The translations under genes and the position numbers were made by a program. From NCBI GenBank assembly GCA_030601865.1, contig JAUWAW010000001.1, positions 1 through 46,432 on the forward strand: a stretch of DNA of 46,432 bases, written 5' to 3'. This document shows positions 1 to 46,432 of the stretch, one piece after another (position 1 is the stretch's first letter; each line of letters opens with the position of its first letter). The stretch comes from Candidatus Nealsoniibacteriota bacterium (GTDB lineage: Bacteria > Patescibacteriota > Minisyncoccia > Minisyncoccales > JAUWAW01). The notes under the pieces are model-generated. The model was not told where the DNA came from and made no database searches. It saw nothing but the letters and a program-made list of their open reading frames with translations.

Positions 1-1
1 A

Positions 2-1162
2 GGAGGATATATTTTCTATTTGTTAGTATTCCTTTTCACTTTTTTAGTTATTTTAAATTTAATAAAAAAATATTTTATTCTCGGACTCAAAGATAAAAAG
101 AAAATTAGCTATTTTCTAATTGGTAGTTGTCTCTTTTTCGCCCCATTTAACCTCCTTTTCAATGTTCTTTTCCCTATCTTAAGAGGAACCCATGAGTATT
201 ATCAATTCGGTGATTACTCCGCGATTTTTCTCCTCGGGTTTACTGCCTACGCAATTGTTAAACGAGAATTATTTGGTATGAAGGTTGTCTTAACTACTCT
301 TTTTGTTACTCTGATTGCGATTTTGTTGGCGTTGGATACTTTTGTTTTTACGGCTCAGTTGAATTTGCAGATTTTGAAGGGGGCGATTTTAATTATCTTT
401 TTGTATTTTGGCTATCTAATGATTAAAAGTGTTTTAGCAGAAATTGAGAGAAGGGAAGAGGTTGAAAAATTGTCCAGAGCCAAATCCGAGTTTATTTCCA
501 TTGCCTCGCATCAATTGCGCACGCCCCTGACCGCCATCAAGGGCTACATCTCCATGATTCTTGAAGGCACTTATGGAAAAATGACTGCAAAAATCAGAAG
601 ACCAATGGAAAATGTCTACAAATCCAATGAAAGATTGATAAAACTGGTTAACGACCTTTTAAGTGTTTCCAGGATTGAGTCAGGTCGCATAGAGTTGGAG
701 CTTGAGAAGACAAGTTTAGAAGATTTAATTTTTAGCGTGGTGCAGGAATTAAAAATTACAGCCAAAAAGAAGGGGCTTCGCTTGAAATGGCAAAAGCCGG
801 CTGAGCCCTTGCCCGAAACCCTCATTGATAAAGATCAAATAAGGCAGGTTATTTTAAATGTGATTGATAATGCCATAAGATACACTCATTACGGCCAAAT
901 AGTTGTCAAGCTCAAAAGGCAAAAGGAATTTTTGTTAATTGAGATTTCTGATACCGGCGGAGGACTCAGCAAAGAAGAAATTTCTTATCTTTTTGAGAGT
1001 TTTTCCCGGGGCAGGGTCGGCGCTCGGTTATGGAGCGACGGCATGGGTTTAGGCCTTTATGTAGCCAAAAAATTTGTTGAAATGCACCAAGGCAAAATCT
1101 GGACCGAATCACCAGGCAAAGAAAAAGGCAGCACCTTTTATATTGAACTGCCGATTAAATAA
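2..1162 (+). CDS. Membrane sensor histidine kinase (5' end cut by window)
   Basis: Sensor kinase of a two-component system. The frame is open to the window edge, so the N-terminus is missing; the first in-window start candidate is TTG at 20. About 130 hydrophobic residues with several membrane helices come first, as in kinases with a 7TM-type N-terminal region, then a short coiled linker. The HisKA motif ASHQLRTPL has its phospho-acceptor His near residue 164 (numbering from TTG 20). The N box (NVIDNAIRYT), G1 (DTGGG) and G2 (GMGLGLYVAKK) boxes of the HATPase domain follow, so the catalytic core is complete. The likely partner is the response regulator at 3304, now separated from it by an opposite-strand gene. 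The signal is unknown. Confidence 0.9.
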   Translation, partial: GGYIFYLLVFLFTFLVILNLIKKYFILGLKDKKKISYFLIGSCLFFAPFNLLFNVLFPILRGTHEYYQFGDYSAIFLLGFTAYAIVKRELFGMKVVLTTLFVTLIAILLALDTFVFTAQLNLQILKGAILIIFLYFGYLMIKSVLAEIERREEVEKLSRAKSEFISIASHQLRTPLTAIKGYISMILEGTYGKMTAKIRRPMENVYKSNERLIKLVNDLLSVSRIESGRIELELEKTSLEDLIFSVVQELKITAKKKGLRLKWQKPAEPLPETLIDKDQIRQVILNVIDNAIRYTHYGQIVVKLKRQKEFLLIEISDTGGGLSKEEISYLFESFSRGRVGARLWSDGMGLGLYVAKKFVEMHQGKIWTESPGKEKGSTFYIELPIK

Positions 1163-1212
1163 CTAAAAACTTCCCAAAAAGTTCACGATCGCGCGGAAAC
1201 TGGGAAGTTGGT

Positions 1213-1283
1213 AAAAAAAAAGGAGCATGGGAAGGGGAAAGATGATGAGTGATGCCTCATATCTTTCTTTTTCTTCCCATGCT
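1213..1283 (-). terminator. Intrinsic terminator of the sorting-domain gene
   Basis: An 11-bp stem (AGCATGGGAAG at 1224-1234 with its complement at 1273-1283) is followed on the minus strand by nine T (complement of 1213-1221). It lies downstream of the minus-strand gene ending at 1335. A second stem (AACTTCCCA around 1170-1210) lies beyond it. Confidence 0.75.
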
Positions 1284-1329
1284 CTTGAGGAGTGCAAGAA
1301 GCTGGATCACAACTCCTTATATCCACTTA

Positions 1330-1358
1330 GATGATTATCTGACGATAATCATCTTTTT
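1330..1358 (+). terminator. Hairpin with T5 overlapping the end of the sorting-domain gene
   Basis: GATGATTATC (1330-1339) and GATAATCATC (1344-1353) form a perfect 10-bp stem with a 4-nt loop followed by T5 on the plus strand. It overlaps the stop codon of the minus-strand gene and could stop read-through from the kinase gene. Confidence 0.4.
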
Positions 1359-3023
1359 AGTTGCGGTGAACTCATTGGCTTTGAATGTATAGAAATACAC
1401 TCCAGAGGCCACCGGCTCACCAAGATTATCTCGGCCGTCCCAGTAAGCGGCTTTATCTTTTGACAGATAAGTGCCTGCTGGTTGACGGCCAAGTTCTAAT
1501 GTGCGAATTAAACTACCAGTTAAGCTGAAGATTTTTATTATCACCTCCGCGTCTTCGGCCAACTGATACGGTATCCACGTCTCCGGATTAAACGGATTAG
1601 GATAGTTTTGAAGCAACGCTGTCTTAGCAGGGATGGCGGGAATTTCTCCTATTTCCCAATCGGGTTTTGTCTTGCCCCAGGTTGTGGGATATTTCCCTTC
1701 GGGTTCCACCGAAAGCATCTCTCTGGGTTGGTAGGCATAGAAATATCTCGCCTCAAGTGGAGTAACCGAACCAAATAAGTTTATTGGTGGTTCTCCGAAG
1801 TGGGTTTCCACCCAAACGAGATGTACTTTTCCCCTTCCGGCAGTTATATTAGGCGACTTCGCAAAGCTTTCAACGAGTGTTGTGGGCTTTGACCATTGAC
1901 CATTTTTGGGTTTGAACACATAGCAGATGCTCCCTTCAGGGGCTTCTTTCCAGACGAGATGGAAACTACCATCCTTATCTATAGCCAGGTGAACGCCTGC
2001 TCTCAGGATCCAGTGTTCTCTGTTCGGATCAATATGGTCGAAGGTAGAAACTGGCTCAAACAATTTAAATGCCTCTCCTGTTTGTTGAGCAATTGTATGT
2101 AAGATAGGCCCACCATCTGGACATTCGTCAGATGATTCTGGCCAAAGTAGCCAAATGAGATGCATGTTATTTTCATTATCGAAAACCACATCGCTTAAGA
2201 AGATAAAAGGATATCGGGGGTCTTTTTCAAGCGAAATGTCCACTGGCTGGCTCCATTCACCATTCTCTGGTTTGTAAGTATAAAACCAGAGATATCCAGT
2301 TTTGCATCCGATCGATGCAGCGAAATGGTGCAGAGTATTATTACTATCTGCGCCAAGAAATCCAGATATTTCCATTGGATAAATTGTTCGTGCAACCTGC
2401 CAATCATTTAGTGGCTTTTCTTTTACTGCAGGAGGAATTAAAGAAGCCATCGTCTCCCCGTTTTTCTTTCTCACTATCCACCAGTCAGAATAATGGATAT
2501 GGAAAATTATGTGGAGGTCGCCTTTTTTATCAAAGGTGATACTCCAGCTTGGATAGTCTTCGGTACCCCATTCTAACAGCTCTCTAATTTCAGTAGGGAT
2601 AAGCCGCTGAGGACTTAACCAAATACCATCTTTTTTCGTAGAGAAAAAGAAATCCTCCTGATGTTCCTCATTGAATCCTTGCCAGAAGATATAAGGATTT
2701 TCCTCTTCGTCAACGAGTAGATGGCAATTGTACCCCCCGTTTGGCTTTATTCGTTCAAGAACGAGTGGTTCTGTCCAATCCCAATCCCTTTTCTTATAAG
2801 AATACAAGATTTCACTTTTTTCTCCCATTACCTGTTTTAAGATAATATGGACATTATCCATGCTATCCGTAATAACTTCGGTGCCAACAGAGAAAGGGCC
2901 TGGAGGAGCGAGACTGTTTTCAAAGAACACTTTAGATTCTGACCAGTCGCCTGCCCAACTTGTGGCGATTGCTCCTAACCACATAGCAAGGACTGCTACA
3001 GCAAACAAAACTTTGCGTTTCAT
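1335..3023 (-). CDS. Secreted protein with C-terminal FlgD/T9SS type A-like sorting domain
   Basis: The 562-aa product starts at ATG 3023, chosen because a perfect GGAGGT lies 7 nt upstream. A signal peptide (MKRKVLF, hydrophobic core, AWA-like cleavage near residue 25) is followed by about 430 residues with repeated HLIW/HLVW-type motifs, suggesting a beta-propeller. The last 90 residues (NYPNPFNPETWIPYQL, then a WDGRDNLGEPVASGVYFY stretch) are a textbook C-terminal sorting or FlgD-like Ig domain. Such domains are typical of Poribacteria, Bacteroidota and related Gram-negatives using type IX secretion, which Patescibacteria are not known to possess. It has a near-consensus promoter, strong SD and terminator of its own, unlike neighbouring genes. 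Transfer, or less likely a chimeric contig, is inferred. Confidence 0.85.
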   Translation of the reverse strand: MKRKVLFAVAVLAMWLGAIATSWAGDWSESKVFFENSLAPPGPFSVGTEVITDSMDNVHIILKQVMGEKSEILYSYKKRDWDWTEPLVLERIKPNGGYNCHLLVDEEENPYIFWQGFNEEHQEDFFFSTKKDGIWLSPQRLIPTEIRELLEWGTEDYPSWSITFDKKGDLHIIFHIHYSDWWIVRKKNGETMASLIPPAVKEKPLNDWQVARTIYPMEISGFLGADSNNTLHHFAASIGCKTGYLWFYTYKPENGEWSQPVDISLEKDPRYPFIFLSDVVFDNENNMHLIWLLWPESSDECPDGGPILHTIAQQTGEAFKLFEPVSTFDHIDPNREHWILRAGVHLAIDKDGSFHLVWKEAPEGSICYVFKPKNGQWSKPTTLVESFAKSPNITAGRGKVHLVWVETHFGEPPINLFGSVTPLEARYFYAYQPREMLSVEPEGKYPTTWGKTKPDWEIGEIPAIPAKTALLQNYPNPFNPETWIPYQLAEDAEVIIKIFSLTGSLIRTLELGRQPAGTYLSKDKAAYWDGRDNLGEPVASGVYFYTFKANEFTATKKMIIVR

Positions 3024-3133
3024 TTCAATTACCTCCGTTTCTGAGCGTCTTGCGCTCGGTTGGTTCAAATCGGTTCAAAATCATTTCAGCTCTTATTCTT
3101 CTTTCAAAGAGCTTTCCTTTTAACTTTATTTAC

Positions 3134-3163
3134 ATTATATACCAAGCGACACATACTTGTCAA
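3134..3163 (-). promoter_or_regulatory. Sigma70 promoter of the sorting-domain gene
   Basis: On the minus strand TTGACA (3163-3158), an 18-nt spacer and TATAAT (3139-3134) match the consensus perfectly. The leader is about 105 nt and ends with GGAGGT before ATG 3023. Confidence 0.8.
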
Positions 3164-3257
3164 GTTTTTTAAACGATTTTGCTTTGTTTGGTTTGTTTTC
3201 AGCACAGCAAAAGTGTCACAAAAAGTTTCATTTATGTTTTTTGGGGATTACTGGCAT

Positions 3258-3286
3258 TTGACGGAACTATTTAAATTTCATATCAT
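3258..3286 (+). promoter_or_regulatory. Promoter of the response regulator gene
   Basis: TTGACG (3258-3263), a 17-nt spacer and TATCAT (3281-3286). The expected transcript starts near 3293, leaving an approximately 11-nt leader with GAGG ahead of ATG 3304. Confidence 0.65.
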
Positions 3287-3303
3287 TAATATAGAGGTTT
3301 CTT

Positions 3304-3678
3304 ATGCCCGAGAAAAAAGTGAAAATCTTACTTATTGAGGATGAGCAAATTTTGGCTAAGATGTATAAGGACAAGTTTGTTCAGGCCGGGTTTGAGATAG
3401 TTTCGGCCTTTGACGCCCGGGAGGGCTTGGCTTTGGCTAAGAAAGAAAAGCCGGATTTGGTGGTTCTTGATATTTTGCTTCCCCGAGAAAACGGCATTTT
3501 CTTTTTGGAAAAATTAAGAAAAAATGCTCAGACCTGCCTCATTCCAGTTGTTGCCTTTTCTAATTATGACGACCCTGAGACAGCCAAAAGAGCCATAGAG
3601 CTTGGAGCCAAGGCCTATTTAATTAAAACAAATTATACGCCCCAACAAATAATTGAGAAAATTAAAACTTACCTTTAA
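3304..3678 (+). CDS. CheY-like response regulator, receiver domain only
   Basis: A 124-aa single receiver domain with no output domain. The acidic pocket is E12/D13, the phospho-acceptor is D56 in VVLDILLP, the switch residue is S86 in AFSN, and the conserved lysine is K108 in LIKT, so all functional positions are present. It probably receives phosphate from the kinase ending at 1162 and acts through protein-protein contact. It has its own promoter immediately upstream and is followed after 14 nt by aspS, probably in the same transcript. Confidence 0.9.
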   Translation: MPEKKVKILLIEDEQILAKMYKDKFVQAGFEIVSAFDAREGLALAKKEKPDLVVLDILLPRENGIFFLEKLRKNAQTCLIPVVAFSNYDDPETAKRAIELGAKAYLIKTNYTPQQIIEKIKTYL

Positions 3679-3692
3679 TTTAGAAAAAAATC

Positions 3693-5021
3693 ATGCAAAG
3701 ATCTCTAAACGTTGAAACACTCAAAAAACTCGGGAAAAGGGTTAGGGTATGTGGCTGGGTAAATTCCATTAGGTCTCATGGCAAGATTCTTTTTGTTGAC
3801 CTAAGAGACCGAAGCGGTTTGCTCCAGGCAATTTTGGGAACGGAGGGTAGAGAGTTAAAGCCCGAATGGGTGGTTGAACTCACGGGCACTATCAAAAAAC
3901 GGCCCAAGGGTATGGCAAATGCTGAGATTGAAACCGGTAAAGTAGAATTAGTAGTTGAAAATCTTAAAGTCCTGAGCAAATCCAAGACCCCGCCATTTGA
4001 AATAACTGCTGATTCGCGCAAGATTAATGAGGAAACAAGATTAAAATACCGCTATTTAGATTTGCGCACAGAGAGAATGAAAAAAAACTTAATCCTCCGC
4101 CATAAAGTAGTCAAATTTATGCGGGATTTTATGGACGAGAACGGCTTTATAGAAATAGAAACGCCCTTGCTGACCAAAAGCACGCCCGAAGGTGCCCGTG
4201 ATTTTATTGTGCCTTCAAGATTGCACCCGGGAAAATTTTATGCCCTGCCCCAAAGCCCCCAACAGTATAAACAGCTGTTGATGGTGGGCGGAGTGGAAAA
4301 GTATTTTCAGATTGTTAAGTGTCTGCGGGACGAAGACCCCCGGGCTGATAGGCAAGCAGAATTTACTCAATTAGATATGGAGATGAGTTTTGTTGAACAG
4401 GAAGATATTTTGAAATTAACTGAGAAATTAATGAATGGGATTGCTAAATTAATTGGCCGTAAAGTAACTTGGCATCGTTTAACTTATGCTCAAGCCCTAA
4501 AGAAACACAAAACAGACAAGCCGGATTTGCAACGAAACAAAGATGAATTAGCTTTTTGCTGGATTCTTGATTGGCCTTTGTTTGACTGGAATAAAGAGGA
4601 AAAACGTTGGGATCCAATGCACCATATTTTTACCGCTCCCCAGGACCCGAATTTCAAAGACCCCAAAACTGCCAAATCCTGGCAACATGATTTAGTTTTA
4701 AATGGTTATGAGATTGGCGGGGGTAGTCTCAGAATTCATACCCGTGAACTGCAAGAGAAGATTTTTGAATTAGTCGGCATTCCAGCAAAAGAGTCAAAGA
4801 AGAAATTTGGCCATTTGTTGCGTGCCTTTGAATATGGCGCGCCGCCTCATGGAGGGATTGCCTTAGGCATTGACCGTTTGCTGATGTTTTTAACTAATGA
4901 ATCAAGTATTCGCGAGGTAATGGCTTTTCCCAAAACCGGCGATGGTCGGTCTCTGATGATGGATACGCCGTCAAAAGTGGATAAAGCTCAATTAAAGGAA
5001 CTTCATGTCAAAACCGTTTAA
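3693..5021 (+). CDS. aspS: Aspartyl-tRNA synthetase lacking the GAD domain
   Basis: Charges tRNA with aspartate. At 442 aa it is about 150 residues shorter than usual bacterial AspRS. It has an N-terminal OB-fold anticodon-binding domain (VRVCGWVNSIRSHGKILFVD) and the class II core: motif 1 around GFIEIETPLLTKSTPEGARDF, motif 2 FQIVKCLRDEDPRADRQ, motif 3 GGIALGIDRLLM. The bacterial signature TDKPDL is followed directly by FCWILDWPLFDW, so the GAD insertion normally between them is gone. The His in the OB-fold loop (RSHGK) resembles non-discriminating AspRS that also charge tRNA-Asn; that is inference. Its 3' end overlaps the next gene by 17 nt. Confidence 0.95.
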   Translation: MQRSLNVETLKKLGKRVRVCGWVNSIRSHGKILFVDLRDRSGLLQAILGTEGRELKPEWVVELTGTIKKRPKGMANAEIETGKVELVVENLKVLSKSKTPPFEITADSRKINEETRLKYRYLDLRTERMKKNLILRHKVVKFMRDFMDENGFIEIETPLLTKSTPEGARDFIVPSRLHPGKFYALPQSPQQYKQLLMVGGVEKYFQIVKCLRDEDPRADRQAEFTQLDMEMSFVEQEDILKLTEKLMNGIAKLIGRKVTWHRLTYAQALKKHKTDKPDLQRNKDELAFCWILDWPLFDWNKEEKRWDPMHHIFTAPQDPNFKDPKTAKSWQHDLVLNGYEIGGGSLRIHTRELQEKIFELVGIPAKESKKKFGHLLRAFEYGAPPHGGIALGIDRLLMFLTNESSIREVMAFPKTGDGRSLMMDTPSKVDKAQLKELHVKTV

Positions 5022-5925
5022 AATTTTCTTAATTGCATTTGTTGTTAGTATGCCTTTTTGGTGGGGATTTAATGTATTTAGCCAAAAAATAGAAGATTTT
5101 TTCTTTTGGTACAAAATAGCTACTGATCCTCAGCTATTGGTGGCTCAGGCCAGTCAAGAGCGGTTTGAACAACAATTAAATAATTTAAAGCCCTTTCGTA
5201 ACCATCAAGTTGGCGATTTAGAGATTGAAGCAAAATCAGTCCTGGCAGTACACCTTACTACTGAAAGGCAAAAAGTTCTTTTGGGAAAAAATAAAGAGGC
5301 CAAACTGCCCATAGCCAGCCTGACTAAACTGATGACCGCGCTTATAGTTTTAGAAAATTATCCTTTTAACCAAGAAATTGAAAATCTCCTCTATTCTTTA
5401 CTGATGGAGTCAAGCAATGATGCTGCTTATGCTTTAACTGAAACAATGGGAGAGGAAGCTTTTGTAGATTTAATGAATTTAACGGCCAAAGATTTGGGGC
5501 TGGAGAATACCTATTTTGTCAACCCCACTGGGCTTGACCCCCACACCTCTGGAGGTGTGGGGGTGGACCCAAAAGAGGATGCGTTGCCCAATCATTCAAC
5601 TGCTGAAGATTTAGTCAAATTCACCAATTACTTACTTAAAAAGCCATTAATCTGGGAGATTCTTTCCACTTACGAGTTTGACCTTTACTCCCCTAACGGC
5701 CTCTTTGACCATAAGGTTTTAAATACTAACGAGCTTTTAGGGCAAATACCCAGCATTGTGGGGGGCAAAACTGGTGAAACCCCCAAAGCCGGAGATTGCC
5801 TTCTTTTAGTTTTGAAAGCCCCTCGAAACAATGGTTACTTGATAAATGTAATTTTGGGTTCTCAGGACCGTTTCAAAGAAATGAAAAAACTGATTGGCTG
5901 GGTCCGTAGAGCCTACAAGTGGTAA
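5005..5925 (+). CDS. D-alanyl-D-alanine carboxypeptidase, S11 family
   Basis: Penicillin-binding serine peptidase that trims pentapeptide stems of peptidoglycan outside the membrane. An N-terminal membrane anchor (residues 6-23) is followed by the three catalytic motifs: SxxK as S105-L-T-K108, SxN as S136-S-N138 and KTG at 255-257. The distance between SxxK and SxN is only about 30 residues, shorter than in the classical family. Residues 178-190 (DPHTSGGVGVDP region) fall between the conserved FVNPTGLD and HSTAEDL motifs and are encoded by a perfect 12-bp-arm palindrome, so they look like an in-frame insertion. The start ATG 5005 has AAGGA upstream and overlaps aspS. Confidence 0.9.
   Translation: MSKPFKIFLIAFVVSMPFWWGFNVFSQKIEDFFFWYKIATDPQLLVAQASQERFEQQLNNLKPFRNHQVGDLEIEAKSVLAVHLTTERQKVLLGKNKEAKLPIASLTKLMTALIVLENYPFNQEIENLLYSLLMESSNDAAYALTETMGEEAFVDLMNLTAKDLGLENTYFVNPTGLDPHTSGGVGVDPKEDALPNHSTAEDLVKFTNYLLKKPLIWEILSTYEFDLYSPNGLFDHKVLNTNELLGQIPSIVGGKTGETPKAGDCLLLVLKAPRNNGYLINVILGSQDRFKEMKKLIGWVRRAYKW
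5537..5564. repeat. Palindromic element inside the carboxypeptidase gene (CCCCCACACC family)
   Basis: Perfect arms ACCCCCACACCT and AGGTGTGGGGGT around CTGG. The same arm core recurs at 37281-37319 and 42955-42990. Confidence 0.85.
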
Positions 5926-5927
5926 TT

Positions 5928-6986
5928 ATGCCAAAAGTATTTTTTTTAATTTTAATTCTTCTCCTCATAGTTGTTTTTGGCTTTTTTATTTTCCAACAAA
6001 CAAAAGAAAAAGAAAGTCCCTCCCAGGAGGAGGGTCCAAAAACTGAAGTTTTTGAGCCGGCTTTGTTAGATTGGGAAGAAGCTACTTCTGAGGCACCCTG
6101 GTCAAAAAGAGACTCTCATGCCAGTTTAGTTTTTCAGGATAAAATTTGGCTTTTTGGCGGAATAGAGGGAGAAGAAGTTTTTGATGGCAATTATACAAAA
6201 CTTCCCCATAAAAGCGATATTTGGGTTTCCGAAAACGGAAAAGATTGGCAATTGATAAGGGAAGATGCTCCCTGGGGACAAAGAAGATCTTTGGGAATGG
6301 TAGTTTTTAAAGATAAAATTTGGTTATTGGGAGGTTGGGAAAAACAAAAAAATGACCACAAAAATGATGTTTGGGTTTCTGAAGATGGGGTAAGTTGGCA
6401 AAGAGTTCTCTCTTTTGCTCCCTGGCAGGCCAGAAGCGGTCAGGCAGTAGTAGTTTTTGACCATAAAATATGGGTCATCGGAGGTGTTAATTTTTACAAA
6501 AGAGAAACGAAAAATGATGTCTGGTATTCTGAGGATGGAATAAACTGGCTTGAAGCTACATCCTCGGCTGCTTGGTCGCCAAGGTATGACCATGCAGTAG
6601 CGGTTTTTAAGAATAGAATGTGGTTGACTGGAGGAGTTGCTCTTCATAATGCACCAGCCAAAAATGATATCTGGGTCTCAGAAGATGGCAAAAATTGGCA
6701 ACTTGTTACTGAGCAAGCATCTTTTCCAGTACGACATGGACACACCTCGGTTGTCTTTAAAGATAAACTCTGGATTATCAGTGGCTGGGATACTGAACAA
6801 GATGAAGGGCTAAGAGATACTTGGTATTCAGAAGATGGTTACCAGTGGGAAAAAACCCTCAAAGATACGCCCTGGATAGGAAGAGAAGACCATACCTCAG
6901 TGGTCTTTAAGGATAGAATCTGGGTGATGGGAGGTATGAACAGCAACTGGAAATGGAAAAATGATGTTTGGTCTTCAACCCCTTAG
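5928..6986 (+). CDS. Membrane-anchored kelch-repeat protein
   Basis: The 352-aa product has an N-terminal hydrophobic segment (residues 4-24, signal anchor or uncleaved signal) and a short charged linker. Six repeats follow of about 50 residues with the pattern H/A-VVFKDKIWLxGG ... NDVWVSEDGxxWQ, matching a six-bladed kelch beta-propeller. Such domains bind proteins or glycans; no catalytic residues are visible. ATG 5928 follows the carboxypeptidase stop by 2 nt, and an in-frame GTG at 5919 is less likely. It is probably co-transcribed with aspS and the carboxypeptidase, suggesting an envelope role. The stop overlaps the opposite-strand L,D-transpeptidase remnant by 4 nt. Confidence 0.85.
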   Translation: MPKVFFLILILLLIVVFGFFIFQQTKEKESPSQEEGPKTEVFEPALLDWEEATSEAPWSKRDSHASLVFQDKIWLFGGIEGEEVFDGNYTKLPHKSDIWVSENGKDWQLIREDAPWGQRRSLGMVVFKDKIWLLGGWEKQKNDHKNDVWVSEDGVSWQRVLSFAPWQARSGQAVVVFDHKIWVIGGVNFYKRETKNDVWYSEDGINWLEATSSAAWSPRYDHAVAVFKNRMWLTGGVALHNAPAKNDIWVSEDGKNWQLVTEQASFPVRHGHTSVVFKDKLWIISGWDTEQDEGLRDTWYSEDGYQWEKTLKDTPWIGREDHTSVVFKDRIWVMGGMNSNWKWKNDVWSSTP

Positions 6987-7348
6987 TACTTCCAACAAAA
7001 CCAATTTCTCTGATACTGATTGGATATCTTGCCTGTTTTAAAATCATAGCACCAAGTCAAAGGTTCTTTTCCATCAGGAGTGGGAGTTTCTCTTTTCCCT
7101 GTTGAAACCGAAAATTCATTGACCATTTCTCCATTTTCAAATATTTTAATTTTTTGTTGAGAAAGGTCAACTTTTATTCTTTTTTCCGGGCCGGTTTCAA
7201 AAACCTGGGAAATAGTAGCCAGAAATCTTTGCCCAAGAGAGACCTTGAGAGGATAGTTTTGTATGCCGATATTTCTCTCAAGAGTCAGAATTGAAAAAAC
7301 TAAAGTAATAGCTAAAATTACTACAGGTAATAATAAAAGGTTTCTCAT
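6983..7348 (-). pseudogene. Truncated L,D-transpeptidase (YkuD) remnant
   Basis: The 121-aa frame has an N-terminal membrane anchor (residues 3-22) and then the start of a YkuD domain: RIKVDLSQQKIKIFENGEMV followed by FSVSTGKRETPTPDG, the typical beta-strands leading to the catalytic half. After TPDG the sequence diverges and stops, so the HG...SHGCIR active-site region (His and Cys nucleophile) is absent. No continuation is visible in other frames, because the kelch gene begins immediately. It is best read as a gene broken by recombination or deletion; an independent short anchored protein is possible but less likely. Confidence 0.7.
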
Positions 7349-7368
7349 GTCATTTATTTTATCATATT

Positions 7369-8427
7369 ATGCCGGATGTAGCGATTAATGTTATTAAAAT
7401 TTTTACTCTGGGAGCCATTAGTTTCTTATTGGCTTTTTTATTAACGCCCGGTTTGACGCACTTTCTCTATAAGCGCAAACTTTGGCGAAAAAAAGTAAGG
7501 ACTAAATCAATTGACGGCAAAGAAGTGCCTATCTTTAAAAAGTTCCGAAGTAGGGGAGAGGTAAGCACTCCTCGCTTTGGCGGCATTTTAATCTGGGGGA
7601 CCACGCTTTTATTGGCAGTTCTTTTTCTTATTCTTTCCAAAACCAATATCTGGTGGTTCCAAAAATTGAATTTCTTAAGCCGTTCCCAAACCTGGCTGCC
7701 TCTTTTTGCCTTAATTTCTGCTTCTTTATTGGGACTGGTAGATGACCTTCTGCAGGTTACGGGCTTGGGAAAATATGTTGGAGGAGGACTTGGGCTTAAG
7801 AAGAGATTGATTATCGTGGCCTTGATTGGTTTGATTGGCGGCTGGTGGTGTTTTGTTAAATTGGACTGGAATACTTTGCATATTCCCGGCATCGGAGATT
7901 TTGTTATTGGCATTTGGTATATTCCTTTATTTATTTTAGTTATGTTAGCTACTTACGCTGGCGGAGTAATTGACGGCTTAGATGGTTTAGCCGGCGGGGT
8001 CTTTGCTTCTATTTTTGCGGCTTTTGCTGTGATTGCTTTTTTTCTAGGTCAGACGGACTTAGCCGCTTTCTGCGCTGTTATTTTAGGCGCTATTTTGGCT
8101 TTTCTTTGGTTTAATATCCCACCGGCCCGTTTCTATATGGGAGAAACCGGTGTCTTAGGGCTTTGCGCTGTTTTAACGGTTATTGCTTTTTTAACTAATT
8201 CCGTGTTAGTATTACCGATAATCGCGTTTCTGTTAGTTGTTGAGGCGGGCTCGGTGATTATTCAACTTCTTTCTAAAAAATTCCGTCATAAAAAAGTATT
8301 TTTAGCCAGCCCCATCCATTACCATTTTGAAGCCAAGGGCTGGCCCCATTACAAGGTGACCATGCGATTTTGGGTAATCGGAATAGTAATGGCCATTATT
8401 GGAGTTACTATTAGATTATTGGGGTAG
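7369..8427 (+). CDS. mraY: Phospho-N-acetylmuramoyl-pentapeptide-transferase (MraY)
   Basis: Integral membrane enzyme that transfers phospho-MurNAc-pentapeptide to undecaprenyl phosphate, giving lipid I. It is 352 aa with about ten membrane helices. Family marks are the cytoplasmic LVDDLL aspartates (125-126), IDGLDGLAGG (201-210), FYMGETG (256-261) and the loop motif HYHFEAKGWPH (317-327). Most MraY enzymes have FMGDxGS where this one has YMGETGV, replacing a catalytic-site Asp by Glu at 259. The NxxDGLDGLA motif is also altered to GGVIDGLDGLA. The gene opens the mraY-murD-ftsW-murG cluster. Confidence 0.92.
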   Translation: MPDVAINVIKIFTLGAISFLLAFLLTPGLTHFLYKRKLWRKKVRTKSIDGKEVPIFKKFRSRGEVSTPRFGGILIWGTTLLLAVLFLILSKTNIWWFQKLNFLSRSQTWLPLFALISASLLGLVDDLLQVTGLGKYVGGGLGLKKRLIIVALIGLIGGWWCFVKLDWNTLHIPGIGDFVIGIWYIPLFILVMLATYAGGVIDGLDGLAGGVFASIFAAFAVIAFFLGQTDLAAFCAVILGAILAFLWFNIPPARFYMGETGVLGLCAVLTVIAFLTNSVLVLPIIAFLLVVEAGSVIIQLLSKKFRHKKVFLASPIHYHFEAKGWPHYKVTMRFWVIGIVMAIIGVTIRLLG

Positions 8428-8463
8428 GGGACTATAGCACGGTTAAAAGACGCAAAGATTAAG

Positions 8464-8500
8464 GCCTACGAACATTTCTGTTCGCAGGCGAACTTTTTTT
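8464..8500 (+). promoter_or_regulatory. Possible attenuator between mraY and murD
   Basis: Two overlapping hairpins compete. An 11-bp imperfect stem (8464-8474 with 8479-8489) excludes a GTTCG/CGAAC stem (8480-8484 with 8489-8493), which is followed by T7. The second has terminator form; the first would prevent it. No ligand domain is visible. Confidence 0.4.
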
Positions 8501-8531
8501 CTGGGGGAGATTGTGCTATTCTGTAGATAGA

Positions 8532-9833
8532 ATGCGATTAAGTGAATTAAAAGACAAAAAAATATTAATTTTGGGGTTTGGCAGGGAAGGGAAAGACAGT
8601 TATTTGGCTTTGAAGAAAATGTTTCCGGGGAAGAAAATAGGTATTGCGGATGAAAAGAAAAATGGCAAAGATTATCTTAAAGCGGTTAGAAATTATGATG
8701 TTATCATTAAAACACCGGGTATTCCTGGAAGAATAGTTAAGCCCTTTTTGAAAAAAGGCATTAAAATGACTTCCCAGACCGAGATTTTCTTTGATAATTT
8801 CAAAGGCACTATTATTGGAGTAACCGGTACAAAAGGTAAGGGGACTACTTGTTCTTTAATTTATCAAATCTTAAAAAAAGCAGGACTAAAAGCACATTTG
8901 GTAGGTAATATTGGCAAACCAGTTTTTCAATATTTGTTGAAGGGTAAGGGAGAGGATATTTTCGTTTATGAGTTATCCAGTCATCAGCTGCAAAATCTCA
9001 AAAAATCGCCGCATATTGCTGTTTTTCTAAACTTGTTTCCAGACCATCTGGATTATTACAAAAATTTCAATGCCTATCAAAAAGCTAAAGAGAATATCGC
9101 TCTTTACCAGACACAAAACGACTTCTTCATTTACAACAGAGATGATAAAATAGTAAAAGAGATTGCTAAAACAACCAAAGCCCAAAAACTCTCCTTCAAC
9201 TGCTGTTTAATCCGAAGGATTAAACAGCAGGATATTCCTTTGAGGGGAGAGTTTAATCTTCAGAATATAAAAGCAGCCATTGTTGTTGGAAAGATTCTTG
9301 GGGTTTCAGAAAGAGACATTGCAAGAGCCATAAAAAACTTCAAGCCCTTGCCTCATCGCTTAGAATTTGTTGGCAGACACAAAGGCATTGACTTCTATAA
9401 TGATTCTATGTCAACTATTCCTGAGGTGACTATGGCTGCGTTAGATGCTTTGGGAAGCAAGGTAAAAACGTTAATTTTAGGTGGCTCAGAGAAAGGAAGT
9501 GATTATGCAGAACTTGCCCAAAAGATTGCTCAAAGCAAAATAAGAACCCTTATTATATTCCCGGGAACAGGCGAAAAAGTTTGGCAAGAAATCCTGGCGC
9601 TTAAAAAAACTAATCTGCCTCAACCCTTTTTTGTTGATTCTATGTCGGAGGCAGTTATGATTGCCTATCAACAAACGAGTAGGCCCGCCCGCAACGCTTC
9701 GCGTAGCGATGCGGGCGGGGGAGAGGTTTGCTTGCTTTCACCGGGGGCAGCCAGTTTCAATCTTTTCCGCGACTATAAAGAAAGGGGAAATTTGTTTAAA
9801 AGACATATTAGGCAGTATGCCAAAAAAAGGTAA
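8532..9833 (+). CDS. murD: UDP-N-acetylmuramoylalanine--D-glutamate ligase (MurD)
   Basis: Adds D-glutamate to UDP-MurNAc-L-Ala in the cytoplasm. The 433-aa frame from ATG 8532 (preferred over the upstream 8511 start) begins with a Rossmann-like domain (KKILILGFGREGKDS). The Mur-ligase P-loop GVTGTKGKGTT and the conserved ELSSHQL, FPDHLDYY, NDSMSTIPE and LGG motifs follow. Two palindromes are read through in frame: 9200-9230 (residues about 223-233) and 9684-9719 (residues about 385-396, a SRPARNASRSDAGGG stretch). Neither belongs to the family consensus. The 3' end overlaps ftsW by 17 nt. Confidence 0.92.
   Translation: MRLSELKDKKILILGFGREGKDSYLALKKMFPGKKIGIADEKKNGKDYLKAVRNYDVIIKTPGIPGRIVKPFLKKGIKMTSQTEIFFDNFKGTIIGVTGTKGKGTTCSLIYQILKKAGLKAHLVGNIGKPVFQYLLKGKGEDIFVYELSSHQLQNLKKSPHIAVFLNLFPDHLDYYKNFNAYQKAKENIALYQTQNDFFIYNRDDKIVKEIAKTTKAQKLSFNCCLIRRIKQQDIPLRGEFNLQNIKAAIVVGKILGVSERDIARAIKNFKPLPHRLEFVGRHKGIDFYNDSMSTIPEVTMAALDALGSKVKTLILGGSEKGSDYAELAQKIAQSKIRTLIIFPGTGEKVWQEILALKKTNLPQPFFVDSMSEAVMIAYQQTSRPARNASRSDAGGGEVCLLSPGAASFNLFRDYKERGNLFKRHIRQYAKKR
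9200..9230. repeat. Palindromic insertion in murD (first)
   Basis: 14-bp perfect arms (CTGCTGTTTAATCC at 9200-9213) around GAA. It encodes a non-conserved stretch. Confidence 0.8.
9684..9719. repeat. GC-rich palindromic insertion in murD (second)
   Basis: Arms CCCGCCCGCA (9684-9693) and TGCGGGCGGG (9710-9719), with an inner CGCT/AGCG stem. It is much richer in GC than the host gene and resembles the GC-rich element in ftsQ (23049-23120). Confidence 0.8.
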
Positions 9834-10986
9834 AATTGATTATTTATTACTTGGCACAACAAGTATTTTAATAGTTTTGGGGATTTTAATTCTGGCTAGC
9901 GTTTCGGCCTCTTTCTCTCAGGAAAAATTCAGCAATCCTTTTTATTTCTTGATACATCAGATAGGTTTAGGCATAGTTCCAGGAATTCTTTTGGGTGTTT
10001 TAGCTTATAGAATTCCCTTCTCCTTTTTAAAAAAGTGGTCCCTAATTTTACTTTTAATAAATTTGCTTCTGCTGGCCATGGTTTTTATTCCCAAAATCGG
10101 GGCTGGTTTTGGCGGAGCAGCCAGATGGATTAATTTGGGGCCTCTTTCTTTCCAACCCACCGAATTCTTAAAACTAACTTTTATCCTTTATTTAGCTGCC
10201 TGGTTGACTTCTAGAACAAAGAAACAAAGAAACAAAGAAACAAAGAAACATTTTACCCGGTTAAATGCCGCTTTGCGGCAATTTCGCCAAAGGCGAAATT
10301 ATTTAACCGGGTTTAGCCAGACCTTATTTGCCTTCTTAGCAGTAATTGGTATAGTGAGTTCACTTTTAATTTTGCAGCCCGATATTAGCACCTTGGCCAT
10401 AATTGTTTTTGTCGCCGGTTTAACCTATTTTTTAGCCGGCACTCCTCTCTGGCACACTATTTTAGTCAGTTCTTTAGGGGCAGGAGCTTTCTATCTTTTG
10501 ATAAAAGTTGCTTCCTACCGCATGGAAAGATTATTGGTTTTTTTAAAACCAGAAACCGACCCCCAAGGCATTGGTTATCAAATACAACAAGCCCTAATGG
10601 GTATAGGGTCAGGAGGAATTTTTGGTCTTGGCTTGGGTATGAGCCGCCAATTTAGTTTTTTGCCCTATCCCATGTCTGATTCTGTTTTCGCCATACTGGC
10701 TGAAGAGACCGGCTTTATTGGCAGTTTAATTTTAATCTCGCTTTTTCTGATTTTGGCTTGGCAGGGATTCAAGATTGCCAGAAACTCTGGTGAAAAATTT
10801 TCTCAGCTTACTGCCGTAGGGATTACTTCTTGGCTGGTAATTCAAGGGTTCGTTAATATCGGCTCCATGATAGGAATTTTGCCCCTCACCGGCATTCCTT
10901 TACCCTTTATTAGTTATGGAGGTTCGGCTTTAATTGCCGAATTAATCGGAGTCGGGATATTGTTGAATATTGCCAAAGAATCATGA
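9817..10986 (+). CDS. ftsW: Lipid II polymerase FtsW/RodA (SEDS family)
   Basis: SEDS-family glycosyltransferase that polymerises lipid II at the septum. The 389-aa frame starts at ATG 9817, 17 nt inside murD. About ten membrane helices and the family motifs FQPTEFLKL, LQPDISTLAIIV, GYQIQQALMGIGSGGIFGLGLG, LAEETGFIG and PLPFISYGGSA are present. Its place between murD and murG favours FtsW over RodA. The cytoplasmic loop after TSRTKKQ holds four AAAGAAAC tandem repeats and then a complete 60-bp palindromic element (residues about 146-165), both foreign to the family. The stop is TGA. Confidence 0.92.
   Translation: MPKKGKIDYLLLGTTSILIVLGILILASVSASFSQEKFSNPFYFLIHQIGLGIVPGILLGVLAYRIPFSFLKKWSLILLLINLLLLAMVFIPKIGAGFGGAARWINLGPLSFQPTEFLKLTFILYLAAWLTSRTKKQRNKETKKHFTRLNAALRQFRQRRNYLTGFSQTLFAFLAVIGIVSSLLILQPDISTLAIIVFVAGLTYFLAGTPLWHTILVSSLGAGAFYLLIKVASYRMERLLVFLKPETDPQGIGYQIQQALMGIGSGGIFGLGLGMSRQFSFLPYPMSDSVFAILAEETGFIGSLILISLFLILAWQGFKIARNSGEKFSQLTAVGITSWLVIQGFVNIGSMIGILPLTGIPLPFISYGGSALIAELIGVGILLNIAKES
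10254..10313. repeat. 60-bp palindromic element in ftsW
   Basis: Outer arms ACCCGGTTAAAT (10255-10266) and ATTTAACCGGGT (10301-10312) enclose two further hairpins, GCCGC-TTT-GCGGC and AATTTCGCC-AAA-GGCGAAATT. It is read in frame as 20 residues. Close copies lie at 36562-36621, 36622-36681 and 43988-44048. Confidence 0.9.
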
Positions 10987-11053
10987 ATCATGAATCAAGA
11001 ATTAAGAATAAAAATATTCATGATTCTTAATTCATAATTCGTAATTCAAATTT
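10987..11053. repeat. AATTC/GAATCATGAAT-type interspersed repeat
   Basis: The ftsW-murG spacer is built of GAATCATGAAT and ATTCTTAATTC units that are partly self-complementary. Related copies are at 45186-45253 and 45687-45768, and short pieces lie within femX and at the end of nusB. Confidence 0.7.
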
Positions 11054-12175
11054 ATGAAAATACTATTCACTGGTGGTGGTACTGGTGGCCATATTTTTCC
11101 CATCATTGCTATTGTTAGAGAAATAAGGCGTATTTGCCCAAAGAAGGATCTTCGGTTTTTTTACCTTGGCCCCAAGGACGATTTTGCTTCAATTGTACTT
11201 TCCCAGGAAGGCATAAAAGTTAAGGGACTTTTGGCTGGGAAAATTAGGCGATATTTTACTTGGAAAGCGATTTTGCAAAACATTGTAGATATTTTATTTA
11301 AAATGCCCTTTGGATTTCTTCAGGCTTTTGGCTACATTTTTTTCTTGAATCCTGATATTCTGTTTAGTAAAGGGGGATATGGGGCATTTTCTTCTACAAT
11401 TTCTGGCTGGATTTTCCAGATTCCTATCTTTTTACACGAGTCAGATATTGTTCCCGGTTTAACTAATAGATTTCTGAGCAAACTTTCTTTAAAAGTTTTT
11501 ACCTCTTTTCCCAAAACGGAGTATTTTCCGAAGGAAAAAACTCTCCTCGTGGGTAACCCCATAAGAAGAGAAATCTTAGAAGGTACCAAAGAGAAAGCTA
11601 AACAAACATTTAAATTAAGCGGCGAAAAACCAATAATTCTAATTTTGGGTGGCTCTCAAGGAGCTCAGAGGATTAATGATATGCTATTGGCTATTCTTCC
11701 AGAAATTTTAAATGATTTTGAACTAATTCATCAAGCAGGGGAGAGGAATTTTCAACAAGTTAAAGCCGAAGCAGCTACTTTGCTCAAAGAAAGTATTAAA
11801 AGATATTATCATCCTTTTCCCTTTCTAAAAGAAGAAGAACTAAGACAGGCCTACGCAGCAGCTGATTTAATTGTGAGTAGGGCGGGCTCTGGCACTATTT
11901 TTGAGATCGTCGCTCTGGCCAAGCCCAGTATTTTAGTGCCCTTGCCCGAAGCTGCTCAAAACCATCAAGTCAGAAATGCCTATGCTCTAAGTACCTTAAG
12001 AATTACTTTGGTTATGGAAGAGCCGAATTTAACCCCTCGTTTCTTTTTAGAAAAACTAAGATATCTATTTTCTCATCTAAAGGAACTGGAAGAAATGCAA
12101 AAGGAAGCCAAAAAATTTGCTCGGCCGGAAGCAGCCAAAAAAATTGCTCAATACATTATAGATTATGTTAAATAA
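11054..12175 (+). CDS. murG: UDP-GlcNAc:lipid I N-acetylglucosaminyltransferase (MurG)
   Basis: Converts lipid I to lipid II at the inner membrane face. The 373-aa GT-B glycosyltransferase has the N-terminal FTGGGTGGHIFP motif, the hydrophobic patch and HESDIVPGLTNR in the first domain. The second domain has LILGGSQGAQRIND and SRAGSGTIFEIVALAKPSILVPLP (UDP-GlcNAc site), followed by AAQNHQ. Length and motifs are normal for the family. It follows ftsW after a repeat-filled spacer and overlaps gltX by 11 nt. Confidence 0.95.
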   Translation: MKILFTGGGTGGHIFPIIAIVREIRRICPKKDLRFFYLGPKDDFASIVLSQEGIKVKGLLAGKIRRYFTWKAILQNIVDILFKMPFGFLQAFGYIFFLNPDILFSKGGYGAFSSTISGWIFQIPIFLHESDIVPGLTNRFLSKLSLKVFTSFPKTEYFPKEKTLLVGNPIRREILEGTKEKAKQTFKLSGEKPIILILGGSQGAQRINDMLLAILPEILNDFELIHQAGERNFQQVKAEAATLLKESIKRYYHPFPFLKEEELRQAYAAADLIVSRAGSGTIFEIVALAKPSILVPLPEAAQNHQVRNAYALSTLRITLVMEEPNLTPRFFLEKLRYLFSHLKELEEMQKEAKKFARPEAAKKIAQYIIDYVK

Positions 12176-13628
12176 TTTCAAATTTATCAGGCCCGGGGAA
12201 GTACGAGTTAGAATTGCTCCTTCTCCCACCGGATTTCTCCATATTGGTACGGCCCGAACCGCTCTTTTTAATTATCTTTTTGCCAAAAAACAACAAGGAA
12301 TTTTTATTTTAAGAATTGAAGATACTGATATTGAAAGGTCGTTTCCAAAATTTGAAAGAGATATTATGGAAAATTTAAAATGGTTGGGGATTGAATGGGA
12401 CGAGGGTCCTTATAGGCAAAGCGAGAGAGGGGAGATTTATACTAAATATCTTAAAAAACTTTTAAGCGAGAACAAAGCCTATCATTGCTTTTGCTCAAAA
12501 GAAGAATTAGAAGCCCAACGGCAGTATCAAATGTCAATTGGCCAAGCACCTCGTTATACTGGAAAATGTAGAGAGCTTTCTCCAGAAAAAGTGCAAGAAT
12601 ATTTGACTCAAGGAAAATCATCTATTATTAGATTTAAAGTTCCTGCTAAGAAAGTGAAGTTTAATGATTTAATCAGGGGCGAGGTAGAATTTGATACTGG
12701 TCTAATAGGGGATATGGCCATTGTTAAAAAGACAGGGCAGGGTTTTAGTCCTTTGTATAATTTTTCCGTCGTCATAGATGATTTTGAGATGAAAATTAGC
12801 CATGTAATTCGGGGAGAGGACCATCTTTCCAATACCCCCAAGCAGATTCTAATTCAAGAAGCGCTGGGTTTCCCTCAGCCCAAATATGCCCATTTACCCC
12901 TAATTTTGGGGCCGGATAGAAGCAAATTAAGTAAAAGACATGCCGCCGTGTCCATTACTGAATACAGAAAAGCCGGCTACCTGCCCGAAGCCCTAAATAA
13001 TTTTATGGCTTTTTTGGGCTGGAATCCGGGCACAGAAAGAGAAATTTTTGGTCTCAATTCTTTAGTAAAAGAATTTTCTCTAAAACAGGTCCAGAAAGCA
13101 GGGGCCATATTTAATATTAAAAAATTAGATTGGCTTAATGGATTCTACATTCGCCAAAAATCCATTGAGAAATTGACAGAACTCTGCCTTCCTTGCTTGC
13201 CAAAAGGAGTTGACTTGAATGAGCTTAAAAAAATTGTAGCTCTTTATCAGGAAAGATTGAAAAAATTATCTGAAATTACTAACTTGACTAAGTTTTTCTT
13301 TAAAGAAAGGTTAGAATATCCTAAGACACTTTTGAGATGGAAGGAAATGTCAGATAAAGAAATCAAAAACTCTCTTGACAAATTGCGAAAGATATTGTCT
13401 AAAATAAAAGCTGAAGATTTCCATAAAGAAAATTTGGAAAAAATTCTTTTCCCTGAAGCCGAGAAGTTTGCCAAAGAGAGAGCGGGGGATAGGGGATATT
13501 TTTTATGGCCCTTGAGAGTGGCTTTAACCGGAGAAAAGACCTCAGCTGGTCCTTTTGAAATAGCTGAAATATTGGGCAAAGAAAGAACTTTGGAACGACT
13601 AAAACAAGCCAAAAATAAAATTAAATAA
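12165..13628 (+). CDS. gltX: Glutamyl-tRNA synthetase
   Basis: Class Ib synthetase of 487 aa that loads glutamate on tRNA-Glu. The HIGH signature is FLHIGTARTAL near residue 26, with RIEDTDIERS following. The KMSKS loop is KLSKRHAA, typical of GluRS, and the C-terminal part is the helical anticodon-binding domain. The start ATG 12165 lies 11 nt inside murG, so the two are translationally linked. Whether it also charges tRNA-Gln for a GatCAB route cannot be told here. The gene is followed by a large repeat palindrome. Confidence 0.95.
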   Translation: MLNNFKFIRPGEVRVRIAPSPTGFLHIGTARTALFNYLFAKKQQGIFILRIEDTDIERSFPKFERDIMENLKWLGIEWDEGPYRQSERGEIYTKYLKKLLSENKAYHCFCSKEELEAQRQYQMSIGQAPRYTGKCRELSPEKVQEYLTQGKSSIIRFKVPAKKVKFNDLIRGEVEFDTGLIGDMAIVKKTGQGFSPLYNFSVVIDDFEMKISHVIRGEDHLSNTPKQILIQEALGFPQPKYAHLPLILGPDRSKLSKRHAAVSITEYRKAGYLPEALNNFMAFLGWNPGTEREIFGLNSLVKEFSLKQVQKAGAIFNIKKLDWLNGFYIRQKSIEKLTELCLPCLPKGVDLNELKKIVALYQERLKKLSEITNLTKFFFKERLEYPKTLLRWKEMSDKEIKNSLDKLRKILSKIKAEDFHKENLEKILFPEAEKFAKERAGDRGYFLWPLRVALTGEKTSAGPFEIAEILGKERTLERLKQAKNKIK

Positions 13629-13740
13629 CCAATAACCAAGAAACAAGATACAAACAATAACCAATCTTCAAACACCAATCACCAAACTGTTTGGTTATTG
13701 AGATTTGTTTGGTTATTGTTTCTTGTATCTTGGTGATTGT
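13627..13740. repeat. Large imperfect palindrome of AATAACCAA/TTGGTTATT units
   Basis: The left half (AACCAAGAAACAAGATACAA...) and right half (...TTTCTTGTATCTTGG) are complementary around ACTGTTTGG. The same sequence family fills 22147-22284 between grpE and dnaK. Confidence 0.75.
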
Positions 13741-13743
13741 CTT

Positions 13744-14097
13744 ATGTCTTGGCAATTGAAAATATGTTCTATTTTAATTATTTTTGGGATTTTTTGGACT
13801 TTGCCTGGCTTTCTGATAGCTCAGGAGGCCCAAAATAGCGATTTAAGGCTCTTGGAAACAAAAATAGTAGTAGTAAGCCTTCCAGGCCTACAAAAGCTCC
13901 AAAAGGCCGTTTTAACCGTTTGGCAGATTATATCAGATAAAACGGTTACTTTTTTAGCTTATGCTGGGGAAATAGTAAAAAAAAGAAGAGACATTATTCA
14001 AGAAGACTTTAAGAAAGAAATAGACGAAATGAAACAAGATTTTGTTAAACTTTTTAACTTCCTGAGAAAGAAATTATCCGAGAAGGTGTCTCCGTAG
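13744..14097 (+). CDS. Small secreted or membrane-anchored protein, unrecognised
   Basis: The 117-aa frame from ATG 13744 (an upstream in-frame start would read through the repeat). Residues 5-25 form a hydrophobic signal or anchor ending in LIAQEAQ. A short hydrophobic patch around LPGLQKLQKAVLTVWQII follows, and the last 50 residues are highly charged and helical (KKRRDIIQEDFKKEIDEMKQ). I recognise no family. It stands between the gltX repeat and the recombinase gene. Confidence 0.6.
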   Translation: MSWQLKICSILIIFGIFWTLPGFLIAQEAQNSDLRLLETKIVVVSLPGLQKLQKAVLTVWQIISDKTVTFLAYAGEIVKKRRDIIQEDFKKEIDEMKQDFVKLFNFLRKKLSEKVSP

Positions 14098-14174
14098 AAT
14101 TGTATTACAAATCCTATGGCCGTAGAAATTGTTATACAACAGATACACTAATTAGGGGACTACTATTTTTCCAC

Positions 14175-14204
14175 TTGACAGGTCCTTTGGACCTGTTTTA
14201 TTAT
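14175..14204 (+). promoter_or_regulatory. Promoter with palindromic spacer, or terminator, upstream of xer
   Basis: TTGACA (14175-14180), 18 nt and TATTAT (14199-14204) fit a sigma70 promoter for the recombinase gene. The spacer is filled by ACAGGTCC-TTT-GGACCTGT (14178-14196) followed by T3A, which also reads as a weak intrinsic terminator or a repressor operator. Confidence 0.45.
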
Positions 14205-14271
14205 GAATATAAGATACTTCGTAGAATGATAGTTTATAGAAGTGTAATATAACTAATGATAGGGACGCAAA

Positions 14272-15267
14272 ATGGACAAAAAAGCTAAGCACTCCCCTAT
14301 CAAAAATATGAAAAAAAGTACCAAAACAATTTTGGAACATATCCCTAACTTTTTAGAATATTTAGATATAGAAAAAGGATTAAGTAACAAAACTCAAGAA
14401 ACCTACTCTCGCCTATTGGACAAGTTCTCTAATTGGCTAAACAAGAATAATCTTCAGGATTTAAAGCCTTACCAATTAACAAGCAAACATATCTGGAAAT
14501 ATCGAGTTTTCCTTTCCCGCCATATCAATAAGAATACCAATGAACCCCTAAAAAAATCTACACGAAACCATTATCTTATTGTTTTAAGGAACTTATTAAA
14601 TTTTTTTGCTGACCGGGATATCTTATCTTTACCAGCAGAAAAGATAAAGTTAACTAAATCGAAGCGGGACGAGAGAGTTGTAAAATTTCTTCCACTCAAT
14701 CAAATAAAAAAATTACTGGATGCCCCAAAAACCTCCGCTCTTACCGGACTCAGAGATCGAGCCATTTTAGAAACTCTGTTCTCCACAGCCCTCCGAGTGG
14801 CTGAGTTAGCGAGTTTAGATAGAGAACAGATCAAAATTACCCCCAAGACAAAGGATTTAGAAATTGTGATTATTGGTAAAGGCAATAGGCCTCGTCCGGT
14901 ATTCTTCTCAGAGCGAGCAGTAAAATGGCTAAGGAAATATTTAGATACTCGTCAAGATAAAGAAAATGCTTTATTTATTAACTACAAAGGACCAAAAAAC
15001 GCTCCAAGGCGTCTTTCTACGCGTTCAGTTGAAAACATTGTTAAAAAATACGTTCTCTTGGCTGGTGTCCCGATCTTTACTAGTCCGCACACGCTCAGAC
15101 ACAGCATGGCGACCGATTTATTGAGTCAAGGTGTTGATTTAAGAACTATTCAAGAATTTCTTGGACACAAAAGTATCACCAGCACCCAAATTTATGTTCA
15201 TGTTACTAGTAAAAAACTCCGTGAAATCCATCGCAAATTCCACAGCGGAAAAAGACTAAAAATGTAA
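14272..15267 (+). CDS. xer: Tyrosine recombinase, XerC/XerD family
   Basis: A 331-aa site-specific recombinase, probably resolving chromosome dimers. The N-terminal SAM-like core-binding domain (residues about 25-115) precedes the catalytic domain. The full set of catalytic residues is visible: R175 in TALRVAEL, K203 in IGKG, H273 and R276 in HTLRHSMAT, H299 in LGHKS, and the nucleophile Y308. The gene is followed after 7 nt by a LAGLIDADG endonuclease on the same strand, which leaves open that this pair is mobile rather than the housekeeping Xer. No dif site was identified. Confidence 0.9.
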   Translation: MDKKAKHSPIKNMKKSTKTILEHIPNFLEYLDIEKGLSNKTQETYSRLLDKFSNWLNKNNLQDLKPYQLTSKHIWKYRVFLSRHINKNTNEPLKKSTRNHYLIVLRNLLNFFADRDILSLPAEKIKLTKSKRDERVVKFLPLNQIKKLLDAPKTSALTGLRDRAILETLFSTALRVAELASLDREQIKITPKTKDLEIVIIGKGNRPRPVFFSERAVKWLRKYLDTRQDKENALFINYKGPKNAPRRLSTRSVENIVKKYVLLAGVPIFTSPHTLRHSMATDLLSQGVDLRTIQEFLGHKSITSTQIYVHVTSKKLREIHRKFHSGKRLKM

Positions 15268-15274
15268 AATTATT

Positions 15275-15823
15275 ATGGCTTCTAAAAAATTAGTATTACC
15301 GCCAGATTATATTGCTGGATTCGTTGATGGTGAAGGATGTTTTGATTTGCAATTCCGAAAAGATGTTCGCCATAAACGAAAAAATAAACCTGTTTATTAT
15401 AGCTGGGCGGCTCAATTTGTTATCCTTGCAAGAAATGACGAAATAGAACTATTTAAGGCAGTGAAAAACACATTAAAATGTGGATGCATTTATTTTACTA
15501 AAGATAATAAGGTCAGATATTCGGTGCAAGATGTAAATGATCTATATTATGTCATTGCCCCATTTTTTAAAAAAAACCATCTATTTGGTAAAAAAAAGAG
15601 GGATTTTGAGCTGTGGGCAGAGGCAATTAAAATTCTTTATCAACACAAGAAGAAAAAAACGAATGTCAAAAAAGGGACTAAAGGTTTTTTGAAAACAGAT
15701 TGGAACAAAAAAGATTTCCAACGATTAGTAGGAATCCAAAAATTAATGCAAAAATATAAAGCAAAAAGACCACAAGGTTTTAAGTGGATTTCGTTGGCCG
15801 AGTCAATAGTTAAAACATTGTAA
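15275..15823 (+). CDS. Free-standing LAGLIDADG homing endonuclease
   Basis: The 182-aa protein carries one clear LAGLIDADG helix near its N-terminus (YIAGFVDGEGCFDLQF). The GEG acidic residue is positioned to bind metal, and the rest is a basic alpha-beta region. A single motif implies action as a homodimer, unless the second motif is degenerate. Such enzymes cut intron- or intein-less alleles. Here no group I intron or intein is evident around it, and it sits 7 nt after the recombinase gene with a terminator downstream, so it looks like a stand-alone invader or a recombinase-linked partner. Codons are more AT-rich than in neighbours. Confidence 0.85.
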   Translation: MASKKLVLPPDYIAGFVDGEGCFDLQFRKDVRHKRKNKPVYYSWAAQFVILARNDEIELFKAVKNTLKCGCIYFTKDNKVRYSVQDVNDLYYVIAPFFKKNHLFGKKKRDFELWAEAIKILYQHKKKKTNVKKGTKGFLKTDWNKKDFQRLVGIQKLMQKYKAKRPQGFKWISLAESIVKTL

Positions 15824-15888
15824 ATTGTCTTCTTTCAAAACAATAAAAAAATATCCCCTCTCCCCTACTCTGGATTGAAATAGAAGAG

Positions 15889-15909
15889 CAGCCGCGCGGG
15901 CTGTTTTTT
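15889..15909 (+). terminator. Intrinsic terminator after the homing endonuclease
   Basis: CAGCC (15889-15893), loop GCGCG, GGCTG (15899-15903), then T6. It ends the xer-endonuclease transcript. Confidence 0.75.
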
Positions 15910-15932
15910 CAATATCTCTTTTGTTGATATTT

Positions 15933-16055
15933 TTATTTTTCCTTGCGTTTCTTATTATTGTAGATACGAATAACGTAATTAATAAAAACTCTTATTATAA
16001 TTGCTAAGAAACCCAAACCGGCCATTGCGCTGGCAGCCCAGACCATTTGCCACAT
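15933..16055 (-). CDS. Small single-pass membrane protein (40 aa), unrecognised
   Basis: A short frame starting with MWQMVWAASAMAGLGF and continuing through a hydrophobic helix (residues 2-22) into a basic tail ending NNKKRKEK. One membrane span with a positive C-terminus is a plausible real small protein; the composition is not random. It lies between the terminator at 15909 and uppS on the same strand as uppS, downstream of it. No strong SD is seen. Confidence 0.45.
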   Translation of the reverse strand: MWQMVWAASAMAGLGFLAIIIRVFINYVIRIYNNKKRKEK

Positions 16056-16153
16056 CGTAGCTCGTGCAAGTGGGTGGAACTAAATAAAATCCTTTTCCAT
16101 TTAGGTTGGATATTATCTTTTTTATTAGAGTTTAACTTCATATTCTCTTTTCA

Positions 16154-16831
16154 TTACTTGCCAAATCTTCGGTGGCGGTTGGTGTAGTCCTCAAGGGCGG
16201 CGTCTAAGTTCTGTTCGTTGAAATCAGGCCAGTACTTTTGGGAAAAATAAAGTTCGGAATAAGCCGCCTGCCAGATTAGAAAATTGGAAAGCCGCTGCTC
16301 TCTGCCTGTTCTAATAATTAGGTCCAAATCAGAAGCCCAGAGATTTTCAGAAATCACCTTTTCGGTAATTTCTTGAGGAGGAATTTTCTTTTCAATGATT
16401 TTTTTTACTGCCTCAATAATCTCTGCTCTGCCCCCATAGCTTAAAGCAAAATTTAAAATCATTCCCCCGTTATTTTTAGTTAATTGCTCAGCTTTCCGAA
16501 TTGATTTTTGAAGGGACTTAGAGAATTTCTCTCTTTGACCAATGACTCTCACTTTAATACCTGTTTGGGACAACTCGTTTAAATTATCAACAATAGCGCC
16601 TTTGCTTAATTTCATTAAATAATTAACCTCCCTTTTTGACCTTTGCCAATTCTCAGTAGAAAAAACAAACAAACTTAAAATTTTTATGCTTTTGTCTCGG
16701 CACCATTTTATTGTTTCTTTAACTTTCTCCAGACCAACTCTATGGCCTTCAAAAACCGGCAATCCTTTTTCTTTAGCCCATCGGCGATTACCATCAAGGA
16801 TGATACCCAAATGATGAGGAATTTTTTTCAT
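16154..16831 (-). CDS. uppS: Undecaprenyl diphosphate synthase
   Basis: Cis-prenyltransferase making the C55 lipid carrier for cell-wall synthesis. The 225-aa frame from ATG 16831 begins [20 protein letters not shown], the family P-loop with catalytic Asp in DGNRRWA. FSTENWQRS, LNFALSYGGRAEI and DLDLIIRTGREQRLSNFLIWQAAYSELYF follow, the last being the substrate-binding motif. Usual enzymes read RTGGExRxSNF; here GRE replaces GGE. The start lies inside the preceding 60-aa membrane-protein gene with a 38-nt overlap, so the two are co-transcribed. Confidence 0.93.
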   Translation of the reverse strand: MKKIPHHLGIILDGNRRWAKEKGLPVFEGHRVGLEKVKETIKWCRDKSIKILSLFVFSTENWQRSKREVNYLMKLSKGAIVDNLNELSQTGIKVRVIGQREKFSKSLQKSIRKAEQLTKNNGGMILNFALSYGGRAEIIEAVKKIIEKKIPPQEITEKVISENLWASDLDLIIRTGREQRLSNFLIWQAAYSELYFSQKYWPDFNEQNLDAALEDYTNRHRRFGK

Positions 16832-16976
16832 ATTCAAATTTGATTGGCTCTTTTTCCTGCTCTTTGGCAGTAATATAGCCAAGAGCAAAAGAAAGCAAAG
16901 AAATTAAAATAACGCCAATGACTAATATTATATCACCTTGATACTTTTTGACAAAGTGAATAATTTTTGTTAGCAT
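16794..16976 (-). CDS. Small single-span membrane protein upstream of uppS, unrecognised
   Basis: The 60-aa frame from ATG 16976 has one strong membrane helix ([23 protein letters not shown], residues about 15-37), then a charged tail ([23 protein letters not shown]). The last 38 nt overlap the uppS start. It diverges from rpmA with start codons only 7 bp apart, and its start codon lies in the -10 element of the rpmA promoter. The function is unknown; the position suggests a link with the membrane-associated uppS step. Confidence 0.6.
16948..16976 (+). promoter_or_regulatory. Leaderless promoter of rpmA
   Basis: TTGACA (16948-16953), a 17-nt spacer and TAGCAT (16971-16976). Only 7 nt separate the -10 from ATG 16984, so the transcript would begin at or next to the start codon. 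Confidence 0.65.
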
Positions 16977-16983
16977 AAATGTG

Positions 16984-17259
16984 ATGGCCAAGACAAAAGC
17001 TAAAGGTGCAACAAAATTAGGCAGAGATTCACGACCCAAATATTTGGGGGTAAAACTTTTTGAGGGCCAAAAAGTGAGACCAGGGATGATTATTATCCGT
17101 CAACGAGGTACAAGGTTTCTCCCTGGTAAAAATGTCAAACGAGGCCGCGATGACACCTTATACGTCTTAAAAAAAGGCATAGTTAAGTTTAGCACAAAAA
17201 GAAAAAGGGGGTTTGACCGTTCTCAGCGAGTAGCAAAAATTGTTAATGTGACGCCTTAG
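16984..17259 (+). CDS. rpmA: 50S ribosomal protein L27
   Basis: A 91-aa L27, which reaches the peptidyl-transferase centre through its N-terminus. The start [31 protein letters not shown] aligns with the usual MAHKKAGGSTKNGRDS motif, and [16 protein letters not shown] is the conserved core. ATG 16984 is preferred to an in-frame GTG 3 nt upstream because the family begins MA. rplU, the usual upstream partner, is absent here and the gene is monocistronic. Its 3' end overlaps convergent rplI by 17 nt. Confidence 0.95.
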
Positions 17260-17692
17260 TTACTATTAGCATTATTTCTGCCTCTAAATTATGTTCAAAA
17301 TTAATTTTTATGGGAAATTCCCCTATTTCTTTAACAGGAGCGGGTAGATTAATTTGATTCTTTTTAATCTCAAAACCGAGTTCTTTCAATCTTTCAGAAA
17401 TCCTTTGGGGAGTAATTGACTCAAAGAGCTCGCTTTTCTCCCCCATCTTCACCGGAATAATCACTTCTACCCCCTCAATCTTATTGACCAGGAGTTGGAC
17501 ATTTTTTAATTCCTCTTCGGCTTTTTTTATTTCAATTTCTTTTTGCGCCTCCAGCCATTTTAAGGCCTTTTTTGTCGCTGCCCTTGCCAACCCTTTGGCA
17601 ATCAAAAAATTCCTGGCATAACCATCCTTAACCTCTTTGAGGTCATATTTTTTTCCTAAATTTTTAATATCTTGAAGAAGAATTACCCGCAT
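17243..17692 (-). CDS. rplI: 50S ribosomal protein L9
   Basis: A 149-aa L9 with the usual two-domain form. The N-terminal domain is [36 protein letters not shown], a long charged helix covers residues about 40-75, and a C-terminal domain ends [11 protein letters not shown]. It binds 23S rRNA near the L1 stalk. Its presence argues against a Microgenomates (OP11) source, where L9 has been reported missing. It lies 9 nt downstream of the C-terminal protease gene, on the same strand. Confidence 0.93.
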
Positions 17693-17701
17693 GTTTTTAT
17701 C

Positions 17702-18877
17702 TTAGTCCATCTCCTCTACTATTTCAACTGCCTTGTCTAATTGCGGATCTCTACCTTCTTTATAGTCCTCATCTGTCATCTCAATTTTAATATCTGGTTC
17801 TAATCCTTTGTCAGTAATGAGTTGACCTTTAGGAGTTAACCATCTGGCAACCGTGATTTTTAGAGAAGAACCCTCCTTCAGTTTTTCCAACTGCTGCACA
17901 GAACCTTTACCAAATGATTTTTCTCCGATGATTTTAATGCCTCGATTATCTCTTAAGGCACCGGCCAAAATTTCCGCGCCCGAAGCAGACCCTTGATTGA
18001 GCAAAATAACTATGGGATAAACTGAAAGTTTAGCATTTCCCAATGATTTATATTCCTTTTGTTGACCTTGCCCAAAATCTTCAATGGCCACAATCTGACC
18101 TTTCTCTAAAAACCAACCCCCTATATTTTGGGCTACTTCCAAATACCCACCGGGGTTGTTTCTTAAATCCAAGATTAATCTTTTGGCCGGACTTTTTAAA
18201 ATTTCAACCGCTATTTTACTAAAATCCGAACTGGCTTTTTCTGTAAAGTGATAAAGTTTTATGTAAGCGATGTCATCTTCCATTACTTCCCATCTTAAAG
18301 ACGGTATATCAATCACATCTCTGACTATTTTGAAGTCCTTGGTGCTGTCCCAATCCTTGCGAAGAATACTCAAGGTTATTTCTGTTCCTTTTGGTCCGCG
18401 GATTAGAGAGACCGCCTCATCAATAGTTATGTCAGTCGTGAGGGTATCATCAACTTTGATAATCTTATCACCAGCCCTCAAACCTGCTTTTTGGGCTGGT
18501 GTGCCTTCCAAGGGAGCAATCACCTGAAGTCGGCCTTTTCTGATGCCAATTTCCATACCCACTCCCTCAAAACGGCCACTGACATCTTCTAAGAATTTTT
18601 TGGCTTCTTGGGGAGGCAGAAAAACAGTATAAGGGTCTTCCAGAGATTTTACCATACCCGAGATGGCTCCATAAATCATTTCTTGAGTACCGAGTTTTTC
18701 CGGGTTAACAAACTTTTCTTTGAGTTTATAATAGGCCTCCCAGAAAAGAGAAAGGTTTACTTCCTCTGGCGGGCAAATTTCGCAGACCACCTGACTTTTT
18801 CCAAACCAGGCGCCAAAAGCGAAACTGACCACGGCAATAAAAATCAAAAAAGAAAAAAATACTTTTCTTTTAGACAT
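17702..18877 (-). CDS. ctpA: C-terminal processing protease, S41 family
   Basis: A 391-aa secreted or anchored protease. Residues 6-25 are a signal anchor, followed by the S41 N-terminal helices, a PDZ domain (about 105-175, GVGMEIGIRKGRLQVIAPLEG) and the protease core. The catalytic dyad is S299 in NQGSASGAE and K324 in GEKSFGKGSVQ; the DLRNNPGG strand is conserved. It cleaves C-terminal tails of envelope proteins. The ATG lies 6 nt from a TATACA -10, so the message may be leaderless. rplI follows on the same transcript. Confidence 0.93.
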   Translation of the reverse strand: MSKRKVFFSFLIFIAVVSFAFGAWFGKSQVVCEICPPEEVNLSLFWEAYYKLKEKFVNPEKLGTQEMIYGAISGMVKSLEDPYTVFLPPQEAKKFLEDVSGRFEGVGMEIGIRKGRLQVIAPLEGTPAQKAGLRAGDKIIKVDDTLTTDITIDEAVSLIRGPKGTEITLSILRKDWDSTKDFKIVRDVIDIPSLRWEVMEDDIAYIKLYHFTEKASSDFSKIAVEILKSPAKRLILDLRNNPGGYLEVAQNIGGWFLEKGQIVAIEDFGQGQQKEYKSLGNAKLSVYPIVILLNQGSASGAEILAGALRDNRGIKIIGEKSFGKGSVQQLEKLKEGSSLKITVARWLTPKGQLITDKGLEPDIKIEMTDEDYKEGRDPQLDKAVEIVEEMD

Positions 18878-18883
18878 TATTAC

Positions 18884-18912
18884 TGTATAACAAATTTAAA
18901 ATAAAAAAACAA
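18884..18912 (-). promoter_or_regulatory. Putative leaderless promoter of the S41 protease gene
   Basis: Minus strand TTGTTT (18912-18907), 17 nt and TATACA (18889-18884), with 6 nt to ATG 18877. An alternative -35 (TTGACT, 18917-18912) would need a 22-nt spacer. Confidence 0.45.
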
Positions 18913-18937
18913 GTCAAAAAATATGCCTCAGTATCGC

Positions 18938-19051
18938 TTAGCAATACCAAGGCTTGGAAATATAGGAAATTATTCCGGCAGTTCCTCTTTGGGCTCCTGG
19001 AATTTGTATTACTCTAATTTTTGCCAGATTTTGTTTTTCCACTTTCGCCAT
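18938..19051 (-). CDS. Possible 37-aa peptide between tRNA-Lys and the protease gene
   Basis: A short frame beginning MAKVEKQNLAKIRVI and ending ISKPWYC. It lies downstream of a plausible minus-strand promoter (TTGACT 19111-19106, 16 nt, TATGAT 19089-19084). No SD is seen and no family is recognised. It may equally be non-coding leader sequence. Confidence 0.25.
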   Translation of the reverse strand: MAKVEKQNLAKIRVIQIPGAQRGTAGIISYISKPWYC

Positions 19052-19118
19052 TCATAACGGCTTTTGAATAGGCATATATTTTCATCATATCTTATCAAAT
19101 ACTGAAGTCAAATGTTTG

Positions 19119-19192
19119 TGCGCCCGGGAGAACTCGAATCTCCAACCTTATCCTTAAAAGGGATCTGCTCTACCAAATTGAGCTACGGGCGC
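19119..19192 (-). tRNA. tRNA-Lys (TTT)
   Basis: Full cloverleaf on the minus strand: acceptor GCGCCCG paired with CGGGCGC, D stem GCTC/GAGC, anticodon loop CTTTTAA with anticodon TTT, T loop TTCGAGT, discriminator A. CCA is not encoded. Confidence 0.95.
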
Positions 19193-19195
19193 ATA

Positions 19196-20284
19196 TTACA
19201 GTCCCTGCTCTTTTAATTCTTTTAATAACTCTTTTTGTTTTTTTGTCAATGTTTTTGGGGTTTTGATAATTAACTCAACGTACATGTTGCCTACTCCGTA
19301 GCCGACACAGTGGGGAATTCCTTTGTCAGAGATTCTTAAAATTTTGCCCGATTGACTGCCCGAGGGCACTTTGAGCAAAATATTCCTGCCCTCCAGGGTG
19401 GGCACTTCAATTTTATCGCCCAAAGCCGCCCGGGAAAAAGAAATCGGCGCTTGAATAAAAAGATCATTACTTCTTCTTTCAAAAACCGGATGCTTTTTAA
19501 CAAAAATCCTGGCATATAAATCTCCTGACTTACCTCCCTTTCTGCCAGCATTCCCTTTACCTTTAATTTTTATTATTTGGTTTGAGTCAACTCCAGCGGG
19601 AATAAAAATTTTAATATTTTCTTCTCCTTTAATTCTTCCCTCTCCCTGGCAGACATTGCAGGGTTTTTCTGGTTTTTGGCCCTCACCTTTGCATTCAGGG
19701 CAGATAATATCTTTGGTAAAATGAATAGGAATTCCCGGCACCCTTTTAATTTGTTGGACAACTCCAGTCCCCCTACAACTAAAACATTCGTTAACCGGAG
19801 TGCCCGGTTCTGCTCCCCTGCCCTGACATCTTGAGCAAAGAATCATTTTATACAAACTCATTTCTCTTTCTCTGCCTTTTAAGGTTTCTTCTAAAGGTAT
19901 TTCTATATCAATCTCAATATCTTTTCCTCTTTTTAAATCCTTTCTTCTTTGCTCTCTGCCAAAGCCAAACATTTCTCCTACCATTTCTCCCAGGTCTTCA
20001 AAATCAAACCCAAAATCTGTTCCTCCTCCGGGTCTTCCCCAGGCCCAGTTGAAATCAAAACCCGGGCCTTCACCTGTTCCCTCAAAAACTCTACCGAATC
20101 TATCATATTGGTCCTTTTTTTGTTTATCGGAAAGTATCTGATAGGCCTCATTTATCTCTTTCATTTTTTTCTCATCACCGCCCTTGTCAGGATGATATTT
20201 ATGAGCCAATTTGCGGTAGGCCTTTTTTATATCTTCTTGGGAGGCCTCTTCAGATATACCTAATACGTTATAGTAATCTTTCAT
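19196..20284 (-). CDS. dnaJ: Chaperone DnaJ
   Basis: Hsp40 co-chaperone of 362 aa. The J domain (residues 1-65) has the HPD triad at 31-33 that stimulates DnaK ATPase. A Gly/Phe-rich linker (EGTGEGPGFDFNWAWGRPGGG) follows, then four zinc-binding repeats (CSRCQGRG, CFSCRGTG, CPECKGEG, CNVCQGEG) and two substrate-binding C-terminal domains. All eight cysteines are present. It follows dnaK by 2 nt and ends 3 nt before tRNA-Lys on the same strand. Confidence 0.95.
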   Translation of the reverse strand: MKDYYNVLGISEEASQEDIKKAYRKLAHKYHPDKGGDEKKMKEINEAYQILSDKQKKDQYDRFGRVFEGTGEGPGFDFNWAWGRPGGGTDFGFDFEDLGEMVGEMFGFGREQRRKDLKRGKDIEIDIEIPLEETLKGREREMSLYKMILCSRCQGRGAEPGTPVNECFSCRGTGVVQQIKRVPGIPIHFTKDIICPECKGEGQKPEKPCNVCQGEGRIKGEENIKIFIPAGVDSNQIIKIKGKGNAGRKGGKSGDLYARIFVKKHPVFERRSNDLFIQAPISFSRAALGDKIEVPTLEGRNILLKVPSGSQSGKILRISDKGIPHCVGYGVGNMYVELIIKTPKTLTKKQKELLKELKEQGL

Positions 20285-20286
20285 AA

Positions 20287-22146
20287 TTATTTCTTTTTGT
20301 CTTTAGGTTTCTTCTCCTGGGCTTTTTTATACATCTCAGCGCCTATTTTCTGAATGGCCTGTGATAAATCAGTTGTTTTCTGCTTGAGCTCTTCTATATT
20401 ATCACTGTCTTTTACTTTTTTCAAAGCCTCAATTTTTTCTTCAATCTCTTTTTTCTTTTCTTGAGCAATTTTTTCCCCGGCGTCTCTCAAAGTTTTTTCT
20501 GAGGTATAAATTAAACTATCAGCTATATTTTTGGCCTCTATCAACTCTTTCTTTTTCTGGTCTTCAGCTTGATGAACTTCTGCTTCTTTTTTCATTTTTT
20601 CTATTTCTTCTTCCTTGAGTCCGCAGGAGCCCTCAATCTTAATGGACTGGGACTTGTTAGTGGCTTTATCTTTGGCTGAAACATTCAAAATTCCATTGGC
20701 ATCAATGTCAAAAGTGACCTCAATTTGAGGAACGCCTCGAGGAGCGGGCGGCAAGCCATCCAAAATGAATCTGCCCAAGGTTTTACTATCAGCAGCCATT
20801 GATCTTTCTCCTTGCAGAACATGAATTTCAACTGAGGGCTGATTATCAGCGGCAGTAGAGAAAATTTGGGTTTTAGAGGTAGGAACAATAGTATCCTTGG
20901 AAATTAAAACTGTATTTACTCCGCCCAACGTCTCTATACCCAAACCAAGAGGGGTAACGTCCAATAAAAGTATATCTTTTATTTCTCCTTCCGGTTTGCG
21001 ACCCTCATCTTTAGCCGCAAGAATCTCGGCTTGAACTGCAGCTCCGATAGCCACCACCTCATCCGGGTTAATTTCTTTGTTTGCTTCTTTGCCAAAAAGT
21101 TTTTTAATTTCTTCTTGAACTTTGGGCATCCGAGTTTGGCCGCCAACCAAGACCACCTCTTCAATATCCTTGGGCTCTAATTTTGCTTCTTTTAAAGTTT
21201 CTTTAACCAAGCCAATAGATTTTTCAATATAATCTTTCACCAGATTTTCCAGCTGAGAACGGGTTAATTTATAATCAAGATGTTTAGGTCCTGCAGCATC
21301 TGAAGTGATGAAAGGCAGATTAATCTGTGTTTCTAATGTAGTGGATAACTCAATCTTGGCTTTTTCAGCTGTTTCTTTGAGCCGTTGCAGCGCTAACCCA
21401 TCTTGGGAGAGGTCAATGCCCTGGTCTTTTTTAAATTCATCTACCAACCAGTTAATAATTCTTTGGTCAAAATCATCTCCACCCAAATGGGTGTGGCCGC
21501 CAGTGGCCTTTACCTCCACCGTGTCCTCGCTAACATCAAGAATGGAGATATCAAAAGTACCTCCGCCAAAATCATAAACCACAATTTGCTGGTTTTTCTT
21601 TTTGGTTAAGCCATAGGCCAAAGCCGCTGCCGTTGGTTCATTAATAACTCTTCTTACCTTAAAGCCAGCAATTTCTCCAGCCACCTTGGTGGCTTTTCTT
21701 TGAGAATCGTCAAAATAGGCCGGGCAGGTTATAATGGCCTCAGTAATTGTCTCTCCTAACTTCGTTTCCGCATCTTGCTTTAATTTCTGTAAAATCATAG
21801 CTGAGATTTCCGGGGGCTTGAACCATTTCTCTCCCATTTTTACCTCCACGCCTTCACCTGTCCCCTGAATCTTATAAGGTAAGATTTTTATATCCTTCTG
21901 GATCTCGGAGTCAGAATACCGGCGGCCAATCAATCGCTTGATTGAAAAAATAGTATTTTCCGGATTGGTAATCTGCTGACGTCTGGCAATAATACCAACC
22001 AGTCGTTCCCCGGTTTTTGTCATAGCCACCACCGAGGGCGTGGTTCTGGCTCCTTCTTTATTCTCAATAATTTTTGGTTCACCGGCTTCCACCACGGCCA
22101 TGGCCGAAAAAGTGGTGCCCAGGTCAATGCCGAGTATTTTTGACAT
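20287..22146 (-). CDS. dnaK: Chaperone DnaK (Hsp70)
   Basis: A 619-aa Hsp70. The nucleotide-binding domain starts [18 protein letters not shown] and contains [23 protein letters not shown] and LVGGQTRMP. The linker [15 protein letters not shown] leads to the substrate-binding domain and the charged lid, ending [15 protein letters not shown] 22146 was chosen because upstream in-frame codons are repeat sequence. It forms the grpE-dnaK-dnaJ operon but is parted from grpE by a 138-nt repeat palindrome. No CIRCE element was seen. Confidence 0.96.
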
Positions 22147-22284
22147 AATTGTATTAAATAACCAATTACCAAGAAACAATAACCAAACAATAACCAATTT
22201 TTCAATAACCAATAATCAAACTGTTTGGTTATTGGTGTTTGGTTATTGAGATTTGTTTGTATCTTGTATCTTGGTTATTGGTGA
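22147..22284. repeat. Large AATAACCAA/TTGGTTATT palindrome between grpE and dnaK
   Basis: AACCAA-rich left half (22150-22215) and TTGGTTATT-rich right half meet at ACTGTTTGG. Same family as 13627-13740. It lies inside the grpE-dnaK operon. Confidence 0.75.
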
Positions 22285-22722
22285 TTATTTTACTATTTTA
22301 ACTTTGGCAGGTCTAATAACCTTACCAGCTAACTTATAACCTTTTTTAATTTCTTTTACAATTGTGCCTGATTTTTTGTTTTTGCTCTCAACTTCTTCTA
22401 CTGCCTCATGTAAATTTGGATCAAACCTCTCCCCTACTCCCTTGATTTCTTCTACTCCTTGCTTTTTCAGGAAATCCTGAAGTTGCCTTTTAATCTCCAA
22501 AAATCCTTCAGCCACCTGATTATTTTTTTCAAACAATTCAAAATTGTCAAAAATGGGCAGCATTTTTAAAATTAAATCTTCATTAGTATATTTGAAAATC
22601 TCCTCTATTCTCTCTTTCTCTTCTTTTTTATAATTCAAAAAATCGGCCTTGGCTCTCTGCCAGCCAGCTAAGTATTCTTTCCTTTCTTTTTGACATTTCT
22701 CCAATTCTTTTTCTTTCTTCAT
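22285..22722 (-). CDS. grpE: Nucleotide exchange factor GrpE
   Basis: Exchange factor for DnaK. At 145 aa it is short because the acidic N-terminal tail is missing: it starts directly in the long dimerising coiled coil (MKKEKELEKCQKERKEYLAGWQRAKADFLNYKKE). The beta domain follows, with GVEEIKGVGERFDPNLHEAV and the end KKGYKLAGKVIRPAKVKIVK. It is the first gene of grpE-dnaK-dnaJ and appears to be translated from a leaderless message, since the -10 is 6 nt from the ATG. Confidence 0.94.
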   Translation of the reverse strand: MKKEKELEKCQKERKEYLAGWQRAKADFLNYKKEEKERIEEIFKYTNEDLILKMLPIFDNFELFEKNNQVAEGFLEIKRQLQDFLKKQGVEEIKGVGERFDPNLHEAVEEVESKNKKSGTIVKEIKKGYKLAGKVIRPAKVKIVK

Positions 22723-22728
22723 AAATCT

Positions 22729-22757
22729 ATTATCGCAGATTACAATTAATAAGTCAA
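22729..22757 (-). promoter_or_regulatory. Leaderless promoter of grpE-dnaK-dnaJ
   Basis: Minus strand TTGACT (22757-22752), 17-nt spacer, GATAAT (22734-22729), then 6 nt to ATG 22722. Confidence 0.7.
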
Positions 22758-22762
22758 GGGCG

Positions 22763-23566
22763 TTACTTGTAATTAATTCTATTGCCGAATCTTAAATCAA
22801 TGTATTCTTCAAAAGGCAACTGTTCTTCTAAAAGAGCTTCGAGATTGAAAAGTTGTTGCAAGATGTTTTCTTTTAGATTAAAGTAAATCTCCCAACCTTC
22901 AATCGTTTTGGCTGTTAAATGGTCAAAGGAAATAATAAATTCCTTGATTTCTATCTCAAGTTCTTCTTTAAGTTTTTTATTAATTTGCAAAATAGCCGTT
23001 ACGTCCTCCTTTTCAGGACATTCCTGGGAACTAATAATTAAATCCAACCCGCCAGCAACGTTATGCCAGCCCGCATGACTTGCGTCAGCATGTCTGGCGG
23101 GCGTAGCATTGCGGGCTGGAGTTGTTGAAGCCAAGGATATTTGACCGAACTTTACTGCCTTTCTATCAATCAGATAACACTCTTGTTTGTCCGGGCACCA
23201 AAGGCCAATCGGTATCCTCTCTTTAATTATTACAACTAAGCTATCAGGAAAATCTCTTTTTAAATACGCTTTCTCAATTTGAGGGAATTCTTTAAGAACT
23301 TTTTTGTGAATTTTGCTCAAATTAGCTAAAAAAATACTGTTTGTTGGGAGAAATAACAATCTTTTTCCAATCTCTTCTATAATAATTTTCCGCACACCCT
23401 CGTCAGTACACTTAATCTCTTGGATTTGAAAAAAAGAGGAAAAAACAATCAAATAAAAAACACTGCCAGCAAGAATCAAAAATAATAGAGTCAGCCAAAA
23501 AAATCTACTTCTCAGAATAGATTTCTTTTTCCTAATCCTATGCGGTTTTCTGCGTATCTTAGTCAT
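22763..23566 (-). CDS. ftsQ: Cell division protein FtsQ/DivIB
   Basis: The 267-aa bitopic membrane protein has a basic cytosolic tail (MTKIRRKPHRIRKKKS), one membrane helix (residues about 22-45), then the POTRA-type domain (FFQIQEIKCTDEG...ILKEFPQIEKAYLKRDFPDSLVVIIKER) and the FtsQ domain. It links early and late divisome proteins. Residues about 149-173 (an alanine/arginine/histidine-rich TPARNATPARHADASHAG stretch) are encoded by a GC-rich interleaved palindrome and interrupt the domain. It overlaps the upstream FemX-like gene by one nucleotide. Confidence 0.85.
   Translation of the reverse strand: MTKIRRKPHRIRKKKSILRSRFFWLTLLFLILAGSVFYLIVFSSFFQIQEIKCTDEGVRKIIIEEIGKRLLFLPTNSIFLANLSKIHKKVLKEFPQIEKAYLKRDFPDSLVVIIKERIPIGLWCPDKQECYLIDRKAVKFGQISLASTTPARNATPARHADASHAGWHNVAGGLDLIISSQECPEKEDVTAILQINKKLKEELEIEIKEFIISFDHLTAKTIEGWEIYFNLKENILQQLFNLEALLEEQLPFEEYIDLRFGNRINYK
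23049..23120. repeat. Interleaved GC-rich palindromes inside ftsQ
   Basis: CCCGCCAG (23049-23056) pairs with 23095-23102, and CCAGCCCGCA (23067-23076) pairs with 23111-23120, giving an A-B-A'-B' order. Read in frame as about 24 residues. Confidence 0.8.
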
Positions 23567-24624
23567 TAGACTCGTCTTTTGGCTTTTCTTAGTTTTTCAA
23601 AAATATAGGTTAAGTAATATTTTTTTGAAAGAGGCAAATCTTGGGTTTTAAGATAAGCCTTTTTAGAGCCGCCAAATCCTTTTTTAAACAAACTCAAACC
23701 CTTCCAGGGGTGTTTTTCAAGTTCTTGTTCTGATTCAATATCCGCTATTCCCCAGAAATTATAAATTTTACATCCTCTGCTCTTGGCTTCTTTGATGACT
23801 TGCCACTGTAGAAGATAAGAAGCAGGAATTTTGGCATATTTCTGCGATGAAGCCCCCTGATGATAAAAGCCAATCTTCTGCCAGAACAAAACAATTGCTG
23901 CAGTCAATACTTCCCCCTTGTATTTTGCTAAGAAAATAACACTGTCATTCTGAGCGCGCAGCGAAGAATCCCGTGAAAAAGCCAAAAATTCGTTCTTTAG
24001 GTACTCAAGGGAAAATGGCACAAAATGATGCCGATTAACTGTTTTTTGATAAAGCTCATTGAAAATTTCAACATCTTTTAGGTTTTGGGATTTTTCTATT
24101 TTAAGTTTTTTATTTTTCAACCCCTGTCTTATTAAATAACGGGTTGTTTTTCGCATATTCATCAATAACTCATTATCCGATAGCCCCAAATCCATTTGCC
24201 ATGTCAACTCCGGGTGTATATGAATCGGCGCTTGTCTAAAACCTAAATCTTTAAATATCTTTTTATTTTTTTCATCCCTCTCGCAAACCGGCGCAATCCT
24301 GATAAAAATACATCCCTCTTCTTTACTAATTTGTCTTAATTTTTCTAATAAGGATTCTAATATTCTTGATTCTTGATTCTTGATTCTTGATTCTATTATT
24401 GGGCCGTGCGGCACAAACAAAAACCTTCCTCTCTTTGCTTCAATCTTCACCACCAAAGCCACCCCAATCAAATTCTCATTTTCATAAAGCCCCATTCGCC
24501 AAATCTTATTCCCCATCATCTTCTGAAACTCCCCCCAACTCCAACTCTGCAAAAAAGTTTTATTTTTCACTTCTTGTAAAAACTCTTCCCAGATTTGTTT
24601 GTCCTTTATTTTTCTTACTTCCAT
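23566..24624 (-). CDS. FemX/FemAB-type peptidyltransferase
   Basis: A 352-aa double-GNAT protein of the Fem family, which adds amino acids from aminoacyl-tRNA to lipid II or otherwise modifies stem peptides. Family hallmarks are FLQSWSWGEFQK near residue 25, RGRFLFVPHGPII, the central helical region and FYHQGASSQKYAKIPASYLLQW with YNFWGIAD in the C-terminal half. Two foreign stretches are read in frame: a 7-nt tandem repeat (24362-24393, giving [14 protein letters not shown]) and a TCATTCTGAGC-type repeat (23945-23970). It lies between murF and ftsQ with overlaps at both ends. Confidence 0.88.
   Translation of the reverse strand: MEVRKIKDKQIWEEFLQEVKNKTFLQSWSWGEFQKMMGNKIWRMGLYENENLIGVALVVKIEAKRGRFLFVPHGPIIESRIKNQESRILESLLEKLRQISKEEGCIFIRIAPVCERDEKNKKIFKDLGFRQAPIHIHPELTWQMDLGLSDNELLMNMRKTTRYLIRQGLKNKKLKIEKSQNLKDVEIFNELYQKTVNRHHFVPFSLEYLKNEFLAFSRDSSLRAQNDSVIFLAKYKGEVLTAAIVLFWQKIGFYHQGASSQKYAKIPASYLLQWQVIKEAKSRGCKIYNFWGIADIESEQELEKHPWKGLSLFKKGFGGSKKAYLKTQDLPLSKKYYLTYIFEKLRKAKRRV
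23945..23970. repeat. TCATTCTGAGCG...GAAGAATC dispersed repeat inside the fem gene
   Basis: The motif TCATTCTGAGCG followed by CAGCGAAGAATC forms a small palindrome and resembles a dispersed repeat known from many bacterial genomes. It is read as SRDSSLRAQND. Confidence 0.65.
24362..24393. repeat. ATTCTTG heptamer tandem repeat (about 4.6 copies) in the fem gene
   Basis: Four full ATTCTTG units plus ATTC. A 7-nt unit is not a multiple of three, so copy-number change would shift the frame. Confidence 0.85.
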
Positions 24625-25976
24625 AATAAATTAATTAATTTGGGTGACATTCTACTTTCTAAAAGCACTACATCGCCAGAATTGGTAGATGTTTGTATTT
24701 TCTCCAAAATTTGATTTGATTTCTTGAGAAATAAAATATTTTCTTCTGGCATGCCATTAGCAATAGCGGCTTTTTTTATTTCTTCAAAATAGTCCTGGGT
24801 GGTAATGATGGCTAAATCACAAATTTGAGCTATACTCTCCCCTATCCGTTGGTGGATTTGCCTTGCTGCTTGGCCAAGTTCAATTAGACAAGGCATAACA
24901 ATTATCTTGCGGCCGGGCAAGGTTTTCAGATATTCAAGATGAGCAATTACTCCATCTGGATTGGCAGAATAAGTACTATCAATGATATTTAGACCATTGA
25001 TGCCTTTTTTAATCTGGATTGGACTTTTGATTTTCTCACTGGCTCTGGCTATTTCCTCTGGGTTCATGCCTAGGGCTTCAGCCGTTGATTGAGCCATCAA
25101 AACATTTTCAGCCATAAATCCATCAGCAGGTGCTTGAATAAGTTTTTTAGCAACAGCTGTTTTCTGGTAAAGGTCTCTACAATATTTATTATTGCCGTTG
25201 AAGACGGCTAAGCCGTCTGGGGGTAATGACTCAATCAGTTCGTACTTTGCTTTAATAATATTTTCTTGGGAGCCGAAAGTTGACATATGTTGTTCGTTAA
25301 TACCAGTTAAAATGCCTATTTTTGGTTGGAGTATTTGGCAGACCTCTCTAATTTTACCTCTCTTATAAGCGCCGATTTCGGCGATAAAAATCTCGTGTTC
25401 TGGTTTAAGTTCTTTGAGAATTGTCTGGGCAATGCCAATCTCAGCATTAATATGTTTTTTTGTTTTGAGCACCTTTACCCTGTTAAATTGCTTCGCACCT
25501 GCTTCGCAGGATTTAACAGGGTGAAATTTGTCAGCTAATATTGTAGCCAAGAATTCTTTAGTTGAGGTTTTGCCGTAAGAGCCAGTAATGCCAATAACCA
25601 AAAGGTTCTTAAATTGTTCTCTTTTTTGTTTGGCTTTCTCCAAAATTTTGTTTTTTAAAATATGGGCTATACTTTCAAAAAATAAAAAAGACAGAGCAAT
25701 AACTAAAGGCATTGAAATAATAGCCAGCCAAAGAGGAAAACGGATTAAAATACTCGCTTCAAGCAACAAGCCATAAAAAATAATAGCCAAGGCTTTTTTT
25801 GTAGGTTTAGGAAACTTGGGCCGCCAGAGACAAGAGACAATTTTTTTGAGTTTTTGCGTTTCAAAATGCGCCTTAAATCTTCCCAGATGATATTCTTTCA
25901 ATTGCCAAAGCCAAAGCCAAAAAAACAGCAATTTGTTAAAGATTAGAAACCAAAGAATACTAATAATTATGGTCAT
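24615..25976 (-). CDS. murF: Membrane-anchored MurF-type Mur ligase
   Basis: Adds D-Ala-D-Ala to the UDP-MurNAc-tripeptide. The 453-aa protein has an unusual N-terminal extension of about 115 residues with three or four membrane helices (TIIISILWFLIFNKLLFFWLWLW; LAIIFYGLLLEASILI; LWLAIISMPLVIALSFLFF). The usual UDP-binding N-domain is missing. The Mur-ligase core follows: GITGSYGKTSTKEF P-loop, AEIGAYKRGKIREV, GILTGINEQHMSTF and IDSTYSANPDG. A palindrome at 25477-25522 is read in frame as residues about 152-167. It overlaps the hydrolase (ATGA) and the fem gene (10 nt). Confidence 0.88.
   Translation of the reverse strand: MTIIISILWFLIFNKLLFFWLWLWQLKEYHLGRFKAHFETQKLKKIVSCLWRPKFPKPTKKALAIIFYGLLLEASILIRFPLWLAIISMPLVIALSFLFFESIAHILKNKILEKAKQKREQFKNLLVIGITGSYGKTSTKEFLATILADKFHPVKSCEAGAKQFNRVKVLKTKKHINAEIGIAQTILKELKPEHEIFIAEIGAYKRGKIREVCQILQPKIGILTGINEQHMSTFGSQENIIKAKYELIESLPPDGLAVFNGNNKYCRDLYQKTAVAKKLIQAPADGFMAENVLMAQSTAEALGMNPEEIARASEKIKSPIQIKKGINGLNIIDSTYSANPDGVIAHLEYLKTLPGRKIIVMPCLIELGQAARQIHQRIGESIAQICDLAIITTQDYFEEIKKAAIANGMPEENILFLKKSNQILEKIQTSTNSGDVVLLESRMSPKLINLLWK
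25477..25522. repeat. Palindromic insertion in murF
   Basis: Outer arms ACCCTGTTAAAT (25477-25488) and ATTTAACAGGGT (25511-25522), inner stem CCTGC-TTC-GCAGG. The ends resemble those of the 60-bp element with one inner hairpin lost. Confidence 0.85.
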
Positions 25977-26656
25977 GAGAGAAAATCTTGAATTTCTTTA
26001 ATTAAAAGTTGGGGGTTTTCTCGGCGGAGAGAATGGCCAATTCCTTCAAAAACTTTAAGTTGGGAATTTTTTATTTTCTCTTTCATTAAATAACCGTTTT
26101 TTACTGACGTCATTTTGTCTTTCTCGCCCCACAAAATCAAAGTCGGGACTTTTATCTGCGCCAAATAAGGAGTTAAATCTTCTTCAATTACATTTTTGAA
26201 AACCTGTTTCATTATGCCTTGGGCTTTTAAGTAATCTGTTTTTCTTAATATTTTGCTGTAAAAGATTTTTCGGCAAAAAGGGTAGGGAAAAATTATCTTT
26301 CCAATTTTGGCAATTGCTAAAATTAGCAAGTTCTTTTTTGGTTTAATGCCTGCCGCGGCGCACAAAATAAGTCCTTGCAGTTTTTCAGGGTATTTAGCGG
26401 CAAACTTTATTGCCAGGCGGCCGCCAAATGAATGACCGAATAAAAAAAACTGCGAAATGTTCTCTGTTTCGCAAAAATCCTTGAGCCATTGGACATAATC
26501 ATCAACAAACCAGGCTGTCTTTAGTGGAGGGGCTTGCCCAAATCCGGGTAAGTCAGGCACAGCAACTTTTAATCTCTTGCTTTCTAAGCTCTGTTTAATC
26601 CCTTTCCAGTTTTCAGCGCAAGACCCCCAGCCGTGAAGAATGAAAAGGGTCTCCAT
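25973..26656 (-). CDS. Alpha/beta-fold hydrolase
   Basis: The 227-aa protein has the full alpha/beta hydrolase pattern: oxyanion-hole HGWGSCAENW near residue 8, nucleophile elbow GHSFGG with S76, an acid in LWGEKDKM near residue 176 and the catalytic His in GIGHSLRREN near residue 205. The substrate is unknown; BioH/MhpC-like carboxylesterases are nearest in form. It overlaps murF by ATGA and starts just downstream of the palindromic terminator at 26673, so it heads the hydrolase-murF-fem-ftsQ operon. Confidence 0.88.
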   Translation of the reverse strand: METLFILHGWGSCAENWKGIKQSLESKRLKVAVPDLPGFGQAPPLKTAWFVDDYVQWLKDFCETENISQFFLFGHSFGGRLAIKFAAKYPEKLQGLILCAAAGIKPKKNLLILAIAKIGKIIFPYPFCRKIFYSKILRKTDYLKAQGIMKQVFKNVIEEDLTPYLAQIKVPTLILWGEKDKMTSVKNGYLMKEKIKNSQLKVFEGIGHSLRRENPQLLIKEIQDFLS

Positions 26657-26672
26657 TTTTATTCTATTATGC

Positions 26673-26712
26673 TTGATGTAAAAATTCTACGATCGTAGAA
26701 TTTTTACATCAA
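26673..26712. terminator. 40-bp perfect palindrome, bidirectional terminator after serS
   Basis: Positions 26673-26692 and 26693-26712 are exactly complementary. The core AAAAATTCTAC-GATC-GTAGAATTTTT gives a stem with T5 on both strands. It overlaps the serS stop codon (TGA at 26709-26711). Confidence 0.75.
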
Positions 26713-27932
26713 CGGATTTTTTTAAAATTTAAATATTTTTGGAGCACTTTTGGCATATCTATACTGCCGTCTTTTTTTTGATAGTTTTCTAAAATAGCAA
26801 TGAGCATTCTGCCAATGGCAAAAGCAGTGCCATTAAGCGTATGAACAAAGTTTAATTTACCATACTTATCGCGGTAGCGAATATTTAATCTTCTTGCCTG
26901 AAAATCAGCGCAGTTTGAAGTTGAATGCGTTTCCCGGTATTTATTCTGGCCCGGCATCCAGGTTTCAATATCAAAAGTGCTGGCTGAAGGTTTTCCCATA
27001 TCGCCGGTACAAAGATGAACCAGCTGATAAGGGAGTTTTAGTGCCTGCATCAATTCTTCTTCTATTGCTAAAAGCATTTTATGTTCTTCTATTGATTCTT
27101 CTGGTTTACAGAAACTGAACATTTCAATTTTGTCAAACTGATGCACCCTCAAAATTCCTCTGGTGTCTTTGCCGTAAGAACCGGCTTCTCTTCGGAAACA
27201 GGTGGAAAAGCCAATATATCTCTTAGGTAACTCCTTTTCTTCAAGAATTTCTCCCGCGTGCATAGAGCCGATAGATTGTTCAGACGTGCCGATTAAGTAT
27301 AACTTGTCTTTGGGCAAAAAATACGCTTCTTCGTCATCTGTTTGTTCTACATAACCCATACCCCAAGCCATTTTTGGTTTGAGCATTACTGGCGGGATAA
27401 CAGGTATAAATCCTTTTTTTATCAAAAAGTCAAAAGCAAAGTTTATTAAAGCAAATTCAAGCAAAACCGCTTGGTTTTTCAAATAGCCAAACCTTGAACC
27501 AGCCACTTTGCCTGCTCTTTCAATATCAATCAAATCTAACCTCTCCCCTATTTCCAAATGGTCTTTTACTTTGAAATTGAATTTTGGAATTTTACCTACT
27601 TTTTTGAGAACCACATTTTCGTTCTCATCTTTGCCAACTGGCACATCATCAAGAGGGATATTAGGAATTTGCGCCATTAACTTATTAAAGTTTTTCGTCG
27701 CTTCTTTTAATTCTTGTTCCAAAGCTTTTATTCTTTCTTTCAAATTCTTTGCTTTGTCAGAGGTCTCGGTAATTGATTTTCTTTGATGCCTTAAACCTTC
27801 AACTTCTTTCAAAATCTCTCGCCTTTTTTGATCCAATTCCAAAAGTTTATCAATATCAACCTTGACCTGTTTGTTTTTACATCCTTGTTTAACTTTCTCT
27901 GGATGCTGACGAATGAAATTTATATTTAACAT
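26709..27932 (-). CDS. serS: Seryl-tRNA synthetase
   Basis: A class II synthetase of 407 aa. The N-terminal long coiled-coil arm that grips the tRNA variable arm covers residues about 30-95. The catalytic domain has the motif 2 region FSTCFRREAGSYGKDTRGILRVHQF and motif 3 LNGTAFAIGRMLIAILENYQ. TSEQ appears as GTSEQSIG. Length is slightly below the bacterial norm. It is the last gene of lysS-DUF4184-like-serS, overlapping the membrane protein gene by 44 nt, and ends within a palindromic terminator. Confidence 0.95.
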   Translation of the reverse strand: MLNINFIRQHPEKVKQGCKNKQVKVDIDKLLELDQKRREILKEVEGLRHQRKSITETSDKAKNLKERIKALEQELKEATKNFNKLMAQIPNIPLDDVPVGKDENENVVLKKVGKIPKFNFKVKDHLEIGERLDLIDIERAGKVAGSRFGYLKNQAVLLEFALINFAFDFLIKKGFIPVIPPVMLKPKMAWGMGYVEQTDDEEAYFLPKDKLYLIGTSEQSIGSMHAGEILEEKELPKRYIGFSTCFRREAGSYGKDTRGILRVHQFDKIEMFSFCKPEESIEEHKMLLAIEEELMQALKLPYQLVHLCTGDMGKPSASTFDIETWMPGQNKYRETHSTSNCADFQARRLNIRYRDKYGKLNFVHTLNGTAFAIGRMLIAILENYQKKDGSIDMPKVLQKYLNFKKIR

Positions 27933-28410
27933 AATATTTATAGAACAAAATTAGGCCTAAAATTCCTAAAATAAAAAGTATTAAATGTAAAGGCCAAAGA
28001 AGCTGTCTGCCGATTAAAATAGGATTATAAAGGGAAGGCCAGAAAGGAAAGACATCGTTATGCACTAAGGAATCAAGAAATATATGCAGAAGCCAAGCCG
28101 AAAGAGAAGAAAGAAACAAAACTTTAAAAGAGAAATTCTGGGAAATCTTAAATTTCAAAGAAAGTTTGTTTAATTCTTTTCTGAAAACCCAGAGCAAAAA
28201 AGTCAAAATCAAGCTTCCTACAATTGCTCCCAAAATAGTATGAAAAAAATCATGATGAGGACAATAATAACACTGCCTGACAAAAATTAGAATCAAAGGC
28301 TCAAAATCCATAACCACGCTACCCAGCAGAAAGGCAAAGATATTAAAAAATCTCCGCCATAACATTGCAAAAAATAATCCTGGGCCTAAATGAAACGGCG
28401 TTAAAGGCAT
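27889..28410 (-). CDS. Multi-pass membrane protein, DUF4184/YdjM-like
   Basis: The 173-aa protein has about four membrane helices and the motif set TPFHLGPG near the start, DFEPL, HDFFHTILG and HIFLDSLVHNDVFPFWP. These His/Asp motifs resemble membrane-bound predicted metal-dependent hydrolases (DUF4184 or YdjM-type), so it may bind a metal at the membrane face. The reaction is unknown. It begins 3 nt after lysS, and its tail overlaps serS by 44 nt, so the three are one operon. Confidence 0.75.
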   Translation of the reverse strand: MPLTPFHLGPGLFFAMLWRRFFNIFAFLLGSVVMDFEPLILIFVRQCYYCPHHDFFHTILGAIVGSLILTFLLWVFRKELNKLSLKFKISQNFSFKVLFLSSLSAWLLHIFLDSLVHNDVFPFWPSLYNPILIGRQLLWPLHLILFILGILGLILFYKYYVKYKFHSSASRES

Positions 28411-28413
28411 AAA

Positions 28414-29688
28414 TTACTTTGGTTTCATGGTGGGAAATAAAATCACTTCTCTTAAGCTATGTGAATTGGTTAACAAAGCAACCAATCTATCAATGCCTAA
28501 GCCAAAGCCAGCGGCCGGGGGCATGCCATACTCCAAGGCCTCAAGAAAATCTTCATCCATTCTTTGGGCTTCTTTATCGCCCTTCTTTCTCAACTTCTCT
28601 TGTTTCTCGAAGGCCTTTTTTTGTTCAATAGGATCATTTTGTTCTGTAAAAGCTTTAATTAATTCTATGCCCCCAACCACTCCCTGCAAGGCTTGACCTC
28701 TTTTGGCTAAGGGGATATTAGGTAGATGTAAAACAAATGTAGGCTTTTTGAGTTTTTGGAAGGCAGTTTTTTCATCGTTGTTTTTGACAATATCTTTGTA
28801 TTCAACGCGGTCCCAATTTTTTGGAATCCCAAATTGCGACATTAGTTTTTCTGTAAATTTCATCAAGTCCTCCCAATCCCAATAAGCCGCATACCACTCC
28901 AACATAGTAAAGTCGGGATTGTGGTTTCTGTCTATGCCCTCGTTGCGGAAACAGCGGCCAATTTCGTAAATTTTTTCAAAGCCGCCGATTAAGAGCCGTT
29001 TTAAATACAATTCAGGAGCAATTCTTAAATAAAGTGGAAGATTGAGAGCGTTAAGATGGGTTTTGAAAGGCCGGGCCATGGCTCCTCCGGGAATGGGCTG
29101 TAAAATAGGGGTTTCTACTTCAATAAAGCCGTTTTTATCCAAAAATTCTCTGATTTTTTTAATAATTTCGCTCCGTTTTTGGAAAAGTTCTCTTACCTCA
29201 GAATTCATAATCAAATCCAGGTATCTTTTTCTGTATCTTTCTTCAATATCTTGGAGGCCATGCCATTTTTCAGGTAAGGGCAAAAGGGATTTAGCCAATA
29301 TTTGGAAGTCAGCTACCTCAAGAGTTTTCTCGCCTTTTTTTGTTTTGAATAATATTCCCTTGATTTCAATAAAATCGCCAATATCAAAATTGTCTAAAAA
29401 GAATTTATACTTCTTTTGGCCCAATTTATCTTGTTTAAGATAGGCCTGGATTTTGCCTCCGCCGTCCTCAAAATGCAAAAAAGTTGAGCCACCATGGACG
29501 CGGATGGTTCTAATTCTACCAGCTAAAACTATTTTCTTTTTTTCTTTGGAAAGTTCGGTAAAATTATCAAGCGCCTCTCTAATGCAATGAGTTCTTTTGG
29601 TTGTGGCCGGATAGGATTCTATTCCTGCTTTTTTGATAGCTTTCAATTTCTGCAAGCGAATTTTCCGCAGTTCATTGATTGTAGGCAT
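28414..29688 (-). CDS. lysS: Lysyl-tRNA synthetase, class II
   Basis: The 424-aa class II LysRS has an OB-fold anticodon domain (IVLAGRIRTIRVHGGSTFLHFEDGGG) and a catalytic core with KRSEIIKKIREFLDKNGFIEVETPIL (motif 1), YEIGRCFRNEGIDRNHNPDFTMLEWY (motif 2) and GFGLGIDRLVALL (motif 3). It is shorter than typical 490-500 aa enzymes, with a trimmed N-terminus and insertion. ATG 29688 is chosen because a promoter -10 ends 7 nt upstream, making the message leaderless. It is the first gene of the lysS-DUF4184-like-serS operon. Confidence 0.95.
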   Translation of the reverse strand: MPTINELRKIRLQKLKAIKKAGIESYPATTKRTHCIREALDNFTELSKEKKKIVLAGRIRTIRVHGGSTFLHFEDGGGKIQAYLKQDKLGQKKYKFFLDNFDIGDFIEIKGILFKTKKGEKTLEVADFQILAKSLLPLPEKWHGLQDIEERYRKRYLDLIMNSEVRELFQKRSEIIKKIREFLDKNGFIEVETPILQPIPGGAMARPFKTHLNALNLPLYLRIAPELYLKRLLIGGFEKIYEIGRCFRNEGIDRNHNPDFTMLEWYAAYWDWEDLMKFTEKLMSQFGIPKNWDRVEYKDIVKNNDEKTAFQKLKKPTFVLHLPNIPLAKRGQALQGVVGGIELIKAFTEQNDPIEQKKAFEKQEKLRKKGDKEAQRMDEDFLEALEYGMPPAAGFGLGIDRLVALLTNSHSLREVILFPTMKPK

Positions 29689-29695
29689 TATTAAT

Positions 29696-29724
29696 AGTAT
29701 ACAACCACCCAATAGATTTTTCAA
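29696..29724 (-). promoter_or_regulatory. Leaderless promoter of lysS
   Basis: Minus strand TTGAAA (29724-29719), 17 nt, TATACT (29701-29696), then 7 nt to ATG 29688. Confidence 0.7.
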
Positions 29725-29775
29725 GCAAATTATGTTAAAAGTATCCAAACCACGAGCTATTTTATTTATAAAAAA

Positions 29776-29875
29776 GTGGCGTTTACTGCAAAAAGTTAGA
29801 ACTTTCTACGAACAAAATCCTGGCACTGGGAATTAGCCGCGCCTTCGGCGCGGCATAACTCGCGGCGTCGTTGCC
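29776..29875. repeat. Inverted repeat A, left arm (100 bp)
   Basis: Exactly complementary to 34041-34140 over all 100 bases by eye. It contains the palindrome GCCGCGCC-TTC-GGCGCGGC. It ends 12 bp before the stop codon of the membrane protein gene. Confidence 0.95.
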
Positions 29876-29887
29876 CCACCTGCTCTG

Positions 29888-30496
29888 TTACTTTTGACGA
29901 TGCATAAAAAGCACATAAAGAATAATCGATATCAAAACACAAGTTGCTATCGCCGTGTTAAGTACTGCAAGTAAAGAAAATCTAGGAAAAGAAATTACCA
30001 GTTCGCTTACAATCTTTGCTAAAACAATAATTGCTAAAACAAAAGGAAAAACTATCATGTAGAGCGCCCATACCCAATTTGAAAATTTTGGGTATTTTTT
30101 CAAGTAGGACTCACCTTCTCTAGTGAAAGATATGCCCTTGTCATAATGCTCAGATAATTCCTTTTCAATTCTGTGTATGTACACATATTGTCGTTCAATA
30201 TAAACAACGGTTTGCGCATACCGTATTATTGTGAACAACAATGCCAGCCAAATAATGCTCCCAAGGAATTCAGCACCAATGGGCACGGCAATCCCAAACT
30301 CTCGCATGGTTATCTGGGAAAAAGTTGTAAGAGTATCTGCGGGCCAAAAGGTGTATAAAACTAAAATCCCTAAAACCAAAAAGACCAAAAGCGTCAACTT
30401 GTCACGAAGCACTATAGATCCTTTAATATTCGAAAAGGTGTCCCTGTAATGCTCATGCAATGCTTGAAACTTAATATCATCAGAAACTTCAATCAT
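29888..30496 (-). CDS. Four-helix membrane protein paired with a TIR gene
   Basis: The 202-aa protein has four predicted membrane helices in two pairs (residues about 34-50, 72-94, 141-163, 174-197). A charged cytosolic segment of about 45 residues (ERQYVYIHRIEKELSEHYDKGISF...) lies between the pairs, and an N-terminal tail of 30 residues precedes them. I recognise no named family. It starts 1 nt after the TIR gene stop, so the two are translationally coupled. By analogy with TIR systems using membrane effectors it could be the effector that disrupts the membrane; this is inference from context. Confidence 0.75.
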   Translation of the reverse strand: MIEVSDDIKFQALHEHYRDTFSNIKGSIVLRDKLTLLVFLVLGILVLYTFWPADTLTTFSQITMREFGIAVPIGAEFLGSIIWLALLFTIIRYAQTVVYIERQYVYIHRIEKELSEHYDKGISFTREGESYLKKYPKFSNWVWALYMIVFPFVLAIIVLAKIVSELVISFPRFSLLAVLNTAIATCVLISIILYVLFMHRQK

Positions 30497-30497
30497 A

Positions 30498-30941
30498 TCA
30501 GTTTTGAGGAGCGCGATTTAACACATCAATAATATTGCTCTCAGTATACCCTTCGACAAGGGCATATTTTCCTTCAGACATCTCCTCGGGAAGCGAGTAA
30601 TTTTTGTCCAGCTTTACAGCGGCAAGCATATTTCCATCCTCAATGCTTTTTGCTATCTCAAAATTAATCCAATTCCTGAACCCAATCAACTCGTAATCCT
30701 CGTGTCTTTTGTTTGCTTCTTCTCCAACAATTACAAGCGTATGCGTAGCCTCCCTAATCTTCTTCCTAAGGCCAGCTTTAATTGGGCCAATATTTTCACT
30801 ATTAATCTCAGTAGGAGTCTTATCGCTGAAAACGAAATCAAAATCATCATTTGCATCCCATGCCTCCAAAAGATATTTGTAATGTTTATCGTTCTCGTAG
30901 TCGAAGCTTACGAAAACTTCCTTTTTATTTGCCATAATCAT
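30498..30941 (-). CDS. TIR-like domain protein (ThsB/DUF1863 type)
   Basis: A 147-aa single-domain protein. The start VFVSFDYENDKHYKYLLEAW is the TIR-like beta-A strand and following helix, HTLVIVGEEA is the central strand, and WINFEIAKSIEDGN carries the Glu (E95) in the place of the TIR catalytic glutamate. This pattern fits Thoeris ThsB-like TIR proteins, which make NAD-derived signals on phage infection. The start may be ATG 30941 or 30935; a 16-bp perfect palindrome covers both. It is transcribed divergently from lexA and coupled to a membrane protein. The defence role is inferred. Confidence 0.75.
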   Translation of the reverse strand: MIMANKKEVFVSFDYENDKHYKYLLEAWDANDDFDFVFSDKTPTEINSENIGPIKAGLRKKIREATHTLVIVGEEANKRHEDYELIGFRNWINFEIAKSIEDGNMLAAVKLDKNYSLPEEMSEGKYALVEGYTESNIIDVLNRAPQN

Positions 30942-30951
30942 TATAATGATT
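30936..30951. promoter_or_regulatory. 16-bp perfect palindrome over the TIR gene start (possible operator)
   Basis: AATCATTATAATGATT at 30936-30951 is self-complementary and includes the first start codon of the TIR gene. No SD is visible there, so it may bind a regulator or sequester the start. Confidence 0.4.
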
Positions 30952-30961
30952 AATTAACAAT

Positions 30962-31007
30962 TGTGGATAACTCGACCTTGACGGCATCTTTTGATAGCCG
31001 TTATAAT
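30962..31007 (+). promoter_or_regulatory. Promoter of lexA-methyltransferase with upstream DnaA-box-like site
   Basis: TTGACG (30978-30983), 18 nt, TATAAT (31002-31007). TGTGGATAA (30962-30970), the complement of the DnaA box TTATCCACA, lies 7 bp before the -35. Confidence 0.65.
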
Positions 31008-31009
31008 AA

Positions 31010-31053
31010 AGTATAATCGAAGATAAATAGAAGGTCAAGTCCTGCTATCCACA
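31010..31053 (-). promoter_or_regulatory. Promoter of the TIR-membrane operon, overlapping the lexA promoter
   Basis: Minus strand TTGACC (31038-31033), 17 nt, TATACT (31015-31010). TGTGGATAG (31053-31045), a one-mismatch DnaA box, precedes the -35. The two divergent promoters are interleaved within 76 bp. Confidence 0.65.
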
Positions 31054-31068
31054 GTCTCCAATACCAAT

Positions 31069-31665
31069 ATGTTAACAAAAAGACAAAAACAAGTTTTAGA
31101 TTTTGTTAGGTCTTTTTCAAAAAAGCATGGCTATGCCCCTTCTTTGGAAGAGATCAAAGAATGCCTTGGGCTTTCCTCTATATCTACAGCTCATTTCCAC
31201 ATTTCAAACCTGAAAAAATTAGGATTAATCAGAAAAATTAAAAATGGACCAAGGACGATAGAGATAAAAAAGAAGAAATCCAATCTATCAAGTATTCCTC
31301 TGTTGGGGACTATTTCCGCTGGCGGCCCTATTGAAGCAATAAGAGATCCAAAAAGATTAAAGGTGCCTCGCAATATGCTCGCAAAAAGTGGAAGGCACTA
31401 TGCTCTGAAAGTTCAAGGAACAAGTATGATTGAAGAAGGAATCTCTGATGGAGACATAATAATTGTTCGCGAACAACCCATTGTAGAAAATGGAGAAAAA
31501 GCAGTTGCTTACCTCCCCGACAAAAATCAAGTAACCCTAAAACGTATATTCAAGGAGAAAAATCGTATCAAACTTCAGCCCGCTAATAAAACAATGCAAC
31601 CGTTCTATGAAAAAAATGTTGAAATACAAGGGAAGGTTGTTGGGGTCTTAAGAAAAGAAGTTTAG
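31069..31665 (+). CDS. lexA: LexA-type repressor
   Basis: A 198-aa self-cleaving SOS repressor. The N-terminal winged helix (MLTKRQKQVLDFVRSFSKKHGYAPSLEEI then STAHFHISNLKKLGLI) binds DNA. The cleavage site is the AG in TISAGGPIEA, the catalytic Ser is in QGTSMIEEGISDGD, and the Lys is in NGEKAVAYL, so it should be cleavable. It is divergent from the TIR operon with overlapping promoters and is followed by the methyltransferase gene after about 47 nt. It may therefore control the defence genes. Whether it is the only LexA of the cell cannot be told. Confidence 0.92.
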   Translation: MLTKRQKQVLDFVRSFSKKHGYAPSLEEIKECLGLSSISTAHFHISNLKKLGLIRKIKNGPRTIEIKKKKSNLSSIPLLGTISAGGPIEAIRDPKRLKVPRNMLAKSGRHYALKVQGTSMIEEGISDGDIIIVREQPIVENGEKAVAYLPDKNQVTLKRIFKEKNRIKLQPANKTMQPFYEKNVEIQGKVVGVLRKEV

Positions 31666-31712
31666 TTATTTTGCACGCTTGTTATACCATATATTCTATA
31701 GTTGGTGATGCT

Positions 31713-32729
31713 ATGAAAACCGATAACTACAAAAACGGAAAGATTAAAATCCAGCATGGTGATGCCATGGATTTTTATGATTTATGGGAAAGTCCGGTTG
31801 TGATAATTTCTGATGGTCCTTATGGCATTGGTGGGTTTCCTGGCGATCCTCCTACTCACGAAAAACTAGCGGAGTGGTATGAACCTCACATAAAAAAGTG
31901 GTCGGAAAAAGCTACCCCACAAACAACTCTATGGTTTTGGAATACTGAAGTTGGATGGGCGACTGTTCATCCAGTTCTCGTTAAACATGGATGGAGATAC
32001 CGCACATGTCATATTTGGGATAAAGGACTTGCACACATTGCTGGAAATGTAAATGGAAAAAGTATCAGGAAGCTACCTGTGGTGACAGAAGCATGTGTAC
32101 AATATGTAAAAGAGCCGCAGTTCGACATAGATGGTCATAAACTATCAACAAAAGAATGGCTCCGCCATGAGTGGAAAAGAAGCGGCATGCCATTTTCGAA
32201 AACGAATGAAGTATGTGACGTAAAAGATGCCGCAACTAGAAAATACTTCACACTTTCCCACCTTTGGTATTTTCCTCCCGCAGAGGCGTTTGAAAAACTA
32301 CAAAGATATGCTAATAGGCATGGAGAAAAATCGGGCAAACCATATTTTTCAATTAATGCAAAAAAGCCAATTACAAGAAAAGAGTGGGCAGGGCTTAGAG
32401 CAAAATTCAATCACGAACATGGAATTACCAATGTTTGGAGAGAGCCGTCCGTAAATGGAAAAGAGAGAATTAAAAATGGAATGAAATCAGTTCATCTTAA
32501 TCAAAAACCACTAAAGTTGATGCATTTAATTATCCGTGCATCTTCGGATGAAAATAATCTCGTGTGGGAACCGTTTGGTGGACTATGTAGTGGTGTCTTG
32601 GCCGCTATGCAACTAAATCGCCACGGAGTGGCAAGTGAGATAGATAAAAACATTTTCGAGCATGCCATGAATCGCTTTGAGAATTACTCGAAAACCTCTA
32701 AATTATCTCAGCAATCATCTGTTCAATAA
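31713..32729 (+). CDS. DNA methyltransferase of a type II R-M system (beta class)
   Basis: The 338-aa frame starts at ATG 31713, with GGTGATG just upstream; a TTG at 31671 would add 14 unlikely residues. Catalytic motif IV is SDGPYGIGG near residue 34 and the AdoMet-binding motif I is WEPFGGLCSG near residue 285, with the recognition region between them. That order is the beta class of N6-adenine or N4-cytosine methyltransferases. The catalytic tetrapeptide DGPY is a variant of DPPY/SPPY. The 3' end overlaps the convergent restriction gene by 32 nt, which supports a cognate pair. Confidence 0.85.
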   Translation: MKTDNYKNGKIKIQHGDAMDFYDLWESPVVIISDGPYGIGGFPGDPPTHEKLAEWYEPHIKKWSEKATPQTTLWFWNTEVGWATVHPVLVKHGWRYRTCHIWDKGLAHIAGNVNGKSIRKLPVVTEACVQYVKEPQFDIDGHKLSTKEWLRHEWKRSGMPFSKTNEVCDVKDAATRKYFTLSHLWYFPPAEAFEKLQRYANRHGEKSGKPYFSINAKKPITRKEWAGLRAKFNHEHGITNVWREPSVNGKERIKNGMKSVHLNQKPLKLMHLIIRASSDENNLVWEPFGGLCSGVLAAMQLNRHGVASEIDKNIFEHAMNRFENYSKTSKLSQQSSVQ

Positions 32730-33573
32730 CTGAATCGTCAGATGTTATGACACGTGCCCATTCACCGATAGTTTTACCATCGACTTTTGTGTGAAGTACA
32801 CGCGCTTTGAATCGCTCGAGATCATCGTGTTCTATCCTGTCAATTTTTGCAAAGTTAGTGTCAAGGCGGTAAGGATAACGACCAAGTAAACTTTTTACTT
32901 TTTGTTGATATTCCACAGTAGGTTGAAATTCCGCTTCATTCTTTCCCCAACTCTTTACTTCTGTCTCTGCCTTTTTAAACTGTATAGGCGTACCTTGAAA
33001 CTTATACCCGTTTGTATTCGTCTGTTGTAAATTCGCAGTACGAGCAGAAGTGTCCTCAGGTTCTAAAACAAGATAATCGGGTGGTCTATGGTAATGTTTA
33101 TCCCGAGCCAGTGCCAGACTTTTCGCAGAACCAATCCATACGTCTATAATCTTTGGTTTTCCATATATTAAAAACTCAGGCAACCAGGCCATAACAGCAA
33201 CATTTGTCTGATCTTTCTCAAAGTGAAGAATGCTATCTTTAAAGCGGGCGGTAATCTCTGTAGCTAACGGAAACCATGCTTTAACTTCAATCCCCGGTGC
33301 AGGCTTAATTGAGCCCCGAAATAAAGCATCTGGGAAGCCTGGATCTTGACGAATCCATTGTCCAAATCCACCCCACTTTACTTTATTAAGTTCTTCAACA
33401 ACAGAAAACTCAATCATGTTACCAAGTAGTGGAGAAATTTTTGAAATAACTTTTGCTAAGTGTCTGGCATATTCCACATTATGAGGCTTTTTAATATCTA
33501 AAACATCAAGATTATGTCCTTTCATTTTTGCCACCTCCTCTGAAGCTTTTTTAAGAATGTCTTTATATGTCAT
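32698..33573 (-). CDS. Type II restriction endonuclease, PD-(D/E)xK fold
   Basis: The 291-aa protein carries a PD-(D/E)xK active site: FPD82ALFRG, then PGIE96VK98AW 14 residues later. The N-terminal helical part leads in, and later strands AVMAWLPEFLIY and IIDVWIGSAKSL complete the core. I cannot assign the recognition sequence or a named prototype. It is convergent with the methyltransferase and overlaps its 3' end. It starts inside the controller gene stop (ATGA), so synthesis depends on the controller message, the usual delay arrangement. Confidence 0.8.
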   Translation of the reverse strand: MTYKDILKKASEEVAKMKGHNLDVLDIKKPHNVEYARHLAKVISKISPLLGNMIEFSVVEELNKVKWGGFGQWIRQDPGFPDALFRGSIKPAPGIEVKAWFPLATEITARFKDSILHFEKDQTNVAVMAWLPEFLIYGKPKIIDVWIGSAKSLALARDKHYHRPPDYLVLEPEDTSARTANLQQTNTNGYKFQGTPIQFKKAETEVKSWGKNEAEFQPTVEYQQKVKSLLGRYPYRLDTNFAKIDRIEHDDLERFKARVLHTKVDGKTIGEWARVITSDDSVIEQMIAEII

Positions 33574-33782
33574 AAATCAAACATGTCACTTAAACGCAAC
33601 TTTAGGGCTTTGGCAATTTTACCTATATTGTTTAGAGTGATATTTTTCTCTGCCCTTTCAATCATTCCAATGTAAGTTCGGTGAACGCCTACGCGTTCAG
33701 CCAGCTTTTCCTGAGATAGACCCAACTTTATACGCTCCTTTCTAACTCTGTTACCAAATTTTATCAAGATTTCTTTTTTCAT
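33570..33782 (-). CDS. XRE-family controller (C) protein of the R-M system
   Basis: The 70-aa helix-turn-helix protein from ATG 33782 (a further upstream start at 33797 is possible). RVRKERIKLGLSQEKLAERVGVHRTYIGMIERAEKNITLNNIGKIAKALKLRLSDMF is a classic Cro/C1 domain with the size of R-M controller proteins. It overlaps the endonuclease start by ATGA. By family precedent it would repress then activate its own operon, letting methylation come first. Upstream, CACT and AGTG half-sites (around 33804-33820) could be its boxes. Confidence 0.85.
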   Translation of the reverse strand: MKKEILIKFGNRVRKERIKLGLSQEKLAERVGVHRTYIGMIERAEKNITLNNIGKIAKALKLRLSDMFDL

Positions 33783-33795
33783 ACAACTTATTAAC

Positions 33796-33824
33796 ATTAT
33801 AACACTTGCTAACTTTAGTGCTAC
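33796..33824 (-). promoter_or_regulatory. Promoter/operator region of the controller-endonuclease operon
   Basis: A TATAAT -10 (33801-33796) with a poor -35 at 17 nt, and CACT/AGTG half-sites between them. A weak -35 under an autoregulated box is common for controller genes. Confidence 0.4.
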
Positions 33825-33865
33825 ATACTATAATTAGCATAATTAACTACAAAACTTCAAAAATT

Positions 33866-34033
33866 TACGGCTTGGCTACGCCAAGCCGTAAGGTCGCGGC
33901 GTGTTTTTTTTGTTCTTCTAAGGAAAAACAAAAAGAGGGCAAAACAGGAAAATTTACCTACATTATTAATTTTTTCGCGGCGGGCAAATTCTTTTAAAAG
34001 GAAAAGTAAATTTCCTGTTTTGCAGCCACAGCG
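33866..34033. repeat. Cluster of palindromes between controller gene and repeat A
   Basis: No gene is seen here. CGGCTTGG-CTA-CGCCAAGCCG-type hairpin near 33868-33888. A longer imperfect inverted repeat follows, GCAAAACAGGAAAATTTAC (near 33939) against GTAAATTTCCTGTTTTGC (ending 34023), differing by one base. Confidence 0.65.
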
Positions 34034-34040
34034 TAGCTGT

Positions 34041-34140
34041 GGCAACGACGCCGCGAGTTATGCCGCGCCGAAGGCGCGGCTAATTCCCAGTGCCAGGATT
34101 TTGTTCGTAGAAAGTTCTAACTTTTTGCAGTAAACGCCAC
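34041..34140. repeat. Inverted repeat A, right arm (100 bp)
   Basis: Perfect reverse complement of 29776-29875. It directly abuts inverted repeat B at 34137-34140. Confidence 0.95.
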
Positions 34141-34180
34141 ATTTCTGTATTTGCCGCCGCGGCCCGCCGCGCGCGGGCGG
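34137..34180. repeat. Inverted repeat B, left arm (44 bp, GC-rich)
   Basis: Reverse complement of 35663-35706 over 44 bases, including a CCGCCGCGGCCCGCC core. It lies 36 bp before the recombinase start. Confidence 0.95.
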
Positions 34181-34215
34181 TTGAAGACAAGATTTTAATT
34201 GTCGGTGTAATATTT

Positions 34216-35766
34216 ATGAAATACTTTATCTATTGCAGGAAATCAACCGAAAGCGAAGAAAAACAGGCCTTGTCCATAGAGGCCCAGTTGACGGAGTTGC
34301 GCGAATATGCAAAGCGTGAGGGGCTTTATGTTGCCCGTGAATTCACCGAGACCAAGACAGCCAAAGAACCTGGACGGCCTGTTTTTAACCAAATGATGGC
34401 TGAACTTGAACAGGGTGTTGTGGAAGGAATTTTAGCTTGGAACCCTGATAGGTTGGCTCGCAATTCGATTGACGGCGGCAAGGTGATATTCTTAGTGGAC
34501 ACCGGCAAGATAAAGTCGCTAAAATTCCCTACATTCTGGTTTGAGCCGACTCCGCAAGGTAAATTTATGCTTTCGGTTGCTTTCGGACAGGCAAAATATT
34601 ACACCGACAATTTAAGAGAAAACGTTTTGCGTGGAATACGGCAAAAATTGAGACGAGGCGAACTGCCAGCAAAAGCTCCTCTTGGCTATCTCAATGAACC
34701 GCGGTTGCGCACCATAGTCCCCGACCCCAAGGCGTTTCTCAAGGTAAAAAAATGTCTGGAGCTTTTTGCTTTAGGTGAACATGGTTTGACAGCCCTACAA
34801 CGCAAAATGTTTTCTCTGGGCTTGGTTGCTAGAACGGGCAAGTCATTGCACCTTGCAACTATATATGATATTTTAACCAACCCATTTTACTATGGCATGA
34901 TGAAGCATAAAGGAGAAATGTATCAAGGTAGTCATAAGCCAATGATTTCAAAGAAACTTTTTGATAAAATCCAACTGGCGTTGGTCGATAATAGCAAACC
35001 CCGCAAAAAGCGGGATAGGGGCTTTTTGTTTTTACACTTTGCCAAATGCGGTAACTGTGGATATATGATGACAGCCGAGCAACATATCAAAAAGAGCGGC
35101 TTGCGCTTCGTGTATTATAGGTGCACCAAAAAGAGCAAAGTGAAAATCTGCAACCAACACCGCTTTTTGCGGGAAGAAAAGTTTGCCGAACAAGTGAAAC
35201 AATATGTTCAAAAAGTTTCTTTGCCTGATGTATGGCGGAATAGATTCTCGGACAAACTTGCCAACTGGGAGAAAGATGGCCGCCACACGTCAGAACTTTT
35301 CGTTCAAAATCTTAAAGTGAAAATAAGCAAGGTGAAAGCAAAAATGAGCCGCTTGTTAGACGCACACTTGGAGGGGTTGTTGGAGCTTGATGAATTTCAG
35401 GCAAAGAAAAACACCTTGCTTGAGCAGAAGGCGGACTTACAGGGAAAATTAAAAGATTTTGAACAAAAAGGAAATCATTGGGTCGAACTCACCCGTAATT
35501 GGATTTTAGCCAGCAACCAAGCCAAAAATCTCGCTTCAACAGAAAATTTTCATGAAATGAAAAATTTTCTGAAAAAAATCGGGTCGAACCGTGTTATTCA
35601 AGACCAACAGCTTTGTATAACATTCAAAAAGCCTTGGAATTACTTGGCTGAAACGATTTTTTCCGCCCGCGCGCGGCGGGCCGCGGCGGCAAATACAGAA
35701 ATGTGGGCGTGTGTGGATTTGAACCACAGACCTCACGGATGTGAACCGTGCGCTCTGACCACCTGA
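34216..35766 (+). CDS. Large serine recombinase
   Basis: The 516-aa protein has a resolvase N-terminal domain with nucleophile S10 in IYCRKSTESEEKQALS. LAWNPDRLARN is the conserved Arg motif, followed by a recombinase domain (LPAKAPLGYLNEP, then LTNPFYYGMMKHKGEMYQGSH), a zinc ribbon (CGNCGYMMTAEQH...YYRCTKK...CNQH) and a coiled coil at about 370-420. This is the architecture of phage and mobile-element integrases. The last 30 or so residues (from SARARRAAAANTEMW) are encoded by inverted repeat B and the antisense of tRNA-Val, so the natural C-terminus was probably altered by insertion at the tRNA. It is the likely mover of the island. Confidence 0.9.
   Translation: MKYFIYCRKSTESEEKQALSIEAQLTELREYAKREGLYVAREFTETKTAKEPGRPVFNQMMAELEQGVVEGILAWNPDRLARNSIDGGKVIFLVDTGKIKSLKFPTFWFEPTPQGKFMLSVAFGQAKYYTDNLRENVLRGIRQKLRRGELPAKAPLGYLNEPRLRTIVPDPKAFLKVKKCLELFALGEHGLTALQRKMFSLGLVARTGKSLHLATIYDILTNPFYYGMMKHKGEMYQGSHKPMISKKLFDKIQLALVDNSKPRKKRDRGFLFLHFAKCGNCGYMMTAEQHIKKSGLRFVYYRCTKKSKVKICNQHRFLREEKFAEQVKQYVQKVSLPDVWRNRFSDKLANWEKDGRHTSELFVQNLKVKISKVKAKMSRLLDAHLEGLLELDEFQAKKNTLLEQKADLQGKLKDFEQKGNHWVELTRNWILASNQAKNLASTENFHEMKNFLKKIGSNRVIQDQQLCITFKKPWNYLAETIFSARARRAAAANTEMWACVDLNHRPHGCEPCALTT
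35663..35706. repeat. Inverted repeat B, right arm (44 bp)
   Basis: It lies within the 3' end of the recombinase frame, and its outer 3 bases are the end of tRNA-Val. Confidence 0.95.
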
Positions 35767-35777
35767 GCTACACGCCC
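35704..35777 (-). tRNA. tRNA-Val (CAC)
   Basis: Minus strand cloverleaf: acceptor GGGCGTG/CACGCCC, D stem GCTC/GAGC, anticodon stem CACGG/CCGTG with loop TTCACAT (anticodon CAC), T loop TTCAAAT, discriminator A. No CCA is encoded. The island abuts its 3' end. Confidence 0.95.
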
Positions 35778-35779
35778 AT

Positions 35780-35809
35780 TTGCTTTGGTCTATGAAATTA
35801 TTATATAAT
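35780..35809 (+). promoter_or_regulatory. Promoter of the 631-aa membrane protein gene
   Basis: TTGCTT (35780-35785), 18 nt, TATAAT (35804-35809). The transcript is expected near 35816, just ahead of ATG 35824. Confidence 0.55.
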
Positions 35810-35823
35810 AAAAACAAGGTTTT

Positions 35824-37719
35824 ATGCAAGTTTTAGAACTACATTTTAATCCCAAAGCGCAGAAAGGTGTAATCTTTGATACCTATTGCTATGAAGCTGA
35901 AAATATCTATGAGAAGAGATTAGGGAATTTGTATATGGCAGGTCAGCTTTCCAATATAGGAATTCAAAATACTCAGCTTTTAGACAATCTGGCCTCCGTC
36001 ATTAAAGGCAAGTATTATACTCTTTCTGCTCGTTCGCCCGGACAATCTCTCAGAGAAAGCTTAAAAGCGGCCAACAAATTTTTAGCCGATTTGGTAAAGA
36101 AAGGAAATGTTGACTGGCTGGGAAATTTAGATTTTGCTATTCTTGCACTTAAGCAATCTCAATCTAAGAAAAGGACCTTTTTTACTTTTAATTTTACCAA
36201 GGTGGGCAAAATCAAAATTCTCTTAATGAGAGGAGGTACCATGCTGGAAATTGGCAAGGATTTAGAAGCCCAAGACTTAGAACCCTACCCTTTAAAAATC
36301 TTTTTTAATACTGCTTCTGGCAGATTACAGGAGGACGACAGGATTATAGCGGTTACGTCAGAGCTTTTTAAGGAAAAACAAGATTTAATTCAAAAAATGG
36401 CTGCCCTCAAAACCTTTGATGAAAAAGAACTCAAAGAGCTCTTAAAAACCGGCGACGCCCCCAGTCTTTTAGGATTTTGCTTCTTAGCCAATTTGGTTAG
36501 AGAGGCCTCGGATCCTATAGCTTTGACCCTTCAAGAGAAGCCAGAAAGGTTTGTTTGGCTTAACCCGGTTAAATGCTGTGAAGCAGCAATTTCGTCTCTG
36601 GCGAAATTATTTAACCGGGTTAACTCCGCCAAATACCGCTTAGCGGCAATTTCGCTTTTGGCGAAATTATTTGACGGGGTTAAAAAAATTGGGGAACTTC
36701 CAAGGACATTGCTCAGAAGGATACCTTTGCCAAGAATACTTTTCTTTCGGCAGTTTCAAAAACTGCTAAGGAGACCTAAACTTGCCAAGATAAAACTGCC
36801 CAAAATGAAAATGCCTAAAAAAGTAACCTTAATCCCTGTTTTGTGTTTTTTCCTCTTAGTCGGTTTTCTTATTTTTAAAGGAGAGAGAGCGAAATCTCTT
36901 AAAATAGCGCAAGAAATATTAGCAAGAGCAGAATCAAAAATTGTTCAAGCCCAAAGTTTTCTTATTTTAGAAGAAAAAGCAAAAGCTAATCTCCTTTTCC
37001 AAGAAGCTTGGCAAGAAATCCTGCCTCAAGCAAACATCGGAGCTCCTTTAGAAAAAAAAGCGTCTCAAATAAAAACTTCCATTGAGGAAGAACTATCTTT
37101 AATTAATAAATTAGAGGAAATTAAAAGCCCGAAGGTTTTGCCCGATTTTGATTTTGAAAAAGTAAGACTGCCTTCGCCTTATCTATTTGTATTTAGCTTT
37201 TCTCAAAACAGTTTTGCCATCTATGTATTAGATGCAAATTCGGGACAGATTATAAAATATCCTTATACTTTATTTTCGGGCCTCGCCCCCACACCAAAAT
37301 TTTTGGTGTGGGGGCGAGGAGAGCCACAGTTTTGGCTGAAGCCCAAAAACGAGCAAATAGAAAAAGCTCCAGATATTTCCAGAGCTAAATCCATCGCTGT
37401 TGATGGTTCCATCTGGATTTTATTTCAAGACAATTCAATTGGACGTTATCATGCCGGGTTCTATCAAGAAACATTGAAACTTAATCTTTTTCCTGTCTTG
37501 AAAAAACCAACTAAAATCTGGACTTCTCCAGAGCATCAAGAGCTTTATTTATTAGAGCCCAAGCAGAACCGAATAGTTATTTTGAGTAAAGACGGTCAAA
37601 TAATCAAACAATACCAAAGCGAAGCATTTAACAATCTTTTAGATTTTGCTGTTTCTGAAGATAGTAAAACAATCTGGCTGCTTAATGGCTTGAAGGTTTT
37701 CACTTTAACTCAACCGTAG
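35824..37719 (+). CDS. Large single-span protein, possible PP2C-like N-domain and propeller C-domain
   Basis: The 631-aa protein has three parts. Residues 1-245 contain strands such as [26 protein letters not shown] and [15 protein letters not shown], resembling a degenerate PP2C phosphatase fold; the resemblance is weak. A basic linker and one membrane helix (about 335-352, [18 protein letters not shown]) follow. The outer part has a coiled segment and repeated strand motifs ([41 protein letters not shown]) suggesting a propeller. Two tandem 60-bp palindromic elements encode residues 247-286 and another palindrome encodes about 486-499. The 3' end overlaps rplL by 20 nt. Function unknown. 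Confidence 0.75.
36562..36681. repeat. Two tandem 60-bp palindromic elements inside a coding region
   Basis: Copy 1 (36562-36621) has perfect 13-bp ends AACCCGGTTAAAT/ATTTAACCGGGTT. Copy 2 (36622-36681) has the same plan with decayed ends. Each encodes 20 residues ([20 protein letters not shown] and [20 protein letters not shown]). Confidence 0.9.
37281..37319. repeat. 39-bp perfect palindrome inside the 631-aa gene
   Basis: 19-base arms starting CCTCGCCCCCACACC with one central T. Same arm core as 5537-5564 and 42955-42990. Confidence 0.9.
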
Positions 37720-38119
37720 CGCCGGCTGCTTCCAGTTTCTTTTTGAGCTCTTCTGCTTCTTCTTTTTTGACGTTCTCTTTCAAAACCTGAGATTCTGAAG
37801 CTGCTGCATCCACTAAATCCTTAGATTCTTTCAAACCCTTGCCAATAATATCTCTGACTGCCTTGATAACTTCAATTTTTTTGTCGCCAACCTTGGTCAG
37901 TTCAATATTAAACACACTTTTTTCTTCAGCTGGAGCAGCTTCAGCAGGCGCTGCCTGGGGAGCGGCAACCACGGGAGCTGTGGCAGACACGCCAAATTTC
38001 TTTTCTAAAACCTTGACTAACTCTGCCAAATCAAGAACAGACATCACTTCTATTTTCTCAATGATATCTTTGAATTTCTTTGGCACTTCTACTTTTTCTT
38101 TGCTTTTTTTATCAACCAT
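37700..38119 (-). CDS. rplL: 50S ribosomal protein L7/L12
   Basis: Stalk protein of 139 aa that recruits translation GTPases. The N-terminal dimerisation and L10-binding helices ([29 protein letters not shown]) lead to an Ala/Pro-rich hinge. The C-terminal domain [36 protein letters not shown] has the conserved GLKEAKxLVD-type helix. Downstream of rplJ with a 53-nt spacer made of CAATGAACAGTAAA repeats. Convergent and overlapping with the 631-aa gene. Confidence 0.95.
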
Positions 38120-38172
38120 GTTTTAGTAAACAATGAACAGTAAACAATGAACAGTTTTATCTTGTTCTCTGT
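38120..38172. repeat. AGTAAACAATGAAC-type palindrome between rplJ and rplL
   Basis: AGTAAACAATGAACAG units and their complement CTGTTCATTGTTTA form a hairpin. Related sequence is at 40627-40662 beside the four-helix-bundle gene. Confidence 0.65.
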
Positions 38173-38688
38173 TCATTGTTTATTGATTGCACGAAGTGCA
38201 TAAATAAGACCTTTAATGTTTGCTTCTAATACCTGCACAAAATTTGACACCGGTGCTTTTATGCTGACCACCAATCTTGCCCATAATTCTTCTTGAGAAG
38301 GCAATTCAGCCAAAGTAACTAAATATTCTTTGCCTTGAAACTGATTTTCTAAAAAGCCTCCTAAAATTTTAAGATTACCTTGCTCTTTTGAGAAATTATA
38401 AATTGCTTTTAACGGTGCTATCTCATCTCCAAATGCAAAAAGAACACCTAACTGCCCTTCAAATTTTTTAACGTCTACTCTTATTTTCTTTTCTTTTAGA
38501 ACAAGGTTGAACAAGGTCTTTTTGCAAACCTGAAAGACCGAGTCAAGATCCCTTAATCTTTTTTTCAACTCAAAAAGGTCTTTCACTTTAAGACCCTTAA
38601 AGTCAACAAAAACCATTGCCTTTTGACGAGCCATTTTCTCTTTTAAGTTCTCAATATTTTTTTGTTTTTGCTCCTTTGTTAAAGCCAT
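38173..38688 (-). CDS. rplJ: 50S ribosomal protein L10
   Basis: The 171-aa stalk base protein binds 23S rRNA and L12 dimers. The start MALTKEQKQKNIENLKEKMARQKAMVFVDFKGL is typical of the family, and the C-terminal helix NFVQVLEANIKGLIYALRAI is the L12-binding helix. ATG 38688 is preceded directly by the T-run of an attenuator, so no free SD is present. rplL follows. The rplK-rplA genes often found upstream are replaced by a DJ-1 family gene. Confidence 0.94.
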   Translation of the reverse strand: MALTKEQKQKNIENLKEKMARQKAMVFVDFKGLKVKDLFELKKRLRDLDSVFQVCKKTLFNLVLKEKKIRVDVKKFEGQLGVLFAFGDEIAPLKAIYNFSKEQGNLKILGGFLENQFQGKEYLVTLAELPSQEELWARLVVSIKAPVSNFVQVLEANIKGLIYALRAINKQ

Positions 38689-38783
38689 AAAAAATGTCTG
38701 CTTGCCGCAGACATAATAGTAATTGGACATCGGATGTCCAACAAGTTCCTCGGCAGGACTTACCTTGCCTGCTGTCTGCGGTT
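38689..38783 (-). promoter_or_regulatory. L10 leader with competing terminator (attenuator)
   Basis: On the minus strand, CCGCAGACA (38781-38773) can pair with TGTCTGCGG (38713-38705), enclosing GCAGG/CCTGC and GGACATC/GATGTCC hairpins and the CCTGCCGAGG sequence typical of L10 leaders. TGTCTGC instead can pair with GCAGACA to form a terminator (38714-38694) with T6 (38694-38689) touching the rplJ start codon. The two folds exclude each other. Confidence 0.75.
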
Positions 38784-38799
38784 AAATATTAATTATTAA

Positions 38800-39324
38800 T
38801 TAATAATTATTAATTATTGATATAACTGCTTCAGCAAATGCTTTGGCAGCTCCGGGTCCATTAGCCGTAACTATTTTCCCATCAACTACCACTGTTTTAT
38901 CTTCATAAACTGCCCCTCCTTTTTCTAACATCTTGACCGGGCTTTTATCCATTGGGCTTGACCAAACAGTTGCCTTTTTGCCTTCTAAAACACCAGCTTT
39001 AGCTAATAAGGCAGGGGCAATGCAGATAGCCCCTAAGGCCTTGTTTGCGGTAACTGTTTCTCGTGCTAATCTCTGGAAATTTTCATTATCTAACTGTGCT
39101 GCCATTCCAGGTCCTCCAATAAACAAGACGGCATCAAAATTCTCTGGGCTTACCTCGCCTATTTCTAAATCTACATTCACTTCTCCGCCATCAGTCCCCA
39201 CAGCCAAGCCCTTTTGAGAACTAACTGTTGAAATCTTAGCTCCTGTTTTTTCTATTTCCTCTTTGGGGATAAAATACTCAAGATCTCGGAAATCCCGAAA
39301 AGCAATGACCATGACAATTTTCAT
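38800..39324 (-). CDS. DJ-1/PfpI family protein
   Basis: The 174-aa flavodoxin-like protein starts at MKIVMVIAFRDFRDLEYFIP; an upstream start at 39360 is less likely. The nucleophile-elbow Cys is C101 in GAICIAPALLAKAG, with GGPGMAAQL and the HAD-like end ANGPGAAKAFAEAVI. Family members act as cysteine peptidases, glyoxalases or protein deglycases. The residue after Cys is Ile rather than His, so a classical PfpI Cys-His pair is lacking and the activity is uncertain. It follows mltG by 13 nt and precedes rplJ. Confidence 0.85.
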   Translation of the reverse strand: MKIVMVIAFRDFRDLEYFIPKEEIEKTGAKISTVSSQKGLAVGTDGGEVNVDLEIGEVSPENFDAVLFIGGPGMAAQLDNENFQRLARETVTANKALGAICIAPALLAKAGVLEGKKATVWSSPMDKSPVKMLEKGGAVYEDKTVVVDGKIVTANGPGAAKAFAEAVISIINNY

Positions 39325-39337
39325 AGTTGCTATTTGC

Positions 39338-40324
39338 TCATAAATATTTTGCCTTGGCAATATTATGCTGCTCTAACGTCTTGCTGAAGATGGTTTCTCC
39401 ATCAGGACTGGATAGATAATACCAAAACTCGCTTTCTTTAGAATACACCGCTGCCTTGATACTGTCAAGGCCTGGATTGCAAATTGGTCCCAAGGGCAAG
39501 CCCAGATATTTATAAGTATTATAAGGAGAATCAATCTCAGTTTCTGTCCTTGAAATTTTAGTTGTCTTTTTACCAGTGATATAGGTGATGGTGGCATCAA
39601 TCTGCAAGGGCATATTATTTCTTAGTCGCTTCCAAAGAATTCCAGCTACTATTTGGCGGTCTTCAAAAGTTTTTACTTCTTTTTCCAACAAAGAAGCCAT
39701 GGTTATTACTTCAAAAATTGATTTATCCTGTCTTTTAATCTCTTCTCTTAATTCAGGACTTAATTTCTTGTCAAAATTATCCAACATAATTCTTACAATC
39801 TCTTCAAATGTGGTATCTCTATCTATTAAATAAGTATCAGGGAAAAGATAACCCTCCAAATTATTTTTAAAACTCTCTGAAAGTTCAAGAAGTTCTTCGG
39901 CTTGGAACATTCCTTTATTTTCAAAATACCAGGCAATATCTCTTAAATTCCAGCCCTCAATAATAGTAATTTTGTCTTTTAAAGCATCACCAGAAATAAT
40001 TTTTTTACAAATTTGAGGGATTGACATAGAAGAAGAGAGCAAATAAGTGCCGGCTCGGAGTTTGCCTGCCCCTCTTTTTAAAAAAGTATAGAAACGAAAC
40101 AAAAGGTCATTTTTGATCAGGTCTTGCTTTTCTAAATTAAAAGCGATTTCTTTAGCCCCCTGCCCTTGGGTAATCTTAAATAGGACTTCCTGGAAGGAAC
40201 TTAAATCCTTGGGCAAGTAGATGGCTTGCCAAAACAACAAAAAACAGAGAACAAAGAGCAAAGAACAGATAAGAAAAATTGTTATTTTGCCTTTTGATTC
40301 TTTAATGTTTGAATTTTTTTCCAT
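39338..40324 (-). CDS. mltG: Endolytic murein transglycosylase MltG
   Basis: A 328-aa membrane-anchored lytic transglycosylase that cuts nascent glycan strands. An N-terminal membrane helix (about residues 14-32) is followed by a LysM-like part (FKITQGQGAKEIAFNLEKQDLI) and the YceG domain. This contains LEGYLFPDTY, ITMASLLEKEVKTFEDR with the catalytic Glu, MPLQIDATITYI, SPYNTYKYLGLPLGPICNPG and SPDGETIFSKTLEQHN. All are conserved. It starts 43 nt inside the four-helix-bundle gene. Confidence 0.93.
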   Translation of the reverse strand: MEKNSNIKESKGKITIFLICSLLFVLCFLLFWQAIYLPKDLSSFQEVLFKITQGQGAKEIAFNLEKQDLIKNDLLFRFYTFLKRGAGKLRAGTYLLSSSMSIPQICKKIISGDALKDKITIIEGWNLRDIAWYFENKGMFQAEELLELSESFKNNLEGYLFPDTYLIDRDTTFEEIVRIMLDNFDKKLSPELREEIKRQDKSIFEVITMASLLEKEVKTFEDRQIVAGILWKRLRNNMPLQIDATITYITGKKTTKISRTETEIDSPYNTYKYLGLPLGPICNPGLDSIKAAVYSKESEFWYYLSSPDGETIFSKTLEQHNIAKAKYL

Positions 40325-40620
40325 AACATTTTTCCTATTTCTTCAGATAATTCTATAATTTCTTTATATTTTTCACTAGCGAGGTATTTTTCTCTGTATG
40401 AAAAATAAAGCAAATATTTAGCTTCTTTTAGAGAGGCATACGCTATCTCTAAAAATCTACGGTGATCACCTAAAGAGCATCTTGTAAAACCTTCAATTAT
40501 ATTTAGTGACACAGAAAGAACTGCCCGGCGAACTTGAGAGATTATACCAAATAGTTCATTTCGTGGAAATTGTTTCGTTAACTTGTATACCAACCAGGCA
40601 AATCTATCTGCTTTTTCCAA
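40282..40620 (-). CDS. Four-helix-bundle protein (23S rRNA intervening-sequence family)
   Basis: The 112-aa all-helical protein has the family signature FPRNELFGIISQVRRAVLSVSLNIIEGFTRCS...RFLEIAYASLKEAKYLL. These proteins were first found in intervening sequences of 23S rRNA and are widespread, scattered and of unknown molecular role, possibly RNA- or nucleic-acid-associated. Here it is free-standing. Upstream it is flanked by CTGTTTACTG repeats shared with the rplJ-rplL spacer, and it overlaps mltG by 43 nt, which suggests a later insertion into this operon. Confidence 0.88.
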   Translation of the reverse strand: MEKADRFAWLVYKLTKQFPRNELFGIISQVRRAVLSVSLNIIEGFTRCSLGDHRRFLEIAYASLKEAKYLLYFSYREKYLASEKYKEIIELSEEIGKMLWKKIQTLKNQKAK

Positions 40621-40647
40621 AAGTATGTTCTGTTTACTGTTTACTGT

Positions 40648-41268
40648 TCATTGTTTACTGATCAATGGCACAAAGGCAAAGCCCGGATATTCTTTTTCCT
40701 CAAATCCCTTTTCAGATTTTTTAATAAAAAGCCAGATAGAAGAACCAATTGGTGTTACTATTCTTCCTTCAACCTTTAGTTGTTTTTTCCAGGCCTGAGG
40801 AACTTGTTTCTGGATTGCTGCTGAACACAAAACCTTATCAAAAGGCGCTTCTTTTGGATAGCCCTTTGAGCCATCAGCGCAGATAAACTGGGCAATGCCT
40901 TTTTCTACAAAATTATATTTGGCTGTATTTTTCTCGCCAAATTCTTTTAATTCTGGAAGGAGTTCAATGGCAATTACTTTGCCCTTGTTACCAACAATTT
41001 TAGCCAAAAGAGCACTCGTCCATCCAGAGCCGGAACCAATATCTAAAACCTTATCCCCTGGCCGCGGCTGCAGAAGTTCAAACATAAAAGCTACTGTCAA
41101 TGGCTGCGAGATGGTCTGGCCATAGCCAATAGGCAGAGCTTCATTTAAATCAGCCAGGTCTTTCATATCTTCCGTCATAAAATCCGTCCTTTTAATACTC
41201 CTAAAGGCCTTAATTATTTCAGCCGTTTTCAGCCAGCCCTCCTTAATTAAAAAATCAATTGTGGACAT
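40648..41268 (-). CDS. pcm: Protein-L-isoaspartate O-methyltransferase
   Basis: Repairs damaged isoaspartyl residues using AdoMet. At 206 aa it is of usual length. GYGQTISQPLTVAFMFELL is the family substrate-binding signature (usually GxGQTISxPxxxA), DKVLDIGSGSGWTSALLA is the AdoMet site, and FDKVLCSAAIQKQVPQAW lies after the catalytic region (usual consensus VTAAAPxxP; here CSAAIQKQVP). The gene follows tRNA-Trp on the same strand. Confidence 0.9.
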   Translation of the reverse strand: MSTIDFLIKEGWLKTAEIIKAFRSIKRTDFMTEDMKDLADLNEALPIGYGQTISQPLTVAFMFELLQPRPGDKVLDIGSGSGWTSALLAKIVGNKGKVIAIELLPELKEFGEKNTAKYNFVEKGIAQFICADGSKGYPKEAPFDKVLCSAAIQKQVPQAWKKQLKVEGRIVTPIGSSIWLFIKKSEKGFEEKEYPGFAFVPLISKQ

Positions 41269-41283
41269 ATTGATTATCTGCGG

Positions 41284-41315
41284 GCTTGCCCGCCGAAGCG
41301 TAAGCGAAGGCGGGT
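41284..41315. repeat. CCCGCC...GGCGGG hairpin beside tRNA-Trp
   Basis: CCCGCC (from about 41289) and GGCGGG (ending 41314) enclose GAAGCG-TAAGCGAA. The right arm enters the tRNA acceptor end. Confidence 0.5.
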
Positions 41316-41383
41316 CTGCCAGGAGTTGAACCTGGAACCTCGTCTTTTGGAGAGACGCGTTCTGCCAATTGAACTACAGACCC
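41311..41383 (-). tRNA. tRNA-Trp (CCA)
   Basis: Acceptor GGGTCTG/CAGACCC, D stem GTTC/GAAC, anticodon stem CGTCT/AGACG with loop CTCCAAA (anticodon CCA), T loop TTCAACT, discriminator G. No encoded CCA tail. Confidence 0.95.
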
Positions 41384-41545
41384 TTACTTTTTAGTTTCTT
41401 TATGCATCCTATGCTTTCTGCACCATTTACAGTATTTCTTCAATTCTAATTTCTCCTCAACCATTGTTTTGGACTTGTGAGTAAAATAATTAACCCTTTT
41501 ACATTCTTGACACTGAAGTTTAATAAATGGTTTCTTGGCTGCCAT
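41384..41545 (-). CDS. rpmG: 50S ribosomal protein L33
   Basis: A 53-aa L33 (MAAKKPFIKLQCQECKRVNYFTHKSK...KKYCKWCRKHRMHKETKK) with four cysteines in CxxC pairs, so the zinc-binding form. ATG 41545 shares its A with the last base of the CCA end of tRNA-Thr, and the stop codon touches the 5' end of tRNA-Trp. There is therefore no separate leader or SD: the gene lies end to end between two tRNAs, and its message depends on tRNA processing. Confidence 0.95.
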   Translation of the reverse strand: MAAKKPFIKLQCQECKRVNYFTHKSKTMVEEKLELKKYCKWCRKHRMHKETKK

Positions 41546-41620
41546 GGAGCCGAGGACGAGACTCGAACTCGTGTCCTTCCCCTTACCATGGGGATGCTCC
41601 ACCAACTGAGCTACCTCGGC
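41545..41620 (-). tRNA. tRNA-Thr (GGT) with encoded CCA
   Basis: Acceptor GCCGAGG/CCTCGGC, D stem GCTC/GAGC, anticodon stem TCCCC/GGGGA with loop ATGGTAA (anticodon GGT), T loop TTCGAGT, discriminator T at 41548, then CCA at 41547-41545. The final A is also the first base of rpmG. Confidence 0.95.
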
Positions 41621-41642
41621 AGACTGTTTGAAAATTGAACTG

Positions 41643-41725
41643 TGGGCAGGGAGGGATTTGCACCCCCGAAGGCCGAAGCCAGCTGATTTACAGTCAGCTC
41701 CTTTTGACTACTTAGGTACCTACCC
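41643..41725 (-). tRNA. tRNA-Tyr (GTA)
   Basis: Class II tRNA with a long variable arm: acceptor GGGTAGG/CCTGCCC (one G-T pair), anticodon stem GCTGA/TCAGC with loop CTGTAAA (anticodon GTA), variable arm around GGCTTCGGCC. The T loop is TGCAAAT instead of TTCxAxT, an uncommon change. Discriminator A, no CCA. Confidence 0.92.
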
Positions 41726-41759
41726 TAATAGTAAAACTATTTTAGCAAAAATTGAGCCA

Positions 41760-42419
41760 TTATTCAACCACCTTGCCGTGTTTTTGCCGCCAGTCCTGGA
41801 TTTTTTTGTGATGGCCCGAGAGCAAAACCTTGGGTACTTTCCATTTTACCCCCTTTTTAGGAGAAAAAACCTCGGGTCGGGTATATTGTGGATATTCAAT
41901 AAATCCTTTTTGTTTGGTAATCCTTTCTTTTAATAATTGGGGCTTGCCAATAACGCCTGGAATCAACCTGGCTACGGTCTCTATAACCACCATAGCTGCC
42001 AATGCTCCGCCCATCAAATCATAGTCGCCTATAGAAACTTTTTCATCAGCAATATACTTGGCTATCCTTTCATCTACTCCTTCATATCGACCGCAAATTA
42101 AAATCAACTGGTCCAGCTTGGAAAACTTGGAGGCCATTTTCTGATTGAATTTTTTGCCTCTGGGAGTAAAGAGAATAATCTTAGTTTTTCTGTTCTTTAA
42201 AGCAGAAACTGCTTTGAAAATCGGCTTAACTTTTAAAACCATACCCAAGCCACCGCCAAAGGGTCTATCGTCAACCGTCTGATGGCGGTCCTTGGCCCAC
42301 TTCCTCAAATTATGCGCCTTAATCTTGATGAGTTTGTTTTTTTGCGCTCTGGCAATAATGCTTTCTTTAACCCACGAGTCAAAAATACCAGGAAAAATTG
42401 TAATGATGTCAAATTTCAT
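41760..42419 (-). CDS. trmD: tRNA (guanine-N1)-methyltransferase TrmD
   Basis: Methylates G37 next to the anticodon, preventing frameshifts. The 219-aa frame from ATG 42419 begins MKFDIITIFPGIFDSW as in the family. The trefoil-knot AdoMet site is LILICGRYEGVDERI followed by SIGDYDLMGGALAAMVVIE; most TrmD have DYVLSGGE here. PFGGGLGMVLKVKPI is also present. It follows khpA without the rimM gene usually between them and leads into a tRNA-rpmG cluster on the same strand. Confidence 0.94.
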   Translation of the reverse strand: MKFDIITIFPGIFDSWVKESIIARAQKNKLIKIKAHNLRKWAKDRHQTVDDRPFGGGLGMVLKVKPIFKAVSALKNRKTKIILFTPRGKKFNQKMASKFSKLDQLILICGRYEGVDERIAKYIADEKVSIGDYDLMGGALAAMVVIETVARLIPGVIGKPQLLKERITKQKGFIEYPQYTRPEVFSPKKGVKWKVPKVLLSGHHKKIQDWRQKHGKVVE

Positions 42420-42492
42420 CATGGAACATGAATTAAATGAAAACTGCGCCACCTACTATGATAGCACAGTTTTCTGAGATCCGGAATACGGG

Positions 42493-42822
42493 CTATAACT
42501 TCAGATCTTCCAGCCCTTTTCCTCCTGCAGCTTCTTCTCTCTTTACTCGAGGAGCAGCCCGACCACCCTCTGGCTCTTCAATCTTCAAATTGACTCGAGC
42601 GTGATGCTTAAGCCCGACCAATCGGACCAAGCTGCGGATGGCTCTGGCTGTCTGACCTTGCCGACCAATAATCTGACCCATGTCCTCGGGATTCACTTTC
42701 AAAGAAAGCAAAACTCCCATTTCGTCTACTTTTCTGTCTACTTTTACATCGTCGGGATTGTCAACCAAGGCCTTAATGAGAAACTCAAGGAACTCCTGAT
42801 CGCTTGTTTTTTTCTCAGCCAT
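42493..42822 (-). CDS. khpA: KH-domain RNA-binding protein KhpA
   Basis: The 109-aa protein has one KH domain. The GxxG loop is IIGRQGQTARAIRSLVRLVG, preceded by VDEMGVLLSLKVNPEDMGQ. The tail EEPEGGRAAPRVKREEAAGGKGLEDLKL is longer than in short KhpA proteins. KhpA binds RNA, often with KhpB, and usually lies between rpsP and rimM-trmD. Here it precedes trmD, but rpsP is 1.3 kb away beyond an inserted region. Confidence 0.88.
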   Translation of the reverse strand: MAEKKTSDQEFLEFLIKALVDNPDDVKVDRKVDEMGVLLSLKVNPEDMGQIIGRQGQTARAIRSLVRLVGLKHHARVNLKIEEPEGGRAAPRVKREEAAGGKGLEDLKL

Positions 42823-42892
42823 AATAACTGTTAATCGTCTTAATCTAGTAGCCCGACCTTTCAGAAGGAATCTGATATCGCTACTATTTCCA

Positions 42893-42920
42893 ATTTTACT
42901 TGTTTGAGAAACTATGTCAA
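42893..42920 (-). promoter_or_regulatory. Promoter of khpA-trmD
   Basis: Minus strand TTGACA (42920-42915), 16 nt, TAAAAT (42898-42893). It restores transcription after the inserted region upstream. Confidence 0.5.
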
Positions 42921-42954
42921 GTTTTTTCCTCCAGAGAGCTACCAGTAGGACCGA

Positions 42955-42990
42955 GCCCCCACACCAAACGAAACGTTATGGTGTGGGGGC
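42955..42990. repeat. Intergenic CCCCCACACC palindrome
   Basis: Arms GCCCCCACACCA (42955-42966) and TGGTGTGGGGGC (42979-42990) with an inner AACG/CGTT stem. Third copy of the family found in two genes. Confidence 0.9.
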
Positions 42991-43043
42991 GAGGAGAGAG
43001 ATTTCATTGGCCCTACTGACAACTCCCTGAAGAAAATCTCGTT

Positions 43044-43086
43044 TGTGGATAACTATACTTGACAGAATTTCTAATTTTGCTATCTT
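43044..43086 (+). promoter_or_regulatory. Promoter of the small RNA locus with DnaA-box-like site
   Basis: TGTGGATAA (43044-43052), then TTGACA (43059-43064), 16 nt, TATCTT (43081-43086). The layout matches the lexA promoter, with the box 6-7 bp ahead of the -35. Confidence 0.6.
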
Positions 43087-43092
43087 ATAACT

Positions 43093-43167
43093 AGCGGGTA
43101 TCAATCGATGCCATATCCTTATTAAGAGGACCAAGGCAACATCTTCAAGATTGGAGATGTTGTTTTT
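43093..43167 (+). ncRNA. Putative small RNA 1 (about 75 nt)
   Basis: It runs from the predicted start after the 43059 promoter to a terminator. Segment A (43095-43108) and segment B (43111-43132) are complementary to A' (43234-43247, 14 of 14) and B' (43251-43273, about 19 of 22) in the next RNA. No reading frame of note and no known family. Confidence 0.5.
43137..43167 (+). terminator. Intrinsic terminator of small RNA 1
   Basis: CAACATCT (43137-43144), a 10-nt loop, AGATGTTG (43155-43162), then T5. Confidence 0.7.
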
Positions 43168-43188
43168 CTTTCTATCCATAGTTATAAT
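43160..43188 (+). promoter_or_regulatory. Possible second promoter in the RNA locus
   Basis: TTGTTT (43160-43165), 17 nt, TATAAT (43183-43188); would start RNA 2 near 43195. Confidence 0.4.
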
Positions 43189-43194
43189 TAAACT

Positions 43195-43332
43195 GCGGAG
43201 GTACGGGGAGGCTGAAACCAGACGGTCTGGTCGTCGATTGATACCCGAACGGTCCTATTTAATTAGGATGTGGTTCGACTCCACCGGCCTCCGTGCCAAA
43301 GCAAGTCCGAATTCCGGGCTTGTTTTGGTTTT
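43195..43332 (+). ncRNA. Putative structured RNA 2 with tRNA-like fold but no anticodon
   Basis: GGAGGCTG (43207-43214) pairs over 8 bp with CGGCCTCC (43285-43292), followed by a G like a discriminator. ACCAGA/TCTGGT (43217-43222, 43226-43231) forms a 6-bp D-like stem. TCCTA/TAGGA (43253-43257, 43264-43268) resembles a variable arm. GTGG-TTCGACT-CCAC (43270-43284) is a T arm. The 8-bp acceptor, 6-bp D stem and G discriminator recall tRNA-Sec, but the anticodon arm region (43232-43250) gives only a bulged stem with a 9-nt loop and no TCA. A terminator hairpin (43296-43332) ends it. Confidence 0.5.
43296..43332 (+). terminator. Intrinsic terminator of RNA 2
   Basis: CCAAAGCAAGTCC pairs with GGGCTTGTTTTGG allowing two G-T pairs, followed by TTTTC. 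Confidence 0.6.
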
Positions 43333-43451
43333 CAAAAACTTTTCACGCGCCTAAGGCCATAATCCTGTTTCATGTTTCAAGTTTCATGTTTCAGGATTGT
43401 GAACTTGGGTGTGTGGGCGATCAATTAATATGTAGAGATCGCCCTTGGGCT

Positions 43452-43685
43452 TTAGTCGTCGTCATCCTCGAAATCAATCCGTACTTTTAACTTGACGCCA
43501 TATTTGTCAGCCACAGATTTCAACTCATCAGCTTCCTTATAAATCTCTGCTGCGGCTTCGTTTCCGATATAAAGATCAGAGTGCGGATCCAAAGGGTTAT
43601 CTAACACTGGTTCAGTTGGCCCTTCGGCGCAACTTGCCAGCATCACCACGAGGATAATTCCTACGACACAAATTACTGCTTTCAT
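43452..43685 (-). CDS. Small lipoprotein, unrecognised
   Basis: The 77-aa frame from ATG 43685, with AAAGGAAAG upstream as SD. MKAVICVVGIILVVMLASC is a lipoprotein signal with lipobox LASC. The mature part begins AEGPTEPVLDNPLDPHS, a Pro/Asn motif common at the start of lipoproteins in Bacteroidota- and Poribacteria-like genomes, and ends in an acidic IDFEDDDD tail. I know no function. Strong SD and style match the sorting-domain gene at 1335, so both could come from the same foreign source. It lies in the region that splits rpsP from khpA. Confidence 0.7.
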   Translation of the reverse strand: MKAVICVVGIILVVMLASCAEGPTEPVLDNPLDPHSDLYIGNEAAAEIYKEADELKSVADKYGVKLKVRIDFEDDDD

Positions 43686-43749
43686 TTTTCTTTCCTTTCT
43701 CTTTTTTGTGACCTTACGGCCACGGTTAATGTACTTTTGCCTCACCAAT

Positions 43750-43818
43750 AAAGGACAAGGATGAAGGAGAATGTATATGTAAAGAACAAAATGTTTTTCT
43801 CCTTCATCCTTGTCCTTT
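43750..43818. repeat. 22-bp perfect inverted repeat upstream of the lipoprotein gene
   Basis: 43750-43771 (AAAGGACAAGGATG...) is the exact complement of 43797-43818. It would form a long hairpin in the lipoprotein leader or mark element ends. Confidence 0.85.
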
Positions 43819-43854
43819 CCAGCATATAGCTGAACCGGACAAGTAAAACAACAA

Positions 43855-43874
43855 GTGGCTCCCGAGAGAGCCAC
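43855..43874 (-). terminator. Hairpin upstream of the lipoprotein unit
   Basis: GTGGCTC and GAGCCAC arms around a 6-nt loop, followed on the minus strand by a T-rich stretch (TTGTTGTTTTAC). It may end transcription coming from rpsP. Confidence 0.4.
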
Positions 43875-44086
43875 CTATTGCGAATGCTTTGTTAAATTGG
43901 ACCGAAGTCCTCATTAACTCAGCAAATATCGTGATTGTCCCTAAGACCGAAGTCCTAGTTCTAACCACGAAGCTTCGTGGTCAATTTACCCAGTTAATTA
44001 GCGGTTTTGCCGCTAAGTTTCGCCAAAGGCGAAATTATTTAACCGGGTGAACTCTCTCCAACACCCATATTGTAGCATACTGTGTT
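43875..44086. repeat. Palindrome-rich spacer with a 60-bp-family element
   Basis: GGACCGAAGTCC-type hairpins occur near 43899 and 43950 and CCACGAAG-CTTCGTGG near 43963. A copy of the 60-bp element (43988-44048) carries ends ACCCAGTTAATT/ATTTAACCGGGT and the same two inner hairpins. Confidence 0.7.
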
Positions 44087-44494
44087 TTATTTGTCAAGTC
44101 CCTGAGGTAGTTTTTCAGGTTTTTTCTCCGGCTCTTTGGATTTCTCAGGAGCAGGTTTCTCTGCGGCTGACTTTTCTTTTTTATCCGCCGCGGGTTCAGC
44201 TGAAACTGTTTTTTCTTTTTTCTCCTTCGGCTTTTTGTGCACGTCTATTTTCTTGCCTTTGATAATTCCCTGCCCGACCAATAAGTTGTGCAATGTGTCT
44301 GAAGGCTGAGCGCCAACTGAAAGCCAGTATTTAATGCGGTCTTTTTTGAGCACTTTTTGTTTGGTTAAGGGATTGTAAAAACCAACTTGCTCTACAAAAC
44401 GACCTCCTCGGGGAGGATTACGTTTGTCTGTAACCACTATCTTGAAAGACGGTTGATGTTTTTTTCCGACACGAAATAAACGAATAACTAACAT
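44087..44494 (-). CDS. rpsP: 30S ribosomal protein S16 with long charged tail
   Basis: The 135-aa S16 is about 45-50 residues longer than the typical 80-90. The core MLVIRLFRVGKKHQPSFKIVVTDKRNPPRGGRFVEQVGFYNPL and YWLSVGAQPSDTLHNLL is normal. The added C-terminal tail is a low-complexity Lys/Glu/Ala/Pro sequence (KEKTVSAEPAADKKEKSAAEK). S16 is needed for 30S assembly. It lies 1 nt downstream of rnc. Confidence 0.94.
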   Translation of the reverse strand: MLVIRLFRVGKKHQPSFKIVVTDKRNPPRGGRFVEQVGFYNPLTKQKVLKKDRIKYWLSVGAQPSDTLHNLLVGQGIIKGKKIDVHKKPKEKKEKTVSAEPAADKKEKSAAEKPAPEKSKEPEKKPEKLPQGLDK

Positions 44495-44495
44495 A

Positions 44496-45185
44496 TTACC
44501 AATTTTTGGCTACTAAGCCGTTCTTGGCCGCGTCTTCTTCGGCTTCCTGCTTGGAAGAACCTTCGCCTTTGGCTACTAAATCTTTGTCTAAAAAAACGCC
44601 GATAATAAAATGCTTGGCATGGTCTGGACCCCGCTCGTCTAAAACCTTGTAAGCAGGGGTAATTCTCATTCTTTCTTGAGCTTCTTCCTGAAAGCGGGAC
44701 TTAGCATCCTTGAAAAGGCGGGCCTCAATAATATGGGGCAGGTCTTTGATTAAATATTTCTCTATAAATTCTTGGCAAATTTTATAGCCCCGATCAAGGT
44801 AAAGTGAACCCACAAAGGCCTCAAAAGTATTAGCCAAGATATATTGACGCGCCTTGCCCAATTCTTTTGCCTCGCCTCGAGAAAGTAAAAGAAAGGCATT
44901 AAAATCCAGCTCTCCAGCAATCTTGGAAAGCTCTTTGGCATTGACCAAAGCGGCTCGCCAATTAGTCAAATCGCCCTCTGATTTTTTGGGATAATTTTTA
45001 TAAAGATAACTAGTGACCACTAATTCCAAAACCGCATCGCCCAAAAATTCCAATCTTTCATTATGGCTGAGCCGAAAATTTGGATTTTCGTTTAGATAAG
45101 ACCGATGAACAAAGGCCTGGGTTAAAAAATCCTTATTTTTAAATGATATATTTAATGCTTTTTCAAGTTTAGAGAAATCCTTCAT
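44496..45185 (-). CDS. rnc: Ribonuclease III
   Basis: A 229-aa double-strand RNase that processes rRNA. The catalytic domain has the signature NERLEFLGDAVLELVVTSYLY with the acidic metal ligands, and ANTFEAFVGSLYLDRGY holds the second Glu. The C-terminal double-stranded RNA-binding domain spans about 160-229 and ends GEGSSKQEAEEDAAKNGL. ATG 45185 is preferred over a TTG 6 nt upstream. An AATTACGAATTATG repeat separates it from nusB. Confidence 0.95.
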   Translation of the reverse strand: MKDFSKLEKALNISFKNKDFLTQAFVHRSYLNENPNFRLSHNERLEFLGDAVLELVVTSYLYKNYPKKSEGDLTNWRAALVNAKELSKIAGELDFNAFLLLSRGEAKELGKARQYILANTFEAFVGSLYLDRGYKICQEFIEKYLIKDLPHIIEARLFKDAKSRFQEEAQERMRITPAYKVLDERGPDHAKHFIIGVFLDKDLVAKGEGSSKQEAEEDAAKNGLVAKNW

Positions 45186-45229
45186 TGTCAAGACGAATTA
45201 CGAATTATGAATTACGAATTATGAATATT
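45186..45229. repeat. AATTACGAATTATG repeat between nusB and rnc
   Basis: Direct GAATTACGAATTATGAATTACG units followed by partly complementary ATTCTTGATTCTTAATTC that runs into the nusB 3' end. Same family as 10987-11053 and 45687-45768. Confidence 0.7.
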
Positions 45230-45685
45230 TTATTCTTGATTCTTAATTCGTGATTCTTGATTCGTTTCTCCTAATTGCTTATACACCGTGCCCAAGACGC
45301 CGTTAATAAACTTGCCTGAGCTTTCCCCGCCAAAGGTCTTGGCCAATTCAATGGCTTCGTTAATAGCCACTTTGGGCGGCACTTCTTCTTTCTTGCTAAA
45401 CAATAACTCATAAAGGCCAATTCTTAAAACATTTCTGTCAACAATGGTTATTTGCTCTACTGGCCATTCTGGGGCTGCCTTTTCAATTATTTTATCAATT
45501 TGCGGCAGTTTACTGCTGATGCCATTAATCAGCTGCCAGATGAAATCTGTATTTTCCAAGCCCGGCCCAAATTCTTTGATATTGCGCTCAACAATTTTCT
45601 TAAGTTGGCCTGGCTTTTTGCCGGAAAAATCCCATTCGTATAAAGATTGCATCACGATTGAACGTGATAGATGACGAGAAGCCAT
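45230..45685 (-). CDS. nusB: Transcription antitermination factor NusB
   Basis: The 151-aa all-helical protein acts in rRNA antitermination with S10. The start [22 protein letters not shown] is the usual RxxAxxxLY region, and [30 protein letters not shown] is the hallmark C-terminal motif. The last ten residues ([11 protein letters not shown]) are encoded by the dispersed ATTCTTGATTC repeat, so the natural end was probably near KQLGE. Lies between rpmF and rnc. Confidence 0.93.
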
Positions 45686-45686
45686 T

Positions 45687-45763
45687 TTGAAAGACGAATT
45701 ACGAATAACGAATTAAGAATTATGAATATTTTATTCTTAATTCCTGATTCTTAATTCATAATT
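45687..45763. repeat. AATTACGAATAACG repeat palindrome between rpmF and nusB
   Basis: GACGAATTACGAATAACGAATTAAGAATTATG and a complementary ATTCTTAATTCATAATTC half meet at an AATATTTTATT centre. Confidence 0.7.
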
Positions 45764-46048
45764 CTATTCACGTGACATTTGTTCCCAAGTTAAGGGTTTT
45801 GCCTTTTTCTCTTCTTTCTCCTTGGCTGCCAATTCTTTTTCTTTTTGCTTTTTTTCTTTTTTGGTCAATTTTTTCAAGACATCAATGATTGCCTTTCCTT
45901 TATAATAACCGCAATTTGAGCAAACAGTATGGGGCCTGGTTGGGTTGCCGCATTTGGGGCATTTAACCAAAGAAGGCCCTTTGATAAAGATATGCATCCT
46001 TCTCTGATTGCGGCGGCTCTTTGTTTTTCTTTGCTTGGGAACTGCCAT
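45764..46048 (-). CDS. rpmF: 50S ribosomal protein L32 with extended tail
   Basis: A 94-aa L32, against about 60 usually. MAVPKQRKTKSRRNQRRMH is the family start. The zinc ribbon CPKCGNPTRPHTVCSNCGYYKGK has all four cysteines. The C-terminal extension is a charged helix (KKEKKQKEKELAAKEKEEKKAK). It follows rnhB by 23 nt. Confidence 0.94.
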   Translation of the reverse strand: MAVPKQRKTKSRRNQRRMHIFIKGPSLVKCPKCGNPTRPHTVCSNCGYYKGKAIIDVLKKLTKKEKKQKEKELAAKEKEEKKAKPLTWEQMSRE

Positions 46049-46071
46049 TTCTTTACTTTAACAGATACTAA

Positions 46072-46432
46072 TTAACTTTTCAAGGGTCTAAACGACTTCC
46101 TATGTATCCTGCAAGGCCCGTATTTTTTTAACATAGCGCGATGATACTTTGTCGGATATCCTTTATGCCTGTCAAAACCATATTGGGGATATCTTTTGTG
46201 ATATCTAAGCATTGCTCTATCCCTTGTTACCTTAGCGATGATGGAAGCTAACTTGATTAAAAAAACGTTTTCATCACCTTTGATAATGGATTTCTGCAGA
46301 ATTGGCAAGTTAATGCCGAAATTACCGTCAATAAGTAAAAAATCTATTTTTTTAAATAACTCACGATCGTGAGTTTTAAACATTAATCTCTTCTCTAAGC
46401 TTTTGACCGCTCTTTTCATGGCTAACTTTGTT
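46072..46432 (-). CDS. rnhB: Ribonuclease HII, C-terminal part (cut by window)
   Basis: Removes RNA from RNA-DNA hybrids, including misincorporated ribonucleotides. The frame runs off the right edge (TKLAMKRAV upstream of the first internal Met), so only about 120 C-terminal residues are visible. [12 protein letters not shown] carries a catalytic Asp, [26 protein letters not shown] is the conserved KGD...ASIxAKVxRDR motif, and [17 protein letters not shown] is the family C-terminal signature. The N-terminal GIDE motif lies outside. Confidence 0.93.

Follow-up and report, generated by a model that had tools for sequence, protein, structure and literature searches.

Allo-tRNAs (Mukai et al. 2017, reviewed by Krahn et al. 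2020, PMC7609411) are described, in the parts of the review used here, as having an 8/4 acceptor/T branch and SerRS identity. According to the same parts, their anticodons are mostly non-serine and include an Ile one (UAU), SerRS does not recognise the anticodon, and the reported examples come from Clostridia, Proteobacteria and Acidobacteria (PMC7609411). The RNA-RNA toxin-antitoxin SdsR/RyeA consists, as outlined in an excerpt of its description, of two mutually cis-encoded small RNAs, one of which counters the other (PMC6610125). CreTA, as given in excerpts of two reports, pairs an RNA toxin with an RNA antitoxin and involves tRNA biology; there CreA guides a CRISPR effector that represses CreT transcription (PMC8501985, PMC9458426). 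Loops of the Y-U-N-R (U-turn) type serve fast antisense contacts, e.g. in hok/Sok and RNAII/RNAIII (PMC6562991, in part).

The window, that is, the whole stretch of 46,432 nucleotides that was analysed, holds at 43059-43326 (+) two small RNA genes in tandem, RNA 1 then RNA 2. To our knowledge, a dedicated antisense RNA that co-varies with its target has been described for no tRNA, and a literature search over titles and abstract openings found none. Each half of the module resembles a known kind, RNA 2 an allo-tRNA and RNA 1 an antisense RNA, and the new part is their combination. RNA 2 shares with allo-tRNAs the 8/4 branch, SerRS identity and a non-serine anticodon, a likeness of structure and identity elements; unlike them, it mostly carries GAU and has a linked RNA 1 in all copies found, whereas the consulted parts of the review mention no antisense RNA and no patescibacterial source. 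As in SdsR/RyeA, there would be two small RNAs, one of them countering the other, but the two genes do not overlap, lie on the same strand and have a tRNA as the target. As in CreTA, an RNA toxin would be held by an RNA antitoxin, but through pairing of RNA 1 with RNA 2 and without a CRISPR part. The predicted contact of an antisense RNA with a target loop recalls the Y-U-N-R systems, the difference being that the target loop is here a tRNA anticodon loop.

The earlier note on this DNA, made from the letters of the window, had proposed paired RNA genes with their own promoters and terminators, and this layout stood when the coordinates were re-checked. All features are on the (+) strand. The RNA 1 promoter (43059-43086) consists of TTGACA at 43059-43064, a 16-nt spacer and a TG-extended −10 box, TATCTT, at 43081-43086, and the latter was used to place the start of RNA 1, a predicted antisense RNA of ∼76 nt (43093-43168). 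Its terminator, a hairpin and T-run, occupies 43138-43168, and within it TTGTTT (43160-43165) falls at the −35 place of RNA 2. The −10 box of RNA 2, TATAAT (43183-43188), ends 6 nt before the predicted start at 43195, from which the transcript would run through a 5′ leader (43195-43205) and a tRNA-like body (43207-43293) to a terminator at about 43299-43326; both transcript ends are predictions.

Relatives were collected from Patescibacteria genomes with covariance models of RNA 2, first R1 and then R2, the latter built from 32 copies. A BLAST search of 100 genomes, that of the window included, had given two relatives, and a pattern search gave hits in 16 of 247 genomes of the order (reversed control, 1). 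Within the order the covariance model separates the family from tRNAs, with full-length copies at ≥76 bits and the rest at ≤43, and it located 29 RNA 2 places in 20 of the 247 genomes plus one cut copy (G199). Three more copies came from a sample of the class (383 genomes), three from a sample of the phylum (379 genomes; 76, 56 and 56 bits) and twelve from another class (333 genomes; eleven at ≥65 bits, one at 48), making 47 in total, or 46 distinct copies since L195 and L196 are near-identical. Some genomes carry two to four unlike copies (four in G208, three in G212). Thirteen named public records that match the pattern contain 13 of the 47 copies; these records include several Ca. Staskawiczbacteria, Gribaldobacteria and other Paceibacterota or Parcubacteria. 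Matches below 45 bits, apart from the cut copy in G199, were excluded as presumed ordinary tRNAs, and the window's tRNA-Val (35.7 bits) was dropped before counting. For 12 excluded loci that were printed (L048-L051, L054, L119-L125), ARAGORN, which was run on all except L120 and L124, called tRNA-Ser, apart from L048, a tRNA-Ile (TAT).

The fold of RNA 2 is that of a tRNA. In the alignments (A3 and A4), which were fitted to the covariance model, the cloverleaf of 8-bp acceptor, 6-bp D stem, anticodon stem, variable arm and 4-bp T stem is 93.6% paired over 32 copies, with two-sided changes at 24 of 30 pairs and a covariation of 0.628, against 0.209 for shuffled and ≤0.118 for slid alignments. 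By stem, pairing reaches 94.9% in the acceptor, 99.2% in the T stem and 96.4% in the variable arm, and 15 further copies have canonical bases at 414 of 433 pairs. The 32-copy alignment thus bears out the tRNA shape that had been read from the window, with its 8-bp acceptor, 6-bp D stem and discriminator G. In window coordinates the acceptor 5′ strand (43207-43214) forms 8 bp with 43285-43292 and is followed by a D arm of 6 bp with a 3-nt loop (43217-43231; two-sided changes in 6/6 pairs). The alignment of copies places a long variable arm of 6 bp at 43252-43269 and a T arm with a 4-bp stem and the loop UUCGACU at 43270-43284; the acceptor 3′ strand and discriminator G73 lie at 43285-43293, the discriminator being 43293.

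The 5′ leader, GCGGAGG..., duplicates the acceptor 5′ strand; its possible partner is CCUCCGY, which takes in the discriminator. Over 32 copies it can pair at 96%, with two-sided changes in 2 of 7 pairs; the pairing is mostly invariant, so that covariation is weak. On this ground, and because the leader is missing in some relatives (L117, L118 and L201), a role as a co-varying switch is no more than possible. The leader might cap the 3′ end of RNA 2.

The view of the earlier note that the locus matches no RNA family known to it holds in that no Rfam family reaches gathering level; it does not hold for kinship, which appears in a sub-threshold match to tRNA-Sec and in an allo-tRNA-like structure with the corresponding identity elements. 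The best sub-threshold Rfam match of RNA 2 is tRNA-Sec (RF01852), at 32.3 bits against a gathering cut-off of 47. Like RNA 2, tRNA-Sec has an 8-bp acceptor, a 6-bp D stem with a short loop, a long variable arm and G73; its anticodon, UCA, differs from the GAU of the window and is found in none of the 47 copies. Nine matches in the same genome outscore RNA 2 on RF01852, and the eight that were run through ARAGORN are all ordinary tRNAs; since ordinary tRNAs score higher, RNA 2 is not a tRNA-Sec. A T-box riboswitch (no T-box match for the locus in cmscan up to E 10), a tmRNA (no Rfam tmRNA match and no ARAGORN tmRNA call) and the other Rfam families (no match for the locus) were likewise rejected.

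The identity elements of SerRS are G73, a long variable arm and a Ser-type acceptor, and both LeuRS and TyrRS want A73. G73 is present in 46 of the 47 RNA 2 copies, the exception being L203 with A73. The window's genome has five tRNA-Ser genes, with acceptor ends such as GGAGGGG...CCCCCTCC-G; the RNA 2 acceptor, GGAGGCU...GGCCUCC-G, resembles these, including tRNA-Ser(UGA), and differs from that of tRNA-Ile(GAU) of the same genome, GGGCGCG...CGCGCCC-A. Among those scanned, the next-best matches of the RNA 2 model are mostly ordinary tRNA-Ser. By these features (8/4 acceptor/T branch, long variable arm, Ser-like acceptor, G73) the body of RNA 2 is of serine type. It has the 12-bp acceptor branch of allo-tRNAs (8/4 or 9/3) in the 8/4 form together with all three SerRS identity elements.

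The earlier note was mistaken in finding no anticodon in RNA 2. The window copy has an anticodon-type loop, A31-U32-U33-G34-A35-U36-A37-C38-C39, with GAU at 43240-43242, and relatives whose loop is standard are called tRNA-Ile(GAU) by ARAGORN. The consensus of the loop is N31-Y32-U33-N34-N35-N36-A37-A/C38-N39, and in the 32 copies Y32, a purine at 34, A35 and A37 are present in all 32 and U33 in 30, while the adjacent stem positions vary freely. The loop appears enlarged because 31·39 is mismatched: 19 of 32 copies lack a standard pair there, and a base is also bulged. The anticodon stem is irregular in the group to which the window belongs, which may make for poor decoding; in the other groups the loop is mostly standard. 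The 47 anticodons (the last 15 read by eye) are GAU in 38 copies, AAC in 4, GAA in 2, and AAU, AAG and GCG in 1 each. Thus, with A35 in 46/47 copies, the anticodon reads NUN, that is, mostly hydrophobic, codons.

Among the copies scanned, ARAGORN calls tRNA-Ile(GAU) in 12 relatives (L116, L118 and 10 of the 12 loci L193-L204) and gives no call for the window RNA 2, the three L083 copies, L117 and L204. It calls L203 (G1099) a tRNA-Arg(GCG); this copy has both an Arg-type anticodon and A73, and its genome holds a second copy, with GAU (L200). Of the features expected of a tRNA-Ile, RNA 2 has the anticodon (GAU in 38/47) and lacks the short variable loop, A73 and Ile-type acceptor, having a long variable arm and G73 in their place. 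A serine-type body with an Ile-type anticodon makes RNA 2 resemble an allo-tRNA and, since SerRS ignores the anticodon, it could receive serine. Among the genes called tRNA-Ile in Patescibacteria, some may hence be serine-type tRNAs, which bears on the reading of the genetic code in these organisms.

The conservation of the loop bears on an alternative in which RNA 2 does not decode and acts as a decoy or sponge for SerRS, EF-Tu, RNase P or an anticodon nuclease, with RNA 1 setting its level. The irregular anticodon stem of the window's group would suit a decoy, as would the mostly missing encoded CCA, though this is also missing from most tRNAs of the window's genome. For antisense binding, Y-U-N-R alone would suffice, judging from the consulted part of PMC6562991. 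However, the conserved U33, A35 and A37 and the predominance of GAU exceed the needs of a pure docking loop, and we consider a decoy improbable.

Each of the 47 RNA 2 copies has a linked RNA 1 (44 upstream, 3 downstream) with a block, A, that pairs with the anticodon arm. No RNA 2 without an RNA 1 was found among the 47; since RNA 2 was the query for all copies, the count is too low for orphan RNA 1s. In the window, block A (43096-43110) faces the A′ site, the anticodon-stem 5′ strand and anticodon loop (43232-43246), and block B (43111-43119), which abuts A, faces the B′ site, the variable-arm 3′ strand and T-stem 5′ strand (43265-43273). Over the whole window, the best complement of A′ outside RNA 2 is RNA 1, at −27.7 kcal/mol, with the next site at −19.5. 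The same is true of 32/32 loci searched within ∼2.8 kb on both strands (mean −23.0 kcal/mol, best other site −15.0) and of 15/15 further loci, where the closest rival is in L204 (−27.6 versus −21.5). Across loci, A duplexes average −22.4 for cognate and −10.6 for non-cognate combinations, and for each RNA 2 the cognate RNA 1 is among the best two of 32. Pairing with A is kept even in L015 and L089, where the T arm or acceptor is damaged.

The comparative check that the earlier note had suggested, a look for compensatory changes in A/A′ and B/B′, found both pairings kept and co-varying in relatives. A and B were each placed at the best site within 90-120 nt, and the pieces so chosen were used again when RNA 1s were dealt at random. 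On this footing, 93.3% of the A/A′ pairs are canonical, and changes on both sides affect 12 of 15 positions and 108 cells, where 1000 random deals gave at most 55; B/B′ is 95.5% canonical with 36 two-sided cells against a maximum of 22. The T-stem strands GUGG, GGAG, GGGG, GAAG, ACGG and GCGG are mostly matched by their B blocks, and the conserved loop core co-varies too (UUAAC/GUUAG in L023, CUAAU/AUUAG in L099, CUGCG/CGCAG in L203). On this comparison, the predicted partners of RNA 1 are the 5′ strand of the anticodon stem together with the anticodon loop, the 3′ strand of the variable arm and the 5′ strand of the T stem. A window copy that receives no ARAGORN call and stays below Rfam thresholds might suggest a decaying tRNA gene with a neighbour complementary to it by chance; this reading is refuted by the best-complement and covariation results, which show the pairing conserved and co-varying over several classes of the phylum, and we give it practically no weight.

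For B, a pairing of about 19 of 22 positions had been claimed from the window. What stands is a helix of 9-10 bp between RNA 1 and the variable-arm 3′ and T-stem 5′ strands, which is cognate-specific; pairing to the variable-arm 5′ strand is hardly better for cognate (−6.3) than for non-cognate (−5.2) combinations. Taken by itself, the window offers nothing special for B′, with −14.8 in RNA 1 against −15.0 elsewhere, and the predicted B pairing rests on the comparison across loci; it is unconvincing in L118 and weak in some other loci. The crossed order, A-B against A′-B′, had been seen correctly in the window. A and B are 0-3 nt apart in RNA 1 in 32/32 loci and, because of this adjacency, joint pairing would break three tRNA stems. 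Block A is mostly single-stranded. Net binding to a pre-folded RNA 2 is favourable for A (−13.1 kcal/mol) and unfavourable for B alone (+4.2), and A+B (−10.5) is better than A alone in just 8 of 32 loci. Nested co-folding of the window pair predicted no heteroduplex, partly because crossed pairs cannot be represented.

Cognate RNA 1-RNA 2 pairs are the strongest in 6/6 multi-copy genomes tested. Considered as anatomy, RNA 1 is very probably a dedicated antisense RNA to a serine-type tRNA with a mostly Ile anticodon.

Three loci carry additional complementary or RNA 1-like stretches. In G208, two RNA 1s (L083, upstream of 6670 and 12591) additionally contain sequence complementary to the entire T arm of two sister copies (−38.3 and −33.1 kcal/mol), as if one module were able to silence another. 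L118 has at ∼1400-1500 (−) a second RNA 1-like gene with a promoter, a UAUCA block and a terminator; a search of its genome gave no partner for this orphan, returning itself and one site with 3 mismatches (control, 4) that does not look tRNA-like. Directly after RNA 2 in L197 there is a stretch, TTTATCAGGCAATG, that resembles an extra A block.

Separate promoter-like sites for RNA 1 and RNA 2 were present in 33/33 loci scanned, a set that includes the cut copy G199 (L022, at a contig end), which was left out of the fold and pairing counts. The −35 of RNA 1 is exactly TTGACA in 32/33 loci, and its promoter is near-consensus (combined score ≥10 of 12) in 31/33, against 59 of 660 shuffles. RNA 2 mostly has an extended −10 (TG in 27/33) without a good −35, the box ending 6-7 nt ahead of RNA 2 in 32/33 loci. 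The usual order with ∼100-nt spacing, and an RNA 1 terminator that supplies the −35-like TTGTTT of RNA 2, could suggest that the two are one pseudoknotted RNA or that RNA 1 is a leader attenuating RNA 2. Against this stand the separate promoter-like sites, the position of RNA 1 3′ of RNA 2 in L117, L201 and L202, and L095, where 233 nt instead of the usual 94-116 lie between the RNA 1 promoter and RNA 2, with ∼130 nt of extra sequence between the RNAs. The downstream RNA 1s and L095 also speak for action in trans. A single pseudoknotted RNA was rejected on account of the downstream RNA 1s and the extra sequence, and we rate the one-RNA or leader reading as a whole very improbable. The extra sequence of L095 has inverted ends (CTCTGAAAAA...TTTTTCAGAG) and is MITE-like.

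The module lies among unrelated core genes. In the window, it sits with a 77-aa lipoprotein-like gene between rpsP and khpA, in a gap of ∼1.27 kb; the rpsP-khpA gap is ∼90-390 nt in 12 of 13 relatives with both genes, the other one (L189) having ∼1.0 kb. In G212, G213 and G214 the module and a small membrane-protein gene lie between rpoB and rpoC, antisense to both, and in G197 the module occupies the same place, next to a different small gene; the other sister genomes with a match, seven in number, have a short rpoB-rpoC gap of tens to <200 nt (rpoC was recognised by eye from its start). The small membrane-protein genes of these insertions differ in sequence from the lipoprotein-like ORF of the window. 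Other copies adjoin ftsZ/ftsA, ribonucleotide reductase genes, transketolase or, by eye from N-termini, ATP synthase genes. No neighbour gene is common to the whole family, and a link to a neighbour protein was rejected, the neighbours being unrelated core genes. A phage origin was also rejected, on the strength of no good match of the locus in phage records (best E ∼7) and no exact pattern match in IMG/VR, both weak tests for so variable an RNA.

Two features of the inserted stretch in the window may be recorded here. The lipoprotein-like ORF (43452-43685, −) has a lipobox-like LASC and an acidic end. Between khpA and RNA 1, a strong long hairpin (42942-43018; z −7.3) may be a bidirectional terminator or a piece of the insertion.

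The distribution bears on a reading in which RNA 2 is a regulated allo-tRNA for host benefit, a missense tRNA released under some stress, with RNA 1 as an ordinary off-switch and no addiction. The anatomy would be identical, the anticodon loop is kept as in a working tRNA, ARAGORN calls standard tRNA folds in another class, and some positions look inherited, the gene upstream of the module in both G102 and G120 being, we assume, an FtsJ-like methyltransferase gene. The patchy occurrence in the order (20/247 genomes with full-length copies), the several unlike copies per genome and the missing family-wide neighbour argue against it, and we regard a host-benefit role as rather unlikely.

The preferred reading is a dedicated, trans-acting antisense silencer and a tRNA able to put Ser at Ile codons, together forming a module like an RNA-RNA toxin-antitoxin; we put its chances at even or slightly below. 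Comparison of the copies supports the tRNA fold, the conservation of the anticodon loop, the co-varying trans pairing, the promoter-like sites and the insertion sites; transcription, charging, decoding, harm and addiction we infer. In this toxin-antitoxin-like scheme, RNA 2 would be allo-tRNA-like and charged with serine by SerRS and, if it decodes, Ser would be put at Ile codons. RNA 1, made from a strong promoter, would pair with it in trans: the 5′ tail (A) would dock first on the U-turn (Y-U-N-R) anticodon loop and open the anticodon stem, and B would pair with the variable-arm and T-stem strands mostly while RNA 2 is still being made and lacks the T-stem 3′ strand, so that the tRNA fold is blocked. 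This order is suggested by the energies on folded RNA 2, favourable for A and unfavourable for B alone. The module would then work as a toxin-antitoxin or addiction system of two RNAs, with insertion into core operons as a further property. The fuller proposal, in which the toxin is a serine-charged tRNA with a non-serine anticodon that miswrites proteins and is neutralised by the linked antisense RNA, the modules being mobile or repeatedly gained within Patescibacteria, with several mutually orthogonal copies in some genomes and a gene finder scoring RNA 2 as an ordinary tRNA-Ile in some, is tentative, and on balance we doubt it.

RNA-RNA toxin-antitoxins of the SdsR/RyeA type are classed as type VIII, and the module would become a variant of these if RNA 2 proves toxic. 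The question of the purpose of natural allo-tRNAs with 'wrong' anticodons would gain a testable answer, namely a cargo that needs silencing. The family also offers many orthogonal RNA pairs for the control of tRNAs.

Elsewhere in the window, AT-rich repeats (AATTACGAATTATGAAT... and its complement) were noticed by eye in two intergenic gaps, at 45193-45265 and 45692-45765. An ordinary ribosomal protein L10 leader (RF00557) lies at 38679-38799 (−), scoring 47.1 bits against a cut-off of 44.
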